Assembly (NCBI GenBank): GCA_028289065.1
Contig: JAQGHA010000010.1
Coordinates: 1-64,000, forward strand
Direction: 5' to 3'
DNA length: 64,000 nt
Source: Candidatus Saccharimonadota bacterium
GTDB lineage: Bacteria; Patescibacteriota; Saccharimonadia; Saccharimonadales; Saccharimonadaceae
The position numbers were made by a program, and so were the translations under genes. Below, piece by piece: positions 1 through 64,000 of the stretch (its first letter is position 1; the number at the start of each line of letters is the position of its first letter). The notes beneath the pieces are model-generated. The model was not told the origin of the DNA, made no database searches, and saw nothing but the letters and a program-made list of their open reading frames with translations.

Positions 1-661
1 TCAATGCGATGAAGATACCAAGACCAATTGTGAATGCACCGGTAAGGCGATCAAGGGTACGAGTTGCAGATGCAAATGCGAAACCAAGGATTGAAGTACC
101 TAGCAATTCAGCGAAGAAGACGTACCATTCTTTGCCACTTACGTTAGAGATATCAATAGCAGCAAACAGGGTTGGGGCTGTTTGGCCATATAGTTGTTGT
201 TGCTGTGAAACTTCCCCAGCACCGCCGATGAAAGCGTTGAATACAAGGTATGCAATTGCTGCACCAAGTAGTTGTACAAGAATGTACCCTACAGCTCGGA
301 GCCATCCAATGCGACGAGTTACCCAAGCACCAATAGTGATAGCTGGGTTAACGTGTGCACCAGAAATTGCACCGATCAATAGAACGATACCAACAAGTGC
401 GAAGAGCACGAAGATTGGTTGACCTTGACCGGCAATAATTACTCCTGCGAGTAAGAATGTACCGATGAACTCAGCGGCTAATGCACGCCATAGTTTAGCT
501 GAACGAAGTGATGTTACGATGTGTGAACTAAGTCCGGATTGTGATGCGGATGCAGACGCCGAGACAGTCTTTACAGTCTTAACAGTCGTTTTTGCTGACG
601 ATGAAGTGCTAGCTTTCACCGGAGCTTTCTTTTTAGTAGAAGCGGCCTTCTTAGTTGCCAT
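1..661 (-). CDS. Aquaporin / MIP-family channel (partial, C-terminus off window)
   Basis: This is a membrane channel for water or small neutral solutes. The first 220 residues are present and the end lies beyond the window edge. The first hemipore is clear: a hydrophobic helix (about 60-77), then SGAHVNPAITIG with the NPA box at 105-107, and further helices at about 122-145 and 180-198. The second NPA box would lie outside. The start is fixed by a strong AAGGAGGG ribosome site just upstream. Unusually, residues 1-50 are a soluble tail rich in Lys, Ala, Ser and Thr before the first helix, which is not normal for MIP channels. Whether it is an aquaporin or a glycerol facilitator cannot be decided from this half. 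Confidence 0.9.
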   Translation of the reverse strand, partial: MATKKAASTKKKAPVKASTSSSAKTTVKTVKTVSASASASQSGLSSHIVTSLRSAKLWRALAAEFIGTFLLAGVIIAGQGQPIFVLFALVGIVLLIGAISGAHVNPAITIGAWVTRRIGWLRAVGYILVQLLGAAIAYLVFNAFIGGAGEVSQQQQLYGQTAPTLFAAIDISNVSGKEWYVFFAELLGTSILGFAFASATRTLDRLTGAFTIGLGIFIAL

Positions 662-751
662 ATGTATTTCCCTCCTTATGGTAAATATGCCATCAGTATA
701 CCATAAACGATTCCGGTCAACACCTAGGCGACGGAGTGATATAGTAGGTAT

Positions 752-991
752 ATGGCATTATACGTAAAACAGACCGATACTCGTTCGCAACTACAGGAAA
801 AATTAGCGCAGGAATTGCAAGATAAAGCTCGTGAAAAAGCTAAAGAAGCCGAACTACCCGATGGCGTTGATGATTCGGCGTATATCGAAGGCACCAAAGT
901 GACTTCAAGTTTAGCCTGGGCCTGGATTCTTATTATTGTGGCTATTATTGGCATCGCAATTTGGCTGGTGATCGTTTCTGCTAGTAAATAG
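752..991 (+). CDS. Small C-terminally anchored membrane protein, unknown
   Basis: I do not recognise this 79-residue protein. Residues 1-50 are charged and helical (Gln, Lys, Glu rich, probably coiled coil). Residues 53-75 are a single hydrophobic segment rich in Ile, followed only by SASK, so it looks tail-anchored with most of the chain in the cytoplasm. A TATAGT box at 740-745 sits six bases before the ATG, so the message is probably leaderless. It is a single gene facing away from the aquaporin and just upstream of pheS. Function unknown. Confidence 0.7.
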   Translation: MALYVKQTDTRSQLQEKLAQELQDKAREKAKEAELPDGVDDSAYIEGTKVTSSLAWAWILIIVAIIGIAIWLVIVSASK

Positions 992-1040
992 CGGCAATTA
1001 CTCGCGTTGACGCTAGCGGTAGCGTATAATAAAAGCAATT

Positions 1041-2057
1041 ATGTCTACAATCGATGTTCAGGGTGTTCTTCAAGGTTTGCTACAGCAAGTTGCTGCGAGC
1101 GACACGCCGCGTGAGGTTTTAAAAGCACCTGAGTTTAAACAAATGTATGGCGCAATTGCCATACTGCCAGCTGAAGAGCGTGGCGCTTTTGGCCGTGAAG
1201 TAAACCAAGTTAAAGTTACCGTCGAGCAAGCTGTTGAAGCCCGCGAAAATGAACTTGAGTCAGCCGACGTTGTTGCACTTGATGTAACCGCCCCTTGGTC
1301 AGTAAATGGTACAAAGCCACAATTATTACCAACAAATCAAGGTACTCAGCACCCGCTTACTAAAGAACTTGATAACGTTATCGATATTTTTACCCGTATG
1401 GGCTTTGATGCTATTGAATCTCGGCAAATCGATGATGACCACCATATGTTTGGTACTTTGAACTTCCCAGAAGATCACCCAGCTCGTGACGGCTATGATA
1501 CTTTCCGTACTGAAGAAGGTTTTATTCCTCCAGCTCATACTTCAACCATGCAGCACCGCATTTTAAAAGACGGCAAAGCCCAACTGGAAGCCGGTGGCCA
1601 TATTGCAGCTATTAGTTACGGCCGAGTATTCCGTAACGAAGACGTTGATGCTACCCATGAACATACGTTCTACCAAGTGGAAGGTGTGTACGTTAGTAAA
1701 ACCGCCAACCTTGGGCAAATGCTTGGTACGCTTCGCAGTTTCTTTGAAACCTACTATGGCCAAACACTTCGTATCAAAACTCAACCGGCCTATTTCCCGT
1801 TTGTGGAACCAGGTTTGGAATTTGCCATTGAAAAACCAGCTGCTATTGGCGGTAAGACTGGCGACTGGTTAGAAATGCTTGGTTGTGGAATGATCCACCC
1901 GAATGTATTAAGAGAAGCTGGCATTGACCCTACACAGTACCGTGGTTTTGCTTGGGGTGGTGGTGTCGAGCGTTTAGTTATGCTGAAATATGGCATTGAA
2001 GATTTACGCCACTTTGAAGCCGGCAAATTGGCATTTTTAAGGAAATTTAAATCATGA
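1041..2057 (+). CDS. pheS: Phenylalanine-tRNA ligase alpha subunit
   Basis: The catalytic subunit of the (alpha-beta)2 enzyme that charges tRNA-Phe in the cytoplasm. At 338 residues it has the usual length. An N-terminal helical tRNA-binding arm (about 1-80) precedes the class II catalytic core. Visible are the HTSTMQHR substrate motif at 166-173 (HTSxxQ), motif 2 (GRVFRNED at 194-201) and motif 3 (GFAWGGGVERLVMLKYGI from 302). A TATAAT box at 1025-1030 ends ten bases before the ATG, so the leader is very short. The stop overlaps the pheT start by four bases (ATGA), giving translational coupling of the two subunits. Confidence 0.97.
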   Translation: MSTIDVQGVLQGLLQQVAASDTPREVLKAPEFKQMYGAIAILPAEERGAFGREVNQVKVTVEQAVEARENELESADVVALDVTAPWSVNGTKPQLLPTNQGTQHPLTKELDNVIDIFTRMGFDAIESRQIDDDHHMFGTLNFPEDHPARDGYDTFRTEEGFIPPAHTSTMQHRILKDGKAQLEAGGHIAAISYGRVFRNEDVDATHEHTFYQVEGVYVSKTANLGQMLGTLRSFFETYYGQTLRIKTQPAYFPFVEPGLEFAIEKPAAIGGKTGDWLEMLGCGMIHPNVLREAGIDPTQYRGFAWGGGVERLVMLKYGIEDLRHFEAGKLAFLRKFKS

Positions 2058-4531
2058 TTATCTCTGTAAACTGGCTCAAAAAGTTCACAAGTATTGATAT
2101 GCCGGTTGAACAACTCGCGACACTTATTGGTGAGCGCTTAGTTGAAATTGAAGGCATCGAAAACATTGGCGAAAAGTACCAAAACGTTATTGTCGCCAAA
2201 GTGGTTGAATGTGCCCCAATTGAAGGCACCGACCATTTGAATGCTACTAAAATTGATGACGGCGGTGTAGCTGAAGGCGTTGAACGTGATGAAAATGGGT
2301 TGGTCCAGGTTGTATGTGGTGCGCCAAATGTGCGAGCTGGCATGATGGTAGCTTGGTTGCCACCACAAAGCACTGTACCGGAAACTTTCCACGATGCCGA
2401 GCCATTTGTACTCAGTGTTCGGCCACTCCGTGGTGTCAACAGCAACGGAATGTTAGCCAGCGCCAAAGAACTTGATTTGTTTGATGACCACACCGGTATT
2501 TTAGAAGTTGATAAAGACTGTGCGCCCGGCTCGAAGTTTGCTGAAGTGTACGAACTGAACGATTACTTACTTGATATTGAAAATAAATCATTGACCCACC
2601 GGCCTGATGCCTTTGGTGTGATTGGTTTTGCTCGTGAAGTTGCCGGTATTCAAGGCAAGCCATTCACCACGCCTGACTGGTTGCACGATATCGCACCACA
2701 GTTCAGCCCAGTTCAAAACCTGGAAGTGCCGACCGTGCATATTGAAGACCCAGCATTATCTGACCGTTTCACGGCCATAGTATTAAGTGGTATCAATGAA
2801 ACGGCGCAGTCCCCAGTACAATTACAAACCTACCTTGCGCGTAGCGGTGTGCGGCCTATTAGTGCATCAGTCGATGTATCTAATTATTTAATGCTCTTAA
2901 CGGGCCAACCGTCACATACCTATGACTACGACAAATTCAAAGCCTTAGCCGGTGATGACTTTAGTATTCGAGTTCGCTCGGCTCGTTTTGAAGAAAAACT
3001 GACATTACTTGATGGTAAAGAAATTACGTTAGACCAAGCGGATATTGTGATTGCCGCTGGAAATGAAGCCGTTGGTTTAGCCGGTGCTATGGGTGGAGCA
3101 AATACAATAGTTGATGAAACGACCAAAAACGTACTGCTTGAAGTGGCCACTTTTGACCTGTATCACCTACGTTCAACCCAAATGCGCCATGGTATTTTTT
3201 CGGAAGCAATTACCCGTTTTACTAAAGGCGTACCAGCATCACTAGCTATGCCGGTATTAGCTGAAGCTGTTCGCCAGTTAACTGAATTCACCGGTGCCAG
3301 TGTTTCGAGTGACATTATTGAGGATTACCCGGGTGTTCGCGAGCAAATAACTGTCAATATTAATGAACAACACATTAATGAAACTCTAGGTACGCATTTT
3401 AGTGCTAACGACATTGCCGAATTGCTGCAAAATGTTGGTTTCGAAGTTGCCTTTAATGAACTAGACGCGACCGTTCGGGTGCCATATTGGCGCGAAGACA
3501 TTCATATCCCTGAAGATATTATTGAAGAAGTCGGGCGATTGGCTGGTTTTGATACCATTAACCTGACGCTGCCTCGCCGCGAATTTTCTGCTACTAAACC
3601 GCAACCTTTCGACGCACTGCGTTCACAAGTTCGGGCATTATTGGTCCGTGCCGGCGCTAATGAAGTGTTGACGTACAGTTTTGTGCATGGTGATATGTTG
3701 AAGAAAGCCGGCCAAAACCCCGATGACGCTTACCGAATTGTTAATAGCATTAGCCCTGACCTGCAGTATTACCGCCAAAGCCTGACGCCTAACTTGTTAA
3801 ACTTGGTTCATCCGAACCGAAAAGCAGGCTACGACGAATTTGCTATTTTTGAATGCAATAAGGCTCACCGGAAATCTGCTGGTCAAACCGAAGAGAACGT
3901 ACCGGTCGAATTTGATAGCATCGCCTTAGTTATTGCTAAGGCCAAAGCAAAGGGCGATGCTTTTTACGATGCTAAACACTACTTAGAATACGTGGCTGAC
4001 GTGCTTGGGCTGACACTTCGCTACGAACCACTTAGCGATGGTGATGCCACTGCAGCACCTTTTGAACCGGCTCGAAGTGCGGCTATTTTCGACGCGAAGT
4101 CAGATAGTTACCTTGGGGTTGTAGGTGAGTATAAAAAGTCGGTCCAAAAGGGCTTCAAGCTGCCTGACTTTACGGCCGGTTTTGAAATTAACCCACGTGC
4201 TTTACATGAAGCAGTTCAAAATGTCGGGCAGCGTTACCAAGCCTTAAGTCGCTACCCAGGTACTGAACGTGATATTACATTCCAAACTCCGTCAGACGTT
4301 ACGTTCCAAACGATTATTAATGAAGCGACGAATGCCTTAACAGATACGAATTTCATTACAACTGTCGTACCACTCGGTATTTACCAAGCTGAAGGCAGTG
4401 ATGAAAAAAATAGTACCGTTAGAATCAAACTGGTATCGTATAATAAGACACTGACAAATGAGGAAGTAACGGCTGTAATTGATAGCGTCATCGCACGTGT
4501 CGTAGAAGCTACGAAAGGGAGAGTGATTTAA
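2054..4531 (+). CDS. pheT: Phenylalanine-tRNA ligase beta subunit
   Basis: The structural and editing partner of PheS, 825 residues, close to the bacterial norm. In order: an EMAP-type tRNA-binding domain (about 39-150), the B3/B4 editing region (about 210-390), B5 domain (about 415-490), a catalytic-like core and a C-terminal ferredoxin-fold anticodon-binding domain starting near residue 730 with the typical SRYPGTERDITF sequence. Its ATG is inside the end of pheS, and its stop shares one base with the start of the following FKBP gene. The three genes therefore form one operon. Confidence 0.97.
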   Translation: MIISVNWLKKFTSIDMPVEQLATLIGERLVEIEGIENIGEKYQNVIVAKVVECAPIEGTDHLNATKIDDGGVAEGVERDENGLVQVVCGAPNVRAGMMVAWLPPQSTVPETFHDAEPFVLSVRPLRGVNSNGMLASAKELDLFDDHTGILEVDKDCAPGSKFAEVYELNDYLLDIENKSLTHRPDAFGVIGFAREVAGIQGKPFTTPDWLHDIAPQFSPVQNLEVPTVHIEDPALSDRFTAIVLSGINETAQSPVQLQTYLARSGVRPISASVDVSNYLMLLTGQPSHTYDYDKFKALAGDDFSIRVRSARFEEKLTLLDGKEITLDQADIVIAAGNEAVGLAGAMGGANTIVDETTKNVLLEVATFDLYHLRSTQMRHGIFSEAITRFTKGVPASLAMPVLAEAVRQLTEFTGASVSSDIIEDYPGVREQITVNINEQHINETLGTHFSANDIAELLQNVGFEVAFNELDATVRVPYWREDIHIPEDIIEEVGRLAGFDTINLTLPRREFSATKPQPFDALRSQVRALLVRAGANEVLTYSFVHGDMLKKAGQNPDDAYRIVNSISPDLQYYRQSLTPNLLNLVHPNRKAGYDEFAIFECNKAHRKSAGQTEENVPVEFDSIALVIAKAKAKGDAFYDAKHYLEYVADVLGLTLRYEPLSDGDATAAPFEPARSAAIFDAKSDSYLGVVGEYKKSVQKGFKLPDFTAGFEINPRALHEAVQNVGQRYQALSRYPGTERDITFQTPSDVTFQTIINEATNALTDTNFITTVVPLGIYQAEGSDEKNSTVRIKLVSYNKTLTNEEVTAVIDSVIARVVEATKGRVI

Positions 4532-5193
4532 TGGCTGCAACTAAAGGACAACGCATTGGTATCTGGATCATTGCAGTATTTATGCTAGTAGGAACCGTCG
4601 GCTCATTTATTGCCATTGTACTGGCAAATAGCAACCAACAAACTGATCAACAAAAAGCTCAAGCGGCCTATGCTGCATATCAAAAAGAAAGCGAAGTGTA
4701 TCAAGCTAAAGTAAGTGCTCAGGCTTCTGAACTTTCAAAGCAATATTTTAGTACATTTAATCAATTCGCTTCTCGACCAGCCGCTTTTGATGCTACTAGT
4801 GTCACTGAACTAAAAACCAACGATTTAATTGTTGGTAGCGGTGATGCTATTACGACTAATTCAAGCTTTACGGCCTATTACCTTGGCTGGAACCCAACCG
4901 GTAAAGTATTTGACGGTTCGATTTCGGGGGATGCTTTAAAAGCTCCATTTGCTGTAACTCCAGGTGGTGTTATTGAAGGTTGGACTAAAGGTACCGATGG
5001 TATGAAAGTTGGCGGTGTTCGTGAATTAACCATTCCGGCATCATTAGCTTACGGCGAAAAAGGCAGCGGTGAAGATATTCCGGCTAATACCCCAATTAAG
5101 TTTATTGTGATGATTATTCCAACACCAGAAGTAATTCCTCAACCAGTTCCATCAGCTGAATTAATTAAATACTCACAACAAGGACTTTTGTAA
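4531..5193 (+). CDS. Membrane-anchored FKBP-type peptidyl-prolyl isomerase
   Basis: A proline isomerase likely acting outside the membrane on exported proteins. Residues 8-32 form one transmembrane anchor. A Gln/Ala/Lys-rich helical linker follows (about 36-75), and the FKBP fold covers about 95-195, with TAYYLGWNPTGKVFDGS, PGGVIEGWTKGTDGMKVGG and IPASLAYGEKGSG matching the conserved FKBP strands and active-site region. The start overlaps the pheT stop by one base, so it is co-translated with pheST. That linkage has no evident metabolic sense and is probably just compact packing. The next gene, thioredoxin reductase, begins one base after its stop. Confidence 0.9.
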   Translation: MAATKGQRIGIWIIAVFMLVGTVGSFIAIVLANSNQQTDQQKAQAAYAAYQKESEVYQAKVSAQASELSKQYFSTFNQFASRPAAFDATSVTELKTNDLIVGSGDAITTNSSFTAYYLGWNPTGKVFDGSISGDALKAPFAVTPGGVIEGWTKGTDGMKVGGVRELTIPASLAYGEKGSGEDIPANTPIKFIVMIIPTPEVIPQPVPSAELIKYSQQGLL

Positions 5194-5194
5194 G

Positions 5195-6145
5195 ATGGAC
5201 ACACCAATTCGAGATGTTATTACTATTGGGGCTGGCCCAAGCGCTTTAACTGCGGCTATCTACACAACTCGTGAAGATATTGATACAGTGCTGTATGAGA
5301 AATCAGCCATTGGTGGCTTAGCGGCGATTACTGATATGGTTGATAATTACCCAGGCTTTCCTGATGGTATTGAAGGTATGACTTTAGCAGGCAACCTTGA
5401 AAAGCAAGCCGAACGTTTTGGTGCCCATATTGAATATGGCGATGTTACGGCTATTAAAGCTGACGGTAAGTATAAAGTTGTGACCGTTGATGGTGCTGAC
5501 GTAAAAGCAAAGGCTGTGCTGATTGCAACCGGGAGTGATTACAAAAAACTTGGCGTTCCTGGCGAAAAAGAATTTTACGGCCGAGGCGTCCATTACTGCG
5601 CAACCTGCGATGGTGCCTTTTACCGTGATAAAACATTGGTTGTTGTTGGTGGCGGTAACTCGGCATTACAAGAAGCTATCTTTTTAACTCGTTACACAAC
5701 CCACATCGATTTATTGGTTCGAAGTACTATTAAAGCTAGTGACGTGTTGCAACATGAAATTCAGAAGTATGTCGATGAGGGTAAAGTAACCATACACCTT
5801 AATACAACTACTGATGAGATTATTGATACCAACGGGCGCGTATCAAGTGTGAAAATTACTGAAAACGGCCAACCGGCTGAAATTATTACCGATGGTATAT
5901 TTGTTTTCGTCGGTTTGATGCCTAACACCGGTTTCTTAGCTGATAGCCCTATTGAACTTGATGAAGTAGGCCTAATTAGGACTGACTTAAAACTACGTAC
6001 ATCCATGGAAGGCGTCTACGCCAGTGGTGATGTTCGTAGTGGCGCAACTATGCAAATCGCTAGCGCCGTTGGTGAAGGTGCTGCTGCAGCCCTTTCAATT
6101 CGTGAATACCTTGATGAGTTCAACCGCACCGAAGCGGCTGCTTAA
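5195..6145 (+). CDS. trxB: Thioredoxin-disulfide reductase
   Basis: A cytoplasmic NADPH-dependent flavoprotein that reduces thioredoxin. At 316 residues it is typical of the low-molecular-weight type. Visible are the FAD motif GAGPSA at 12-17, the redox-active CATC (Cys135, Cys138) in HYCATCDGAFY, the NADPH-binding GGGNSALQEA at 152-161, and the closing FAD motif around YASGDVRSGATMQIASAVGEG. Last gene of the pheST operon. Its stop overlaps the stop of the convergent phospholipase D-family gene by four bases, with no terminator between them. Confidence 0.96.
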   Translation: MDTPIRDVITIGAGPSALTAAIYTTREDIDTVLYEKSAIGGLAAITDMVDNYPGFPDGIEGMTLAGNLEKQAERFGAHIEYGDVTAIKADGKYKVVTVDGADVKAKAVLIATGSDYKKLGVPGEKEFYGRGVHYCATCDGAFYRDKTLVVVGGGNSALQEAIFLTRYTTHIDLLVRSTIKASDVLQHEIQKYVDEGKVTIHLNTTTDEIIDTNGRVSSVKITENGQPAEIITDGIFVFVGLMPNTGFLADSPIELDEVGLIRTDLKLRTSMEGVYASGDVRSGATMQIASAVGEGAAAALSIREYLDEFNRTEAAA

Positions 6146-7119
6146 GCAATTCGCTTAGCAATAAATTCTTCTAACTGACTAATAATTTTCATATCACTGG
6201 TTTCTAGTGCGATTTCTCGCGTTCCCAATAATACGCCGGTATAGGCAAAGTTGTGTGAGCCAGTAATAGCTCGTTTTGTACCATCTGCCATGGTGAAAAT
6301 AATGAACTTCGCATGTAAGTAGCGTTTTTTTCGATAACTTGTTTGCAGGCCACTGACGAATTGGCTAAAAGAAATGACTAGTTTATTGAGGCCATACGTA
6401 TTCGAAGCTTTATTATAATAAAGCTTCACATGTTTCTTCTTTTTTAGTATTCGGGCTAATTTACCAGTTGGACAGTACTGTGATACGAAAGAGATTTTGA
6501 TAGCCTCCTCGGCTAATTCACAGGCACGGCGGTAAATAACTGATTGACCGATAATACCGCCGTCAATGAGGATTTTTTTGTCTTTTAATTCAACAATTGC
6601 ACTCGGGTAATTACCGGATTTTTGTTCAGAACGTTGAATGCGAATTTGTTCTTCTACCAAACGGTCGGCCAAGGCGGCATCGTCGATACGAAACATATAA
6701 TCAACGTTATCAATACCGCCATCGTATAAATTTACGCCACCGAAAGTAAAGACCGTATCATCAATCACACACCATTTGCTATGGGTTCGACCACTAAAAA
6801 TCGTCAGCCGGTTGCGACCGAGCCAGTGGAAAGTAGCTCCTGATTTTTTTAACACTTTTACCATTTGGTTGGTGCTGTGTGAGCCAGGGCTATAATAACG
6901 AATTGGCAGGAAACCGCCGTTTACTTCACCGTAAGTAAAGATATCAGCGGCAACGTTAACTTGAACGCCTCGTTGGGCGGCTTGTTTAATTGCAGCTAGT
7001 AGCTCGCTGGTATTTGGATGATCTGCCATCACCATAGAAATTAAGTACACACGTTTTTTAGCATTGCGTACCAGGGCGGCCGCTTCAGCGACATATTCAA
7101 TAGGAGAAACGAGCTTCAT
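6142..7119 (-). CDS. Phospholipase D-family protein (cardiolipin synthase-like)
   Basis: A two-motif PLD-superfamily enzyme, 325 residues, probably acting on phospholipid phosphodiesters. The first HKD motif is intact (HSKWCVID, 113-120). The second (HAKFIIFT, 269-276) has Thr where Asp is usual, but is followed by the normal GSHN. No transmembrane segment is evident from the chosen start. I chose the Met before KLVSPIEYV because TATACT lies nine bases upstream; a longer open frame upstream has an unlikely sequence. Nuclease activity, as in other PLD members, cannot be excluded. It is divergent from ppa. Confidence 0.8.
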   Translation of the reverse strand: MKLVSPIEYVAEAAALVRNAKKRVYLISMVMADHPNTSELLAAIKQAAQRGVQVNVAADIFTYGEVNGGFLPIRYYSPGSHSTNQMVKVLKKSGATFHWLGRNRLTIFSGRTHSKWCVIDDTVFTFGGVNLYDGGIDNVDYMFRIDDAALADRLVEEQIRIQRSEQKSGNYPSAIVELKDKKILIDGGIIGQSVIYRRACELAEEAIKISFVSQYCPTGKLARILKKKKHVKLYYNKASNTYGLNKLVISFSQFVSGLQTSYRKKRYLHAKFIIFTMADGTKRAITGSHNFAYTGVLLGTREIALETSDMKIISQLEEFIAKRIA

Positions 7120-7176
7120 CTTTAATAAAGTATAGCATGATGCTAAAATAACAGAGATAAACAAAGGAGAAAAGTA

Positions 7177-7713
7177 GTGGCTGATTTTAATAAAATTCTT
7201 ACACCTGGTGATATTGATGGTGGAATCGTAAATGTAGTAATCGAAATTCCACAAGGAAGTTCACATAAAATTGAATGGAACCGTGAGTTGGCGGTATTTC
7301 AACTTGACCGAGTTGAGCCAACTATTTTCGCAAAACCTACCAACTATGGTTTTATTCCGCAAACACTTGATGAAGACGGTGACGAATTGGATGCGCTGAT
7401 TATTACTAACGAACCACTTCCTACCGGCATCTTTCTAGAAGCCAAAGTTATTGGTGTTATGAAATTTGAAGACGACGGCGAAGTTGATGATAAGGTTATC
7501 GTTGTACCAGCTGATGATCGTAATACCGGCAATGCGATTAATTCACTTGAAGACCTTCCGAAGCAATTAATCTCTCAAATTGAACACCACTTTTCTCACT
7601 ATAAAGACTTAAAAAAGCCAGGCAGTACTATTGTTAAAGGTTTTGGCGATGCTACTGAAGCAAAGCAAATTATTCACGAAGCGGTTGAACGCTGGAATAA
7701 CTTAGCTAAGTAA
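7177..7713 (+). CDS. ppa: Inorganic pyrophosphatase, family I
   Basis: This enzyme hydrolyses pyrophosphate released by polymer synthesis, in the cytoplasm. At 178 residues it has the usual family I length. The metal-binding signature is DEDGDELDAL (Asp67, Asp69, Asp72), with a second acidic cluster FEDDGEVDDK. It starts with GTG, chosen because AAAGGAG lies six bases upstream. Its stop codon abuts the stop of the convergent Rel gene with no base between. A (p)ppGpp hydrolase, which releases pyrophosphate, is thus its neighbour, though on the other strand. Confidence 0.96.
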   Translation: MADFNKILTPGDIDGGIVNVVIEIPQGSSHKIEWNRELAVFQLDRVEPTIFAKPTNYGFIPQTLDEDGDELDALIITNEPLPTGIFLEAKVIGVMKFEDDGEVDDKVIVVPADDRNTGNAINSLEDLPKQLISQIEHHFSHYKDLKKPGSTIVKGFGDATEAKQIIHEAVERWNNLAK

Positions 7714-9270
7714 TTACGATTTATCGTTTTTTGAATGAACCCGGGTCTTCCGGGTTTTTTCACGTATGATGCCAGCAGCGTGGGTGATACTTTGAATCGC
7801 GCCGTTTTTCCGAAGCTGTGCACGTAATTTTGCCCGAGCGTGGGTAGTCGAGACTAACTCAAGCCAACTGGTTTTTGGTGAGACACTTTTACGGGTCATG
7901 ATTTCAACCACATCACCATTGGAAAGTGGTTTATCGAAAGCATGAATAGAACCATTCACTCGAAAGCCATAGGCGTGCTTACCTAGGTCGCTGTGAACGA
8001 GATAAGCGAAATCAAGCGGAAAGGCACCTTCCGGGAGGTTATATATATCACCCTTTGGAGAGTAGACGAATATACGGTTACCAAACAAATCAATGTTAAG
8101 TTGTGAATCGGTAATTTCTTCGCCACTGCGCAGTTTGGTAGCGATTTCTTGAAGTTGAGTGATCCACTGCATATTACTTGGAAGGACGGCGCTTTTTTTG
8201 CCACGCGTATAATCTTTCGAACTCTTTTGTTCGTGATAGTGGAAACTAGCGGCTAAACCACGTTCAGAGTATTCGTGCATTTCGTACGTCCGAATTTGGA
8301 ATTCGACAATCTGCTTACTTGGCGTAAGAACGGTGGTATGTAAACTTTGGTAGCCATTTGGCTTTGGAATGGCAATATAGTCTTTAATGCGGGCGATCAT
8401 TGGTTGGTATAACGAATGCAAGATACCAAGCACTCGATAACAATCCTCTTTAGTCTCTACAATCACACGCAGTGCCATTAGGTCATAAACGTCATCGATA
8501 TTGCCATCAACCTTTTTGAGCTTTTTATGTAAACTATAAATACTCTTCACACGGCCGTTAATGTCGTTGGAAATGTTCTGTGCTTTAAGGGCACGGTCGA
8601 CTTCCTCGCGCACAATACCAAGCTTACGGGTACTTTTACCTAAACGCTTACGCATAAGGTTTTGAAGGCGCTTAAACTCGACTGGATCTATATAACTATA
8701 GGCAAGCTCCTCAATTTGCATCCGTACCCGGCCCATACCAAGTCTGTCGGCCATCGGTGCAAACACTTCTAGGCTTTCACGAGCAATCTTTATCTGTTTT
8801 TCCCGAGGCATGTGTTGAAGAGTTTGCATGTTATGAAGACGGTCGGCCAGCTTAATAATAATGACGCGAACATCTTGGCCAACGGCAATTAATAATTTCG
8901 ATAAGTTATCTTTGGTTTGCGGTAAGTATTCGGCGAGGTCGTGCATGCCGGCCCGGGCTTTGGAAACCTTAGTTACACCGTCAACCAAAAAAGAAACATC
9001 TTTACCAAAAAGATTTTCCAGTTGGTCTAACGATAAGTCGGTATCTTCAACCGTATCGTGAAGGATGCCGGCGATAACCGTGTCGATATCCATGCCCCAA
9101 TCGACCAGTGTGGTGGCTACGGCCATAGGGTGAATGATATAGGCTTCGCCGCTTTTACGCTTTTGGCCTTCGTGTGCTGTTGTAGCAATATCGATGGCAT
9201 GTTCCAGCTCTAAAAGCTCTACTTCTTCGTAAAATGGACGGGCGTGTTCTAACAGTTCACCTTTTTTCAT
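7714..9270 (-). CDS. rel: Bifunctional (p)ppGpp synthetase/hydrolase, short form
   Basis: Makes and degrades the stringent-response alarmone. The HD hydrolase domain is intact (HDTVED, 71-76). The synthetase domain shows GRVKSIYSLHKKL, GYQSLHT and EFQIRT. The RIKD at 294-297 is the RxKD form that goes with bifunctional Rel rather than synthetase-only RelA. A TGS domain follows (about 398-460). The protein stops at 518 residues, so the helical, zinc-finger and ACT/RRM regulatory domains of full-length Rel (over 700 residues) are missing. Ribosome sensing may therefore differ. TATACT lies six bases before the ATG, predicting a leaderless message. Confidence 0.94.
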   Translation of the reverse strand: MKKGELLEHARPFYEEVELLELEHAIDIATTAHEGQKRKSGEAYIIHPMAVATTLVDWGMDIDTVIAGILHDTVEDTDLSLDQLENLFGKDVSFLVDGVTKVSKARAGMHDLAEYLPQTKDNLSKLLIAVGQDVRVIIIKLADRLHNMQTLQHMPREKQIKIARESLEVFAPMADRLGMGRVRMQIEELAYSYIDPVEFKRLQNLMRKRLGKSTRKLGIVREEVDRALKAQNISNDINGRVKSIYSLHKKLKKVDGNIDDVYDLMALRVIVETKEDCYRVLGILHSLYQPMIARIKDYIAIPKPNGYQSLHTTVLTPSKQIVEFQIRTYEMHEYSERGLAASFHYHEQKSSKDYTRGKKSAVLPSNMQWITQLQEIATKLRSGEEITDSQLNIDLFGNRIFVYSPKGDIYNLPEGAFPLDFAYLVHSDLGKHAYGFRVNGSIHAFDKPLSNGDVVEIMTRKSVSPKTSWLELVSTTHARAKLRAQLRKNGAIQSITHAAGIIREKTRKTRVHSKNDKS

Positions 9271-9361
9271 ATACGTAGTATACGAAAGTTTGGTGACTTA
9301 CGGTAGTTGGTATATAATAACGACCAATAGAGCTAATGTTTAAGAAGGAGTGGTATTAACC

Positions 9362-10378
9362 ATGGCTAAGACGAAGATTGCAATTAACGGTTTCGGTCGT
9401 ATTGGGCGAAGCGCATTTAAAATTGCATTTGACCGTGCAGATCTCGAAATTGTCGCTATAAACGACTTAACCGACACAAAGACGTTGGCATACCTTTTGC
9501 AACACGACAGTAACTACGGTTTGTACAAAAACAAAGTTGGTTTTGACGAGACCGGAATTATTGTTAATGACCACCATATTAAAATTACAGCTGAAAAAGA
9601 CCCAGCGGCTTTACCTTGGGCTGAGCTTGAAGTCGACTTGGTTATTGAATCAACTGGCCGTTTCACTGAAAAAGAAACTGCTGAACTTCATATCAAAGCT
9701 GGTGCGAAGCGCGTTGTAATTAGCGGTCCATCAAAGAGCGAAGGTGTTGATACTATCGTACTTGGTGCTAACGAAGACAAAATTGAAGGTGCTAGCCATG
9801 TTATTAGTAACGCGAGCTGTACAACTAACTCACTGGGTGCGGTTATGGCTGTGCTTGATGCTGAATTTGGTATTCAAAAGTCACTACTTACAACTGTTCA
9901 CAGTTACACCGCTAGCCAAGCTTTACAAGATGCTCCAGCAAAGGACCTTCGTGAAGGCCGTAACGCAGCTGAAAACATCGTTCCAACCACAACTGGTGCG
10001 GCAATTGCTGTTACCAAAACTTTGCCACAACTTGCTGGTAAGTTTGACGGTTTGAGCATTCGTGTTCCAACCCCAGTCGTTTCACTAAGTGACGTAACGG
10101 TTTTGTTCGAACGAGATGTCACCGTTGAAGAAATTAACAATGCTTTCAAGAAAGCTGCTTCTGAACCTTACTACCAAGGTATCTTGGGCGTAAGCGACGA
10201 GCCACTCGTTAGTCGTGATTACATTGGCAACAGCCACTCAGGCGTTGTTGACTTGGCGCTTACAAAAGTTGTTGGTGGAAACCTTGCAAAAGTTATGGTT
10301 TGGTACGACAACGAATGGGGTTACTCAAACCGTTTAGTCGAACTTGTTGCTGATATTGGAAAAACCTTGAACAAATAG
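9362..10378 (+). CDS. gap: Glyceraldehyde-3-phosphate dehydrogenase
   Basis: Glycolytic oxidation of glyceraldehyde 3-phosphate with NAD(P). At 338 residues it is normal in length. The NAD-binding GFGRIG is at 10-15, catalytic Cys153 in ASCTTNSLGA and catalytic His180 in TTVHSYTASQ. Most bacterial enzymes have SYTNDQ or SYTGDQ at the last position. I chose the ATG at 9362 rather than an in-frame GTG at 9350, because AGAAGGAG ends at 9350 at good spacing to the ATG. A TATAAT at about 9313 gives a true leader, unlike its divergent neighbour rel. It precedes the pentose-phosphate operon, which has its own promoter. Confidence 0.97.
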   Translation: MAKTKIAINGFGRIGRSAFKIAFDRADLEIVAINDLTDTKTLAYLLQHDSNYGLYKNKVGFDETGIIVNDHHIKITAEKDPAALPWAELEVDLVIESTGRFTEKETAELHIKAGAKRVVISGPSKSEGVDTIVLGANEDKIEGASHVISNASCTTNSLGAVMAVLDAEFGIQKSLLTTVHSYTASQALQDAPAKDLREGRNAAENIVPTTTGAAIAVTKTLPQLAGKFDGLSIRVPTPVVSLSDVTVLFERDVTVEEINNAFKKAASEPYYQGILGVSDEPLVSRDYIGNSHSGVVDLALTKVVGGNLAKVMVWYDNEWGYSNRLVELVADIGKTLNK

Positions 10379-10396
10379 TAGTAAAGTACTTATACT
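10367..10396 (+). promoter_or_regulatory. Promoter of the sugar-phosphate operon
   Basis: A -35 box TTGAAC (10367-10372), inside the last codons of gap, is followed after 18 bases by the -10 box TATACT (10391-10396). The rpiB ATG starts six bases later, so transcription should begin at the start codon itself and the rpiB message should be leaderless. Confidence 0.7.
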
Positions 10397-10402
10397 TACA
10401 TT

Positions 10403-10852
10403 ATGAAGATCTTTTTGGGCAGTGATCACAATGGCTTTCATCTAAAGGAAAAGCTATTCGCGTACCTTGCGAAGCATGGTTACGAGGTTGAAGACGTTGG
10501 TGACCGTGAACCGGACCCAGCGGACGACTTTCCTGATTTTGCGCAAGCCGCTGCTCTTAAAGTTCTTGGCGAAGAAGGCGACTCTCGGGCAATTTTGCTG
10601 TGTGGTGGTGGCCAAGGTATGGCGATGGCGGCTAACCGCTTCAAGGGCATACGTGCTAGTGTGGTGTGGGATGCATTTGAAGCTAAAATGACCCGAAACG
10701 ACAACGACAGTAACGTGCTCTGTATTCCATCACGGATTTTTGATGAAACCGATGATACTGCTTGGCAAGGGGTAGTAGAAACTTGGCTTAACACACCGTA
10801 CGCTGATGCCCCTCGGTATAGGCGCCGCAATGCGCAGTTAGACGAGTTGTAG
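10403..10852 (+). CDS. rpiB: RpiB/LacAB-family sugar-phosphate isomerase
   Basis: By family, this interconverts ribose 5-phosphate and ribulose 5-phosphate. It has 149 residues, the standard length. SDHNG (7-11) and the catalytic-base Cys67 in ILLCGGGQGM are present. However, the ring-opening His of E. coli RpiB (His99 in SRQHNDTN) aligns with Asp100 in TRNDNDSN here. Either Asp replaces it or the substrate differs. It is first in an operon whose genes are separated by 0-10 bases or overlap. The following epimerase supports a pentose-phosphate role. Confidence 0.88.
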   Translation: MKIFLGSDHNGFHLKEKLFAYLAKHGYEVEDVGDREPDPADDFPDFAQAAALKVLGEEGDSRAILLCGGGQGMAMAANRFKGIRASVVWDAFEAKMTRNDNDSNVLCIPSRIFDETDDTAWQGVVETWLNTPYADAPRYRRRNAQLDEL

Positions 10853-10853
10853 T

Positions 10854-11498
10854 ATGGCTGTAGTTGTACCGACCATAATGGTAGAAACTGTTGAACAGTT
10901 CAAAGAAGCCTCGGAACGAGTGGCTCCGTTTGCACGGCGCATCCACATCGACATTAGCGACGGCGAGTTTGCTCCAACTTTCTTGCTTCCAGAATCACAG
11001 CTGTATTGGCCAAGTGAGTGGGAAATAGACATACACGCTATGGTAGCGCGTCCATCTGAACATTTAGAACAACTGATTGCCTTAAAACCAAGCCTCATTA
11101 TTATTCACTCGGAAGTAACTGAAAATATTGTTGAACTGATTGGACAAATTAAAGAAGCTGGTATTAAAGCAGGGTTAGCTTTATTAAAAACAACCGTTCC
11201 AGCAACTATTGCTGATGCTATCAAAATTGCCGACCATATTATGATATTTTCTGGTGATTTAGGTAAATTTGGTGGTACGGCTAGTATGATGCAGCTTGAA
11301 AAAGTCCGTTTGGTACAGGGTATTAACCCACAAGCAGAAATTGGTTGGGATGGGGGAGTAAATATTGAGAACGCCTATACGTTATCGCAAGGTGGGGTAG
11401 ACGTCCTTAATACTGGCGGAGTCATTGCAACGGCCGAAAACCCAGCTGTGACCTACCAGACATTGGTAAGAGAAATTAATAAACACGGAGTAATATAG
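10854..11498 (+). CDS. rpe: Ribulose-phosphate 3-epimerase family protein
   Basis: A TIM-barrel epimerase that interconverts ribulose 5-phosphate and xylulose 5-phosphate. 214 residues. The metal ligands and acid/base pair of the family can be placed: His31 and Asp33 in HIDISDG, His61 in DIHAM and Asp166 in GWDGGVN. The sequence is diverged: DIHAMV stands for the usual DxHLMV, and the phosphate-binding end is unusual. The start is one base after the rpiB stop. Hexulose-phosphate epimerases of the same fold remain possible, but transketolase next door favours Rpe. Confidence 0.85.
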   Translation: MAVVVPTIMVETVEQFKEASERVAPFARRIHIDISDGEFAPTFLLPESQLYWPSEWEIDIHAMVARPSEHLEQLIALKPSLIIIHSEVTENIVELIGQIKEAGIKAGLALLKTTVPATIADAIKIADHIMIFSGDLGKFGGTASMMQLEKVRLVQGINPQAEIGWDGGVNIENAYTLSQGGVDVLNTGGVIATAENPAVTYQTLVREINKHGVI

Positions 11499-11499
11499 G

Positions 11500-12363
11500 G
11501 TGGTTAAATTAACAATTCCTCAAATCGAACAAAAGGCGACTGAAATTCGTCGTGATATTATTCGCATGCTTGCCGCAGCTGGTAGCGGGCACAGTGCTGG
11601 GCCTTTGGGCCTGTCTGATATTTTTGCAGCCTTATACTTCAACGTAATGAACATTCGTCCGGAAGAGCCTGAATGGGCTGACCGTGATGTATTCTTCTTG
11701 AGTAACGGCCACTGTGTGCCAGTACAATATGCCACAATGGCAGAGGCTGGATACTTTCCGGTTGAAGAATTGTTAACACTTCGTAAATTTGGTAGCCGTT
11801 TACAAGGTCACCCTGAACGTGAAAAACTACCCGGCTTAGAAAATACCAGCGGTCCATTAGGGAGTGGTTTATCGCAAGCATCTGGGTATGCCTATAGCTT
11901 ACAGTACCTAGACGAAAACCCACGCCGGTTTGTATACGTCGTTATGGGCGACGGTGAACTGAATGAAGGAAATATTTGGGAAGCGGCAATGTTTGCTGGT
12001 AAGTATAAATTGTCTCAGCTAGTTGCTTTTGTCGACCGTAACAACATTCAAATTGACGGTACCACTGAAGACGTGATGCCACTCGAAGACCTAAAGGGTA
12101 AATGGGAATCATTTGGTTGGCACGTGGTTGAAATTGATGGACATAATATTACTAGTATTATTGATGCTACTAGCCAAGCCCGAGCCATTACTAACCGTCC
12201 AACTGTAATTATTGCTCATACCATTCCCGGTAAGGGCGTGGATTTCATGGAGTATAACTACAAATGGCACGGTATGCCACCAAATGCCGAACAAGCAAAA
12301 GAAGCCTTGGAAGATTTGCGAACCCTCGGTGGCCAAATTACTCACGAAGGAGCTGGTGTATGA
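11500..12363 (+). CDS. Transketolase, N-terminal (thiamine-diphosphate) subunit
   Basis: The first half of a split transketolase, 287 residues, carrying the pyrophosphate-binding domain. The thiamine-diphosphate motif is GDGELNEG at 150-157 ending in NN (181-182). Substrate and cofactor histidines are His31 (GSGHSAGP), His71 (SNGHC) and His104 (GHPE). Starts with GTG one base after the rpe stop. It ends in an ATGA overlap with the second half, which ensures equal synthesis. Together they move two-carbon units between pentose, triose and hexose phosphates. Confidence 0.93.
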   Translation: MVKLTIPQIEQKATEIRRDIIRMLAAAGSGHSAGPLGLSDIFAALYFNVMNIRPEEPEWADRDVFFLSNGHCVPVQYATMAEAGYFPVEELLTLRKFGSRLQGHPEREKLPGLENTSGPLGSGLSQASGYAYSLQYLDENPRRFVYVVMGDGELNEGNIWEAAMFAGKYKLSQLVAFVDRNNIQIDGTTEDVMPLEDLKGKWESFGWHVVEIDGHNITSIIDATSQARAITNRPTVIIAHTIPGKGVDFMEYNYKWHGMPPNAEQAKEALEDLRTLGGQITHEGAGV

Positions 12364-13355
12364 GTTATCCATTAAACCCTGATTTATATTCTGACGACGT
12401 TAAATACGAACCTATTCGTGCTGGTTTTGGCCGTGGCCTTAAAGCTGCCGGCGAAGTTAACGAGAACATCGTTGCGCTGTGTGCTGACTTAACCGAAAGC
12501 ACTCAAATGCACTTATTCCGCGATGCATTTCCAAAGCGATTTATTGAAGTGGGTATTGCTGAACAAAACCTTGTAACAGTAGCGAGTGGTTTAGCCCGCG
12601 CTGGTAAAATTCCATTTACTAGTAGTTATGCTGCCTTTAGCCCAGGCCGAAACTGGGAGCAAATTCGCACAACCGTAACATTGAATAACCAACCGGTTAA
12701 AATCGTTGGTTCACACGCCGGTGTGAGTGTAGGACCCGATGGTGCGACCCACCAAATGCTGGAAGACATTGCCCTTATGCGCGTACTTCCTAACATGGTT
12801 GTAGTTGCGCCTGGTGATAGCATTGAGGCTGAAAAGGCTACAAGGGCTATTGCTGAAAATGGTAAGCCTAGCTACATACGATTAGCTCGTGAAAAAACAC
12901 CAATTTTTAGTACTGAAGAATCACCATTTGAAATAGGTAAAGCGTATGTATTGAAGGAAGGTAACGATGTTACTTTGCTAGGCACCGGAGCTTTAACATA
13001 CGAATTGTTGAAAGCAGCCAAGCTGCTTGAAGAGCATGGTATCGATGCTGAAGTTATTCACGTGCCAACTATTAAACCACTTGATCGTGAAGCTATTTTG
13101 AAAAGTGCCCGAAAAACCGGGCGAGTTGTTTCAGCCGAGGAAGCCCAAGTCGCTGGTGGATTCGGGGGATCAATCGCCGAACTGTTATCCGAAGCCTTGC
13201 CAACACCACTGAAGCGTATTGGTATGTACGACCGCTTCGGAGAGTCAGGAGCACCGGCTGAGCTTATGGAGCACTTCGGTCTGAGCGGAAACAAGATAGC
13301 GCCTGAAGTTAAGACGTGGATTGAACACACTGCTAAATATCATCAAGAGTTTTAA
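12360..13355 (+). CDS. Transketolase, C-terminal (pyrimidine-binding) subunit
   Basis: The second half of the split transketolase, 331 residues. The catalytic glutamate that activates thiamine diphosphate is Glu68 in EVGIAEQN. The Pyr domain (about 15-185) and the C-terminal domain (about 200-325, with IKPLDREAI and EEAQVAGGFGG) are in the normal order. I chose the ATG inside the end of the previous gene (ATGA overlap). A longer open frame upstream overlaps that gene and does not look like transketolase. 1-Deoxyxylulose-5-phosphate synthase is a distant relative, but it is not split in this way. Confidence 0.93.
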   Translation: MSYPLNPDLYSDDVKYEPIRAGFGRGLKAAGEVNENIVALCADLTESTQMHLFRDAFPKRFIEVGIAEQNLVTVASGLARAGKIPFTSSYAAFSPGRNWEQIRTTVTLNNQPVKIVGSHAGVSVGPDGATHQMLEDIALMRVLPNMVVVAPGDSIEAEKATRAIAENGKPSYIRLAREKTPIFSTEESPFEIGKAYVLKEGNDVTLLGTGALTYELLKAAKLLEEHGIDAEVIHVPTIKPLDREAILKSARKTGRVVSAEEAQVAGGFGGSIAELLSEALPTPLKRIGMYDRFGESGAPAELMEHFGLSGNKIAPEVKTWIEHTAKYHQEF

Positions 13356-13365
13356 AGGGGGAAAT

Positions 13366-14277
13366 ATGGGATTAACAATTAGCGAAATTCGGGACAATAC
13401 ATTAAGAGCTCGTCATTTGATGCAACGAAGCCGTCAGCAGCACTTTGCTGTTGGTGCGTTTAACATCGACAACCAAGAAACACTCATCGGGATTGCTCGT
13501 GCCGCACAAAAATTAAATGCACCAGTATTAGTAGAGGTCAGTGATGGTGAAGTGAAGGCGCTAGGGCTTGATAACCTACGCGACTTAGTCGACAACTACA
13601 AGCGCGAATATGGTATTGAAATGTATATCAACCTTGACCACAGCCCAACAGTCGAAGATTGTAAAAAAGCGATTGACGCTGGTTATGAATTTATCCACAT
13701 TGATATTTCACAAGCAAACCATGATGCAACCGAAGAAGAAATTATCGCTAAAACTAAAGAAGTTGTTGAATACGCCAAATTTACTGGTGCTTTAGTTGAG
13801 AGTGAGCCACATTATTTCGGTGGAAGTAGCAACGTTCACACCGAAGGTATTGATTACGAAGAAATCAAAAAAACATTTTCGACTCCGGAAAGCGCTAAGG
13901 CGTTTGTAGAAGCAACCGGTATTGATACTTTTGCAGCTGCCGTCGGTAACCTACACGGTAAATACCCTGTACCAAAGGAAATTGACCTTGAATTGTTGCA
14001 ACGAATTCGCGATGCAATACCATGCCAAATCAGCCTTCATGGTGGTAGCGGTACGCCTGCTCACTTCTTCGAAGATGCGGCTAAAATTGGGGTTAGCAAG
14101 GTGAATATAAACAGCGACATGCGCTATGCTTTCCGAACAACAATTGAAGAAGAACTGAAACAGCACCCAGATGAATTTGCCGTTGTGAAATTGATGGACA
14201 AAGTTAAAGATGCCATTCAAGCAGTTGTTGAAGACAAAATTGCTGGCTTTGGTAGTGCTGGAAAGGCAGTTGTCTAG
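13366..14277 (+). CDS. fba: Fructose-bisphosphate aldolase, class II
   Basis: A zinc-dependent aldolase joining or splitting triose phosphates and fructose 1,6-bisphosphate. 303 residues. Expected metal and catalytic residues are visible: Asp91 and His92 in NLDHS, the histidines of GNLHG and LHGGSG, and the phosphate-binding NINSDMR. The usual GTSHG reads GNLHG. The start is set by AAAGGGGG five bases upstream; an in-frame upstream start would lie inside the transketolase gene. Tagatose-bisphosphate aldolase is the main alternative. Confidence 0.93.
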   Translation: MGLTISEIRDNTLRARHLMQRSRQQHFAVGAFNIDNQETLIGIARAAQKLNAPVLVEVSDGEVKALGLDNLRDLVDNYKREYGIEMYINLDHSPTVEDCKKAIDAGYEFIHIDISQANHDATEEEIIAKTKEVVEYAKFTGALVESEPHYFGGSSNVHTEGIDYEEIKKTFSTPESAKAFVEATGIDTFAAAVGNLHGKYPVPKEIDLELLQRIRDAIPCQISLHGGSGTPAHFFEDAAKIGVSKVNINSDMRYAFRTTIEEELKQHPDEFAVVKLMDKVKDAIQAVVEDKIAGFGSAGKAVV

Positions 14278-14280
14278 CAC

Positions 14281-15246
14281 ATGACCCTTCCGACTATCGT
14301 TACTATTGGCAAAGCTACTCAGGATGTATTTTTGAAAAGTACTGATGCCTTTACTGAACTTGTTCATAAAGGCGTAAAATACGAACAACTTCCAGTTGGT
14401 CAAAAGCTTGATTTAGATGAAGTAATTTTTGCTACCGGTGGAAATGTTACCAACGCAGCAGTTACCTTTGCTCGTCAAGGGATCCATAGTAAATATGCCT
14501 GGTGTCTTGGTAATGATGTCGCGAGTGAAGGAATTTTAGCCAGTCTTGATAAAGAAGGCGTAGATACTTCACATGTATTTCAAAGTAACGCTTTTCGAGC
14601 CAGTTACTCAACGGTCATCATGTTAAGCGGCGGTGAACGAACTATTTTAAATTACAAAGGTTCAATGCCAACCGCTGCTGACCATGAACTCAATTTGTCG
14701 GTCATTGAGGAGGGTGATTGGATTTACATATCTTCACTTGGTGATATGGAATTGCTTGAACGAATTATATCTCGGGCTGCTGAGCACGGTGTAAAAGTGA
14801 TGCTGAACCCAGCCGGTGTGGAATTGAAAAACCCAGATAAACTTCGTGCTCTTTTGGAAGACGTAGAAGTGTTGACGGTCAATAAAGAAGAAGCTCAGAT
14901 GATCGTAGAAGGCCAGACAATTGAAGAACTTGCGCGACATGGCCACTCATATTGCCCAGTAGTAATTGTTTCAGACGGTCCAAACGGGGCTGTTGCTACC
15001 GATGGCAAAACGATTATTGCTGCTGGTATGTACGAAGATGTGCCAGTTGTTGATAGGACTGGTGGAGGTGATGCTTTCGGTTCAGGTTTCTTGGCATATT
15101 ATGCTCAAGGACACTCCCTGAAAGACTCGATTATATTTGCCAGTGCTAACTCAACATCAGTTGTACAGAAAATTGGCGCAAAGGATGGAATATTACATAA
15201 AGGCACCGTATTACATGACATGCCATTGACAGAGAAGGAGTTTTAA
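14281..15246 (+). CDS. PfkB-family carbohydrate kinase
   Basis: A ribokinase-fold sugar kinase, 321 residues. The N-terminal sugar site has GGNVTNAAVTFARQG (about 54-68). The C-terminal PfkB signature DRTGGGDAFGSGF starts at 258 with catalytic Asp264. It lies three bases after fba, so 6-phosphofructokinase or 1-phosphofructokinase activity is plausible. That would matter because many CPR bacteria lack a classical phosphofructokinase. Ribokinase or nucleoside kinase activity is equally compatible with the sequence, and would also fit a pentose operon. Confidence 0.88.
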   Translation: MTLPTIVTIGKATQDVFLKSTDAFTELVHKGVKYEQLPVGQKLDLDEVIFATGGNVTNAAVTFARQGIHSKYAWCLGNDVASEGILASLDKEGVDTSHVFQSNAFRASYSTVIMLSGGERTILNYKGSMPTAADHELNLSVIEEGDWIYISSLGDMELLERIISRAAEHGVKVMLNPAGVELKNPDKLRALLEDVEVLTVNKEEAQMIVEGQTIEELARHGHSYCPVVIVSDGPNGAVATDGKTIIAAGMYEDVPVVDRTGGGDAFGSGFLAYYAQGHSLKDSIIFASANSTSVVQKIGAKDGILHKGTVLHDMPLTEKEF

Positions 15247-15247
15247 T

Positions 15248-17239
15248 ATGTCAAAGTTTTTAAGAGATTTGCTGGATGCTGAAGAGCCAACCTTTACACA
15301 GTCTATTAGGCAATTAGAAGAAGTGAGCGGTCGCACTGGTGCTGATGCGAAATTAATAGGTGATATTACTGCCATGGCGCATGAAAACATTCGCCAAATG
15401 GGGCTCAACCCAGCCGCTTCGACTGGTGAAGAAGTTTATAATGGGCTCATTGCTCGTGTTGAACAAGACATTAAGCGCTTGACTAAAATTATTGGTGCAA
15501 ACGAAGATGATGATGTTCGCCACTTAGTTCCGTATATGATTAATGCTGCTAATAGTGTTAAATTCAACCGCAAGGTATTTGTTATTAAGCGCGATAAAGC
15601 CAAAGAGTTGCTTCGCATTATGCCACCGAAGCAATTAATGGAAAAACTTGGCTACGCTACTGTTGATGAAATGATTGCCGGTGAAGACTTTGATGAAATT
15701 TACACAGCCCTACGTTTTTCTGAAGGCCCAGAATGGCTGACTAAGTACAACGAACTTTTCAAAACAGTTACTCCTCACGACTACGAAGAGCGTGACCTGA
15801 GAATTGTGCAAATGGACCACGATAAATACGTTGACCTTGCGGCTCATTTTGTTCAAAAGAAACTTCATAACGTTACCCACACTAAAGAAATGGGTATTAT
15901 CGTTGTGGTGCCGATGCATGCTAAAACGATGCGTGGTTTGGTGCTAAAAACTTTGCCACTCTTATTCCACTACATGAATGAAGTGAAGTTGTATTCAACC
16001 TTCTTTAAATTAAAGAGTGCTAAACCGCACTTTGGTGAAACAGTTGTTAATACACTCATTGCCGACCCGGGAAGCGGCACACAGCTTGTCGGTAAAAATA
16101 TACACTGGCGGGTTATTCAACGTTACCTTGGAAAGCACAAAGAAGATTCGGTTGATAAGATCGCTTTCGAGCCACACGTTCAGCCTGAGGACCTTCACTG
16201 GCGCCGTGCTGAGGACTTATTGTTCGAAATTGACCCAGAGCTTGAGTTCTGGAAAGACCGCGACTACGTGGCTTTAAACTACGATGGTTTCCCGGTTGCT
16301 TTTAACTTGTTTGACGTCAGCTTTGCTTACTCAAATAGAGAATCGTACGAAGCTCGTTATGCGTACCACTTCCGTGAAAGCCTATGGAATGAGATTTTTG
16401 TCCGTTACTTAGGTTTTAAAAACTTGGCAGCTCAAGTACTCGAACAACTTGATAATGAAATGATCGCTCCTGAGCGCTTGCCGCTGATTAAGCAAAAGAC
16501 CAGTCGTGGTGCAGCCATGAAACGACTTGAGCAAAAGAACCACCTTGAAGTACGTAAGCGCCTTATTGCCGCTGCCGAAAACCGCCTGGTTGGTGTAGTT
16601 GAAGAGTTTGAACAAGTCTTCAGTATGTTAGCTCAATATGACAAAACCGTCACCATCTTCGGATCTGCCCGTAAAGCTCAAAACGATGACGTGACAATGG
16701 GTGCTTATGATATTGCCGCCCGTTTGGCGCACAAAGGCTATGCAGTTGTAACGGGTGGTGGTCATGGTGTTATGGAAGCGGCCAACCGTGGGGCATATGA
16801 AGCTGGTGGTGATTCGATTGGATTAAATATTTTACTCCCAACCGAACAAACACCAAATGAATATACAACCCAGGCTTTCCAATTTAACCACTTCTTTGGG
16901 CGAAAAGTGGCGATGACCTTAGACGCCAGTGCGTACATTTACTACCCAGGTGGTTTTGGTACTTTTGACGAGTTATTTGAAATTCTTGCCTTAATTCAAA
17001 CCGGTAAGATTCACGAAAAACCAGTTATTCTTGTTGGTAGCGATTTCTGGCGACCATTTGATGCGGTGATTCGTCAGGTGTTACTTGATAGGTATAAAAC
17101 AATTAACGACGATGACCTAGAATTGTACCAAATTTTCGATAACTACGACGACATCGTGGCATATATTCAAGAGGCTGAAAAGAAAGATCTTAAATATAGC
17201 AAAACCAGTGTGTATCATAAGCAACTGGGAACCGAATAA
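15248..17239 (+). CDS. LOG-family phosphoribohydrolase fused to a large unknown N-terminal region
   Basis: 663 residues. From residue 469 the chain is a LOG/lysine-decarboxylase-like Rossmann domain: TIFGSAR, VVTGGGHGVMEAAN, GRK (551-553) and the diagnostic PGGFGTFDE (568-576). LOG enzymes split nucleoside 5'-monophosphates into base and ribose 5-phosphate. Typical LOG proteins have about 180-250 residues. Here 468 residues that I do not recognise precede the domain: charged, mostly helical, with LPLLFHYMNEVKLYSTFFKL and a Trp-rich stretch near 295-345, and no transmembrane segment. It is the last gene of the pentose-phosphate operon, starting one base after the kinase. I infer that it feeds ribose 5-phosphate from nucleotides into the pathway; the N-terminal region may be regulatory, as in the E. 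coli nucleosidase PpnN, though I see no likeness to it. Confidence 0.85.
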   Translation: MSKFLRDLLDAEEPTFTQSIRQLEEVSGRTGADAKLIGDITAMAHENIRQMGLNPAASTGEEVYNGLIARVEQDIKRLTKIIGANEDDDVRHLVPYMINAANSVKFNRKVFVIKRDKAKELLRIMPPKQLMEKLGYATVDEMIAGEDFDEIYTALRFSEGPEWLTKYNELFKTVTPHDYEERDLRIVQMDHDKYVDLAAHFVQKKLHNVTHTKEMGIIVVVPMHAKTMRGLVLKTLPLLFHYMNEVKLYSTFFKLKSAKPHFGETVVNTLIADPGSGTQLVGKNIHWRVIQRYLGKHKEDSVDKIAFEPHVQPEDLHWRRAEDLLFEIDPELEFWKDRDYVALNYDGFPVAFNLFDVSFAYSNRESYEARYAYHFRESLWNEIFVRYLGFKNLAAQVLEQLDNEMIAPERLPLIKQKTSRGAAMKRLEQKNHLEVRKRLIAAAENRLVGVVEEFEQVFSMLAQYDKTVTIFGSARKAQNDDVTMGAYDIAARLAHKGYAVVTGGGHGVMEAANRGAYEAGGDSIGLNILLPTEQTPNEYTTQAFQFNHFFGRKVAMTLDASAYIYYPGGFGTFDELFEILALIQTGKIHEKPVILVGSDFWRPFDAVIRQVLLDRYKTINDDDLELYQIFDNYDDIVAYIQEAEKKDLKYSKTSVYHKQLGTE

Positions 17240-17241
17240 GC

Positions 17242-17270
17242 TTTACATTTCAGGGCATGGTGTATATGCT
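17242..17270 (+). promoter_or_regulatory. Promoter of the membrane-anchored protein gene
   Basis: -35 TTTACA (17242-17247), 17-base spacer, -10 TATGCT (17265-17270). Transcription would begin near 17277, giving a leader of about 20 bases that contains a GAGGT ribosome site at 17289-17293. Confidence 0.6.
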
Positions 17271-17297
17271 TAAAACAACTAAACTTGCGAGGTAGTG

Positions 17298-17882
17298 ATG
17301 GTACAAACGAACGGCAGAAAAAAGCTCATTATAGCTTCGGCTGTAGTAGCGGCTGTGTTGCTTATTGTCGTGGCGATTGTGGTCATAAAAAACCTGTCTG
17401 CCGACACTCCAACTGAATCAACGACGACTTCTAAAAAAGATACACCGGCTATTTCTGAAGACAGTAACAGCACCGACACGGCACCAACTGTTGAACCAGA
17501 AACGACTACCCCAGAAACCACCGTCGATCCTGCCCAGACTGCCACTGTGACAATTGAGCCAATGGCGATTACAGCAGCGTATGTTAAAGGCATTGGTGGT
17601 TTTGACTACCAAGTGTCACGAACTCCTAGCGGTACAAAATACGTTGAATTTAGCTCTGAGAAACTCGTTGGGACTAAATGTACCAATGACAAAGGGCCGT
17701 TCGCTTCAATAATTGAGAGCCCAACGAGCGATGAAAGCACGACGCTTGCAAAGAAAACGACTGTTGATAAAACGGATTACGGTCTGTCGCTGGCCGATGC
17801 AACTTGTACCAGCGATGCTGAGCTTCTGAAGCAGTACCAAGATGCATTTTCAAGCGCCTTTAGCCTCCTGAAAAAAATGTAG
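17298..17882 (+). CDS. Membrane-anchored extracytoplasmic protein, unknown
   Basis: 194 residues, not recognised. After the basic GRKK, residues 10-32 are one transmembrane segment. About 35-88 is a low-complexity Thr/Pro/Glu/Ser linker of the kind that spans a cell wall, and about 95-190 is a small folded domain with two cysteines (CTNDKG and ATCTSD) that could form a disulfide outside the cell. The ATG is preferred over the GTG three bases earlier because of its spacing from GAGGT. It has its own promoter and sits alone between the sugar-phosphate operon and uvrB. Confidence 0.7.
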
Positions 17883-17920
17883 TACTTCAAAAATTGACCA
17901 ACTCGCTTATAATAAGTAGG

Positions 17921-19888
17921 ATGGATCAAAAATTTGTATTATCTTCGCCTTATAAGCCTACCGGTGACCAGCCGACGGCTATTGCTGCGTTACTCAAAGG
18001 TTTAGACGCCGGCGAGAAAGAACAAACGCTGCTTGGTGTGACCGGTTCAGGTAAAACCTTTACCATGGCAAATATAATTGCCGACCGTCAAGTACCTACT
18101 TTAGTACTGGCACACAATAAAACTTTAGCCGCCCAACTATATAGTGAGTTCAAGGCCTTCTTTCCAGATAACGAAGTACATTACTTTGTAAGCTACTTCG
18201 ATTACTACCAGCCTGAAGCGTACATTGCCAGTAGCGATACGTACATCGAAAAAGACAGCAAGATAAATGACGAAATTGACCGCCTGCGCCACGCAGCAAC
18301 GACGGCATTATTAACGCGTCGTGACACCATTATTGTTGCCAGTGTGAGTTGTATTTATGGTATTGGTTCGCCTGAAGATTATTCGGCGATGTCTATTACT
18401 GTTATTAAGGGTGAGCGCCGCCAGCAGGATAAATTCGTTCGGCTTCTAACCGATATTCAATATCAACGTAATGATATCGATTTCCACCGAGGTACCTTCC
18501 GTGTAAAGGGTGACATCGTTGATGTTTTCCCAGCCGGAAGTGATGTTGCCTACCGGATTGAATTCTTTGGTGATGAAGTAGAACGCTTAACTCGCATCGA
18601 CCCGCTGACAGGTGAGATTCTTGGCGAACCCGACCAATTAAGTATTTTCCCAAGCAGTCACTATGTAACGCCAAAACAAAAAGTTGAGCGGGCGATTGTT
18701 GAAATCAAAAAAGAGTTTGACGAGCGCATGGATTTCTTTGAAAAGCACGATAAGCTTTTGGAAGCTCAACGCCTAGCTCAACGTACTAAGTACGACTTGG
18801 AAATGTTGGAAGAAACCGGCTTTGTAAAAGGTATTGAGAACTATAGCCGTTACTTAACCAACCGTGAGCCAGGTGAACAACCAGCTACGTTACTTGACTA
18901 TTTCCCAGATGACTTCATGCTGTTTGTAGATGAAAGCCACATGACCTTACCGCAAGTCCGCGGTATGTATAACGGTGACCGGGCCCGTAAAGAAGTGCTG
19001 GTTGAGCACGGTTTTCGTTTGCCAAGTGCCCTGGATAACCGGCCGCTGCGATTTGAAGAATTCAACCGCCACCTAAACCAAGCGGTCTACGTTTCAGCAA
19101 CACCGGCCGAGTACGAGTTAACCCATAGCCCAGAGCCGGCACAACAAATTATTCGTCCAACCGGTTTGATTGACCCAGAAATTGTTATTCGCCCAACCAC
19201 CGGTCAAATTGATGACTTAATTGCTGAAATTCGCGAACGAACTATCAACGGGCAGCGTGTCCTGGTTACAACCTTAACCAAACGAATGGCCGAGGATTTA
19301 ACGACGTATTTATTAGAGCTCGACATTAAAACCGCCTACATTCACAGTGAAGTTGATACCTTAGAACGAGGTGATATTTTGAGCGACTTACGCCGGGGAG
19401 TGTATGACGTACTGGTTGGTATTAACTTACTCCGTGAAGGCCTCGACTTGCCAGAGGTAAGTTTAGTGGCAATTATTGATGCCGACAAAGAAGGTTTCCT
19501 CCGTAGTACCAGCGCCCTTATTCAGAACATTGGTCGTGCTGCTCGACACCTTGAAGGTAAGGTGCTGATGTATGCCGATAGAATTACCGATTCTATGCAG
19601 CGGGCGATTGATGAAACGAACCGTCGTCGGACTATCCAAACTGCCTATAATGTTGAACACAACATCACACCAACCAGTGTTGCTAAAGAGATTAGCGAAG
19701 GCTTGCGAGCGTTGATTCCTAAGAAAGATGAAGCACCGCAGCTAGACTTGAAGAAGATTCCAAAAGATGAATATGGAAGCTTGGTAAAAGACTTATCAGG
19801 ACAGATGGAACTGGCTAGCGCTAACCTAGAATTTGAGAAAGCCGCCGAACTACGTGACTTGATTGCTGATATTAAATCAAAAATGTAG
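17921..19888 (+). CDS. uvrB: UvrABC excision repair subunit B
   Basis: DNA-damage recognition helicase of nucleotide excision repair. 655 residues, the normal length. Visible are Walker A GVTGSGKT near residue 41, the YYQPEAY beta-hairpin region that inserts into DNA, the DESH box ([11 protein letters not shown]), helicase motifs V/VI ([23 protein letters not shown]) and a C-terminal UVR motif (about 615-650) that contacts UvrC. I chose the ATG at 17921 rather than the TTG 27 bases earlier, since TATAAT (17908-17913) lies seven bases before it and the message is probably leaderless. Confidence 0.97.
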
Positions 19889-19934
19889 ATTTTAAGTGCA
19901 ACATTCGCAGTAGCAAGGTATAATTAACAGAAGT

Positions 19935-20225
19935 ATGACGCAAATCTCAACAAAAGACGTACAGCATCTGGCACAGCTGAGTAGCTTGCAGATGGATGAA
20001 AACGAAACCGAAAGCCTACGGACCGAACTAGAAAGCATTGTCGGCTATATTGAACAGCTCTCGGAGCTTGATACAACTGGCGTAGAGCCTACTTATCAGG
20101 TGACTGACCTGCAAAACGTATGGCGTGATGATGCTGTCGATAATTACGGTATTTCTAACCAAAAACTATTAGCGTTGGCACCGGCTACCGAAGCACAGCA
20201 AATTAAAGTTCCGAAGGTATTATAA
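19935..20225 (+). CDS. gatC: Asp/Glu-tRNA amidotransferase subunit C
   Basis: The small subunit that wraps around and stabilises GatA in the complex that converts Glu-tRNA-Gln to Gln-tRNA-Gln (and Asp-tRNA-Asn to Asn-tRNA-Asn). 96 residues, the usual size, with the family features VQHLAQLSSLQM and a C-terminal VPKVL. A TATAAT box ends ten bases upstream of the ATG. It is first in the order gatC-gatA-small membrane protein-gatB. Confidence 0.95.
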   Translation: MTQISTKDVQHLAQLSSLQMDENETESLRTELESIVGYIEQLSELDTTGVEPTYQVTDLQNVWRDDAVDNYGISNQKLLALAPATEAQQIKVPKVL

Positions 20226-20226
20226 A

Positions 20227-21588
20227 ATGACAGTCATTGCAGATTATATTGGCCGAACCGCACGTGAGAACGTTGTGAACGCGCTTTTGAAAGCTCGAGA
20301 GAATGAGGAATTCAATGCGATTTTGTCTTACTCTGAAGAGCGAGCTTTGGAACGTGCCGATAAGGTTGACAGCGGTGAAATTACTGGCCGCTTGGCTGGT
20401 GTACCTTTTATTGCTAAGGATAACTTTTTGACCCTTGGCGTAACGACTTCGGCAGCAAGCAATTTCTTAAAGGATTTCAAAGCCCCATTACAAGCCACCG
20501 CAATCGAAAAACTCGAAGCCGAAGGTGCTATTTGTATTGGTAAGGCCAACCTGGATGCTTTTGCCCACGGGGGAAGCACAGAAAATTCTGCTTTTGGTCC
20601 AACCAAAAATGCTTTTAATCAAGAGCATGTCGCTGGGGGAAGTAGTGGTGGCTCGGCTGTCGTCGTTGCCTTGGGAATTGTTCCGTTTGCTCTTGGTAGC
20701 GATACCGGTGGTTCGATTCGTCAGCCAGCTAGCTTCAATAATGTAGTCGGTATTAAACCAACTTACGGTACCGTCAGCCGTTACGGCGTAGTAGCGATGG
20801 CGAGTAGCACTGATACTATTGGTGTGCTTGCAAGTTCAATTGAAGATGCTGAACTAGTGATGGATATTATGAGTGGTCAGGATACTAAGGACATGACTAC
20901 CTTACCGGACTTTTTTGCGCCCGCACAACTTGAGGGTCCAAAAAAGATTGGTGTAATTAAAGAATTCATGGACGAAGGCGTTGATTCAGAGGTGAAAGCC
21001 GCTACCGAACAATACATCGAAGCTTTGAAGCAAAAAGGGCATGTAGTTGAAGAGGTAAGTATGTCATTATTGAAATACGCCTTGGCTATTTACTACATCG
21101 TTGTCCCAGCTGAAATTAGCAGCAACTTGGGCCGCTATGATGGCGTACGATACGGCGCTCGCGCTGAAGCCGGAACGTTAGGTGAGTTGTACGGTTTGTC
21201 TCGAGACCAAGGTTTTATGCAAGAAAATAAGCGACGAATTATGATTGGGAGTTACGTACTTTCCAGCGGATTCTTCGACGCCTATTACTTGCAAGCCCAA
21301 AAAGCTCGAACGCTTCTAGTTGATGAATTTAATACTTTATTTAAAACCTACGACGCATTAATCGGCCCGGTTGCGCCTACACCAGCTTTTAAGCTCGGGG
21401 AAAACACCAGTGACCCTGTAAAAATGTATTTAGCCGATATTATGACCGTTCCGGCAAGTTTAGCCGGCCTTCCAGCCATCAGTGTTCCGGCTGGTAAAAG
21501 CCAAAATGGCTTGCCAATTGGTGTTCAATTAATTGGTGCTCGTAAGTCAGATGCATTACTAATGGCGCTCGCAAAGGAAGTTGAATAA
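20227..21588 (+). CDS. gatA: Asp/Glu-tRNA amidotransferase subunit A
   Basis: An amidase that releases ammonia from glutamine for transfer to the charged tRNA. 453 residues, slightly shorter than usual (about 480). The amidase-signature triad is complete: Lys64 in IAKDN, Ser139 in GGSSGGSA and Ser163 in GSDTGGSIRQP. The usual DEFAMGSSTENSAFG reads DAFAHGGSTENSAFG. It starts one base after the gatC stop. Confidence 0.96.
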   Translation: MTVIADYIGRTARENVVNALLKARENEEFNAILSYSEERALERADKVDSGEITGRLAGVPFIAKDNFLTLGVTTSAASNFLKDFKAPLQATAIEKLEAEGAICIGKANLDAFAHGGSTENSAFGPTKNAFNQEHVAGGSSGGSAVVVALGIVPFALGSDTGGSIRQPASFNNVVGIKPTYGTVSRYGVVAMASSTDTIGVLASSIEDAELVMDIMSGQDTKDMTTLPDFFAPAQLEGPKKIGVIKEFMDEGVDSEVKAATEQYIEALKQKGHVVEEVSMSLLKYALAIYYIVVPAEISSNLGRYDGVRYGARAEAGTLGELYGLSRDQGFMQENKRRIMIGSYVLSSGFFDAYYLQAQKARTLLVDEFNTLFKTYDALIGPVAPTPAFKLGENTSDPVKMYLADIMTVPASLAGLPAISVPAGKSQNGLPIGVQLIGARKSDALLMALAKEVE

Positions 21589-21589
21589 T

Positions 21590-22015
21590 ATGGATCAAAC
21601 TGCTGCAATTATATTCTTTTTCGCTACCATTCTGATTGGTGGTGGCTTACTGTTCGTTTTTGTATCAATTGCTAAAAATAGCCCGCGTGAACTTGATATG
21701 GAAAAATATCGTAGTCGTTGGTTGAGTATCGAGACGGCTTTGTCGCGTAACAACGAGGGCAGCCATATTTTGTGTGTCCTTAACGCTGATAAACTTTTAG
21801 ACCAAGCTCTCCGCGATCGTGGTATTGCTGGTAAAACTATGGCCGAGCGAATGAAGAATTGCCAAGGTAAATGGACAAACGGTAATGGGCTATGGGCGGC
21901 ACACAAAGTGCGAAACCGCCTAGCGCATGAAACCGATGCTAGTATCGATTACGATCGCTCTAAACAGGCTTTAATCGCATACAAACAAGGCCTTAAAGAC
22001 CTGGGGGCAATATAA
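21590..22015 (+). CDS. Membrane-anchored HEPN-like protein inside the gatCAB operon
   Basis: 141 residues. Residues 6-28 are a transmembrane segment. The cytoplasmic part is a helical domain with VRNRLAHE (108-114 region), which fits the R-x4-6-H signature of HEPN domains (Arg108 or Arg110 with His113). Many HEPN proteins are RNases, but several non-catalytic families exist, so activity is only a possibility. It begins one base after gatA and its stop overlaps the gatB start, so it is synthesised with the amidotransferase. I do not know a named family with this layout. Confidence 0.75.
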   Translation: MDQTAAIIFFFATILIGGGLLFVFVSIAKNSPRELDMEKYRSRWLSIETALSRNNEGSHILCVLNADKLLDQALRDRGIAGKTMAERMKNCQGKWTNGNGLWAAHKVRNRLAHETDASIDYDRSKQALIAYKQGLKDLGAI

Positions 22016-23466
22016 TGGCAACCCAAGAAATGCTCGACCAATACGATATGACGATTGGTATTGAATGCCATGTGCAGCTTGCAACCACGAGCAAGCTATT
22101 TAGTGGTGCCGATAACGATGCTCGGGAAAAAGAACCTAACACAGCTACTAGCCCAATTGATTTTGGTTTACCAGGCATGCTGCCGGTTCTCAATAAAGAA
22201 GCAATTGTGTTGGCGGCTCGAGCTGGTAAGGCGTTGAATTCTGAAATTGCCCACGTTAGCCGGTTTGATCGTAAACACTACTTTTACCCAGACCTTCCAA
22301 AAGGCTACCAAATTAGCCAAATGTATCAGCCAATTATTATTGGCGGCCATGTTGATGCGCCATTACTAGATGGCGATACGGTTACAGTCCGTATTCACCA
22401 TGCCCACCTCGAAGAAGATGCTGGTAAGTTAACCCATCACGGTACCTATAGCTTGGTTGATTTAAACCGGGCTGGGACACCATTAATCGAGATTGTATCT
22501 GAGCCAGATATTCATTCAGCAGCTGGCGCTAAAGCTTATGCTACCGAGCTGCATCGCCTGATGACCTATGCGGGTGTAACATTAGGTAACTTGTATCATG
22601 GCAATATGCGTTTTGATGTAAACCTTTCGGTTGCAAAAAAAGGCGCAACTGAGCTAGGAACTCGTGCCGAAGTGAAAAATTTGAACTCGTTCCGAAGTGT
22701 CGAAAAAGCCGCTGAATACGAATTTATCCGCCAAGTGGAATTGTTAGAAAAGGGCGAAGCGATTGTTCAGGAAACCCGTGGTTGGAGCGACGCTACCGGT
22801 AAAACTACCTCTCAGCGTAGTAAAGAAGACGCTCAAGATTACCGCTACATGCCAGACGCCGATATTCCACCGGTTGTACTAAGCGATGAAGACATTGCCG
22901 CTATGCAGGCTGGTTTGCCAGCGCTTCCAGCAACGTATCGTGAGGCCTGGAGTAGCCTTGGTTTAGACCGTTCGGTTATTGAATCATTACTATCTACTCA
23001 AAGCTATGCCGTACTTATTAGTGAAATTCAACAAAGTTTCAATGATGACGTCGCCCGCCGGGTTGCTCATTGGTTCTCGAGTGCCGTAGCCCAAACTGGC
23101 GAAGAAGTAGCTATAATTGCTAGCAACTTTGCACCAGAAGGCTATGGTGAACTGGCTGAAATGGTTGAAAAGAATGAACTTTCCAGCACGGCTGCAAAAG
23201 AAATTTTCCAAGAATTATTAACAAGCACCGATACGCCGCGTAGTATTGCCGAGAAAAAGAACTTACTACAGGTGAGTGATGAATCGGCTATCCTTTCGAT
23301 TGTTCAAGAAGTGTTGAACGACCCAGCGAGTGCTCAGTCGGTTGCTGATATTAAAGCTGGCCAAGAAAAAGCTATTGGTTTTTTGGTTGGCCAGGTTATG
23401 AAGAAATCACAGGGAAAAGCAAATCCAGCGTTGGCACAAAAATTGATTCGCCAAGAACTTGCCTAG
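22015..23466 (+). CDS. gatB: Asp/Glu-tRNA amidotransferase subunit B
   Basis: The kinase and tRNA-binding subunit that phosphorylates the mischarged amino acid and accepts ammonia from GatA. 483 residues. The N-terminal catalytic core is typical: GIECHVQLAT, FDRKHYFYPDLPKGYQISQ, DAGKLTHH and VDLNRAGTPLIEIVSEPD. The helical and tail (YqeY-like) domains that hold the tRNA cover about 330-483. The ATG shares one base with the preceding stop. Its presence implies that glutaminyl- and/or asparaginyl-tRNA are made by transamidation in this organism. Confidence 0.97.
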   Translation: MATQEMLDQYDMTIGIECHVQLATTSKLFSGADNDAREKEPNTATSPIDFGLPGMLPVLNKEAIVLAARAGKALNSEIAHVSRFDRKHYFYPDLPKGYQISQMYQPIIIGGHVDAPLLDGDTVTVRIHHAHLEEDAGKLTHHGTYSLVDLNRAGTPLIEIVSEPDIHSAAGAKAYATELHRLMTYAGVTLGNLYHGNMRFDVNLSVAKKGATELGTRAEVKNLNSFRSVEKAAEYEFIRQVELLEKGEAIVQETRGWSDATGKTTSQRSKEDAQDYRYMPDADIPPVVLSDEDIAAMQAGLPALPATYREAWSSLGLDRSVIESLLSTQSYAVLISEIQQSFNDDVARRVAHWFSSAVAQTGEEVAIIASNFAPEGYGELAEMVEKNELSSTAAKEIFQELLTSTDTPRSIAEKKNLLQVSDESAILSIVQEVLNDPASAQSVADIKAGQEKAIGFLVGQVMKKSQGKANPALAQKLIRQELA

Positions 23467-23495
23467 CCACTGTAAATACAGTTGCAAAACAGTGG
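23467..23495 (+). terminator. Hairpin after gatB (weak terminator candidate)
   Basis: CCACTGT (23467-23473) pairs with ACAGTGG (23489-23495), directly after the gatB stop. The following bases are TTGTGTGCTTATTTTATT, a poor U-tract, so termination would be weak or factor-assisted. Confidence 0.4.
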
Positions 23496-23563
23496 TTGTG
23501 TGCTTATTTTATTAGCGTATACTAAAACTATACGTCACCATTAATTGAAATAAGGAGCAAACA

Positions 23564-23824
23564 ATGGAAATACAAAATGCCTCAGAAATATTGCTCATTG
23601 TTGTCTCGAGTATTCTATCGATTTTTTTGATCGTAGCAATCATTCTCGGGATATATTTGGTTAAATTAACGGCTGAAATTCGTCGGGTAGCCAAAAGTGC
23701 TCAAAGTACCGTTGATCACCTAGGTTCAGCTGTAAACGGCTTAAGTCGGCTAAGCTCACCACTGTTTGTGGCCGAACTAGTCAGCAAGTACATTAAGAAA
23801 ATAACTAAGAAGGGAAAGAAATAA
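23564..23824 (+). CDS. Small single-span membrane protein (DUF948-like)
   Basis: 86 residues. Residues 9-32 are a strongly hydrophobic segment and the rest is a basic cytoplasmic tail ending in KKITKKGKK. The layout resembles the short DUF948/YtxG-type proteins that accompany YtxH in Firmicutes, and a YtxH-like gene follows two bases later. AAGGAG precedes the ATG at good spacing, and a TATACT-like box lies further upstream. Function unknown, perhaps envelope stress. Confidence 0.65.
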   Translation: MEIQNASEILLIVVSSILSIFLIVAIILGIYLVKLTAEIRRVAKSAQSTVDHLGSAVNGLSRLSSPLFVAELVSKYIKKITKKGKK

Positions 23825-23825
23825 T

Positions 23826-24167
23826 ATGGCAAAAGGTAATTTAGCAATTGGCGCAGTAATTGGTGCTATCGCAGGGTTTGTAAGCGGAGTTTTACTTGCA
23901 CCTAAAAGTGGCAAAGAAACACGTCAAGAAATTAAAGATGGTGCTAACAAAGCTAAAGACGTAACCGTCGAAAAAGCTGAAGAGCTAAAAGGCAAAGCGA
24001 CTAAAATCGCTAACGATGTAAGCGATAAAGCAAAAGATGTTGCTGGCGATGTAGAAGCTAAAGCAAGAGAACTCAAGGGCCGTGCTGAACGGGCTGTCGA
24101 AAGTGCTCAAAAGGGTTTTAACGACAAGCCAAAAACTGCTAATACCACTAAAAACTCAAAGAAGTAA
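23826..24167 (+). CDS. YtxH-like general stress protein
   Basis: 113 residues. A glycine-rich hydrophobic N-terminal segment (about 6-27, AIGAVIGAIAGFVSGVLLAP) is followed directly by KSGKETR, the YtxH hallmark. The remainder is an Ala/Lys/Glu amphipathic helix with imperfect 11-residue spacing, as in LEA-like stress proteins. It starts one base after the previous gene and is followed two bases later by another small membrane protein, so the three form one operon. The role, protection of the membrane during stress, is only inferred from the family. Confidence 0.75.
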   Translation: MAKGNLAIGAVIGAIAGFVSGVLLAPKSGKETRQEIKDGANKAKDVTVEKAEELKGKATKIANDVSDKAKDVAGDVEAKARELKGRAERAVESAQKGFNDKPKTANTTKNSKK

Positions 24168-24169
24168 CT

Positions 24170-24457
24170 ATGGCCAAGATTGTTGAAAAATTGAAGAAGA
24201 ATGCAAAAAAAGGCAACGAGCAAGGTGCTCGAAGGGCCGTTTTAGAAGATTTATTTTACGATTTTAATTCATCAAAAGCTGAAGTATATAAGATGAATTT
24301 TTTCCGGGGAATCTTCCTCGGTTTCGGAACAGTTATCGGCGGTACGTTAGTAGTAGCATTAATAGTTTGGATTCTAACATTGCTAGCTGATATTCCTGGC
24401 GGTACTGGTGATTTCATTCAGTACATTGTTGATACCGTACAAGACAGCAGTAAGTAG
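24170..24457 (+). CDS. Small membrane protein (DUF5665-like)
   Basis: 95 residues. A basic N-terminus (LKKNAKKGNEQGARR) and a short acidic helix precede MNFFRGIFLGFGTVIGGTLVVALIVW, one long membrane segment (about 45-70), then a short tail after PGGTGDF. The segment and tail resemble the DUF5665 family; I make that link from memory only. Third gene of the small envelope operon, with no clear terminator behind it before dnaE. Confidence 0.65.
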   Translation: MAKIVEKLKKNAKKGNEQGARRAVLEDLFYDFNSSKAEVYKMNFFRGIFLGFGTVIGGTLVVALIVWILTLLADIPGGTGDFIQYIVDTVQDSSK

Positions 24458-24514
24458 TAACCGTCATTTTTACTACAGACAGCTAGCTGCCATTTCGCTA
24501 TACTAAGAGTAGTT

Positions 24515-27500
24515 ATGGGGGTTAGTACTAAATCCGAACCGGTGGAGGTGGCTACTTTAAAGCCGTCTCAATACGTTCACTTACACAATCATACTCATCA
24601 CAGTGTTCTGGATGGGCTATCAAAGATACCTGCGCTCATGGATACCGTTAAAGGCATGGGCATGGAGGCAGTAGCTCTGACTGACCACGGCACGATGTCG
24701 GGAACGATTGAGTTTTATAAGGCTGCCCAAAATGCGGGTGTAAAGCCAATATTAGGCATGGAAGCTTATGTCGCATCTCGCAGCCGGCACGACCGTGACC
24801 CTCAAAAGGATAAAGCTCGCTACCACTTGATTATTCTTGCGATGAATAATCAAGGTTACCAGAACCTCATGCGATTAAGTTCGAAAGCCAACTTAGAGGG
24901 TATGTACTACAAACCTCGTATTGACCATGAACTTTTGGAAGAATTTAATGAAGGTTTAATTATCTTATCTGGCTGTGCGAGTAGTGAGCTTGGTGAGAAC
25001 TTACGAGCCGATAACTACGAGGAAGCTAAATCAATTGCCGCCTGGTATAAATCAGTCTTTGGCGACCGCTATTATTTAGAGCTACAAGACCACGGTCATC
25101 CTGAATCAAAAACCGCCTGGGATGTTCAGACGAAGATTAACGGATACCTAGAGAAAATCTCTGAAGAGCTGAATATTCCAGTTGTTTTAACCAGTGATGG
25201 TCACTACTTAACGCACGATGACCAAGCGGCTCATGAAATTCTTCTTTGTGTAGGTACTGGCTCATTTTTATCGGATGAAAAACGTATGTCTTTGAAAGAC
25301 TTTGAGCTGCATGTAACTGACCCGAATGAACTTATTGAACGTTGGGGTAAAACCCGTCCAGATGCGATTGCAAACTCTAAGGTAATTGCTGACCGTTGTA
25401 ATGTCGAACTTGAATTAGGAAAAATATTAATTCCAACTTTCGAGACTCCCGAAGGCCACGACGAAAAAAGCTATTTACACTTATTGGTATACCGTGGCTT
25501 AGCTTGGCGCTATGGTGAGCTGACCCAAGACCAAACCGAGAATTTGAGTGTTGAAGAAGCGAGGAAGCTTACGCCTGCAAATGCATTGGAACGCGCTGAC
25601 TATGAACTTGGTGTGATTGACCGCATGGGCTTCAACGGCTACTTCTTAATTGTCCAAGACTTTATTAACTGGGGTAAAAACCAAGGTATTATTTTTGGCC
25701 CTGGGCGTGGTAGTGCGGCTGGTTCGATTGTTTCGTATGCTATTCGTATTACAGAGCTTGACCCATTGCACTACGATTTGCTGTTTGAGCGTTTCTTAAA
25801 CCCGGACCGTATTAGTATGCCGGATGTGGATATCGATATTCAGGATACTCGCCGTGATGAGGTAATCGCCTATTGTACTCAAAAATACGGCACTGAACGT
25901 GTTGCAAACATTGTCACCTTTGGAACAATGGCGGCTCGTGCGGCAGTGCGTGACGTCGCCCGTGTTCTACAGGTGCCGTACGGCGAGAGTGACCGTTTAG
26001 CGAAGCTTATCCCGCAGCCAGTTCAAGGTCGGCATATACCACTTTTTAAAAGTATTGTTGAAGACCCTGACCTTAAAAATGAATATGACACCAACGAAAC
26101 ATCAAAACGCGTACTAGACTATGCTATTCGGCTCGAGGGTACAATCCGAAGTCATGGAGTGCACGCCGCGGGTGTGGTGATTGCTCCGGACGATATTGTG
26201 AAGTTTGCTCCGGTTGAAATGTCACAAAAAGGTGTTGTAGCGACCCAATATCCTATGGGTCCGGTTGAAGAAATTGGTCTGCTTAAGATGGACTTCTTGG
26301 GGCTCTCAACCTTAACTATTATTAACAATGCCCTGCGTATTATTAAAAGGGTTTATGATGTTGATATCGATTTAGCTGAAATTCCACTAGAAGATAAACC
26401 GACATTTGAATTATTCCAAAGAGGCGATACGACGGGTGTTTTCCAGTTAGAATCCGCAGGTATGAAACGATATTTGCGTGAGCTGAAACCGACTGTTTTT
26501 GATGACATTGTGGCGATGGTAGCCTTGTACCGTCCTGGCCCTATGCAATTTATTGACGACTTTATTAAACGAAAACATGGTGAACGTGATATTACTTACA
26601 TGCACCCGAAGATGGAAGATTCATTGAAATCAACTTATGGTATTTTGGTGTATCAAGAACAGGTTATGCAAATTTCAAAAGACCTATCAGGCTTTACTGG
26701 TGGTGAGGCTGATACCTTGCGTAAAGCAATTGGTAAAAAGAACGTTGAAATGATGGGTAAAATGAAAACCCGTTTTATCGAGGGAGCTGTAGAGCAATCT
26801 GGCGCGGATGCTGATGACATGGAAATCTTTTGGAAGCAACTTGAAGACTTTGCAGCCTATTGTTTCAACAAATCCCACGCAGCTTGTTACGGGTTGATTT
26901 CTTACTGGACGGCTTACTTAAAAGCTCATTACCCCGAAGCGTTTATGGCAGCCGTTATGACTAGTGATGCTGACGATACTGACCGTTTGGCAATTGAGAT
27001 GAATGAATGTAAGCAAATGGGAATAAAGGTTTTGTCACCAGACGTGAACGAAAGTTTCGTAGAGTTTGCGGTTGTACCTGGTAAAAAGCAAATTCGATTT
27101 GGAATGGCGGCGGTAAAGGGTGTTGGAACTGCAGTTGTCGAGGAGATTCTTAGGGCTCGTAACGATGCTAAATTTGATTCTATCGAAGATTTTGCCCGTC
27201 GCGTATCGACTTCACGCGTAAATAAAAAGGCCTGGGAATCACTCATTAAAACTGGTGCTTTTGATACGTTAGCCGATCGTTCTGATTTACTATTTAACCT
27301 GGAAACTATTCAAGGCTTTGCTTCTAAAATCCAAAAAGAAGCGCTAAGTGGCCAAACGGATTTATTTGGCGGTATGGCTGATATGGCTTCTGTACAACCG
27401 AAGGTGGCTTTGATTGCCGCCCCAGTACGCCATACCGAAAAAGAACGCCTTACCTGGGAACGTGAGTTACTTGGCCTATATATTAGCGCCCATCCACTTG

Positions 27501-28216
27501 ACCATTACGCGGCTTACTTTGAAGAACAGGCAATTCCATTAATGGAGATGACGCCTGATATGGATGGACGAACACTGACAATTGGTGGATTAATTGCATC
27601 TGTTCGCAGTATCGTGACTAAGAGTGGTACTAAAATGGCCTTTGTAAAACTTGAAGACAAGACACATGAAACTGAGTTAATTATCTTTCCAAAACTGTAT
27701 GAAATTATTGGAGCAAAATTACTGCAAGATACGGTTATCCGCGCCTCGGGCAAAGCTACTTCTCGCGATAAAGAGGGTAATGTGACGTCAGACGTTAAGA
27801 TGATTGTTGATGAAATACAAATTGTGAATGATGACGAGCTACGAATGTATGAATCAACCGGCAAAAAGATGGCCAAGCCAAAAGCCGCCGAAGTTCATGC
27901 CCGTCGTACCTATGCCAAAGCACCGCCTTCAAGAACGGAGATAGAAAGAAACACTGGCGTTTCGACAGCCATGAAACCACCAGCCGAAGAAGGCCTGAAA
28001 AAAGTATTTGTCCACGTTAAAAACCCGGACGACCAAGCGTCGTTAGTTGAGATAAAGAAAATTTGTAGTTTGTTCCCAGGTTTATGCGATATCATTTTAG
28101 TGCTTGGCCCCGAAAAGCAATCAGCCATCAAAATGCCTTTTAGAGTAGATGGTAGCGATGATTTGGTTGGTCGCCTAGTGAAAGTACTAGGCGAAGACGC
28201 TGTTGTCGTTAAGTAG
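24515..28216 (+). CDS. dnaE: DNA polymerase III alpha subunit
   Basis: The replicative polymerase, 1233 residues. In order: a PHP domain with intact metal-binding motifs (VHLHNHTHHSVLDG near 22-35; LTDHGTMSG), the Pol III catalytic core with PDVDIDIQD near residue 435, a tandem helix-hairpin-helix region (MAAVKGVGTAVVEEI), and an OB domain (about 1018-1090). The intact PHP motifs suggest a built-in proofreading exonuclease, as in Thermus and mycobacteria. TATACT ends ten bases before the ATG. The gene end overlaps the convergent SpoU methylase by eight bases. Confidence 0.96.
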   Translation: MGVSTKSEPVEVATLKPSQYVHLHNHTHHSVLDGLSKIPALMDTVKGMGMEAVALTDHGTMSGTIEFYKAAQNAGVKPILGMEAYVASRSRHDRDPQKDKARYHLIILAMNNQGYQNLMRLSSKANLEGMYYKPRIDHELLEEFNEGLIILSGCASSELGENLRADNYEEAKSIAAWYKSVFGDRYYLELQDHGHPESKTAWDVQTKINGYLEKISEELNIPVVLTSDGHYLTHDDQAAHEILLCVGTGSFLSDEKRMSLKDFELHVTDPNELIERWGKTRPDAIANSKVIADRCNVELELGKILIPTFETPEGHDEKSYLHLLVYRGLAWRYGELTQDQTENLSVEEARKLTPANALERADYELGVIDRMGFNGYFLIVQDFINWGKNQGIIFGPGRGSAAGSIVSYAIRITELDPLHYDLLFERFLNPDRISMPDVDIDIQDTRRDEVIAYCTQKYGTERVANIVTFGTMAARAAVRDVARVLQVPYGESDRLAKLIPQPVQGRHIPLFKSIVEDPDLKNEYDTNETSKRVLDYAIRLEGTIRSHGVHAAGVVIAPDDIVKFAPVEMSQKGVVATQYPMGPVEEIGLLKMDFLGLSTLTIINNALRIIKRVYDVDIDLAEIPLEDKPTFELFQRGDTTGVFQLESAGMKRYLRELKPTVFDDIVAMVALYRPGPMQFIDDFIKRKHGERDITYMHPKMEDSLKSTYGILVYQEQVMQISKDLSGFTGGEADTLRKAIGKKNVEMMGKMKTRFIEGAVEQSGADADDMEIFWKQLEDFAAYCFNKSHAACYGLISYWTAYLKAHYPEAFMAAVMTSDADDTDRLAIEMNECKQMGIKVLSPDVNESFVEFAVVPGKKQIRFGMAAVKGVGTAVVEEILRARNDAKFDSIEDFARRVSTSRVNKKAWESLIKTGAFDTLADRSDLLFNLETIQGFASKIQKEALSGQTDLFGGMADMASVQPKVALIAAPVRHTEKERLTWERELLGLYISAHPLDHYAAYFEEQAIPLMEMTPDMDGRTLTIGGLIASVRSIVTKSGTKMAFVKLEDKTHETELIIFPKLYEIIGAKLLQDTVIRASGKATSRDKEGNVTSDVKMIVDEIQIVNDDELRMYESTGKKMAKPKAAEVHARRTYAKAPPSRTEIERNTGVSTAMKPPAEEGLKKVFVHVKNPDDQASLVEIKKICSLFPGLCDIILVLGPEKQSAIKMPFRVDGSDDLVGRLVKVLGEDAVVVK

Positions 28217-28706
28217 CTGACGTACTAGTTAAAGCGTACAGTGCAATGCCCGTAGCAACGCTGACGTTAAATGATTCTTTTTTGCCTACCATCGGTATTT
28301 CAAGTATATCTTCACATTCAGCCAAGAGCTCAGGAGTAATGCCTTCAACTTCCTCACCCAGTAGTAACACGATTTTTTCAGGCGGGGTGTAGTCAGCTAA
28401 ATTAATACTTTTCGGGTCTTGTTCAAGGGCAACAATTCGAAAACCGGCTTTTTTTAATTCAGCAAGTGGTGGAGTTTCAGTGTATGCAAACGGAACGATT
28501 GCCTCAGCACCTAAGGCGGTTTTGCTAATTTGCTTTGTTAATTTTTCAGCAATATGAGGCAGGCGGCTGTCATGTTCAACCATAGGGTAGGGTGTGTAAC
28601 CGGTCAGAATAATTTTGGAAATACCAAAACCTTCAGCGGTACGAAAGATTGCCCCAACATTGTGGGTTGAGCGAATATTGTGTGCAATGACAATAATTTC
28701 TGGCAT
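28209..28706 (-). CDS. SpoU/TrmH-family RNA 2'-O-methyltransferase
   Basis: 165 residues, a minimal SPOUT methylase without an N-terminal substrate domain. All three motifs are seen: NIRSTHNVGAIFRTAEGFGI (motif 1), KIVLLLGEEVEGI (motif 2) and IPMVGKKESFNVSVATGIAL (motif 3). It probably methylates a ribose in tRNA or rRNA; the target cannot be told. TATACT is seven bases before the ATG, predicting a leaderless message. It is divergent from the pilB-like gene. Confidence 0.9.
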   Translation of the reverse strand: MPEIIVIAHNIRSTHNVGAIFRTAEGFGISKIILTGYTPYPMVEHDSRLPHIAEKLTKQISKTALGAEAIVPFAYTETPPLAELKKAGFRIVALEQDPKSINLADYTPPEKIVLLLGEEVEGITPELLAECEDILEIPMVGKKESFNVSVATGIALYALTSTSAT

Positions 28707-28783
28707 AAAAGGTAGTATAGCATTCGACAGCGTTTTCGAGATACCACTATAAAATGCTTACGCTTTTTGTTACGATAGGGACA

Positions 28784-30406
28784 ATGGACGAAGACAAAAT
28801 TCAACAGCGAGCCCGCGAAGATGACGAAGGCAGTACGCAGCAGCGAGCGGCTATTCTTGGCTTGCCCTACCTTGATACTCGAACGGTGCAAGATGCGATT
28901 GAACTTGTTGAAGGGGTAATTGATGTGCAGGACATGCACAAAAACCGTATTATCCCTTTGGTTGCCGGTAACGATTCTGCGCCATGGGAGTTTGGTATTA
29001 CTTCGCAGACCCCTCAGTCTTTAACTCGCGAACTGCAACAAAAGTATGCCGCCCAAGCACAAAATGTAATTTTTTACCTCATAAGCCAAGGTGGCTTTAC
29101 CTACTTAATGAACCGTTATGACCCACCGCTTCGAACTTCATATGAAGATATTACTATTGGCGGTGAAGGTGATAGCGACACTATCGATGAAGTTAGTAAA
29201 ACGCTCAATAGTGTTGGTAGTGACGAGGTTTTCGATTTCTTAATAGACCAAGCTGATAAACTTGGCGCCAGTGACATCCATATCGAAAATCAGCGAATCG
29301 GTATCCGAATCCGAATGCGTATCGATGGTACACTCCACCCAGTGGCAACGCTTGATTCCGATCGTTACCGCGTTATTTTAGGGGCATTGGCGTCACGGGC
29401 AAACATTTCTACGGCTTCTAATGAACCACAATCGGGCCACATGCAAAAAGAAGTAACTATTGGTGATACTCGTCACATTTTGAATATGCGTATTGAGGTA
29501 GTGCCAACTATGTATGGCCAAGACGCGGTTATTCGTTTATTTAATTACGACGAATCGATGCTTGATTTGAATCGTTTGGGTATTGGATCTGAAGAACGTA
29601 AAGAAATCGATTCTATTATTAGCCACCCAAGAGGTATGGTGCTGATGGTTGGTCCAACCGGAAGTGGTAAGTCAACAACGCTTTACAGTATGATTAGCGC
29701 CCTTAATTCAACAGACCGAAAAATTATTACACTCGAAGACCCTATCGAATATGGCATTAGTGGTATATCGCAAATCCCTGTCGATACTACGAATGGCCAA
29801 AACTTCGCCGATCATTTACGATCAGTCCTTCGTTTAGACCCTGATGTTGTGATGGTCGGGGAAATTCGTGACGCTGACACGGCTCGAACTGCTATTCAGG
29901 CATCTATTACCGGGCACCTCGTGCTTTCGACATTCCACGCCAATAATACCTCGGCAGCTTTTAGTCGAATGGTTGATTTAATTGGTGTAAACCCAATCTT
30001 TAGTACAGCAATACGGCTAGTAATTGCTCAAAGGCTGGTGCGACGGCTTGATGATGCTACTAAAGAAGCGTATGAACCCGATGAGGTCACTAAACAGTGG
30101 GTACGTGATACATTAAAAGACCTTCCGGCACATGTTCAAAAACCCGACCTTGATAACTTCCAGCTATGGCGGCCGGTTGTCAGTGAAAGTTCGCCGTTTG
30201 GCTACACTGGCCGAATTGTTGTTATGGAACAGATGGTTGTCAACGAAGCGGTTCAAAAGTTTATTCGTGGTGATGCAGGCGAGGCGCATGCCGAGCTTAT
30301 TGAAAAAGCCGCCCGTGAAGATGGTATGGTAACACTACTTGAACACGGTGTCTTAGCTGCCCTTCGAGGTGAGACTACGCTCGAAGAAATTAACCGCGTC
30401 ATTTAG
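28784..30406 (+). CDS. Type IV pilus assembly ATPase, PilB/GspE family
   Basis: 540 residues. An N-terminal MshEN/T2SSE_N-like domain (about 20-115, ILGLPYLDTRTV) precedes the hexameric motor domain with Walker A GPTGSGKSTTLYS near 291, the Asp box TLEDPIEYG, Walker B MVGEIRDADTA near 356 and the His box STFHANN. The zinc tetracysteine that normally precedes the C-terminal TGYxGR is absent (SPFGYTGRIVVME with no Cys nearby). It is isolated from other pilus genes here. I chose the ATG at 28784: TACGAT lies seven bases before it. Confidence 0.92.
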   Translation: MDEDKIQQRAREDDEGSTQQRAAILGLPYLDTRTVQDAIELVEGVIDVQDMHKNRIIPLVAGNDSAPWEFGITSQTPQSLTRELQQKYAAQAQNVIFYLISQGGFTYLMNRYDPPLRTSYEDITIGGEGDSDTIDEVSKTLNSVGSDEVFDFLIDQADKLGASDIHIENQRIGIRIRMRIDGTLHPVATLDSDRYRVILGALASRANISTASNEPQSGHMQKEVTIGDTRHILNMRIEVVPTMYGQDAVIRLFNYDESMLDLNRLGIGSEERKEIDSIISHPRGMVLMVGPTGSGKSTTLYSMISALNSTDRKIITLEDPIEYGISGISQIPVDTTNGQNFADHLRSVLRLDPDVVMVGEIRDADTARTAIQASITGHLVLSTFHANNTSAAFSRMVDLIGVNPIFSTAIRLVIAQRLVRRLDDATKEAYEPDEVTKQWVRDTLKDLPAHVQKPDLDNFQLWRPVVSESSPFGYTGRIVVMEQMVVNEAVQKFIRGDAGEAHAELIEKAAREDGMVTLLEHGVLAALRGETTLEEINRVI

Positions 30407-30523
30407 ACATTTCACATTTTACCGTTTAGGTCTTCCAAAAACAGAGAAGAACTGTTATAATAAACCACTGATTGTATATAAAGTTTTAAGCAACGTGTAA
30501 GAGAATAGAGAGACGAGACCAAA

Positions 30524-31045
30524 ATGAGTTTTGAACTAATCCAAAAGGTGAACGCTGAACAACGCAAAGCTGCGGTTGTTGACGTTAAAAGCGGTGACAC
30601 AGTTCGTGTACACCAAAAAATTAAAGAAGGCGCTAAAGAACGTATTCAGATTTTTGAAGGCGTTGTTATTCGTGTTGACCGTAAGGCTTCACACACTGCT
30701 CGTATTACCGTACGTAAAATCGCTAGCGGCGTAGGAGTAGAAAAAAGCTTCCTTATTCACAGCCCACTAGTTGAGAAAATCGAAGTAACTCGTCGTTCTA
30801 AGGTTCGTCGTAACTACCTTTCATTCCTACGTGAACGAAGTGGTAAAAGCGCTCGTCTTAAAAGCGTTAACTTTGACCGCGAAGGTATCAACAATGTTGT
30901 TGATGTACACGCTGAACAAGAAGCTGCTCGTTTGAAAGAAGAAGCTGTTGTTGCTGCTGAAGCCAAAGCTGCCGAAAAGGTTGCTGCAGATGCAGAACTT
31001 ACTGCGAAGCAAGCTGAAGTCGAAGCTCGACACGAAGAAGCGTAA
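30524..31045 (+). CDS. rplS: Ribosomal protein L19 with long C-terminal tail
   Basis: Large-subunit protein at the interface with the small subunit. Residues 1-115 are a standard L19 (SGDTVRVHQKIKEG, RIQIFEGVVI, GVGVEKSFLIHSP, RRSKVRRNYLSFLRERSGK). The chain then continues for about 55 extra residues rich in Ala, Glu and Lys (AEAKAAEKVAADAEL), a probable exposed helix. TATAAT at 30456-30461 gives a leader of about 57 bases. A strong terminator follows, separating it from RNase HII. Confidence 0.97.
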   Translation: MSFELIQKVNAEQRKAAVVDVKSGDTVRVHQKIKEGAKERIQIFEGVVIRVDRKASHTARITVRKIASGVGVEKSFLIHSPLVEKIEVTRRSKVRRNYLSFLRERSGKSARLKSVNFDREGINNVVDVHAEQEAARLKEEAVVAAEAKAAEKVAADAELTAKQAEVEARHEEA

Positions 31046-31063
31046 ACAACTCGTTTACTGCAA

Positions 31064-31096
31064 AAAATAAACGCTCCACAATGGAGCGTTTATTTT
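31064..31096 (+). terminator. Intrinsic terminator of rplS
   Basis: A perfect 15-base-pair stem (31064-31078 with 31082-31096) around a three-base loop. The GC-rich heart is CGCTCCA/TGGAGCG and the descending arm ends in TTTATTTT. The arms are A- and T-rich at the base, so it can work on either strand. Confidence 0.85.
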
Positions 31097-31131
31097 ATAT
31101 AAAGTTAATTATTGATAGGTATACTGAGAAT

Positions 31132-32067
31132 ATGATACTTGGGATAGATGAAGTTGGGCGTGGACCATGGGCGGGCCCGCTGGTAGTAGGGGCGGTTGTA
31201 TTAGGTGAAGCTAAAGTTACTGGCCTGACCGATAGTAAGAAGTTATCAGCAAAACGACGCGAACAACTAGATATTATGATACGCCAACAAGCCACTGGTT
31301 GGGGCCTTGGTTGGGTGCATGCAAATGAACTCGACCAGCTGGGTTTAGCTGAGTCATTAAGGGTTGCAACCATACGGGCGGTTGAAGCTGTAAAAGCACC
31401 GTATCATGAAATTATTATTGATGGCACCATCAACTTTTTAAAAGAGACTTCAAAGGGAAAGTATGTGACGACGTTAGCTAAAGCCGACCTTTTGGTTCCT
31501 AGTGTCTCTGCTGCCTCGATTATTGCTAAAGTAGCCAGAGATGCCTTTATGGCCGAACAAGCCGTCCAATACCCCGGATATGGCTTTGAGAAGCATGTTG
31601 GATACGGCACGGCCTCGCATCGTTCAGCGCTCGACACGCTTGGTGTAACACCACTACATCGAACTTCTTTTGCGCCGATTGCTAAAATGCTTAATATTGA
31701 AATTGAACAACCCCGAAAAACTTCGACCGGTATAACGACAAAACAACTGGGCGATAGTGGTGAAAACCAAGCTTGTCAGTATCTGACACAGCACGGGCAT
31801 AAAATTGTTGAACGTAACTGGAAAACGAGGTGGTGTGAAATAGATATTATTTCAGTTAAAGAAGGTACTTATTATTTTGTTGAAGTGAAATACCGTAAAA
31901 ACGCCTCGGCTGGCAGCGGCTTAGAAGCAATTACCAAAACTAAATTACGACAAATCGGGTTTGCGGCTGAATATTACCAGGCCAAACACCAATCGTCGGT
32001 GGCTGAACAGAAACTTGCGGTCGTATCAATCACCGACGAAAAGGTTGAGTATTTAGAGCTCGAGTAA
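31132..32067 (+). CDS. RNase HII fused to a YraN-like endonuclease domain
   Basis: 311 residues. Residues 1-195 are RNase HII, which removes ribonucleotides from DNA: the GIDEVGRGPWAGPLV motif carries Asp6 and Glu7, with TDSKKLSAKRRE and VSAASIIAKVARD following. Residues about 207-311 match the YraN/UPF0102 family, a PD-(D/E)XK fold: GENQACQYLTQHGHKIVERN, CEIDII (usually GEIDLI) and YFVEVKYRK. In many bacteria rnhB and yraN are separate neighbours near rplS; here they are one chain. The start is fixed by TATACT six bases before the ATG. An upstream in-frame ATG lies within the rplS terminator. The 3' end overlaps convergent pepN by 15 bases. Confidence 0.92.
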   Translation: MILGIDEVGRGPWAGPLVVGAVVLGEAKVTGLTDSKKLSAKRREQLDIMIRQQATGWGLGWVHANELDQLGLAESLRVATIRAVEAVKAPYHEIIIDGTINFLKETSKGKYVTTLAKADLLVPSVSAASIIAKVARDAFMAEQAVQYPGYGFEKHVGYGTASHRSALDTLGVTPLHRTSFAPIAKMLNIEIEQPRKTSTGITTKQLGDSGENQACQYLTQHGHKIVERNWKTRWCEIDIISVKEGTYYFVEVKYRKNASAGSGLEAITKTKLRQIGFAAEYYQAKHQSSVAEQKLAVVSITDEKVEYLELE

Positions 32068-34572
32068 AGCTTTTTGAACAGCAGCTGACTCACGTTTAAT
32101 CAATTCAACTCGGCCTTCAAGCTCGGTAATACCAAGTTTAATATTACGTTTCAGCGCCAGCTCACTAAGTAGTGGAGTGAAGAAGCTGCGATATTGTTCA
32201 AGCTGCGCTTCGGTAACCAACCCGCTGGCGATATAGCGTGGGAACATGTCGTAGTGTGGGTCGTTAGAGAATTTTTCATCAATCCAGCTCCATTCGGCTT
32301 GTACCCACTGCAACATAAAATCACGGCCATAACGGTTTCGTATTAACCAGGCAAGCCAGTGCGTAAAGTCTTGTCGACGAATCACGTTTGAGTCCTTAAT
32401 TGCTTCAGAGAAGCGCTTAATATCCTCTACCTTTTCTGTTGAAGTCAATGCAGCGGCTATATCGTCACGTAATTCACTGTTACTGACTTTTACGTATTCT
32501 TCTAAGAGAGCATCAACAACCGAACTATCTTTTGCTTGCCTAACCGCGTTTGCTAAAATACTAGTTCGAAGTTCGCTATCGAGTTTTTTAGTAGCACGTT
32601 CGGCATACAGCGAATTTGCTGTTTCGATTGCTTGTGGGTTTTTACTATATAGTGCCAAGCTAATAACGAGTGGACGAAGTTTTGTATCGTTTTCAGGTTC
32701 ACCTTCTTTAGATTCCCAACCGAGCCGTTCGTACTGGGCCTTTGATACATCACCAGCCAGCTGTCGAAGTTTTTGTTCAGCCTCTGGGTTTGCCTCAACC
32801 AATAACTTCATTTCGCCAATGGCGAGGCCAATAATGCCCCAGACTGATTCTTCGGTTTCGTTGGCGTAACGTTGGATGAGTGGAATGAGGGCGGCTGTAG
32901 GAATAATACCGGCCTTCGCCAAGAGTGTTTGTTCATGTAGTAGATTAAGCCGGTCAATCACTGGCATTGTTTCAATAGCTGCTAGAATACGGGTCATCAG
33001 AGCTTCATCATAGTGAGTAATGAAGTGGGCTGTTCCATTTTTATTGAAAGTGAGGGGCGTATCGCTAGTATGTTCGAATTCGGCTGTAGCGGTTTCCATA
33101 ATGACCGGTGCTTCCTTGCATGAGCTATGCAAAGGAATTGGCCATAATTTATCGGATGGTTGGTGTGGCCCGACAAAGAATTGTTCTTGCTTTAGGCTTA
33201 CCTTCGTTCTATCAATGCTGGCATGGACAACTGGGTAGCCAGATTGTGTCATCCAGGCATTCATGAAGCTACTGATATCATTACCCGATGCTTTGCTGAG
33301 TGAATCCCATAAATCTTGAGCACTAGTATTTTTATACTGGTGTTTTTCGAAATAAAGCTTCAAACCAGCGCGTAAGTTTTCGTTTCCTAGGTGGGCTTGT
33401 AGCATGCGCAACATTCGTCCGCCCTTGGCATAGACAATTGATGGGTCAAAGACACTACTAATTTCATCCGGGTGGTTAACGGCGGTTTGGATTGCTTGTA
33501 CGCCATCTAGTGCATCACGGCGGAGCGCACTTAAGACGGAAGTACTGGCATGCTCTAGCCATACGTTCCATTCTGGCTCAAGGGCGTCGATGGCTACGAA
33601 CTCCATCATCTCGGCGAAGCTTTCATTCAACCAGAGGTCGTTCCACCACTCCATAGTTACTAAATTACCAAACCATTGGTGGCTGAGCTCGTGAGCAATA
33701 ACGGTTGCAACGTATTGCTTGGTGGCTATTGAGGTTGTTTCAGGGTCTACTAATAAAGCGATTTCACGGTAGGTAATGAGGCCCCAGTTTTCCATGGCGC
33801 CGGCTGAAAAGTCAGGAAGTGCTACATGGTCAGATTTTGGAAGCGGGTAAGGGACGCCAAAAAATTCATCGAAAAAGTCGATGGTACGTGTGGCGATATC
33901 GAGGGCAAAATCAAGGTTGTTGCTGTCATGTGCCAATGTTGACCAAATATTAATTTCTACACCACTTTTTGTACTGGCAGTTTTCTTTTGCAAGTTACCA
34001 ACAACCCAGGCGAGTAAATATGAGCTCATTCGAGGAGTTGTCTCGAAGGTTGTGATTAATTTGTCGTCTTCGGATCGTTGCGATTTAACAGGCATGTTTC
34101 CGAGTACATTGACGTTTTGTTCAGTAGTGAGTGTAAGGTCAAAGGTAGCTTTAGCAGAAGGTTCGTCGATAACGGGGAAAGCCTGGCGGGCGTAATGACT
34201 TTCAAATTGAGTAGCCAGTAATTCTTGTTTTTCACCGTTTACTTCATAGTAGCCGGGGTAAATACCATTCATGTTGTCGGTAATTTTCCCTGAAAAGCCA
34301 ATCACAAATATATGCTTACCTTCGGATAGGTCGGGATGAGTTACGGCGAGCTCGTCATCAGCTTGTAAGGTGAAGTCGGCTTCTTTGCCATCAAATAACG
34401 CCGAATTAATTTCGAGGTCTTTAGCGTGAAATCGAACATCGGTCGCATTAGGTTGGACGGTGCCGTTAATAGTAACCGTTCCACTGAAGCTTCGGTCGAC
34501 GCGATTAAGCTCAATTGATAGGTCGTAGTGCTCTGGAATGAATAAATCGATGAGTTTTTTTACAAGTTGCAT
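32053..34572 (-). CDS. pepN: M1-family metallo-aminopeptidase (PepN/ERAP-like)
   Basis: A zinc aminopeptidase that trims N-terminal residues from peptides; 839 residues. The GAMEN exopeptidase motif is at 258-262, the zinc motif HELSHQW from 294 and the third ligand Glu317 in NESFAE. A C-terminal helical ERAP1-like domain covers about 530-830. No signal peptide is seen, so it is cytoplasmic and probably serves amino-acid recovery from peptides. The start Met-Gln-Leu was chosen because TACACT lies six bases upstream. The longer frame upstream adds 15 residues of unlikely sequence. Confidence 0.95.
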   Translation of the reverse strand: MQLVKKLIDLFIPEHYDLSIELNRVDRSFSGTVTINGTVQPNATDVRFHAKDLEINSALFDGKEADFTLQADDELAVTHPDLSEGKHIFVIGFSGKITDNMNGIYPGYYEVNGEKQELLATQFESHYARQAFPVIDEPSAKATFDLTLTTEQNVNVLGNMPVKSQRSEDDKLITTFETTPRMSSYLLAWVVGNLQKKTASTKSGVEINIWSTLAHDSNNLDFALDIATRTIDFFDEFFGVPYPLPKSDHVALPDFSAGAMENWGLITYREIALLVDPETTSIATKQYVATVIAHELSHQWFGNLVTMEWWNDLWLNESFAEMMEFVAIDALEPEWNVWLEHASTSVLSALRRDALDGVQAIQTAVNHPDEISSVFDPSIVYAKGGRMLRMLQAHLGNENLRAGLKLYFEKHQYKNTSAQDLWDSLSKASGNDISSFMNAWMTQSGYPVVHASIDRTKVSLKQEQFFVGPHQPSDKLWPIPLHSSCKEAPVIMETATAEFEHTSDTPLTFNKNGTAHFITHYDEALMTRILAAIETMPVIDRLNLLHEQTLLAKAGIIPTAALIPLIQRYANETEESVWGIIGLAIGEMKLLVEANPEAEQKLRQLAGDVSKAQYERLGWESKEGEPENDTKLRPLVISLALYSKNPQAIETANSLYAERATKKLDSELRTSILANAVRQAKDSSVVDALLEEYVKVSNSELRDDIAAALTSTEKVEDIKRFSEAIKDSNVIRRQDFTHWLAWLIRNRYGRDFMLQWVQAEWSWIDEKFSNDPHYDMFPRYIASGLVTEAQLEQYRSFFTPLLSELALKRNIKLGITELEGRVELIKRESAAVQKALLEL

Positions 34573-34631
34573 TACTCTAGTGTAACAAAATACTCTATCA
34601 AAATTAAGAATCACCATGCCATAGTAGTAGT

Positions 34632-35342
34632 ATGCGACGTCGAAGAGCTACACTAATTTTAATAGCGGGCACAATTGTGCTTGCGCTTCTTGGCGGTGCT
34701 ATGCCAAGGCTTATTGAAGAAAGCCCGCCACTTACTATTTCATTTCCGTGGCAGCAGGCCGTAGTTAATACCGAACCGGCTCCAGCTGGTTCAGCGCTGG
34801 AAGCCTTAAATAAGTTAGAGGTTAAAGGTCGGGCACCAAAAACAGGCTATAGCCGCGATCAATTTGGATCCGGTTGGGCCACAGTTAACGGCTGTAGTAC
34901 TCGCGATATTATTATGTACCGTGACTTAATTAATGTGACACTCTCCGATGAATGTACCGTAGCGTCAGGCTTACTGAACGATGTATATACAGGTAAGCCA
35001 ATCGAGTATACCAAAGCAAATTCTAGTATCGTGCAAATTGACCACGTGGTGGCTTTATCTGATGCTTGGCAAACCGGTGCTCAACAGCTAAGCGAAGATG
35101 TCAGGCAACAATTAGCCAATGACCCACTGGAATTAATTGCCGTATCGGGTAAAGAGAATCAAACAAAAAGCGATGCCAATGCCGCGAGCTGGTTGCCACC
35201 AAATAAAGCCTATAGGTGTGACTATATCGCCCGGCAGGTTGCAGTAAAGCAAAAATATAGCTTATGGTTAACGCCGCCGGAACAAGCGGCGATGGTACAA
35301 GTCTTGAATACATGTCCGGCTCAGGCCATGCCGCAGGTATAA
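34632..35342 (+). CDS. Secreted or membrane-tethered HNH nuclease (GmrSD/DUF1524-like)
   Basis: 236 residues. RRRR followed by a hydrophobic segment (6-24) is a signal sequence or anchor. The outer domain carries the HNH-type core IDHVVALSDAW (Asp137-His138), ANDPLELIAVSGKENQTK with Asn176, and WLPPNKAYRCDYI. This pattern is common in secreted nucleases of Actinobacteria. Four cysteines (88, 108, 196 and one near 229) could form disulfides. In a host-dependent bacterium it could supply nucleotides from outside DNA; that is inference. A CATAGT box lies six bases before the ATG. Confidence 0.88.
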   Translation: MRRRRATLILIAGTIVLALLGGAMPRLIEESPPLTISFPWQQAVVNTEPAPAGSALEALNKLEVKGRAPKTGYSRDQFGSGWATVNGCSTRDIIMYRDLINVTLSDECTVASGLLNDVYTGKPIEYTKANSSIVQIDHVVALSDAWQTGAQQLSEDVRQQLANDPLELIAVSGKENQTKSDANAASWLPPNKAYRCDYIARQVAVKQKYSLWLTPPEQAAMVQVLNTCPAQAMPQV

Positions 35343-35349
35343 TAAAGCT

Positions 35350-35592
35350 ATGGCCTTTAATCACTACGCAAAAATAAAACGAATCCTTGATGACCAACCA
35401 GCTGGCTGGGTAATTAAACGAATTGACGAACCGACATCCTCTCTAAGCTTTAAAGGTGAGGTGCGACAATTTGATCATTATTACCGAATCTACGACGCCC
35501 ACGAGCACCCAATCAAATATTGTAAATTTCAACAAATCGAACGACTTGCGGCGGTATTAAAACTACCCGTCGAAGCTTTGCCGATATTGTAA
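35350..35592 (+). CDS. Small conserved-looking hypothetical protein
   Basis: 80 residues, not recognised. No signal or membrane segment. The sequence is balanced and looks like a small globular alpha/beta domain (IKRILDDQPAGWVIKRID, FDHYYRIYDAHEHPIKYCKFQQIERLA). A TATAAT box at 35338-35343 ends six bases before the ATG, so it has its own leaderless transcript, although it lies only seven bases after the nuclease stop. That promoter supports it as a real gene. Confidence 0.65.
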   Translation: MAFNHYAKIKRILDDQPAGWVIKRIDEPTSSLSFKGEVRQFDHYYRIYDAHEHPIKYCKFQQIERLAAVLKLPVEALPIL

Positions 35593-35617
35593 TTTACCTT
35601 AGAGTATGATAATATAA

Positions 35618-35689
35618 ATGGAGTACATTATTCCGGCCGGCAGGTCGGATTTTTTCATAAAGAAAGGAAATTATTATGGAAGAACTTAA
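35618..35689 (+). CDS. Leader ORF upstream of nusA (23 codons)
   Basis: TATGAT at 35605-35610 is followed seven bases later by an ATG, the same spacing as in leaderless genes of this window. The frame runs 23 codons (starts MEYIIPAGRSD) and ends 14 bases inside nusA in a different frame. A terminator-like hairpin lies wholly within it, so a ribosome translating the leader would open the hairpin. No protein function is claimed. Confidence 0.45.
   Translation: MEYIIPAGRSDFFIKKGNYYGRT
35632..35655 (+). terminator. Attenuator-like hairpin in the nusA leader
   Basis: TCCGGCC (35632-35638) pairs with GGTCGGA (35643-35649; one G-U pair) around the loop GGCA, followed by six Ts (35650-35655). It sits between the presumed promoter and nusA, so it would stop transcription before the gene. 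NusA itself promotes termination at weak hairpins, which suggests autoregulation. Confidence 0.65.
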
Positions 35690-36800
35690 CCTGAAACAGC
35701 TAACCCTAGCTGTACGAACAATCGCTGACGAGAAAAACCTTCCTGAAGAAGTAGTCTTATCAGTTATCGAACAAGCAATTGCGGCTGCATGGCGCCGTGA
35801 CAACGGTGAGCGTGACCAAGAAGTACGTGCTACTTTAAACGTTAACGATGGTACCGCTATTGTATTCGTTGGCCGCGAAGTTGTTGAAGTTGTGGGCAGC
35901 GAAGCTCACGAAATTAGCCTAGAAGAAGCTAAAAAAGAGAAACCAGACGCCGAACTAGGTGACATTATCGAAAATTCACATGAAGTTACGAGCTTTGGCC
36001 GTGTTGCTGCGCAAACTGCGAAGCAAGTTGTGTTACAACGCCTCCGTGAAGCTGAACGCGAAGTTGTGTTAGCTGAATACGAAGATAAAATTGGTACGGT
36101 TGTAAACGGTACTGTGCAACGGGTTGAACCACGTGTTGTACGGGTTGAAATTGGTAAAGCGAGTGGTATTATTCCACAAAGCGAACAAATTCAAGGTGAG
36201 TTTTACAGTGTTGGTAGCCGCATTAAAGTGTTTATTAAAGACATCGAACGTGAAAACCGCGGCCCTCAACTTATCCTGAGCCGTGGAAACGAACAATTCG
36301 TAGAATACCTTTTCCGTCAAGAAGTGCCAGAACTCGAAACTGGTGCAGTTGAAATTAAAGCGATTGCCCGTGAAGCTGGTCGTCGTACGAAGCTTGCCGT
36401 TGCTAGCACCGTTCCAGGTGTTGATCCAGTTGGTACTTTTGTTGGCGGCCACGGTACTCGTGTACAAGCGGTTATGAACGAAATCGGTGACCAAGAAAAA
36501 ATCGACATCGTCACCTTCGATGCTGAACCACAACAGTTTATTAAAAACGCTTTGAGCCCAGCTGAAGTCAGTAAAGTTGAAATCAACGAAACCGACAAAC
36601 GAGCTCGAGTATTTGTAAATGAAGACCAACAATCAATTGCGATTGGTCTTGGTGGTCAAAACGTACGCCTTGCGAGCCGTTTAACAGGGTACGAACTTGA
36701 TATCGAACAAGCTGTCGCTGCAAAACCTGTAGAACGTTCTAAGAAGAACATTGAAGACAGCCTCATTGATGCTGTCGAAGAAACAACTGACGAAGCGTAG
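35676..36800 (+). CDS. nusA: Transcription termination/antitermination factor NusA
   Basis: Binds RNA polymerase and modulates pausing and termination. 374 residues, the short form without the C-terminal acidic repeats of E. coli. N-terminal polymerase-binding domain (about 1-125), S1 domain (about 133-200; GTVVNGTVQRVEPRVVRVEIG), then two KH domains with DPVGTFVGGHGTRVQAV and IAIGLGGQNVRLASRLTGYELDI. AAAGGAAA precedes the ATG. The leader carries a terminator-like hairpin inside a short ORF. The gene is not next to rimP, infB or rbfA, its common partners. Confidence 0.97.
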   Translation: MEELNLKQLTLAVRTIADEKNLPEEVVLSVIEQAIAAAWRRDNGERDQEVRATLNVNDGTAIVFVGREVVEVVGSEAHEISLEEAKKEKPDAELGDIIENSHEVTSFGRVAAQTAKQVVLQRLREAEREVVLAEYEDKIGTVVNGTVQRVEPRVVRVEIGKASGIIPQSEQIQGEFYSVGSRIKVFIKDIERENRGPQLILSRGNEQFVEYLFRQEVPELETGAVEIKAIAREAGRRTKLAVASTVPGVDPVGTFVGGHGTRVQAVMNEIGDQEKIDIVTFDAEPQQFIKNALSPAEVSKVEINETDKRARVFVNEDQQSIAIGLGGQNVRLASRLTGYELDIEQAVAAKPVERSKKNIEDSLIDAVEETTDEA

Positions 36801-36851
36801 TACGCTACATCTGTTGCGGTTTAAATAGCCAAAATTAAAGCAAAAAATAAA

Positions 36852-36878
36852 TTAGCACTCACTTGCATAGAGTGCTAA
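36852..36878 (+). promoter_or_regulatory. CIRCE operator of clpC
   Basis: A perfect TTAGCACTC-N9-GAGTGCTAA inverted repeat, the HrcA repressor site. The spacer contains the -35 box TTGCAT (36863-36868), which is 16 bases from the -10 box TATACT (36885-36890), so bound HrcA would block polymerase directly. A second copy controls clpP. Confidence 0.95.
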
Positions 36879-36896
36879 TTTTGCTATACTAGGTAT

Positions 36897-36953
36897 ATGA
36901 AAGCATCGTTACTCGCAAGTAGTACTTGGCTTTTCACTATGGAGGATAGATAA
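36897..36953 (+). CDS. Leader ORF upstream of clpC (18 codons)
   Basis: ATG lies exactly six bases after the -10 box TATACT, so it would be the first codon of the transcript. It encodes MKASLLASSTWLFTMEDR and ends in TAA, followed by an in-frame TAG, seven bases before clpC. The GGAGG within its last codons (36940-36944) could serve as a distant ribosome site for clpC. It may couple clpC translation to leaderless initiation. Confidence 0.5.
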   Translation: MKASLLASSTWLFTMEDR

Positions 36954-36960
36954 TAGATAT

Positions 36961-39438
36961 ATGTCTGATGACTTTGGCGATTTCATCTCTCACTTAACCG
37001 ATAATGCTCGGACTAGTCTTCATCATGCAACTTTGATTGCACAAGGCTATGGAAGTCCGTACGTTGGCACAGAGCACTTATTACTGGGCGTCATGGCGCA
37101 GGGTGCTTCGGTTGGTGCAAAAATTTTAGCTGATGCGGGGGTTACTCTCGATAAAGCGCAATCGGCATTAAGTGCAGTGCCGATAACAAATAACTTTACA
37201 GCTGGGATTATGACTAAAAACCTCAGCGAAACAGCCAAGCTTACTTTAAAAATGAGCTGGGACGTAGCCCAAGAATTCCGTCAGGACTTCCTTGGCACTG
37301 AACATATTCTTTACAGTATTCTGTCACAAAAGAATGCCCGAGCAACTGTATTGCTGCGTGACATGAATGTGGACACAAGTGAAATTTTATCAGAACTTGA
37401 AGAATACCTTGATCGTAACAGCGATGCTGCAAATGGCATTGAAGAAATCGAAAAACCTCGCAAGCAAGCTGGCCAAAAGGGAGCGCTTGGATTGTATGGG
37501 ACCGACTTAACGGCTCGAGCTAAAGCCGGTGAACTTGACCCAGTGATTGGCCGTGACGAGCAAGAAGAGCGTATGGTAACTATCTTAAGCCGACGTACTA
37601 AAAACAACCCAGTCCTTATTGGTGAACCTGGTGTTGGTAAGACGGCTATTGTTGAAGGTCTTGCTCAGCGCATTGCGAGTGAAGATGTTCCAGAACACCT
37701 ACTTGATAAGCGAATCATCCAGCTTGACCTTGCTGGTATGATTGCCGGTACCAAATACCGCGGTGAATTTGAAGAACGACTTAAAAAAGTAATGAGCGAA
37801 CTGCAAGAACAAAAAAACATCATCATCTTTATTGATGAGCTTCATTTGCTCGTTGGTGCTGGTGCCGCTGAAGGTGCTTTAGATGCCGCCAATATGTTAA
37901 AGCCGGCATTAGCACGTGGTGAAATACGCTTAATTGGTGCTACTACGCTTGAAGAGTACCGAAAACACATCGAGAAAGACACCGCCCTCGAGCGTCGTTT
38001 ACAGTCAATTGTAGTTCCAGAACCTAAGCTTAAAGACACCATTGCCATCCTTAAAGGCCTTCGTAGCTACTATGAAAAACACCACGGTGTCAGTATTAGT
38101 GATGAAGTTATCGAAGATGCCGTATACATGGCCGATCGATACGTTAGCGAACGGTTTATGCCGGACAAAGCTATTGATGTTATTGACGAAGCAGCTGCAA
38201 AGGTGCGGGTAAAAACCGGTCACAAGCCAAGTAAGGTTCGTGACTACGTGAAGCAGCTCAAAAATTTGAATGAAAAAATGGAAGAAGCAGTTACGAGTGA
38301 AGACTACGAACGGGCGGCTTTATACAAAACTCGCATTAGCCAGTTGAGTCAAAAGCTCGATGAATCACGTACGGAATACGAAAAGAAAACCCCGGTTGTT
38401 CTTACTGATGAAGACATCGCCCAGGCGATTGCTCACATGACTGGTATTCCAGTAAAGCGGGTTCAAAAGTCAGAAGCTAAATTATTGCGAAACCTTGAAG
38501 CTCACCTTGAAAAGCACTTAGTCGGTCAACGCGAAGCGGTTGAAAAAGTGTCTCGCGCAATCCGACGCAGCCGCAGTGGTGTTGCCAGCAGTAAAAGGCC
38601 GATCGGTTCGTTTGTATTCATGGGTCCTACTGGTGTGGGTAAAACTGAGCTGGCGCGTGTACTAGCCCGCGAAGTCTTTGGTAGCGAAGATTCACTTATT
38701 AAAATTGACATGAGTGAATTTAGCGAACGCCATACTACTAGTCGCTTGGTAGGTGCTCCAGCCGGGTATGTCGGTTATGAAGACGGTGGTCAGCTTACTG
38801 ATAAAATTCGCCGACAACCTTATAGTGTCGTGCTGTTTGATGAGATCGAAAAAGCCAACAGTGAAGTATTCCATATACTGCTGCAAATTCTGGAAGACGG
38901 AAAACTTACTGATGCGAAAGGCCGTTCAGTCGACTTCTCGAACGCGGTAATTATTCTTACGAGTAACTTAGGCGCTGATCAAATGATGAAAGAATCAAGC
39001 CTAGGCTTTAGGGTTTCAACCAAGAAACAAGAAAGTCACCTAGAAGAAGTACATGCTGATAATGCGATTGCGGCTCAAAAAGAACTCGAAAAAATAATGC
39101 GCCCAGAGTTAATTAACCGTTTTGATGCCATTGTGACCTTTAGGGCCTTAACTCCAAAGCAAGTCAGCAAAATCTTCGATAATTTACTTGTTGAGCTACA
39201 AGATCGCCTGGTTCACAAGGGTATCCACCTTGTAGTGGCTCCGTCAGCTAAACGCTTAATCATTAAAGAAGGTTATGACGAAAAATTTGGTGCCCGTCCA
39301 CTACGACGGTCAATGCAAGATTTACTTGAACATGAAATTGCCGATGGCGTGCTCTCAGGTGAATACGAAAAGGGAACAGTATTAAAAGTAACTGCACTAA
39401 AGGGTAAGTTAGTAGTACATGTCGACGTCGAAAAGTAG
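36961..39438 (+). CDS. clpC: ClpC-type AAA+ unfoldase
   Basis: The ATPase partner of ClpP in protein quality control; 825 residues. An N-terminal double Clp_N domain (about 1-145) is followed by ring D1 with Walker A GEPGVGKT near 222 and [10 protein letters not shown]. The UVR/M-domain (about 430-460; [20 protein letters not shown]) identifies ClpC rather than ClpA or ClpB. Ring D2 has Walker A GPTGVGKT near 555, and the [10 protein letters not shown] sensor 2 lies near the C-terminus. CIRCE and a leader ORF lie upstream. The end overlaps the next gene by 20 bases. Confidence 0.97.
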
Positions 39439-40423
39439 CCGTGTGCGAAGTAGTATCGCCTTTGTCCTAAGTATTTTAACTGTGGGGCTGGCGATATGGC
39501 TGTTTACGAATCGACAATACGTTCTTGATCAGCTGACGGTTTGGAGTTATCATCCGTCAGCTTCAATAGCGTCATTGGATGAAAGAGTCCAATTTACCGA
39601 CAAAGGTCTATTTACATTTTACGCAACTCAACCGGTCGTGGCTGAGCCAAGTGAATTCAACAGTAAGTGCCCTCGCCGTGAAGCTGGTAGCCCAATTCTT
39701 GGTTGTTATACCTCGGATGATCGCATTTACGTATTTAATATGAGTAATGTGCAGCTGGATGGCATGAAAGAAGTAACTGCGGCGCATGAAATGCTGCATG
39801 CTGTCTGGCAGCGAATGGGTACCGATGAACAGACGCGACTCGCTGGGTTATTAACCGCAGCCTATGAAAAAAATGCCAGTCCTGAACTGCGGGAGCGCAT
39901 GAAATATTATGAACGTAATGAGCCTGATGCTATTTCGAATGAATTACATTCGATTCTTGGAACGGAAGTTGCTGGCTTAGGGGCAGAGCTTGATGCGTAT
40001 TACGGTCAGTACTTTGAAAACAGACAGGTAATTCTGGACTTACATTCTAAATATAATACTGTGTATCAAAGTTTATACAGCCGGGCTGATCAGTTATACA
40101 AAAATATGGAAACACTTTCGGCGAGCATCGAAACACGTAGTACTCAATACGACCAAGATGTGGCTCGCTTAAGCACCGATATTGATTCTTTTAATAACCG
40201 GGCGAACAATGGCAACTTTGATTCAATGAACCAGTTTAATAGTGAACGGGCAGCGTTGATAAGCCGCTCAAACCAACTTGATAGCCAGCGTTCGGCGATT
40301 AACCGCGATATAGCTACCTATGGCCAGCTGTACGATGAATATCAATCGATCGCTTCTCAAATAGAAGTATTGAATAATAGTATCGATAGCTTTAAAGCAC
40401 TTGGGGAAACCCCTACCGTTTAG
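39419..40423 (+). CDS. Membrane-anchored HExxH zinc protease-like protein with coiled coil
   Basis: 334 residues. One N-terminal transmembrane anchor (about 10-29) puts the rest outside. A compact domain with VTAAHEMLHAVW near residue 120 has the HExxH zinc signature, preceded by two cysteines (KCPRR, LGCYTS) that may pair. From about 195 on the chain is a long Gln/Ser/Asn-rich coiled coil. I do not recognise a named family. The start lies inside the end of clpC (20-base overlap), so it is co-expressed with the heat-shock unfoldase and may help in envelope protein quality control. Confidence 0.8.
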   Translation: MSTSKSSRVRSSIAFVLSILTVGLAIWLFTNRQYVLDQLTVWSYHPSASIASLDERVQFTDKGLFTFYATQPVVAEPSEFNSKCPRREAGSPILGCYTSDDRIYVFNMSNVQLDGMKEVTAAHEMLHAVWQRMGTDEQTRLAGLLTAAYEKNASPELRERMKYYERNEPDAISNELHSILGTEVAGLGAELDAYYGQYFENRQVILDLHSKYNTVYQSLYSRADQLYKNMETLSASIETRSTQYDQDVARLSTDIDSFNNRANNGNFDSMNQFNSERAALISRSNQLDSQRSAINRDIATYGQLYDEYQSIASQIEVLNNSIDSFKALGETPTV

Positions 40424-40444
40424 GAGCGGTGTATACTTAATCTC

Positions 40445-41797
40445 ATGGCGAAATCTAAATCACAATTTGTCTGTCAAAATTGCGGCGCATCATACGGTAA
40501 GTGGTCTGGGCGCTGTGAAAACTGTGGCGAATGGAATACACTTGTGGAGCAAATGGCTTCAGTAGCGCAGTCCAATGTGGCAAAAGCTGGCAGCAGTGGC
40601 AAGAAATTATCCGTACAATCCATATCAACTATTAGTGGTGATTCAGACGGTTCGCGCTTGAGTACCGGCGTTGAAGACCTAGATATCGTTTTAGGTGGAG
40701 GTATTGTACCCGGCTCAGTCACGTTACTTGCTGGTCAACCAGGTATCGGTAAAAGTACATTGTTGCTTCAAGTAACAGCTAATATTGCGGCCCATGCTTC
40801 GGTACTGTATGTGAGTGGCGAGGAATCCGCTAGCCAGGTTGCTATTAGGGCTGGTCGCCTTGGAGCTGATAAGCATGACAAGCTGAGTTTCGCTTCATCG
40901 ACTAGTGCTAACGATATCGCGGCAACCATTGCCCAAGATGGCTATTCGTTGGTAGTCGTAGACTCTATTCAGACTATGTCACTTGACGAAATGACCAGCG
41001 CCCCTGGAACTGTAAGTCAAATCACCAATAGTAGTAATGTCCTTATTCGGGCTGCTAAAGCAGCCGGATCGGCAGTGATCTTGGTTGGTCACGTCACAAA
41101 AGAGGGAAGTATTGCTGGCCCGAAAGTTCTTGAGCACCTGGTTGACGTGGTGTTGCAATTCGAAGGCGACCGTTATGGTGGGTTTAAGGTAGTGCGAGCA
41201 GCTAAAAACCGTTTTGGTTCAACCAGTGAAGCGGCAATTTTTGAAATGTACGAGCAGGGCTTAAGGGTAGTAGAAAACCCATCAGCTACCTTGCTTGCCG
41301 AACGTCAATCGGCTGACGGTTCGGTGGTACTGGCGACACTTGAGGGCACTCGGCCACTGTTAGTCGAGATCCAAGCCCTTGTAAATCCGACTAATTTCGG
41401 GTATCCTAAGCGTACTGCTAGCGGGTTCGATTTAAATCGGCTCAACCTACTTGTTGCGGTGCTTGAACGACGCACCAAACTGAATTTATCCGATAAAGAT
41501 ATCTATATCAATGTAGTAGGTGGCCTGAAATTAGGCGATCAAGCAGCAGATTTAGCAGTATGTATGGCGATTGCCAGTGCTGCAGCCGGACGACAAATCG
41601 ATGAAGATATCGTTGTCTTTGGCGAAGTAGGCTTAGGCGGTGAAATTCGCTCCGTTGTAGGGGTTGAAAAACGCATAGCCGAAGCCAAAAAGCTTGGATT
41701 TAAACGAGCAATTGCTCCTAAATCAGCTCATAAAACAGCATTTATAACACCGGTAAGTGATTTGCGCACTGCGCTCATCGATTACCTACAAAAATAA
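40445..41797 (+). CDS. radA: DNA repair protein RadA
   Basis: A RecA-like ATPase that helps process recombination intermediates; 450 residues. An N-terminal zinc finger (CQNCGASYGKWSGRCENCGEW), then Walker A GQPGIGKST near 97, the RadA-specific KNRFGS motif near 257 and a C-terminal Lon-protease-like domain with a conserved GGLKLGDQAADLAV region. TATACT lies seven bases before the ATG, so the message should be leaderless even though the upstream gene ends 21 bases earlier. Confidence 0.97.
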   Translation: MAKSKSQFVCQNCGASYGKWSGRCENCGEWNTLVEQMASVAQSNVAKAGSSGKKLSVQSISTISGDSDGSRLSTGVEDLDIVLGGGIVPGSVTLLAGQPGIGKSTLLLQVTANIAAHASVLYVSGEESASQVAIRAGRLGADKHDKLSFASSTSANDIAATIAQDGYSLVVVDSIQTMSLDEMTSAPGTVSQITNSSNVLIRAAKAAGSAVILVGHVTKEGSIAGPKVLEHLVDVVLQFEGDRYGGFKVVRAAKNRFGSTSEAAIFEMYEQGLRVVENPSATLLAERQSADGSVVLATLEGTRPLLVEIQALVNPTNFGYPKRTASGFDLNRLNLLVAVLERRTKLNLSDKDIYINVVGGLKLGDQAADLAVCMAIASAAAGRQIDEDIVVFGEVGLGGEIRSVVGVEKRIAEAKKLGFKRAIAPKSAHKTAFITPVSDLRTALIDYLQK

Positions 41798-41804
41798 GGA
41801 ACGC

Positions 41805-42797
41805 ATGGAAACATTTATTATTATTCTACTGATTATTATCGCAGTAGAGGTAACCTATTTAACTATTACAAACTTTAAAATGTTTGGCCGAACCAGCCAG
41901 TCACCAATTTTCGTAGACACATCGGTTCTTATTGACGGTCGAATTGTTTCGATTGCTCAGTCAGGCTTCATGTCGCGAACGTTATATATCCCCAGAAGTG
42001 TGGTGGGTGAACTACAATTCCTCGCCGACAACGCTGATAGCGAAAAGCGAACACGGGCTCGACATGGGCTTGATGTGATTAACGAACTTCAGGCTTTAAC
42101 AACTGTGAAGACCAAAATCTTTCAAGATGGTACTCGGGCTAAGGACGGAGTAGATAATCGTTTGCTCGAACTAGCAAAAAAGCATAACGGTTCTATTTGT
42201 ACTATCGACTATAACCTCAATAAGGTTGCAGTTGTTGAAGGAATCGCCGTACTTAATGTCAACGACTTAGCTAAAACGCTTCGCATGGCGTATTTGCCAG
42301 GCGAACGAACATTAATCGAGATTACCCAAAAGGGTAACGACTCTCATCAAGGCGTTGGTCACCTTTCCGATGGAACAATGGTAGTAGTAGAACAAGGTGG
42401 TCAATTAGTTGGTAAGTCAGTTGAAATTGAATTTATTCGTAGTCTGCAAACAGCCGCTGGTAAAATGATGTTTGCCAAACTAGTTAACGCTCCGGAAAAG
42501 AAAACCGGACGAAATGCTGCGCAGCCGAAGCCAGCTGGCTTGAAACCAATCGATAAGGCTATTCGGCAACCACGACAGCCTCGTGAGTCCCGTGAGTCGG
42601 CTCAACAGCCGGTACAAGCCTCTCAAGCAACATCTGTAGATCAAAACCCTACACAACAAGCAAAGGCACCACGAGCTCCGCAGCAACGCCAATCATCTTC
42701 TCGGCAAAATAACCAACAACCTCGTAAACAATACAACCGCCGACAAAGCCCTGAAGATAGTTTGATCGAACTGCTAAATAGCGATAATAACAATTAG
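41805..42797 (+). CDS. Membrane-anchored PIN-TRAM protein (YacL-like)
   Basis: 330 residues. Residues 4-21 are a transmembrane segment. A PIN ribonuclease fold follows (about 40-155) with the acidic residues expected for metal binding in FVDTSVLIDG, VVGELQ, GVDNRLLELA and CTIDYN. The TRAM RNA-binding domain spans about 165-225. The tail from about 230 is low-complexity, rich in Pro, Gln, Arg and Asn. AAGGA at the radA stop gives the start. YacL-like proteins in Firmicutes have four membrane helices; only one is seen here. Confidence 0.87.
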   Translation: METFIIILLIIIAVEVTYLTITNFKMFGRTSQSPIFVDTSVLIDGRIVSIAQSGFMSRTLYIPRSVVGELQFLADNADSEKRTRARHGLDVINELQALTTVKTKIFQDGTRAKDGVDNRLLELAKKHNGSICTIDYNLNKVAVVEGIAVLNVNDLAKTLRMAYLPGERTLIEITQKGNDSHQGVGHLSDGTMVVVEQGGQLVGKSVEIEFIRSLQTAAGKMMFAKLVNAPEKKTGRNAAQPKPAGLKPIDKAIRQPRQPRESRESAQQPVQASQATSVDQNPTQQAKAPRAPQQRQSSSRQNNQQPRKQYNRRQSPEDSLIELLNSDNNN

Positions 42798-42810
42798 AAA
42801 TACGTACAAT

Positions 42811-42843
42811 AAAAACCTCCGGACAATTGCCCGGAGGTTTTTT
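42811..42843 (+). terminator. Bidirectional intrinsic terminator
   Basis: A stem of 12 base pairs: AAAAACCTCCGG (42811-42822) with CCGGAGGTTTTT, an eight-base loop, and a T-run after the arm (A-run before it). It lies between the ends of the PIN-TRAM gene and the convergent penicillin-binding protein gene and can serve both. Confidence 0.9.
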
Positions 42844-42860
42844 ATATAGTATTAAACCTT

Positions 42861-45470
42861 TTAATTTGTACCGGTAGAGGTATAGTACCCAGAGTCAGTA
42901 GCAGTTGCACTTATCTTGCCGCGTGGGTCTGGGCCACTGTAGTTCGCGTCGAAACTGTTGCCGTTTTTAGTGAAGGTAAGGGCAGTACCGTTAGCTGTAC
43001 CGGTGACCGCAATGTTTGATGCACCGAAGGTCCCAGGTGTCACGTTAACGTGTATTACCCAAGCATTTAACAGTCCAGTGGCGCTGACTGATGATATGCT
43101 TACCGGTATATCTGTACAGGCGTGGACGTTGTCGTCTGCTGTAGCATCATATCCATCGGTGTTAAAGTAATTATCTTTCTTAGTGACAGGGTCAGTGTAC
43201 TTGATGACCGAAACTTCAATACGGGCACCAGCTGGTGTACACTCAACTGCTTTTTTCTTTGATACTTTATCAAATATGATTTTAGCGTTTGTTTGACCTT
43301 GGGTTTTGTTCCACCATGAAGGGTAGACTTCGTTACCAACCTTTTGGATACCAGCCGGAGGCTTAAACCAATCGCCAGACTTCCATTTACCTTCTTTGGC
43401 ATATACTTCTTTATGAGCGAATTCCATAACTTTGGCAACGATTGGGCTACCGAGTGATGATGTACCCTTTTTCAAAATAGTCGTATCTGGGTTACCAAGC
43501 CACAGGCCCATGGTAAGAGCAGGGCTGTAACTCATCATCCAAAGGTCCTTAGCGTTTCCGCCTTTGTCGGATGTACCAGTCTTGGTGGCGGTTTGTACGC
43601 CTGGAATATCTTTAGCGGCATACTTACCGAGTGAGGCACTGGCGTTCTTGTCAGTTAGGATATCAGTCACGACGTAGGCGGATTGAGGGTCGATAACTTT
43701 TGTACCTTCAACGTCTGCCCACTTTTTAAGAACTTCATTTGAACTGTTACGAACTTCAAGTACGCTTGATTGCGGTTTGTAGACGCCACCGCGAGCAATT
43801 GACGAGTAGGCATTTACGAGGTCGACTTGCTCGATACCACAACCACCAATAGCAGAAGCGAGCCGAGCATCTTTGTCGTCACCAACAGTACAATAGCTTT
43901 TAGCACCCAATTTGTGAATAGTGTCGAGAGTTGGGTCAACACCAGATACAGCCATTGCTTTTACCGCTGGGACGTTACGTGATGTTGCTAAGCTGGTGCG
44001 AATCGTAACGTTACCTTTATATGTACGGTCAGCGTTTTGCAGGTTTGCGCCATAAATAACATCGATTGGTTCGTCAACCAGCACACTACCGCTTCCGTAG
44101 TTTGGAACACCAGCTGGCTTTTGCTCGAAGAGCTCGGAGTAAACAAGGGGCTTCACGGATGAACCAGGTTGGATATATGCGGTTGCGGCATTATCTTGGC
44201 CAAAGCCAGCGTAGTTGAAATCACGGCTTCCGACTAAAGCGACAATTTGTCCAGTCTGTGAATCCTCGACGGTAGCAGCACCGTTACTGAACCCGGCAGT
44301 AATAGGTGTGTATGAGTTGAACATTTCTGTCATTGCTTCTTCAAGCTTTGACTGAATACGAAGGTCAAGTGAAGTTTTTACTGTTAAGCCACCCCGGCCA
44401 ACAGTCGCTTTGCCGAGTTCTTGTTCAAGTTGTGAGCGAACCATTTGTACGAAGTGCGGCGCTTTAATGTTCTTGTATTGATCCTCTTGTGGCTTTAAAT
44501 TGTCTAAAATAGGCACTTTTTTTGCTTCATCAGATTGAGCTTGAGTGATATACCCAACGTCCTTCATAGCATTTAGTACAAGATGTTGACGGTTAATAAG
44601 CGCTTCATGACCCGAGACTTTATATGGGTCGTAAACCGAAGGATTTTGCGGGATAGCCGCAAGGAATGAAGCTTCAGCTAAGGTAAGTTCTTTTGCAGGT
44701 TTACCAAAGTATGATTGAGCGCCGGATTCAGCGCCGTTTCGACGGCCTCCGTAGGGTGACTCATTTAAGTACAAGGTAAGAATTTGATCCTTATCGTACA
44801 TACGTTCGATTTCGATTGCCAAAATGAGCTCTTTAATTTTACGAGGAATACCGCCAAAGCCACGATCTTGTGTCTCTTCGGGTGGGAAAAATACTTGCTT
44901 AACAAGTTGTTGAGTAAGGGTTGATCCACCTTGAACCTCACCACCGGTAAAGTTGTTAAAGGTAGCCCGTACAGTACCCGAAACGCTGACGCCGCTATGG
45001 GTAAAGAAGTCACGGTCCTCAATTGCAACGGTAGCTTTCTTTAGGTTCTCTGAAATGTCTTCACTCTTTACGACTAATTTATAGTTGCCATCGCCTTTGT
45101 CTTCCCAGAGGAGCTCACCGTTACGGTCGGTATAAGTAGTAACGGTTGATTGAACCCGTTTATCAATTTCACCGGGACGAATTTGGTCAAGGTCTTTTCG
45201 GAAATAGGCAAACAAGCCACCAACAAAGAGCGCCATAAGTAGGACGGCCACACCGGTGACCTTAAGGGCCATGTACGCACCTTCTTTACTGAACCAATAG
45301 GCCCAAAAACGCTTTGGATGCATACGATAAAAGAACCGCTTAACCGGATGCTTAGGTAATGTCGCGAGATACTCAGCCTTACGCCTTGAATGGGCGTCTT
45401 TTTTAACCTTTCGCTTTTGCGTTAGGTTTGAATACACACTGAGTGCGCGTGCTGGTTTTTTCTTACTCAC
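42861..45470 (-). CDS. Class A penicillin-binding protein (glycosyltransferase-transpeptidase)
   Basis: Bifunctional peptidoglycan synthase, 869 residues. A basic cytoplasmic N-terminus (1-68), a transmembrane anchor (about 70-92), and a GT51 glycosyltransferase domain with EDRDFFTHSGV and GGSTLTQQLVKQ. The transpeptidase domain has SSVKP (SxxK nucleophile, near 437), TSRN and KTGTS (near 632). The C-terminal 110 residues resemble an Ig-like or fibronectin-type fold. It starts with GTG after GAGGAT; a TATAAT box lies at 45505-45510 on the minus strand. Its presence implies an own peptidoglycan wall. Confidence 0.96.
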   Translation of the reverse strand: MSKKKPARALSVYSNLTQKRKVKKDAHSRRKAEYLATLPKHPVKRFFYRMHPKRFWAYWFSKEGAYMALKVTGVAVLLMALFVGGLFAYFRKDLDQIRPGEIDKRVQSTVTTYTDRNGELLWEDKGDGNYKLVVKSEDISENLKKATVAIEDRDFFTHSGVSVSGTVRATFNNFTGGEVQGGSTLTQQLVKQVFFPPEETQDRGFGGIPRKIKELILAIEIERMYDKDQILTLYLNESPYGGRRNGAESGAQSYFGKPAKELTLAEASFLAAIPQNPSVYDPYKVSGHEALINRQHLVLNAMKDVGYITQAQSDEAKKVPILDNLKPQEDQYKNIKAPHFVQMVRSQLEQELGKATVGRGGLTVKTSLDLRIQSKLEEAMTEMFNSYTPITAGFSNGAATVEDSQTGQIVALVGSRDFNYAGFGQDNAATAYIQPGSSVKPLVYSELFEQKPAGVPNYGSGSVLVDEPIDVIYGANLQNADRTYKGNVTIRTSLATSRNVPAVKAMAVSGVDPTLDTIHKLGAKSYCTVGDDKDARLASAIGGCGIEQVDLVNAYSSIARGGVYKPQSSVLEVRNSSNEVLKKWADVEGTKVIDPQSAYVVTDILTDKNASASLGKYAAKDIPGVQTATKTGTSDKGGNAKDLWMMSYSPALTMGLWLGNPDTTILKKGTSSLGSPIVAKVMEFAHKEVYAKEGKWKSGDWFKPPAGIQKVGNEVYPSWWNKTQGQTNAKIIFDKVSKKKAVECTPAGARIEVSVIKYTDPVTKKDNYFNTDGYDATADDNVHACTDIPVSISSVSATGLLNAWVIHVNVTPGTFGASNIAVTGTANGTALTFTKNGNSFDANYSGPDPRGKISATATDSGYYTSTGTN

Positions 45471-45530
45471 AAATCCTCATTCCCATAAGCAATATTCTTT
45501 CACCATTATAGCATTAATTATCGAGCGCAA

Positions 45531-45558
45531 AACTAAAAACCAACTAGTTTTTGTAGTT
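45531..45558 (+). other. Hairpin in the divergent PBP-recG promoter region
   Basis: AACTAAAAAC (45531-45540) pairs with GTTTTTGTAGTT (45547-45558) with small bulges. No gene ends here, so it is not an ordinary terminator. The rest of the 207-base gap (45471-45677) shows only the two divergent promoters. Confidence 0.3.
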
Positions 45559-45677
45559 CGTAGAAACCGCTCAAGCTGAGTACGTACACAGACATTTCTG
45601 AAGATTTCATAATCAATTCAAGATGCATTACTTAAAAAGGTAAGAACATTTTCATCCTTGTTCGATAGAATAAGGGA

Positions 45678-47708
45678 ATGAACTTAGCAACGTCGCTAGA
45701 AAAGGTAAAAGGGGTAGGTGAGAAAACTGGGGCACAATTTGCCGCTGCTGGTCTATTAACTGTCGGTGATTTAATTACATTTCTACCACGAACCTATGAT
45801 GATTTTTCGCACGTTACTTCTATTGCTGATATTACGCCAGGTAAAGTAACCGTAAAAGCCCGCTGCGAACAGGTGAGTACTCGGCCTGTGCGAAGGGGTA
45901 TGCGGGTCACTACGGCAACGCTAGTAGATGATAGCGGTAAAATGCAGGCCGTTTGGTTTAACCAACCATATCGAGAGAAACAACTAAAAGACGGTGGCGA
46001 GTTCTTCTTTTCGGGCGAATTTGAATTTAGCTACAATCGCTATCAATTAAGCAACCCAAGCGCTGAAAAGGCCAGTGAGATGCCGGTACAGACAGATCGG
46101 ATTTTGCCAACCTATCGGGCAATTGCCGGTTTAAAGACGAACCTGGTGCGAAAAATCCTTAACGAACTACGCCCGCTCATGACAATGGTTCCGGAAACAT
46201 TACCTGAAAGCGTCGTAAAATCACAGAAGCTTATAAGCTATGGCGACGCACTGCTTGGTATGCATTTTCCAAATACTCGCGAAGATATCGAAAAGGCTCG
46301 CGAACGGCTTGGGTTTGAGGAGTTATTTCAGTTACTATTGGCTAGCCAATTAAACCGGATTGAAAACGCTAAATTAGACGGTTGGAAAATACCTTTTGAG
46401 CAACCGGTTGTAAAGAGCTTTGTCGAAGGCTTGCCTTTTAAGTTAACCGGTGCCCAGCGTATCGCTGCCTGGGACATATTACAGGATTTTGAAAAAACAA
46501 CGCCAATGAACCGTCTGTTACAGGGCGATGTTGGTTCTGGTAAGACGGTTGTCGCCGGTTTAGCGGCTCGACAGGCCGCGCATGAAGGCTTCCAAACAGC
46601 AGTCATGGCTCCAACCGAAATATTAGCTAATCAACACGCTGCTACACTCGATAAACTACTGGCGCCATTTGGTGTAACGGTTGGTTTGTTAACCGGTAGC
46701 GTAAAAGGCAAAGCACGTGAAACGCTGTATCAAGCTATTCGCGATGGCAGCGTAGATGTAGTCGTTGGTACGCAAGCGGTTATTCAGGCGACGGTTGTGT
46801 TTCACCGACTTGGTTTCATCGTTATTGACGAACAACACCGCTTTGGTGTGGCGCAACGTCAAGAATTATTAAAAAAATCTGAAAAAATGCCTCATTTATT
46901 AGCCATGACCGCCACGCCAATTCCCCGTAGCCTTGCACTTACTGTTTATGGAGAATTGGACGTATCGGTATTAAATGAGCGGCCAGCTAACCGTAAACCA
47001 ATTATTACAAAAATATGGTCGCCTAATAGTCGTGCACAGTTATATACATTAATAGATGAGCAAATTAAACTCGGTCGCCAAGCTTATGTTATTTGTAATT
47101 TAATTGATAATAACCCGTTGAACGAATTAAAGAGTGTGCAAACAGAATTTAAGCGTTTACAGGGTTCGGTATTTAAGCATCGACGCATTGGGCTTCTACA
47201 TGGTAAGTTACCATCTTCTGAGAAAGATGCGGTTATGTCGGCGTTCTCCAAAGGTGAACTAGATGTATTAGTTAGTACGACGGTTGTTGAAGTAGGTGTA
47301 GACGTGCCAAATGCGACGGTCATGTTAATTGAAGATGGCGACCGCTTTGGTTTGGCACAACTGCACCAATTAAGGGGTCGTGTGGGGCGAAGCGAGCATC
47401 AAAGCTATTGTTATATTGTTCCGAGTGGTTCTAATGCGCCATCGCAGCGCTTAAAAGAGATTGAAAAAAGTGAAGACGGTTTTTATTTAGCAGAAGTTGA
47501 TTTAAAACTACGTGGCCCGGGTGAAATATATGGTCGGGCGCAGCATGGTGCCTTGAACCTTCAGGTTGCCACGCTCGGCGATACAAAACTGATCTCACGG
47601 GCTCAAAAAGCAGCTGCTCAGTTCGCTAAGTCGGGTGACAATCTGCTACACTATACTCAGTTAGCTCATCAGGTTGGGGTCTACCAACGCCTGACGACTT
47701 TAAATTAA
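45678..47708 (+). CDS. recG: ATP-dependent DNA helicase RecG
   Basis: Reverses stalled replication forks and branch-migrates junctions. 676 residues, the usual length. An N-terminal wedge OB domain (about 45-150) is followed by the helicase core with Walker A GDVGSGKT near 284, DEQHRFG near 382, TATPIPRSLALTVYGELDVS, and the C-terminal motifs VDVPNATVMLIEDGDRFGLA and QLRGRVGRS. TAGAAT (45666-45671) is six bases before the ATG, so the message is probably leaderless. Confidence 0.97.
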   Translation: MNLATSLEKVKGVGEKTGAQFAAAGLLTVGDLITFLPRTYDDFSHVTSIADITPGKVTVKARCEQVSTRPVRRGMRVTTATLVDDSGKMQAVWFNQPYREKQLKDGGEFFFSGEFEFSYNRYQLSNPSAEKASEMPVQTDRILPTYRAIAGLKTNLVRKILNELRPLMTMVPETLPESVVKSQKLISYGDALLGMHFPNTREDIEKARERLGFEELFQLLLASQLNRIENAKLDGWKIPFEQPVVKSFVEGLPFKLTGAQRIAAWDILQDFEKTTPMNRLLQGDVGSGKTVVAGLAARQAAHEGFQTAVMAPTEILANQHAATLDKLLAPFGVTVGLLTGSVKGKARETLYQAIRDGSVDVVVGTQAVIQATVVFHRLGFIVIDEQHRFGVAQRQELLKKSEKMPHLLAMTATPIPRSLALTVYGELDVSVLNERPANRKPIITKIWSPNSRAQLYTLIDEQIKLGRQAYVICNLIDNNPLNELKSVQTEFKRLQGSVFKHRRIGLLHGKLPSSEKDAVMSAFSKGELDVLVSTTVVEVGVDVPNATVMLIEDGDRFGLAQLHQLRGRVGRSEHQSYCYIVPSGSNAPSQRLKEIEKSEDGFYLAEVDLKLRGPGEIYGRAQHGALNLQVATLGDTKLISRAQKAAAQFAKSGDNLLHYTQLAHQVGVYQRLTTLN

Positions 47709-47715
47709 AAACGAC

Positions 47716-48519
47716 ATGTATTCAGGAACAACCTTTCGACACCATTCAGGAAATATCGTCGGCGCTCACCAGCGTATTGATAGAGTTGCGAAAAAACATC
47801 TACGTCACCTTATTGGCCGAACGCCGTTCTTTCCAACAATTAAAACAATTTTACATTTCGAAGGTAAAAATGGACCAGATGGTATTAAAAGTAAAAGCCC
47901 ATCCGTTGATGAGCCGGCACATTATATTTTACCGACCGCAGGTATAGATGACCCTCTGGTAACGATGATTAACGACCACATATTCAACTTGTCAAAAGCA
48001 TTAGAAGCAGAAGATGAGATTCGGGCTGGCTTTGAGGCTGCTTGGTTAGCACATGCCATAGTCGACGGTCTAACTCCGGCGCACCAGTATCCTTTTACTG
48101 AAAAAGTGGAAGAATTATGGGGAAAACCACATTATGAACGTAAAACAACCCGTGAAAAAATCATCGTTAAGGGTAACGGCAAAATAGATACGATATCTAA
48201 GAATTGGCAATACTGGGGTACGAGTGGTCTGTTTACGGCCCACTTTAGCTACGAATGGGGTGTAGCCAGTGCTATGACTATCGGAAATTTTGATGATATT
48301 GATATTACTAATCAAGATTTAGAGCGTATTCAGCGTGAAGGCTATGCGCCGTTTTTTATAGAGTCAGTGAAGGCTATTGATGCTTTAAAATCGTATGAAG
48401 AATTTTTAGGGACCGGTTGGTCGGTTCACCTGGGGAATGTAACTCGCAAACAACTAGTGCCGCTTATCATGAAAAACGTCTGCTTAGCTTGGTACGCTGC
48501 GCAAAAAGGCAAAGTTTAG
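47716..48519 (+). CDS. Conserved-looking hypothetical, possible metal-dependent helical hydrolase
   Basis: 267 residues, not recognised with confidence. It is mostly helical, with histidines and aspartates in suggestive pairs: HHSGNIVGAHQRIDRVAKKH near the N-terminus, and WLAHAIVDGLTPAHQYPF near 115-132. That pattern recalls zinc-dependent phospholipase C / P1 nuclease-type all-helical enzymes (HxxxD and Hx-H ligands), but the order of ligands has not been checked. No signal peptide is evident. It starts eight bases after recG and its stop overlaps the rsmD start. Confidence 0.7.
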   Translation: MYSGTTFRHHSGNIVGAHQRIDRVAKKHLRHLIGRTPFFPTIKTILHFEGKNGPDGIKSKSPSVDEPAHYILPTAGIDDPLVTMINDHIFNLSKALEAEDEIRAGFEAAWLAHAIVDGLTPAHQYPFTEKVEELWGKPHYERKTTREKIIVKGNGKIDTISKNWQYWGTSGLFTAHFSYEWGVASAMTIGNFDDIDITNQDLERIQREGYAPFFIESVKAIDALKSYEEFLGTGWSVHLGNVTRKQLVPLIMKNVCLAWYAAQKGKV

Positions 48520-49064
48520 TGAATATACGCATTATTGCCGGTTGGCATGGCAGCCGTATTATTAAAGGTTCTGGTACTCGCCGTACCCACCCAATGAGCG
48601 AGCGTATTCGTGGGGCTATTTTCAATAGCATCGGGCGTGAAATAGACGGTGCCCGTGTATTGGACGCTTTTGCGGGTAGCGGCGCTTTGGGTCTCGAAGC
48701 GATTAGTAGGGGAGCTAAGGAAGCTGTGTTTGTGGAGCGTGACCGAGTGGCTCAAAAAGTGATTGCTAAAAACATCGCCTTATTACGTGAAGAAGACCGT
48801 GCCCACCTTAGTCGCGCTACCGTTTCTAGCTGGTTGGGAACATATGACGGTGAAGACTTTGATATCATTTTTGCCGACCCTCCTTACCATGACCCTCAGT
48901 TATCCACAGCACTCGAATTATTGGGACTATTAAAACCGAATGGGCTTATGGTATTATCATACCCAGGTAGAGGTGAGGTGCCCACCGAATTAGGAGATGT
49001 TGTGGTGGACATTCGTAGTTACGGAGATGCGGCCCTAGCGTTTTACCGACGAAAGGACGCTTAG
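48519..49064 (+). CDS. rsmD: 16S rRNA (guanine-N2) methyltransferase RsmD
   Basis: Methylates a guanine (G966 in E. coli numbering) in the small-subunit rRNA using S-adenosylmethionine. 181 residues, the usual size. The N-terminal RIIAGWHGSRII, RRTHPMSERIRGAIFN, SAM-binding LDAFAGSGALGLEA and catalytic ADPPY motif are all present. It starts with GTG, sharing one base with the preceding stop; a longer open frame upstream lies inside the previous gene. A terminator stem overlaps its stop codon. It is often next to coaD in other bacteria, but not here. Confidence 0.94.
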   Translation: MNIRIIAGWHGSRIIKGSGTRRTHPMSERIRGAIFNSIGREIDGARVLDAFAGSGALGLEAISRGAKEAVFVERDRVAQKVIAKNIALLREEDRAHLSRATVSSWLGTYDGEDFDIIFADPPYHDPQLSTALELLGLLKPNGLMVLSYPGRGEVPTELGDVVVDIRSYGDAALAFYRRKDA

Positions 49065-49073
49065 GCGTCCTTT
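49052..49073 (+). terminator. Intrinsic terminator of rsmD
   Basis: AAAGGACGC (49052-49060) pairs with GCGTCCTTT (49065-49073) around TTAG, followed by more Ts. The rsmD stop codon is in the loop, so the stem begins within the coding region. Confidence 0.9.
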
Positions 49074-49131
49074 TTGTTGTAAAACTTTCTTATAATCGAT
49101 AATTTGTTGTAAATTATACAAGTTACTTTGA

Positions 49132-49160
49132 TTTACAATTACTATTTGACAAAGTATAAA
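49132..49160 (+). promoter_or_regulatory. Promoter of the leader ORF and AAA+ gene
   Basis: -35 TTTACA (49132-49137), 17-base spacer, -10 TATAAA (49155-49160). An ATG starts six bases later at 49167, giving a leaderless leader ORF. A nearby TTGACA (49146-49151) has no correctly spaced -10 box. Confidence 0.6.
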
Positions 49161-49166
49161 CATAGT

Positions 49167-49247
49167 ATGGTAACAAACGGAGTACGGTACTTAGGTCTAC
49201 AGCAATCACGCTTTGGACAAGTATGTCTCCAAAAAACAAACATCTAA
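49167..49247 (+). CDS. Leader ORF upstream of the AAA+ gene (26 codons)
   Basis: A leaderless 26-codon frame (starts MVTNGVRYLGLQQSRFG) placed at the predicted transcription start. Its TAA stop (49245-49247) is in the left arm of a terminator-like hairpin, so a ribosome ending translation there would cover the arm. There is no run of one amino-acid codon, so it does not look like a classical amino-acid attenuator. Confidence 0.45.
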   Translation: MVTNGVRYLGLQQSRFGQVCLQKTNI

Positions 49248-49273
49248 TCGCCTTTATGGCGATTTTTGTTTGT
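49236..49273 (+). terminator. Attenuator-like hairpin before the AAA+ gene
   Basis: Inner stem ATCGCC (49247-49252) with GGCGAT (49258-49263), loop TTTAT, then the T-run 49263-49267. Outer stem ACAAACA (49236-49242) with TGTTTGT (49267-49273). The AAA+ gene starts only 50 bases further, so the hairpin lies in its leader. Confidence 0.7.
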
Positions 49274-49322
49274 AGCCGAATATTACAGTCAGGCCTAATC
49301 GTCAGTAGGAGTCAGAAGTACC

Positions 49323-50561
49323 ATGTCATCCGAGTTACAGTTTGAACCGAGCAGTTTATCTGAAGAAATCATTGAATCCGAAACAAATGAGCTATCAAAA
49401 CGGCGCACTATGACAGGTCGTCATTTGGCCGAAAAAGTTTTTTTAGATGGTTTTATTCCAATGAAAACGCCCGAGAGCCAGTTTGCTAACTTAGGAAGGA
49501 TGATGGATTCACTCATAATCGATCAGTCACCTGCTATCCAGGCGATTACCTCGGCATTAGATAGAGCGGGAGTTAGACTTCAAAATGACAATCGACCTAA
49601 AGCTACTTTCGGCTTCTTAGGACCTACTGGCGTAGGTAAGAGCGAAACAGCAAAAATACTATCGGAATTACTTGAAGATGGTGAGGGAAAGTTGTTAAGG
49701 ATTGACTGCACAGACTTCACTCACGGGCATGAAGTGTCCAAACTCACTGGAGCACCTCCAGGGTTTGCTGGCCATAAGCAAAAACCTATTTTAAGTAAGG
49801 CTAACGTCGAAGGTAAAAATACGATAATTTTATTTGACGAGATTGAAAAAGCTGCTTCTGAACTACATAATATTGTATTACCGATAATTGGAGACGGCGA
49901 GCTAAGTTTAAATAATGGAGAGTTGGTAAATTTTAGGGATACAATTGTCATTTTTACGAGCAACTTAGGTGCGTCAGAAATGAATTCATTAATGCGCGGC
50001 CGAACAATAGGATTTGCTTCACCTGAGCGTGAAACAAACAAGAAGATAATTGAAAAAACAGCAATAAATGCTTTTGAAAAGAACTTTAAACCTGAATTTA
50101 CAAATCGTATCAATCAATTAGTAGTCTTTCAGCATTTGAGTGAAACTGGTTTAAGAGGAGTTTTAAATGTCAAACTCAATGTCGTAAATGACCAATATGA
50201 AGACGAATACGGTGTTCGTATCTCACTCAGCGACGCAACAGTTGAGCATATTATTGAAATTGCTAAAAAACAACCAGAACTAGGTGCGCGACCATTAGTG
50301 AGAGCATTTGAAGATAATATTTTGACGACCTTCGGTCGTTATGCGGGCGCAAAGGCCCTTCGATCAGGTACTCATATTCGTGTGTTTCATCGCAGTGAGT
50401 TACTTGATTATGACAATAAGGATGATTTAGAGTTGGTATTTACTAGCGCGCGCGATAGATCTATTAAAAAGAAGCCTGGGAAAGTTTTAGTGTTCCCGCC
50501 CATGATTGCAGATAATAAAGACGAACCAGTCGTTAAAAAGCCTATGGGTGAGTTGTGTTAG
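49323..50561 (+). CDS. Single-ring AAA+ ATPase resembling the D2 domain of ClpB/ClpC
   Basis: 412 residues. About residues 50-350 match the second ATPase ring of Clp proteins: Walker A GPTGVGKSETAK near 101, Walker [10 protein letters not shown], sensor 1 FTSNLGASEM, Arg-finger region FTNRINQLVVF and sensor 2 GARPLVRAF. There is no Clp_N domain, no first ring and no ClpX zinc finger. No IGF/LGF-type ClpP loop is obvious, so partnership with ClpP is doubtful. N- and C-terminal tails (1-48 and about 365-412) are unlike known families. It is preceded by the leader ORF and attenuator-like hairpin. Substrate unknown. Confidence 0.88.
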   Translation: MSSELQFEPSSLSEEIIESETNELSKRRTMTGRHLAEKVFLDGFIPMKTPESQFANLGRMMDSLIIDQSPAIQAITSALDRAGVRLQNDNRPKATFGFLGPTGVGKSETAKILSELLEDGEGKLLRIDCTDFTHGHEVSKLTGAPPGFAGHKQKPILSKANVEGKNTIILFDEIEKAASELHNIVLPIIGDGELSLNNGELVNFRDTIVIFTSNLGASEMNSLMRGRTIGFASPERETNKKIIEKTAINAFEKNFKPEFTNRINQLVVFQHLSETGLRGVLNVKLNVVNDQYEDEYGVRISLSDATVEHIIEIAKKQPELGARPLVRAFEDNILTTFGRYAGAKALRSGTHIRVFHRSELLDYDNKDDLELVFTSARDRSIKKKPGKVLVFPPMIADNKDEPVVKKPMGELC

Positions 50562-50576
50562 GCATATACTAAAAAT

Positions 50577-50831
50577 ATGAGCAATCTCAATGAACTTCAT
50601 AACGAATTACGGGAAATAATCCATAATACCCAAAGCCCGATTATAACCCGCGCCAGTCAAATTACAGACGATTTAATGGTACGTTACGAAGACCTTTTTG
50701 GTGAAGACGATTCATTAAAAAGTATTGGAGATATAGCGACCCGGATAAAGGATTCGCGAGCAACAGAAGGCGAGAATGGTGTGATGTGGGGTGAAGTAAT
50801 TCACTTGGTGCATGGGTTATTAAACGAATAG
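50577..50831 (+). CDS. Small acidic hypothetical protein
   Basis: 84 residues, not recognised. Soluble and helical, acidic, no signal or membrane segment. TATACT at 50565-50570 is six bases before the ATG, so it has its own leaderless transcript despite lying 15 bases after the AAA+ gene. It might work with that ATPase, but only position suggests this. Confidence 0.6.
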   Translation: MSNLNELHNELREIIHNTQSPIITRASQITDDLMVRYEDLFGEDDSLKSIGDIATRIKDSRATEGENGVMWGEVIHLVHGLLNE

Positions 50832-50930
50832 AATACACCATGGGTAGGGGTTCAGCAACAATTTTTTAGGTTTTTTGGCCATTTGGGTGCATAATAGGTA
50901 TATAACCGTCTTCTAAAAAGAAAGCAAAAC

Positions 50931-51188
50931 GTGAATAGTTCTAGAGTTTATACTACGCAAAGGGCCAAAGATTTTCTAACTTCAGCTGAAGGAATTGCCG
51001 CACATGCAGACCTAGAAGCTATGGAAAAAGACAAGGGATACAAAACTGTTTCAACATATTCTCCTGCTTCGGAAAATGGCGTCTTGCTTTTCATTGATCG
51101 ACACATGAATTACTTATCTTCACACGCTAGCGTCAATGCTTCACAGTACATTTCGAACTTACGACTTGTCACTAAAATTCGTTTCTAA
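50931..51188 (+). CDS. Small hypothetical protein
   Basis: 85 residues starting with GTG, not recognised. Soluble, mixed composition, no motif seen. A possible TATATAA -10 box lies about 28 bases upstream, but no good ribosome site is visible. It may be real because the frame is open between two well-bounded transcripts, but this is a weak call. Confidence 0.45.
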   Translation: MNSSRVYTTQRAKDFLTSAEGIAAHADLEAMEKDKGYKTVSTYSPASENGVLLFIDRHMNYLSSHASVNASQYISNLRLVTKIRF

Positions 51189-51214
51189 TTTATAGATATA
51201 GAATCATCAATAAA

Positions 51215-51242
51215 AATAACCCTCATATATATGAGGGTTATT
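51215..51242 (-). terminator. Terminator of tRNA-Leu(TAG)
   Basis: A perfect 12-base-pair stem AATAACCCTCAT/ATGAGGGTTATT with loop ATAT. On the minus strand it is followed by TTTTATTG, so it ends the tRNA transcript. On the plus strand there is little U-tract. Confidence 0.85.
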
Positions 51243-51252
51243 AATTATGTCT

Positions 51253-51337
51253 TGGTGCGCGCGAAAGGACTTGAACCTTCACGCCCGAAAGCACTAGCTC
51301 CTAAGGCTAGCGTGTCTACCAATTCCACCACGCGCGC
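51253..51337 (-). tRNA. tRNA-Leu, anticodon TAG
   Basis: 85 bases including an encoded CCA. Acceptor GCGCGCG pairs with CGCGCGC, D-loop AATTGGTAGA, and the anticodon loop CTTAGGA lies between CTAGC and GCTAG. A long variable arm and the T-loop GTTCAAGTC are those of class II tRNA-Leu. It reads CTA and probably other CTN codons. Its transcript begins with a 5' half-tRNA look-alike 19 bases upstream. Confidence 0.97.
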
Positions 51338-51356
51338 ATACTTAAATTGTCAAAAA

Positions 51357-51398
51357 CGCCAGCGTGTCTACGAATGTTACGTAATCCACCCCGTGCGC
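51357..51398 (-). other. 5' half-tRNA-Leu look-alike in the tRNA-Leu(TAG) leader
   Basis: Read on the minus strand, it begins GCGCACGGGGTGGA (the tRNA has GCGCGCGTGGTGGA), then TTACGTAACATTC in place of the D-loop ATTG, then GTAGACACGCTGGC (the tRNA has GTAGACACGCTAGC). It stops there, with no anticodon or 3' half. The -10 box TATAAT (51409-51414, minus strand) puts its first base at about +4 of the transcript. The same arrangement precedes the other tRNA-Leu gene. Confidence 0.8.
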
Positions 51399-51523
51399 AT
51401 TGCTTTGTATTATATCAGAAAAATCGTACTTTCAAAGCATATGTACATAAATAACCTCTTGTAGATGTTATGCTTGTGCTATTATAGAATCAAGAACGAA
51501 CCAAAACTGATGGGGACGGGGAA

Positions 51524-53128
51524 ATGAATAAAATTGCAGTTTATCTGAACGAACATTTACTTGGGGAAGTGAATAGCTCAAAAGTTCTTCGCAAACGGTT
51601 TTCAACTGATGCGAGCGTATTAACAATCACGCCGGAAATAATTGCATTTCCTAGGGTAACAAACGATGTACGAAAAATCGCACGTTTTTCCTGGCAACTT
51701 GCTGAAAAAGGTCATATCTTACCAATAACTGTTCGCGGTTTTGGTGGCGACACAACTGGTGCGGCTATTGGTAGGGGTGTACTTATTAATACCTCAGCGT
51801 ATTTAAATGAAATTATACAATTAGCACCAAAAGATAGACTGCTACATGTTCAACCTGGTGCGAGCCTTGAGTCAGTTGACGCTGCTTTAAAATGGCAAGG
51901 TTTGGCACTGATTGGTTCAAAGCGTCGCGAAAACCGATCAGCTACAGTTGGAGGTATTATTGCCAACGATAGTTTAGGTGTTAATGGCTCAATGGCAACT
52001 TCACTTGAGAAACTTGAAGTTGTGCTCGCAAACGGCGACCTTATTGAAACCGGTAAAATCAGCAAGCGTGATTTAAGTAAGAAACTGGGCTTACAAACAT
52101 TCGAAGGTGAGATTTACCGAAAACTTGAAGGCCTTATTGAAGATAACGAAGCTTTGGTTAAACAAATAGCTGCCGACGACACACCGGATAATACTGGCTA
52201 TAAAGGTATTGCTTCAGTGAAAGCTAAAGATGGTTCATTTGATTTGACTCCTCTGTTTATTGGTAGCCAAGGTACGCTTGGAATTATTTCTGAAATTGTA
52301 TTAAAAGCCGATTACTTTAGTAACGATAGTACCCATGCTGCCATAGTTGTTGATTCCCTGCAAAAAGGTCGCGACCTATCCGACCGTTTGAGCGAATTAC
52401 AACCAACAGAACTAATGGTGTATGAAGGAGAGTTATTCCGACGTGCCGCCAAACAAGGTGTACAATTTGCCGCATTGGGTGATTTAAGCCAAATTGGTGC
52501 TGTGGTATATATTCGTTTCAACGATTTAAGCGACCGGGCTCAAAGCAACAAGCTGAAAAAACTTCGCAAACTGTTGAAGAAAACTGGCCTTGGCGCGATT
52601 GATTCAACTGAACGAGCCGAGGACGAATTTGAAGTGATTACTGGAATTACCCGTAGCTTGCACTTAGGCGCTGCCGATGAAGCTATTTCAATTCCATTAC
52701 TTGACGGCTCATTCGTGCCAGCTGACCGCCGTGAAGAATTTGAGAAAGCCTTTGAAGAACTTGGCCATAAACACCACCAAGAATTACCAATCGCTTTAAA
52801 TGTTATTAACGGTACCTACGAAGTCTTCCCAATTTTGAAACTTGATTCTGTGGGCGACAAGCAGAAGTTGTTCAAACTATTAATTGATTATGCGGCCTTA
52901 GTCGATAGTTGCCGAGGTGCCTTTACGAGTGATGGCGCCGAAGGCCGTTTAAAGGCCAACGCTGCTTGGTCAACGCTTGACCCAGCTCACGTAGATTTAT
53001 ACGAACAGCTCCGTTCAATCTTCGACCCATTCAAAACGTTGAACCCAGGTGTTAAAGAAAAGAATGACATTCGTACTCTTGTGGCCGCCCTCCGCACCAG
53101 CTACGACCCATCCGACCTGATTGCTTAA
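51524..53128 (+). CDS. FAD-linked oxidase, GlcD/D-lactate dehydrogenase-like
   Basis: 534 residues. The N-terminal FAD-binding PCMH fold is clear: RGFGGDTTGAAIGRGVLINT (about 69-88), VQPGASLESVDAAL and SATVGGIIANDSLGVNGS. A second half with IGSQGTLGIISEIVLKA and a C-terminal FAD-oxidase domain ending GVKEKNDIRTL follows. Family members oxidise 2-hydroxyacids such as lactate or glycolate and pass electrons to the membrane or a partner. No cysteine-rich partner subunit is encoded nearby, so the electron acceptor is unknown. GGGGACGGGGAA before the ATG serves as ribosome site. Confidence 0.88.
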   Translation: MNKIAVYLNEHLLGEVNSSKVLRKRFSTDASVLTITPEIIAFPRVTNDVRKIARFSWQLAEKGHILPITVRGFGGDTTGAAIGRGVLINTSAYLNEIIQLAPKDRLLHVQPGASLESVDAALKWQGLALIGSKRRENRSATVGGIIANDSLGVNGSMATSLEKLEVVLANGDLIETGKISKRDLSKKLGLQTFEGEIYRKLEGLIEDNEALVKQIAADDTPDNTGYKGIASVKAKDGSFDLTPLFIGSQGTLGIISEIVLKADYFSNDSTHAAIVVDSLQKGRDLSDRLSELQPTELMVYEGELFRRAAKQGVQFAALGDLSQIGAVVYIRFNDLSDRAQSNKLKKLRKLLKKTGLGAIDSTERAEDEFEVITGITRSLHLGAADEAISIPLLDGSFVPADRREEFEKAFEELGHKHHQELPIALNVINGTYEVFPILKLDSVGDKQKLFKLLIDYAALVDSCRGAFTSDGAEGRLKANAAWSTLDPAHVDLYEQLRSIFDPFKTLNPGVKEKNDIRTLVAALRTSYDPSDLIA

Positions 53129-53164
53129 CAATCGCTCGTATTCTTGCTATACTTTCCGGAGTAT

Positions 53165-53205
53165 GCGGATATGGCGGATTACGTAAATGCGTAGACGCGT
53201 CGCGT
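53165..53205 (+). other. 5' half-tRNA-Leu look-alike in the tRNA-Leu(CAG) leader
   Basis: Its first 14 bases (GCGGATATGGCGGA) are identical to the downstream tRNA. TTACGTAAATGC then replaces the D-loop ATTG, GTAGACGCG is again identical, and it ends in TCGCGT before an A-rich spacer of nine bases. TATACT (53148-53153) places its first base at about +6. The D-stem bases GCG/CGC copy its own tRNA, whereas the other locus has GTG/CAC in both copy and tRNA. Confidence 0.8.
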
Positions 53206-53214
53206 AAAAAATAT

Positions 53215-53301
53215 GCGGATATGGCGGAATTGGTAGACGCGCTAGCTTCAGGTGCTAGTGTCCGCAAGGACGTGGAGGTTCAAGTCCTCTTATCCGCACC
53301 A
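53215..53301 (+). tRNA. tRNA-Leu, anticodon CAG
   Basis: 87 bases including an encoded CCA. Acceptor GCGGATA pairs with TATCCGC. Anticodon loop TTCAGGT lies between CTAGC and GCTAG, giving CAG, which reads CTG. The variable arm TGTCCGCAAGGACGT and the T-arm GGAGGTTCAAGTCCTC are typical of class II. It is preceded by a half-tRNA copy and followed at once by a terminator. Confidence 0.98.
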
Positions 53302-53336
53302 AAATAAAAAGACTTCTTCGAAAGTCTTTTTATTTT
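53301..53336 (+). terminator. Terminator of tRNA-Leu(CAG)
   Basis: A perfect 15-base-pair stem (53301-53315 with 53322-53336) around CTTCGA; the inner GACTT/AAGTC is capped by T-rich descending bases. It begins on the last base of the CCA. Confidence 0.9.
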
Positions 53337-53376
53337 GCTTTAGCCCGTATGTTTGAGAGTACGGTATACTAAAGTA

Positions 53377-53988
53377 ATGCAAAATACTCCTATTGGTGTT
53401 GGCCCGCACCCTCAACCGTGGCCTACAGATTCTCACTTTGACAAAACATTACTAGAAAAAGGTGATGACCGCAACGTGCTTGATAAGTACCACTACTGGA
53501 AAGTAGACGCTATTAAAGCCGACCTAGATACAACCCGAGTACCACTTGAAATTGCTATCGAAAACTTGAGCCGTGATTACAACATGGGTACGATTGTTCG
53601 ATGTGCGAATGCCTTTAACATTAAGCGTGTGCATATTATTGGTCGCAAGCAATGGAACAAACGCGGCGCTATGGTGACTGACTTATATATGAATATTTTG
53701 TATCATGATGACGTTCAAGCGTTTAAAGCTATGATGGCTAAAGAAAAGCGTGAAATTATTGCTGTCGATATTGTTGAGGGTGCTGAAGAACTTTCTAAAG
53801 TTGCACTACCTGAAAGCACAGTATTGGTATTTGGCGCCGAAGGCCCCGGCTTAAGCAAAGAATTATTAAGCATCGCAACCCATACTGTAATGATCGAACA
53901 ACTCGGCTCAACCCGTTCAATAAATGTCGGTGTAGCGGCTGGTATCGCTATGTATGCCTGGGTGCAACAACACTTCTTGACCCGCTAG
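53377..53988 (+). CDS. TrmH/SpoU-family RNA methyltransferase
   Basis: 203 residues. An N-terminal extension of about 60 residues precedes a SPOUT domain with motif 1 NLSRDYNMGTIVRCANAFNI, motif 2 VLVFGAEGPGLSKELL and motif 3 EQLGSTRSINVGVAAGIAMY, all near consensus for 2'-O-ribose methylation. The GSTRSINV form of motif 3 is close to tRNA Gm18 methylases, so tRNA is the likely substrate. TATACT at 53365-53370 lies six bases before the ATG; the frame upstream of it would be untranscribed. Confidence 0.9.
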   Translation: MQNTPIGVGPHPQPWPTDSHFDKTLLEKGDDRNVLDKYHYWKVDAIKADLDTTRVPLEIAIENLSRDYNMGTIVRCANAFNIKRVHIIGRKQWNKRGAMVTDLYMNILYHDDVQAFKAMMAKEKREIIAVDIVEGAEELSKVALPESTVLVFGAEGPGLSKELLSIATHTVMIEQLGSTRSINVGVAAGIAMYAWVQQHFLTR

Positions 53989-54011
53989 ATGTAGCGTGCC
54001 ATACTTATGTT

Positions 54012-54614
54012 ATGGATGCCAATAGTAGAGAAATCGAACAGTTGTACGACCTTTTCAGGCACACTCTTCGGCCGAGCCAGGAATTACAGGCAGCGCTTGA
54101 GCCATTTAGAAAACCGAGACCGGTAAGGCCTCGGTTTTTAGTTAAATCCTTATTTGCAATTGCCCTTGACCCTTCTGATGTCCATAATTTTGATTACAAC
54201 CTAAAAATAAAAGAAGCAATTGAGACCTTTGAGGAGCATCGTCAACCATTGCAGGTTGGCAGGGATTTCTCTATACGACGATTGGCCGATGGTGCATTGA
54301 AAATATTGCTTACAACCGAGAATCATGACGAGCTTAATGACCTTATGGAGGCAACACAACAATCGTTATCGCGTAGTATCGGTGTGAGAAGTGAGAAGCC
54401 AAAGTACGACTTGTTCGTACGCATTGAACCAAGCCAGACAATTGGTCAGAACGAAATAAGAAAGCAGGGTGAACAATTTTTCAACCAACTACATAATGGT
54501 TCACGTAAATTATTCCATGTCACACCAGAAACAATAGTAAGGCGGGAGGAGTTGCACTATATGCCTATAAGCTTTTTGCCTCCCAAAGAAAAAGAACCCG
54601 AGATAATTGACTAG
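54012..54614 (+). CDS. Hypothetical protein with an internal terminator-like hairpin
   Basis: 200 residues, not recognised. Soluble, charged, mostly helical with some strand (PKYDLFVRIEPSQTIG), ending in a Pro/Lys/Glu tail. CATACT lies six bases before the ATG, predicting a leaderless message. About 100 bases into the gene there is a strong terminator-like hairpin that encodes RKPRPVRPRFLV, so expression may depend on translation. It is 42 bases upstream of hisS. Confidence 0.65.
   Translation: MDANSREIEQLYDLFRHTLRPSQELQAALEPFRKPRPVRPRFLVKSLFAIALDPSDVHNFDYNLKIKEAIETFEEHRQPLQVGRDFSIRRLADGALKILLTTENHDELNDLMEATQQSLSRSIGVRSEKPKYDLFVRIEPSQTIGQNEIRKQGEQFFNQLHNGSRKLFHVTPETIVRREELHYMPISFLPPKEKEPEIID
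54110..54139 (+). terminator. Intragenic terminator-like hairpin
   Basis: AAAACCGAG (54110-54118) pairs with CTCGGTTTT (54130-54138), with an added CC/GG inside, and the T-run is 54135-54139. It lies within the coding region of the unrecognised 200-residue protein, 98 bases after the predicted transcription start. Confidence 0.6.
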
Positions 54615-54656
54615 CCATTGCCACAAAACCACGTTCCGTGCGACAATAAAACAGAT

Positions 54657-55949
54657 ATGGCATCACTTTCTTCTCAACCCTACAAAGGCACCCGCGATTA
54701 TTATCCTGAACAAAAAAGGGTTCAGAACTATATTTTCAACACCTGGCGGACGGTTGTTGAGCGGTTTGGGTACGAAGAGTATGGCGCACCTATACTTGAA
54801 CCACTAGAAATTTACGCTGCTAAAAGTGGCCAAGAACTTGTAAATGACCAAACATATGTATTCACTGACCGTGGTGACCGTACCGTCGCCATTCGTCCTG
54901 AGATGACTCCAACAATTAGCCGCATGGTAGCGGCTCGGCGACAAGAATTGGCCTACCCGGCGCGTCTTTACTCTATCGCGAACTTCATGCGTTACGAGCG
55001 GCCTCAGCGTGGCCGCGAGCGAGAGTTTTGGCAGTTGAACGTTGATTTGTTTGGCGTTGAGGAAATTGCCGCTGATATTGAAATTATTGCTATAGCCGAT
55101 ACGATCTTACGTGAGTTCGGTGCGACCAACGACGATTATGTTATTCGCATTAACAACCGCAAATTTATTCACTTTATGATGGCGCAGTACCTAGGGCTCG
55201 ATATTGTTGCTGCCGGACAGATGACTAAACTATTTGACCGCCGTGGCAAAATAACTGAACAAGACTTCGAAGATCAAGTTCGTTTAATACTAGGCGACAA
55301 TGCTGACGAACAAATCCCTCAAATCAAACAGATTATTGATGCAAAAACAATCGACCAGTTGCCGGAACAATTACAAACCTCTACTTCAATTGATGAAATC
55401 AAAGCAGTGTTTACAGGCCTTGAGAAGCAAGGTGTAACGTCGGCTATTTTCGATGCAACCTTAATGCGTGGTTTGGATTATTACACCGGCACCGTTTTTG
55501 AGGCGTTTGATACCCACCCAGATAATAACCGCTCACTCTTTGGTGGTGGCCGTTACGACGGCTTAGTTGGCTTATTTGGTGCTGAACCATTAAGTGCGGT
55601 TGGTATGGCACCCGGCAATACAATGATTGAGAACTTTTTGAGTGTCCACAATTTACTGCCCGTAGATCGTTCGTTGACTGACATATACATTGTCGTCGTT
55701 GGGTCGGTTTTAAACGGTGCCCTAGATATTGCCGCTCAATTACGCAAAGCTGGCATCAATACGGAAGTTGATATTACTGAACGTAAACTTGATAAACAAA
55801 TCAAAACCGCCTTAAAAAAGAAAATTCCATACATTTTATTTGTGGGAGAATCTGAAGTAGAAAAAGGTGAATACACACTAAAAGAACTTGCCAGCGAAAC
55901 CGAAGAAAAGATGATTGTTCAACAAATCATAACCAAGTTTAGTAACTAA
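54657..55949 (+). CDS. hisS: Histidine-tRNA ligase
   Basis: Class II synthetase charging tRNA-His, 430 residues. The N-terminal KGTRDYYPEQ is motif-1 proximal. Motif 2 is FMRYERPQRGREREFWQLN, the histidine-binding loop is RGLDYYTGTVFE, and motif 3 lies in LFGGGRYDGLVGLFG...AVGMAPG. The C-terminal 95 residues are the anticodon-binding domain. I chose the ATG at 54657; a GACAAT box ends nine bases upstream. The open frame upstream begins with a non-ATG codon and gives no family match. Confidence 0.97.
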   Translation: MASLSSQPYKGTRDYYPEQKRVQNYIFNTWRTVVERFGYEEYGAPILEPLEIYAAKSGQELVNDQTYVFTDRGDRTVAIRPEMTPTISRMVAARRQELAYPARLYSIANFMRYERPQRGREREFWQLNVDLFGVEEIAADIEIIAIADTILREFGATNDDYVIRINNRKFIHFMMAQYLGLDIVAAGQMTKLFDRRGKITEQDFEDQVRLILGDNADEQIPQIKQIIDAKTIDQLPEQLQTSTSIDEIKAVFTGLEKQGVTSAIFDATLMRGLDYYTGTVFEAFDTHPDNNRSLFGGGRYDGLVGLFGAEPLSAVGMAPGNTMIENFLSVHNLLPVDRSLTDIYIVVVGSVLNGALDIAAQLRKAGINTEVDITERKLDKQIKTALKKKIPYILFVGESEVEKGEYTLKELASETEEKMIVQQIITKFSN

Positions 55950-55992
55950 GGCTGTTTGCTCGCTCACGTCACCTCTGTTATACTTAATAGAT

Positions 55993-57303
55993 ATGAAGAC
56001 GACTGTAAAAAACCTATCTGAGACCAAAGTACAAGTTACTATTTCTGTTGGAGCGAGCGAACTTGCTGATGCTGAAAAAGTAGCCCTCGTAAAATTAAGT
56101 AATACTGTGAAAGTTCCAGGTTTCCGTAAAGGGAAAGTACCCGCCAGCGTAGCTGCAAAACACATCGATCCACAAGCTCTTCAAGAACAGCTAATGGACG
56201 ATGCAATTAGCAAGGCCGTAGCTGAATCTTTTATCGCTGAAAAAATTCAAGCTCTTGAACGCCCAACTGTTGATATTAAAAAATACGTTCCTGGTGACAT
56301 GCTAGAATTCGTTGCTGAAGTTGAAGTGCTTCCAGCGGTGAAATTAGGCGATTACAAAAAGCTAACCGCAAAAGCTGCTAAGGTGGCGGTATCAGCTAAA
56401 GAAGTTGATGAAGTTCTTGAACGTATGCGCACCGGCTTGGCTGAAAAGAAGGACGTCACGCGTGCTGCTAAAAACGATGACGAAACCTTAATTGATTTCG
56501 TCGGTAAAAAAGACGGTGTCGCTTTCGATGGTGGAACAGGTACAGACTACACCCTAAAGCTTGGTTCAAACCAATTTATTCCTGGGTTTGAAGAAGCAAT
56601 AGTTGGCCACAAAGCCGGCGAAGAATTCGATATCGATCTATCATTTCCTGATGATTACCACGCCAAAGACTTGGCTGGAGAAAAAGTTATCTTTACGGTC
56701 ACGTTAAAAAAAGTAACTGCAGCAGAACTTCCAGAAATTGATGATGAACTGGCTAAAAAAGCTGGTCCATTTGAAAACCTGGCTGAACTGAAAGATGACA
56801 TTAAGCGTGAAATCACCGCTCAAAAAGAAAAAGAATCCGGCGAGAAACTTCGCGATGATTTAATTTCAGAATTAATCGAGAAAAGTACTGTACCAGTACC
56901 TGAACTTCTTGTTCAGGACCAAATGCGTTCGATTGAACAAGATTTTGCCCAAAACCTTACTTACCGCGGCTTGGATATCGACACTTACTTAACTGCCAAC
57001 GGTTTTCCGAATGAAGAAGAATGGCGCGAGAAAGAAGTTAAACCAGCCGCTGAACGTCGTACTCAAGCAAGTATGATACTTGCAGAGTTAAGTAAGGTTG
57101 AGAAAGTGACTGCAACTGACGAAGAAATTGACGAGCACGTTGCTATTCATCGCCAACAATATGAAAAGAACCCTGAAACATTGAAGCAATTCGACACTCC
57201 AGAAGTTCGACGCGATATAGGAAACCACTACATCACTGAAAAAACTATCGAGCGATTAGTTGAACTCAATGGTGGAGCTGCAGCCACAGGCCACAGCCAC
57301 TAA
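55993..57303 (+). CDS. tig: Trigger factor (ribosome-associated chaperone)
   Basis: Binds at the ribosome exit tunnel and shields nascent chains; 436 residues, normal. The ribosome-binding signature GFRKGKVP is at 43-50. The FKBP-like isomerase domain spans about 155-240 (FVGKKDGVAFDGGTGTDYTLKLGSN), and the helical C-terminal cradle follows. It ends in a His-containing GHSH. TATACT ends eight bases before the ATG. Its position upstream of clpP is a common bacterial arrangement (tig-clpP-clpX), but here an unknown small gene stands where clpX would be. Confidence 0.97.
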   Translation: MKTTVKNLSETKVQVTISVGASELADAEKVALVKLSNTVKVPGFRKGKVPASVAAKHIDPQALQEQLMDDAISKAVAESFIAEKIQALERPTVDIKKYVPGDMLEFVAEVEVLPAVKLGDYKKLTAKAAKVAVSAKEVDEVLERMRTGLAEKKDVTRAAKNDDETLIDFVGKKDGVAFDGGTGTDYTLKLGSNQFIPGFEEAIVGHKAGEEFDIDLSFPDDYHAKDLAGEKVIFTVTLKKVTAAELPEIDDELAKKAGPFENLAELKDDIKREITAQKEKESGEKLRDDLISELIEKSTVPVPELLVQDQMRSIEQDFAQNLTYRGLDIDTYLTANGFPNEEEWREKEVKPAAERRTQASMILAELSKVEKVTATDEEIDEHVAIHRQQYEKNPETLKQFDTPEVRRDIGNHYITEKTIERLVELNGGAAATGHSH

Positions 57304-57323
57304 CAGATCAAAATAATATTAAA

Positions 57324-57350
57324 TTAGCACTCACTTGCATCGAGTGCTAA
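57324..57350 (+). promoter_or_regulatory. CIRCE operator of clpP
   Basis: A perfect TTAGCACTC-N9-GAGTGCTAA. The spacer holds the -35 box TTGCAT (57335-57340), 17 bases from the -10 box TATAAT (57358-57363). The spacer differs from that of the clpC copy in a single base. Confidence 0.95.
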
Positions 57351-57386
57351 TTTTATTTATAATGGAAATATAAATGAGGGAAAAAT

Positions 57387-57983
57387 ATGAATAAACCACA
57401 TGGATATCTTGTTCCAACTGTAATCGAGCGGAGTAGTGACGGCGAACGTGCCTTTGATATTTACTCGCGTTTACTAAAAGACCGCATCATCTTTTTGGGT
57501 GAAGAGGTAAATGAGCACACTGCTAACATTGTTGTCGCACAATTGCTGTACCTTTCCTATGAAGACCCAAAAGCGGATATTAAACTATATATTAATAGCC
57601 CAGGCGGAAGCGTCTACGATGGCTTAGGTATTTATGACACTATTCAGTCAATTGCTCCCGATGTTCAAACCATTGGTATTGGGCTACAAGCTAGTATGGG
57701 TGCCTTTTTATTGTCGAGTGGAACAAAAGGTAAACGCTACGCGCTACCAAACAGCCGTATTATGATTCACCAGCCATCTAGCGGTACGTCGGGAAAAATT
57801 ACTGACCAAGAAATTACACTTCGTGAAGGTCTCTTTCTTAAGCAGCGTCTCAACGAGATTCTAGCTAAGAACACTGGTCAAAAACTTGCAAAAGTAGAAA
57901 AAGACGCCGACCGCGATTTTTGGATGAGCGCTGAAGAAGCTAAGAAGTACGGTTTAATTGACGAGATAGTTGATAAAGCCTAA
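57387..57983 (+). CDS. clpP: ATP-dependent Clp protease proteolytic subunit
   Basis: The serine protease chamber used with ClpC; 198 residues. The catalytic triad is Ser103 in [12 protein letters not shown], His128 in IMIHQPSSG and the Asp in [11 protein letters not shown] near 178. GAGGGA six bases before the ATG is the ribosome site. The predicted transcript has only a short leader after the CIRCE-controlled promoter. The stop shares one base with the next start, so the downstream small protein is co-translated. This is the only clpP in the window. Confidence 0.97.
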
Positions 57984-58327
57984 TGGCTAAGAAGCCTGAA
58001 CTACCTGGTGTAGAACTAGAATACGTACTAAAAGGTCAAAATCGTCAGTCAAGTACTTTGTTTGTTTTAGCGGGTAATAAATATGCGGAATCGCGTGATG
58101 ATGTTGAAGCTTTTGAAACCCAAATTTTGCCGCGAAAGAGAACACTATCAGTTAAATTTGGTCGCAAAGTACTCGAAAAAACATTTTCTCACGCCGCGAT
58201 TGAGCATGAAGCCGATGAAATGCGCGAGGAAATTGAAGAACTCATTAGCTTAATGGGCGCTGGTGGCGTATTAGCGAATGCCTTTGCGGGTATACACCTT
58301 TCAGGTCCAATTCCTGAACAAGAATAA
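57983..58327 (+). CDS. Small protein translationally coupled to clpP, unknown
   Basis: 114 residues, not recognised. Soluble: a basic N-terminal half with beta-strand character (LEYVLKGQNRQSSTLFVLAGNKY, KRTLSVKFGRKVLEK), an acidic helix (EHEADEMREEIEELI), and a Gly/Ala-rich end. It starts on the last base of the clpP stop, so production is tied to ClpP and to CIRCE control. A ClpP or ClpC accessory role is possible, by position alone. Confidence 0.7.
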   Translation: MAKKPELPGVELEYVLKGQNRQSSTLFVLAGNKYAESRDDVEAFETQILPRKRTLSVKFGRKVLEKTFSHAAIEHEADEMREEIEELISLMGAGGVLANAFAGIHLSGPIPEQE

Positions 58328-58351
58328 CAACAAAAATTACCCATTTAACCC

Positions 58352-58380
58352 TTGCTTAATTCTTAAAAGGCGTGCATAAT
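58352..58380 (+). promoter_or_regulatory. Promoter of rpoBC
   Basis: -35 TTGCTT (58352-58357), 17-base spacer, -10 CATAAT (58375-58380). Transcription would start near 58387, leaving a leader of about 216 bases before rpoB, by far the longest in the window. Confidence 0.65.
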
Positions 58381-58386
58381 GAGTAC

Positions 58387-58602
58387 TAAGAAGTAGTGTA
58401 GCCCTGGGTATCTATGTCTTAAAACGAATTGGCAGTTTCGTTTAAGGCCCCAGAGGTTAAGGGAATCTTCGGCGCCAAAGAAACCCCTTATAGAACAATT
58501 CAGCGAGTGTAATACCAGGTTATTCTGGCATTAACCACGTCGGGTAGTTCTATATCGTTCCGTATATTAAACCCAATCCTAAATGCGAGGACAATATAGC
58601 TT
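58387..58602 (+). ncRNA. Structured leader RNA of rpoBC
   Basis: Four to five helices can be paired by hand. Stem A: CCCTGGG (58402-58408) with CCCAGAGG (58449-58456), enclosing stem B: 58418-58428 with 58437-58446, ten pairs, one bulge. Stem C: TAAGGG (58458-58463) with CCCTTA (58485-58490), holding a small TCTT/AAGA hairpin. Stem D: TAGAAC (58491-58496) with GTTCTA (58547-58552), enclosing stem E: GTGTAAT-CCAG (58507-58518) with CTGG-ATTA-CAC (58525-58538). It does not resemble tmRNA, RNase P RNA, SRP RNA, 6S RNA or 5S rRNA. It may be a cis-regulator of RNA polymerase synthesis. Confidence 0.6.
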
Positions 58603-61600
58603 ATGGCTAAAGTAACACCGAACACAAAGCGTGTCTTTTTCACAAAAGACGATACAGCGCTCGAAATACCAAACTTAATTCAGCACCAACGCGAAAGTTG
58701 GAAAGAATTTGTCGAGACTGGTCTCGGTGAAATTTTTGCAGAGCTTAACCCAATCGATGACTACACCGGCCAAAAGCTGGCTCTTCGTTTTGGTAAGTAC
58801 GCTTTCCAAGACCCTAAGACATCTGAAATTGATGCCAAAGAAAACAACCTTACCTTTGATGCTCCACTTCATGCTACGGTTGAACTTACAAACAAAGTAA
58901 CTGGTGAAGTAAAAGAACAAGAAATCTATCTTGGTGACTACCCATGGATGACCGACCGCGGTACATTCATTATTAACGGTACCGAACGTGTAGTCGTATC
59001 TCAACTTATTCGTAGTGCTGGTGTATTCTTTACTGCCGACCGACTTGCTACTCGCAACAACTATGGTGCGAAACTAATTCCTGGCCGTGGTGCTTGGCTT
59101 GAATTTGAAACCGCTACTAACGGTGCTATTTACGTTAAAATTGACCGACGTCGCAAACTGCCTGTTACGACATTGTTCCGTGCCCTTGGGTACAACAAAA
59201 CTACCGAAATCAAAGCTCTTTTCGAAGATGTTGATACTGGTGAAGTAAAATACCTTGATGCTACTTTGGAAAAAGATCCAGCACGCGGTACAAACGAAGC
59301 TTTGATTGAAGTGTACCGTCGTCTTCGTCCAGGTGACCTTGCAACCGTTGATAACGCTCGTTCAATGATCGAACGTATGTTCTTCGACTTCAAACGATTC
59401 GACTACAGCCGTGTTGGACGCTACAAGCTTAACCAACGTCTTGGCCTTGAACTGCCTAACGTAACTGAAAACCGTGTTTTCCAAGTAAGTGACTTAATTG
59501 CTATCGTTAAGGAAATTATTCGCCTTAATAACAGCCAAGAACTTGCCGACGACATCGACGCCCTTTCAAACCGTCGCGTTAAATTAGTCGGTGAGCTTGT
59601 TGCTCGTCAATTCCGTGTTGGTATGCTTCGTATGCAACGAAACGCTATGGACCGTATGAGCATGAGCGACCTTGAAACTGTTAGCCCATCTCAACTTATT
59701 AACGCCCGTCCAGTTGTTGCAGCTGTTCGTGAATTCTTCGCGAGTTCACAACTTTCACAACTTATGGATGAAACAAACCCACTTGCTGAGCTTGCTCACA
59801 AGCGACGCCTTAGCTCAATGGGTCCTGGTGGTCTAAGCCGCGAACGTGCCGGTTTCGACGTACGTGACGCTCACCCTACTCACTATGGCCGCCTTTGTGC
59901 TGTAGAGACACCAGAAGGTGCCAACATTGGTTTGGTGCTTAACCTTGGTACATACGCTAAGATTAACGAATATGGTTTCATTGAAACCCCTTACCTTAAG
60001 GTAGAAAACGGTAAAGTAACCGACAAAGTTGTATACCTCGACGCTTCACAAGAAGCAGTTGAAGTTATTGCGGATGCTGGTGTTAACTTAAATGACGACG
60101 GTACTTTCGCTGACGAACGTGTGTCTGCTCGTAACGGTCTACTCCCAGAGCAAGTTGACGTTGAAGAAGTTACTTACATGGACGCTGCTCACAAGCAAAT
60201 CCTTGGTTCAACAGCAGCCTTGGTGCCATTTGTAGAAAAGAACCGTGTTGACCGTTCGTTGATGGCCGCAAGCATGCAGAAGCAGGCTGTGCCACTGCTT
60301 CAACCAGAAGCCCCAACAGTTGGTACGGGTATTGAGTCAGTTATTGCTCAAAACACTAGCCAATTAGTCGTTGCTGAAGGTGATGGTGAAGTTACACGTG
60401 CTGATGGTGACGAAGTAGTCGTTAAATACAAAGACGGTACTAAGTCATACAAGCCAGTTCACTTTACTAAATCAAACGATGACCGTTCGATTAACCAAAA
60501 AGTTTGCGTAAACCGCGGCGATAAGGTTAAAGTAGGCGACATCCTTATTGAAGGTGCATCAATTGCTGATGGTGAAATCGCCCTAGGTAAAGACCTTCTT
60601 GTAGCTTTCATGCCATGGTCTGGTTACAACATGGACGACGCGATTGTCCTAAGTCGACGCCTTGTACAAGACGATACTCTTACAAGTGTAAACATTAAAG
60701 ATTACACAGTAGAAGTTCGTGAAACGAAGCTAGGTCCAGAAATCGTTACACGCGACATTCCAAATGTATCTGAAGAATCACTTCGTCACCTCGACGAAAA
60801 CGGTATCGTTCAACTTGGTTCTGAAGTTAAAGCCGGAGATGTACTGGTTGGTAAAATTACACCTAAGGGTGAACAAGAACTTTCAAGTGAAGAACGTTTG
60901 CTTCGTGCAATCTTCGGTGAAAAAGCTAAGGACGTTCGTGATACTTCACAACGTATGAACAACGCTGGTGGTGGTAAAGTTGTTGGTGTTAAGATCTTCA
61001 GCCGTGAAAACGGTCACGAACTTAAAGCCGGCGTACTTATGCAAATCCAAATCTTTGTTGCCCAACTCCGAAAAATCTCAGTCGGTGACAAGCTGGCTGG
61101 ACGTCACGGTAACAAGGGTGTTGTGGCTCGTATCCTTCCTATGGAAGATATGCCATTCATGGAAGACGGTACTCCTGTAGATGTCGTCTTGAACCCACTT
61201 GGTGTGCCATCTCGTATGAACATCGGTCAGTTGTTTGAAACTCACCTTGGTATGGCAGCTCGCGCACTTGGTTACAAGGTTGCTACGCCTCCATTCAACG
61301 GTGTGTCAGACGAAGATATTTCAAACGAACTTGAAAAAGCTGGTTTTGCCCGCGACGGTAAAAGCCAACTATTTGACGGCCGTAACGGTGAACCGTTCGA
61401 AGAACGAACAACTGTTGGTGTCATGCACATGTTGAAGCTTCACCACATGGTAAGCGACAAGATTCACGCCCGTTCAACTGGTCCATACACTATGGTGACT
61501 CAACAGCCACTTGGTGGTAAGGCTCAAAACGGTGGTCAGCGATTCGGAGAGATGGAAGTCTGGGCTCTTGAAGCTTACGGTGCTGCCGCAACTCTTCAAG

Positions 61601-61962
61601 AAATGCTTACCATTAAGTCTGACGACGTGTACGGACGTGCCAAAGCCTACGAATCAATCATTAAAGACGAACCAATTGTTGGTCCTAAGCTACCTGAATC
61701 ATTCAACGTGCTTGTTAAGGAACTTCAAGGTCTTGGTCTACGTGTTGATTTAATGGACGAATCTGAAGATGCTGTTATCGACGCTGAACAAGTTATCGGT
61801 AGTGTAATCAACGGTCAACCAATTGCTGCCTCATTGGTACATGGTGACGATGACGATGCGATCATTCTTGACGAAGCTGATGAAGAAATGACAGACCTAG
61901 AAGAAGATGGTATGACTATCCAAGATATTGATGAAATAGAACAAATTAAGGAGGAAGCGTAA
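58603..61962 (+). CDS. rpoB: RNA polymerase beta subunit
   Basis: 1119 residues, shorter than in E. coli (1342) and near the minimal bacterial form. The rifampicin-pocket region begins near residue 380 (SSQLSQLMDETNPLAEL, KRRLSSMGPGGLSRERAGF): most contact positions are standard, with Leu at the site of E. coli Phe514. Other universal parts are HPTHYGRLCAVETPEGANIGL, GYNMDDAIVLSRRL, KISVGDKLAGRHGNKGV and the C-terminal GGQRFGEMEVWALEAYGA. A GAGGA lies before the ATG. The stop is one base before rpoC. Confidence 0.98.
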   Translation: MAKVTPNTKRVFFTKDDTALEIPNLIQHQRESWKEFVETGLGEIFAELNPIDDYTGQKLALRFGKYAFQDPKTSEIDAKENNLTFDAPLHATVELTNKVTGEVKEQEIYLGDYPWMTDRGTFIINGTERVVVSQLIRSAGVFFTADRLATRNNYGAKLIPGRGAWLEFETATNGAIYVKIDRRRKLPVTTLFRALGYNKTTEIKALFEDVDTGEVKYLDATLEKDPARGTNEALIEVYRRLRPGDLATVDNARSMIERMFFDFKRFDYSRVGRYKLNQRLGLELPNVTENRVFQVSDLIAIVKEIIRLNNSQELADDIDALSNRRVKLVGELVARQFRVGMLRMQRNAMDRMSMSDLETVSPSQLINARPVVAAVREFFASSQLSQLMDETNPLAELAHKRRLSSMGPGGLSRERAGFDVRDAHPTHYGRLCAVETPEGANIGLVLNLGTYAKINEYGFIETPYLKVENGKVTDKVVYLDASQEAVEVIADAGVNLNDDGTFADERVSARNGLLPEQVDVEEVTYMDAAHKQILGSTAALVPFVEKNRVDRSLMAASMQKQAVPLLQPEAPTVGTGIESVIAQNTSQLVVAEGDGEVTRADGDEVVVKYKDGTKSYKPVHFTKSNDDRSINQKVCVNRGDKVKVGDILIEGASIADGEIALGKDLLVAFMPWSGYNMDDAIVLSRRLVQDDTLTSVNIKDYTVEVRETKLGPEIVTRDIPNVSEESLRHLDENGIVQLGSEVKAGDVLVGKITPKGEQELSSEERLLRAIFGEKAKDVRDTSQRMNNAGGGKVVGVKIFSRENGHELKAGVLMQIQIFVAQLRKISVGDKLAGRHGNKGVVARILPMEDMPFMEDGTPVDVVLNPLGVPSRMNIGQLFETHLGMAARALGYKVATPPFNGVSDEDISNELEKAGFARDGKSQLFDGRNGEPFEERTTVGVMHMLKLHHMVSDKIHARSTGPYTMVTQQPLGGKAQNGGQRFGEMEVWALEAYGAAATLQEMLTIKSDDVYGRAKAYESIIKDEPIVGPKLPESFNVLVKELQGLGLRVDLMDESEDAVIDAEQVIGSVINGQPIAASLVHGDDDDAIILDEADEEMTDLEEDGMTIQDIDEIEQIKEEA

Positions 61963-61963
61963 T

Positions 61964-64000
61964 ATGTCACGAGTTATCGCTAACAACAACGGCATCGCTG
62001 ACTTCGACGCAATTCGCTTAAGTGTCGCTAGTGCTGAGGACATCCAAAAGTGGAGTCACGGTGAAGTTACGAAACCGGAAACAATTAACTACCGTACTCA
62101 AAAACCTGAGCGCGATGGGCTTTTCTGTGAACGAATTTTCGGTCCAGTAAAAGATATTAACCCGCACGATTCTAAGTTGAAGGGCGTTCGTTCACGCGAA
62201 GCTGCTGTCGACAAGAATGGCGACCTAGTTACTAAATCTATCGTTCGACGCGAACGAATGGGTCACATTACCTTAGCTGCACCTGTTGCACACATCTGGT
62301 TTATGCGTGGTACTCCATCAGCAATGTCATTGCTTTTGGGTATTACTGTTCGAAACCTAGAACGTGTTGCTTACTTTGCAACTTACGTAGTACTTAAAGC
62401 AGATGTTGAAGCTCGCGACAAGAACCTTGCCGACCTTGAAGCTGAAACTGAAGCTGGCCGTGCGGCTATCAAAATCCGTTACGAAAAAGAAGCCGAAGCT
62501 GAAGAAGCTGATGTTAAAGCACTTGCTGAAGCTCAAACAAAAGAGCTTGAAGAACTTAACGAAAGCTACACAGCTAAAAAAGCTCAACTTGATAGTTTGG
62601 TAAAGAACTCACTTATGAGCGAAGTTGATTACCGTAACCTTCCTGAAGAGTACCAAGACTTAATCGAAGTTGGTATGGGTGGACAAGCATTGAAGGCTCT
62701 CCTTGATGAGATTGAACTTCCTAGCTTGATTGCTAATCTAACTGAAGAAGTTGCTGGTGCCAAAGGTCAACGCGAGAAGAAGCTTTTGAAGCGCCTTAAG
62801 GTACTTGAAGGTATGCAATCTGCTGGTATTAAGCCAGAAAGCCTTACACTGACAGTCCTTCCAGTTATTCCTCCGGACCTTCGTCCTATGGTGCAACTTA
62901 CTGGTGGTCGTTTTGCAACTTCTGACCTTAACGACCTTTACCGTCGTGTGATTAACCGTAACAACCGTTTGAAGAAACTAATCGAGCTTAACGCTCCTGA
63001 AGTAATTCGTCGAAACGAAATGCGTATGTTGCAAGAAGCAGTTGATGCTTTGATTGACAACTCTGCAGCTCGTGGTGGTCGTGCAGTTAACGCAACCGGT
63101 GGTCGTCGTCGTCTTAAGTCAATCTCTGACATGCTTAAGGGTAAGCAGGGTCGTTTCCGCCAAAACCTTCTTGGTAAGCGTGTAGACTACTCTGGACGTT
63201 CTGTAATTGTGGTAGGTCCTAAGCTTAAGATCGACGAATGTGGTCTTCCAAAGCAAATGGCCCTCGAACTATTCAAACCATTCGTTATTAGCTGGTTGAT
63301 TAAAGGTGAGTACGCTCACAATATCCGTTCAGCAACACGTTTGATTGAATCTGGTGAAGCTATCGTTTGGGATGCCCTTGACGCTGTGACTGATGGCAAG
63401 TACGTTCTTTTGAACCGTGCACCGTCACTTCACCGTTTGTCTATCCAGGCTTTCAAACCAAAGCTGGTTGAAGGTAAGGCAATCCAATTGCACCCACTTG
63501 TAGCCAACGGTTTCAACGCCGACTACGATGGTGACCAAATGGCTGTTCACCTTCCATTATCACGCCAAGCACAACAAGAAGCTCGTGAGCTTATGAGCGC
63601 GACTGCTAACTTGTTGAAGCCAGCTGATGGTGCGCCAGTGCTTTCAATTGCACAGGACATCGTCCTTGGTAACTACTACCTAACGTACAACAAGCCAAGT
63701 GCACAAACTGTTGATGTTAAGTCATACAGTTCTATCTACGAAGCTGAAATGGCCTACGAAGCTCATGTCATCCAATTGCAAACGCCAATCCGTTTGACAT
63801 ACAAGGGTGAAATGCGCGTTACAACACTAGGTCGTGTATTCTTCAACGATATTCTACCGGCTGATTTCCCATACGACGATAGCGTTCAGACTAAGAAGCA
63901 AATTAAAAAGGTTCTAAACCAAATCTTCCAAGACTACGGTGCTGTACAAACAGCAACTACCGCTGACCGAATGAAGGGATTAGCTTTCCGATTTGCAACT
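61964..64000 (+). CDS. rpoC: RNA polymerase beta' subunit (partial, C-terminus off window)
   Basis: The first 679 residues of beta', from an ATG after AAGGAGGAAG. The clamp, the coiled-coil (about 135-290, very rich in Glu, Ala and Lys at 146-195) and the active site are present. Two oddities: the N-terminal zinc finger between FCERIFGP and VRRERMGH is present in length, but residues 64-87 contain no cysteine, where four are usual. The catalytic loop reads NADYDGD (518-524) instead of the near-universal NADFDGD; the three catalytic aspartates are kept. Trigger loop and second zinc site are beyond the window. Confidence 0.98.
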   Translation, partial: MSRVIANNNGIADFDAIRLSVASAEDIQKWSHGEVTKPETINYRTQKPERDGLFCERIFGPVKDINPHDSKLKGVRSREAAVDKNGDLVTKSIVRRERMGHITLAAPVAHIWFMRGTPSAMSLLLGITVRNLERVAYFATYVVLKADVEARDKNLADLEAETEAGRAAIKIRYEKEAEAEEADVKALAEAQTKELEELNESYTAKKAQLDSLVKNSLMSEVDYRNLPEEYQDLIEVGMGGQALKALLDEIELPSLIANLTEEVAGAKGQREKKLLKRLKVLEGMQSAGIKPESLTLTVLPVIPPDLRPMVQLTGGRFATSDLNDLYRRVINRNNRLKKLIELNAPEVIRRNEMRMLQEAVDALIDNSAARGGRAVNATGGRRRLKSISDMLKGKQGRFRQNLLGKRVDYSGRSVIVVGPKLKIDECGLPKQMALELFKPFVISWLIKGEYAHNIRSATRLIESGEAIVWDALDAVTDGKYVLLNRAPSLHRLSIQAFKPKLVEGKAIQLHPLVANGFNADYDGDQMAVHLPLSRQAQQEARELMSATANLLKPADGAPVLSIAQDIVLGNYYLTYNKPSAQTVDVKSYSSIYEAEMAYEAHVIQLQTPIRLTYKGEMRVTTLGRVFFNDILPADFPYDDSVQTKKQIKKVLNQIFQDYGAVQTATTADRMKGLAFRFAT

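Follow-up and report, generated by a model that had tools for sequence, protein, structure and literature searches.

We analyzed a 64,000-nt stretch of DNA (the window) from the 0.93-Mb genome of a Candidatus Saccharimonadota bacterium, and found that the predicted transcript of its tRNA-Leu(TAG) gene starts with a unit that copies the 5' half of the same tRNA. We give about even chances to the view that such units form a structured and conserved RNA leader at the 5' end of tRNA-Leu transcripts, derived from the tRNA's own 5' half and acting in cis. The half-tRNA element appears to have been kept by evolution in Saccharibacteria and may regulate production of the tRNA.

Half-tRNA units in the window genome

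On the minus strand, positions 51398-51357 read GCGCACGGGGTGGATTACGTAACATTCGTAGACACGCTGGCG, 19 nt upstream of tRNA-Leu(TAG) (51253-51337, minus strand). As the preliminary description had claimed, this segment carries the acceptor strand and a D-arm whose loop is replaced, lacks the 3' half, and begins about 4 nt past the predicted transcription start (near 51402, read from the sequence); the extended -10 box that places this start (TGATATAAT, 51409-51417, minus strand) was read in the same way. The 5' end of the segment at 51398 was retained, whereas its other end had to be moved, as the unit runs on to about 51353. This leader unit (unit 1, 51353-51398, minus strand) scored E values of 1.7e-7 and 1.1e-6 with covariance models R1 and R2, respectively, and was part of the training sets of both. 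Its copy of the acceptor 5' strand (51392-51398, minus strand) is GCGCACG, the tRNA having GCGCGCG, and the D-loop insert ATTACGTAACATTC (51372-51385, minus strand) stands in place of AATTG. The tail had been taken for part of an anticodon stem, which was not borne out: it is a separate hairpin, ACGCTGGCGT (hairpin 2, ACG-CTGG-CGT, 51356-51365, minus strand).

A like device had also been claimed for the second tRNA-Leu locus, and it was indeed present there. Behind an extended -10 box (TGCTATACT, 53145-53153, plus strand, read from the sequence), a unit at 53165-53208 (plus strand) precedes tRNA-Leu(CAG) (53215-53301, plus strand); its D-loop insert is ATTACGTAAATGC (53178-53190, plus strand) and its hairpin 2 is ACGC-GTC-GCGT (53195-53205, plus strand). 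This unit scored 1.0e-5 with R1, whose training set included it, and 5.2e-4 with R2, whose training set did not. A third half, GGGCGAGTGGCGGATTACGTAACATGCGTAGACGCGCTAGCGC, was located upstream of tRNA-Leu(CAA) on contig C8, and tRNA-Leu(TAA) and tRNA-Leu(GAG) of this genome had no half. None of these halves is a complete tRNA gene: in the window genome the half lacks the T-arm and the 3' acceptor strand, and ARAGORN calls no tRNA there. The TAG and CAG genes lie on opposite strands and flank an FAD-oxidase-like gene (51524-53128) within window positions 51253-53301; many members of the genus likewise have a TAG and a CAG gene about 1.8 kb from each other.

For 37 tRNA genes of the genome, nucleotides 1-13 were matched without gaps to the upstream 120 nt, and the best match was compared with shuffles. 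Only three of the genes examined, all tRNA-Leu, matched at 11/13 or more: CAG and CAA (both 13/13, shuffle frequency 0) and TAG (11/13, 0.0025). Ten positions matched in the runners-up, Leu(TAA) and Glu(CTC), and nine in the four tRNAs that came next.

Occurrence of the units among relatives

The preliminary description had made its case depend on close relatives, and halves were found upstream of tRNA-Leu in related genomes. Units were present in 10/17 members of the genus, the window genome counted: before CAA, TAG, TAA and CAG in G012 (the record of 'Candidatus Saccharibacteria bacterium 47-87' matches this relative); TAA, CAG and TAG in G002; CAG (two 53-nt units), TAG and TAA in G001; TAG (two units) in G007; CAG and CAA (three 51-nt units) in G014; CAA (one unit) in G015; CAG (two identical units next to an assembly gap) in G011; CAG in G006; and TAG in G008. 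In the other genus members promoters run into the tRNA and no half was seen, and in G015 and G007 the CAG locus has a plain small hairpin in place of the half. Among sister species, one locus carries one, two or three tandem units, or none. When the TAG loci of G001 and G015, which are syntenic, are compared, the -10 box lies about as far from the half as it does from the tRNA where the site is empty.

Model R1, built on 17 units of the genus and family, detected units in 20/121 family genomes, and R2 gave matches in 37/295 genomes of the order, covering seven families. In a phylum sample of 313 genomes just eight had matches, all within this order. Where matches were read out, a tRNA-Leu gene (TAG, CAG, TAA, CAA or GAG) lay directly downstream, and no readable match below the cut-off was away from tRNA-Leu, with the reservation that models trained on Leu units would let other tRNA classes escape. 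Two matches were located at contig ends, before any tRNA (L250 and L269), and at L256 the match was followed by a tRNA-Leu(TAG) with a normal 5' part and an abnormal 3' part; this gene (around 1630, genome G050) is a pseudogene or an assembly error. Weaker matches (E about 0.05 and above) were mostly tRNA-Leu genes themselves. Several of the genomes compared were metagenome-assembled, judging by record title and number of contigs, and runs of N were observed in or beside half-tRNA arrays (L197 around 1630, L198 around 1620). Because assembly gaps fall at such places, unit numbers in some genomes are perhaps underestimated.

The pattern search proposed earlier (GGATTACGTAA...GTAGAC) returned 51 stretches from 84,980 species, three of which precede tRNA-Leu, in two Saccharibacteria-type genomes that are the genus relatives G012 and G002. 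It missed most units, because the insert varies.

Other arrangements were observed near tRNA genes. Leaders of another form precede tRNA-Glu in the window genome (C1:124919-124990, L019, minus strand; C8:38089-38160, L024, plus strand) and in several relatives (further loci L284, L286, L287, L305 and L310). At their start, the first 8 nt of the own tRNA are repeated within a hairpin (8/8 in 7/9); next come a second hairpin, whose loop is often AAGCAAGC-like, and CTCAC before the tRNA. None had an Rfam match. Genomes from other genera and families contain a whole tRNA-Leu nested in a second, interrupted one (L115, L117, L182, L186 and L187), the outer 5' half lying upstream and the 3' half with CCA downstream; the acceptor stems differ, and leader and trailer are mutually complementary.

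Conservation and origin of the unit

From 5' to 3', the unit consists of the acceptor copy, TG, the D-stem 5' strand, the insert, GTAGAC-R-C and hairpin 2, with an AT-rich spacer before the tRNA. The insert is related across genera and isoacceptors: in at least seven families of the order, units bearing it precede tRNA-Leu genes, with all five isoacceptors represented. Its full form, CTRCGTGAAACGYAAAT-N-ATC, occurs mostly outside the window's genus and encloses a hairpin, TNCG-TGAAA-CGN'A, in which one pair varies between G-C, G.T, A-T and T-A, the changes among G-C, A-T and T-A being compensatory. Inserts within the genus are mostly shorter (TTACGTAACATTC; TCGAAATATGA), have the right side YATKMGTAGAC in common, and are probably derived from the long form. 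Outside the genus, many leaders have a length of about 100 nt and carry a third conserved element, GUCC-N(4-7)-GAC-R-N-UAAAC or close variants, which was present in 13 distinct sequences.

Hairpin 2 occupies the position of the anticodon arm. A perfect Watson-Crick stem of at least 3 pairs was found in 59/65 units, a set that includes the 19 units on which the hairpin had been defined, compared with 35% of shuffled tails and 3/63 tRNAs in the same window; three of the six units scored without it were script register errors (L245, L252 and L267). Own tails had a moderate advantage over swapped ones (3.49 vs 3.17, sd 0.12). In long leaders the D-stem was the sole structure found by RNAalifold, and whole-unit fold z-scores were modest (+1.3 to -3.0).

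The shared insert and its compensatory changes indicate an RNA function, and since the insert, hairpin 2 and the position are all conserved, we favor a structured leader acting in cis. Linkage to one gene class is here combined with conserved structure, although the global consensus fold is weak and the units are readily lost between sister species. Such loss, together with absence from most genomes of the order, indicates that the element is not essential.

The units also track their own tRNA. The acceptor copy is identical to it at 7/7 positions in 41/65 units, with an agreement of 6.46 of 7 vs 4.06 for the other Leu acceptors of the set, and D-stem base R24 is the same as in the own tRNA in 58/59 units; because the sequences share ancestry, permutation values given here and below should not be taken as strict probabilities. 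At the CAG locus of G001, the tRNA-proximal unit carries the tRNA's changed acceptor base and the distal unit does not, and in G172 an acceptor base common to half and tRNA mismatches the tRNA 3' strand. These shared bases support homogenisation by recombination. If half and tRNA recombine by unequal crossing-over, as the direct repeats suggest, the number of units would change, giving series of zero to three, and the acceptor copy would stay equal to that of the tRNA. Duplication plus recombination thus accounts for copy number and acceptor matching, but it leaves unexplained an insert common to different isoacceptor loci, each with its own arms. The earlier idea of a relic of repeated duplication survives in part: the tandem series of zero to three units at one locus points to construction by duplication, whereas a pure relic is weakened by the insert common to seven families and the compensatory hairpin changes.

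A possible but rather doubtful alternative is that the units are non-functional by-products, in which recurrent slippage or unequal crossing-over copies the tRNA-Leu 5' segment, hairpins arise at template-switch junctions, and the copies persist for want of much harm to the cell. The near-identical tandem units (two at CAG in G001 and G011, two at TAG in G007, three at CAA in G014 vs one in G015) are as expected from such a process, as are the empty sites behind the same promoter in sister species and the mismatching base of G172, which homogenisation predicts; acceptor-copy changes also look unconstrained for pairing. However, slippage does not explain the related insert in five isoacceptors and seven families, the compensatory changes or the extra conserved element, and a useless unit would be easily removed by contraction.

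Possible roles in tRNA-Leu supply

Competition of the half with the real 5' half, as first suggested, was not supported. As a strand-exchange switch, the acceptor copy would pair with the tRNA 3' acceptor strand and keep the pre-tRNA in an inactive fold, a reading that we consider unlikely. Folding without tertiary terms placed this pairing in the lowest-energy fold of 9/17 leader-plus-tRNA sequences, at an energy 0-5 kcal lower than that of the separate folds added together; energetically, the pairing is thus feasible in roughly half of them. The match between acceptor copy and own tRNA is in line with such a switch, and so is the right arm of the tRNA-Glu leaders, which is more complementary to the own tRNA 5' end than to those of others (p 0.005). 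On the other hand, 22/35 changes in the acceptor copy disrupt its pairing to the tRNA 3' strand, most of them being G>A, which leaves A.C; by our own estimate this proportion is close to the expectation from composition for a G-rich strand with transitions. In addition, the Leu tails were not specifically complementary to their own acceptor (p 0.06 with 19 units, 0.52 with 59). Strand competition may therefore occur, but it is not evidently the conserved trait. A long acceptor:tail hairpin, predicted by single-sequence folding, was rejected as the conserved fold in view of the unspecific tails; this hairpin was not consistently weaker when changes in the half were reverted to tRNA letters.

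It also seems quite improbable that the leader, freed by RNase P, acts in trans on other RNAs or proteins. A conserved core with variable arms and the precedent of tRNA spacer RNAs would suit this role, and a location before the RNase P site would guarantee release, but among readable matches the unit was always linked to tRNA-Leu and never free-standing. A tiny mobile element that entered the D-loop of tRNA-Leu and duplicated nucleotides 1-13 as its target site is highly improbable: the half starts where the tRNA starts in empty sites and the distribution is patchy, but the segment behind the insert tracks the own tRNA too (R24, as above), no terminal repeats were seen, and copies elsewhere were absent among model matches and in viral contigs, apart from one chance match in the latter. 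A virus origin was rejected, as the three matching contigs represent one phage-like sequence without a tRNA.

The cis-acting leader would act, as RNA, on tRNA-Leu supply. It might confront the processing machinery with a 5' domain that resembles a tRNA without functioning as one, after which RNase P would cut at the real 5' end and free a leader RNA of about 60-105 nt; gating of pre-tRNA maturation is the most likely, but unproven, role. More tentatively, and with well under even confidence, tRNA-Leu and, in another form, tRNA-Glu could share a regulatory class of pre-tRNA leaders in Saccharibacteria, in which a mimic of the 5' end gates maturation and supply control is encoded by the tRNA itself.

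No Rfam 15 family matched the leader at the gathering threshold, tRNA being the only match in the window and related loci, and permissive Rfam searches gave no convincing leader match. A group I intron in tRNA-Leu was rejected, since there was no Rfam group I match and the tRNA is complete and uninterrupted. T-box riboswitches precede mRNAs and bind tRNA via the specifier codon and UGGN. They resemble the half-tRNA leader as structured 5' leaders tied to the tRNA of one amino acid, whereas the latter sits before the tRNA itself and did not match the Rfam T-box model. YrlA / Y RNA tRNA mimics and mitochondrial t-elements, which have roles in RNA processing, fold in part like a tRNA; so does the half-tRNA leader, but these RNAs are not copies of an adjacent tRNA, are not tandem and belong to other lineages. 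Tandem tRNA pseudogene duplications are, like our units, direct repeats of tRNA sequence in variable number; the half-tRNA units differ in their related D-loop insert and in compensatory hairpins across families. The 3'ETS-leuZ sponge RNA of E. coli is reported as a tRNA external transcribed spacer (for example, PMC6191717 and PMC5222698). Like the half-tRNA leader, it is a non-coding spacer of a tRNA-Leu transcript, and it has a role of its own. The half-tRNA element lies on the 5' side and consists of tandem units derived from the 5' half of the tRNA itself. In contrast, 3'ETS-leuZ lies on the 3' side, is not a tRNA copy and acts on sRNAs. A search of the open-access literature returned no account of half-tRNA leaders.

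Bacterial tRNA leaders are usually regarded as short discarded pieces. Conserved copies of a tRNA's 5' half, amplified in tandem where its transcript begins, would represent a novel type of RNA element, and would provide RNase P and folding studies with a natural pre-tRNA that has competing 5' halves. Moreover, tRNA supply in the ultrasmall, host-dependent Saccharibacteria would become directly testable.
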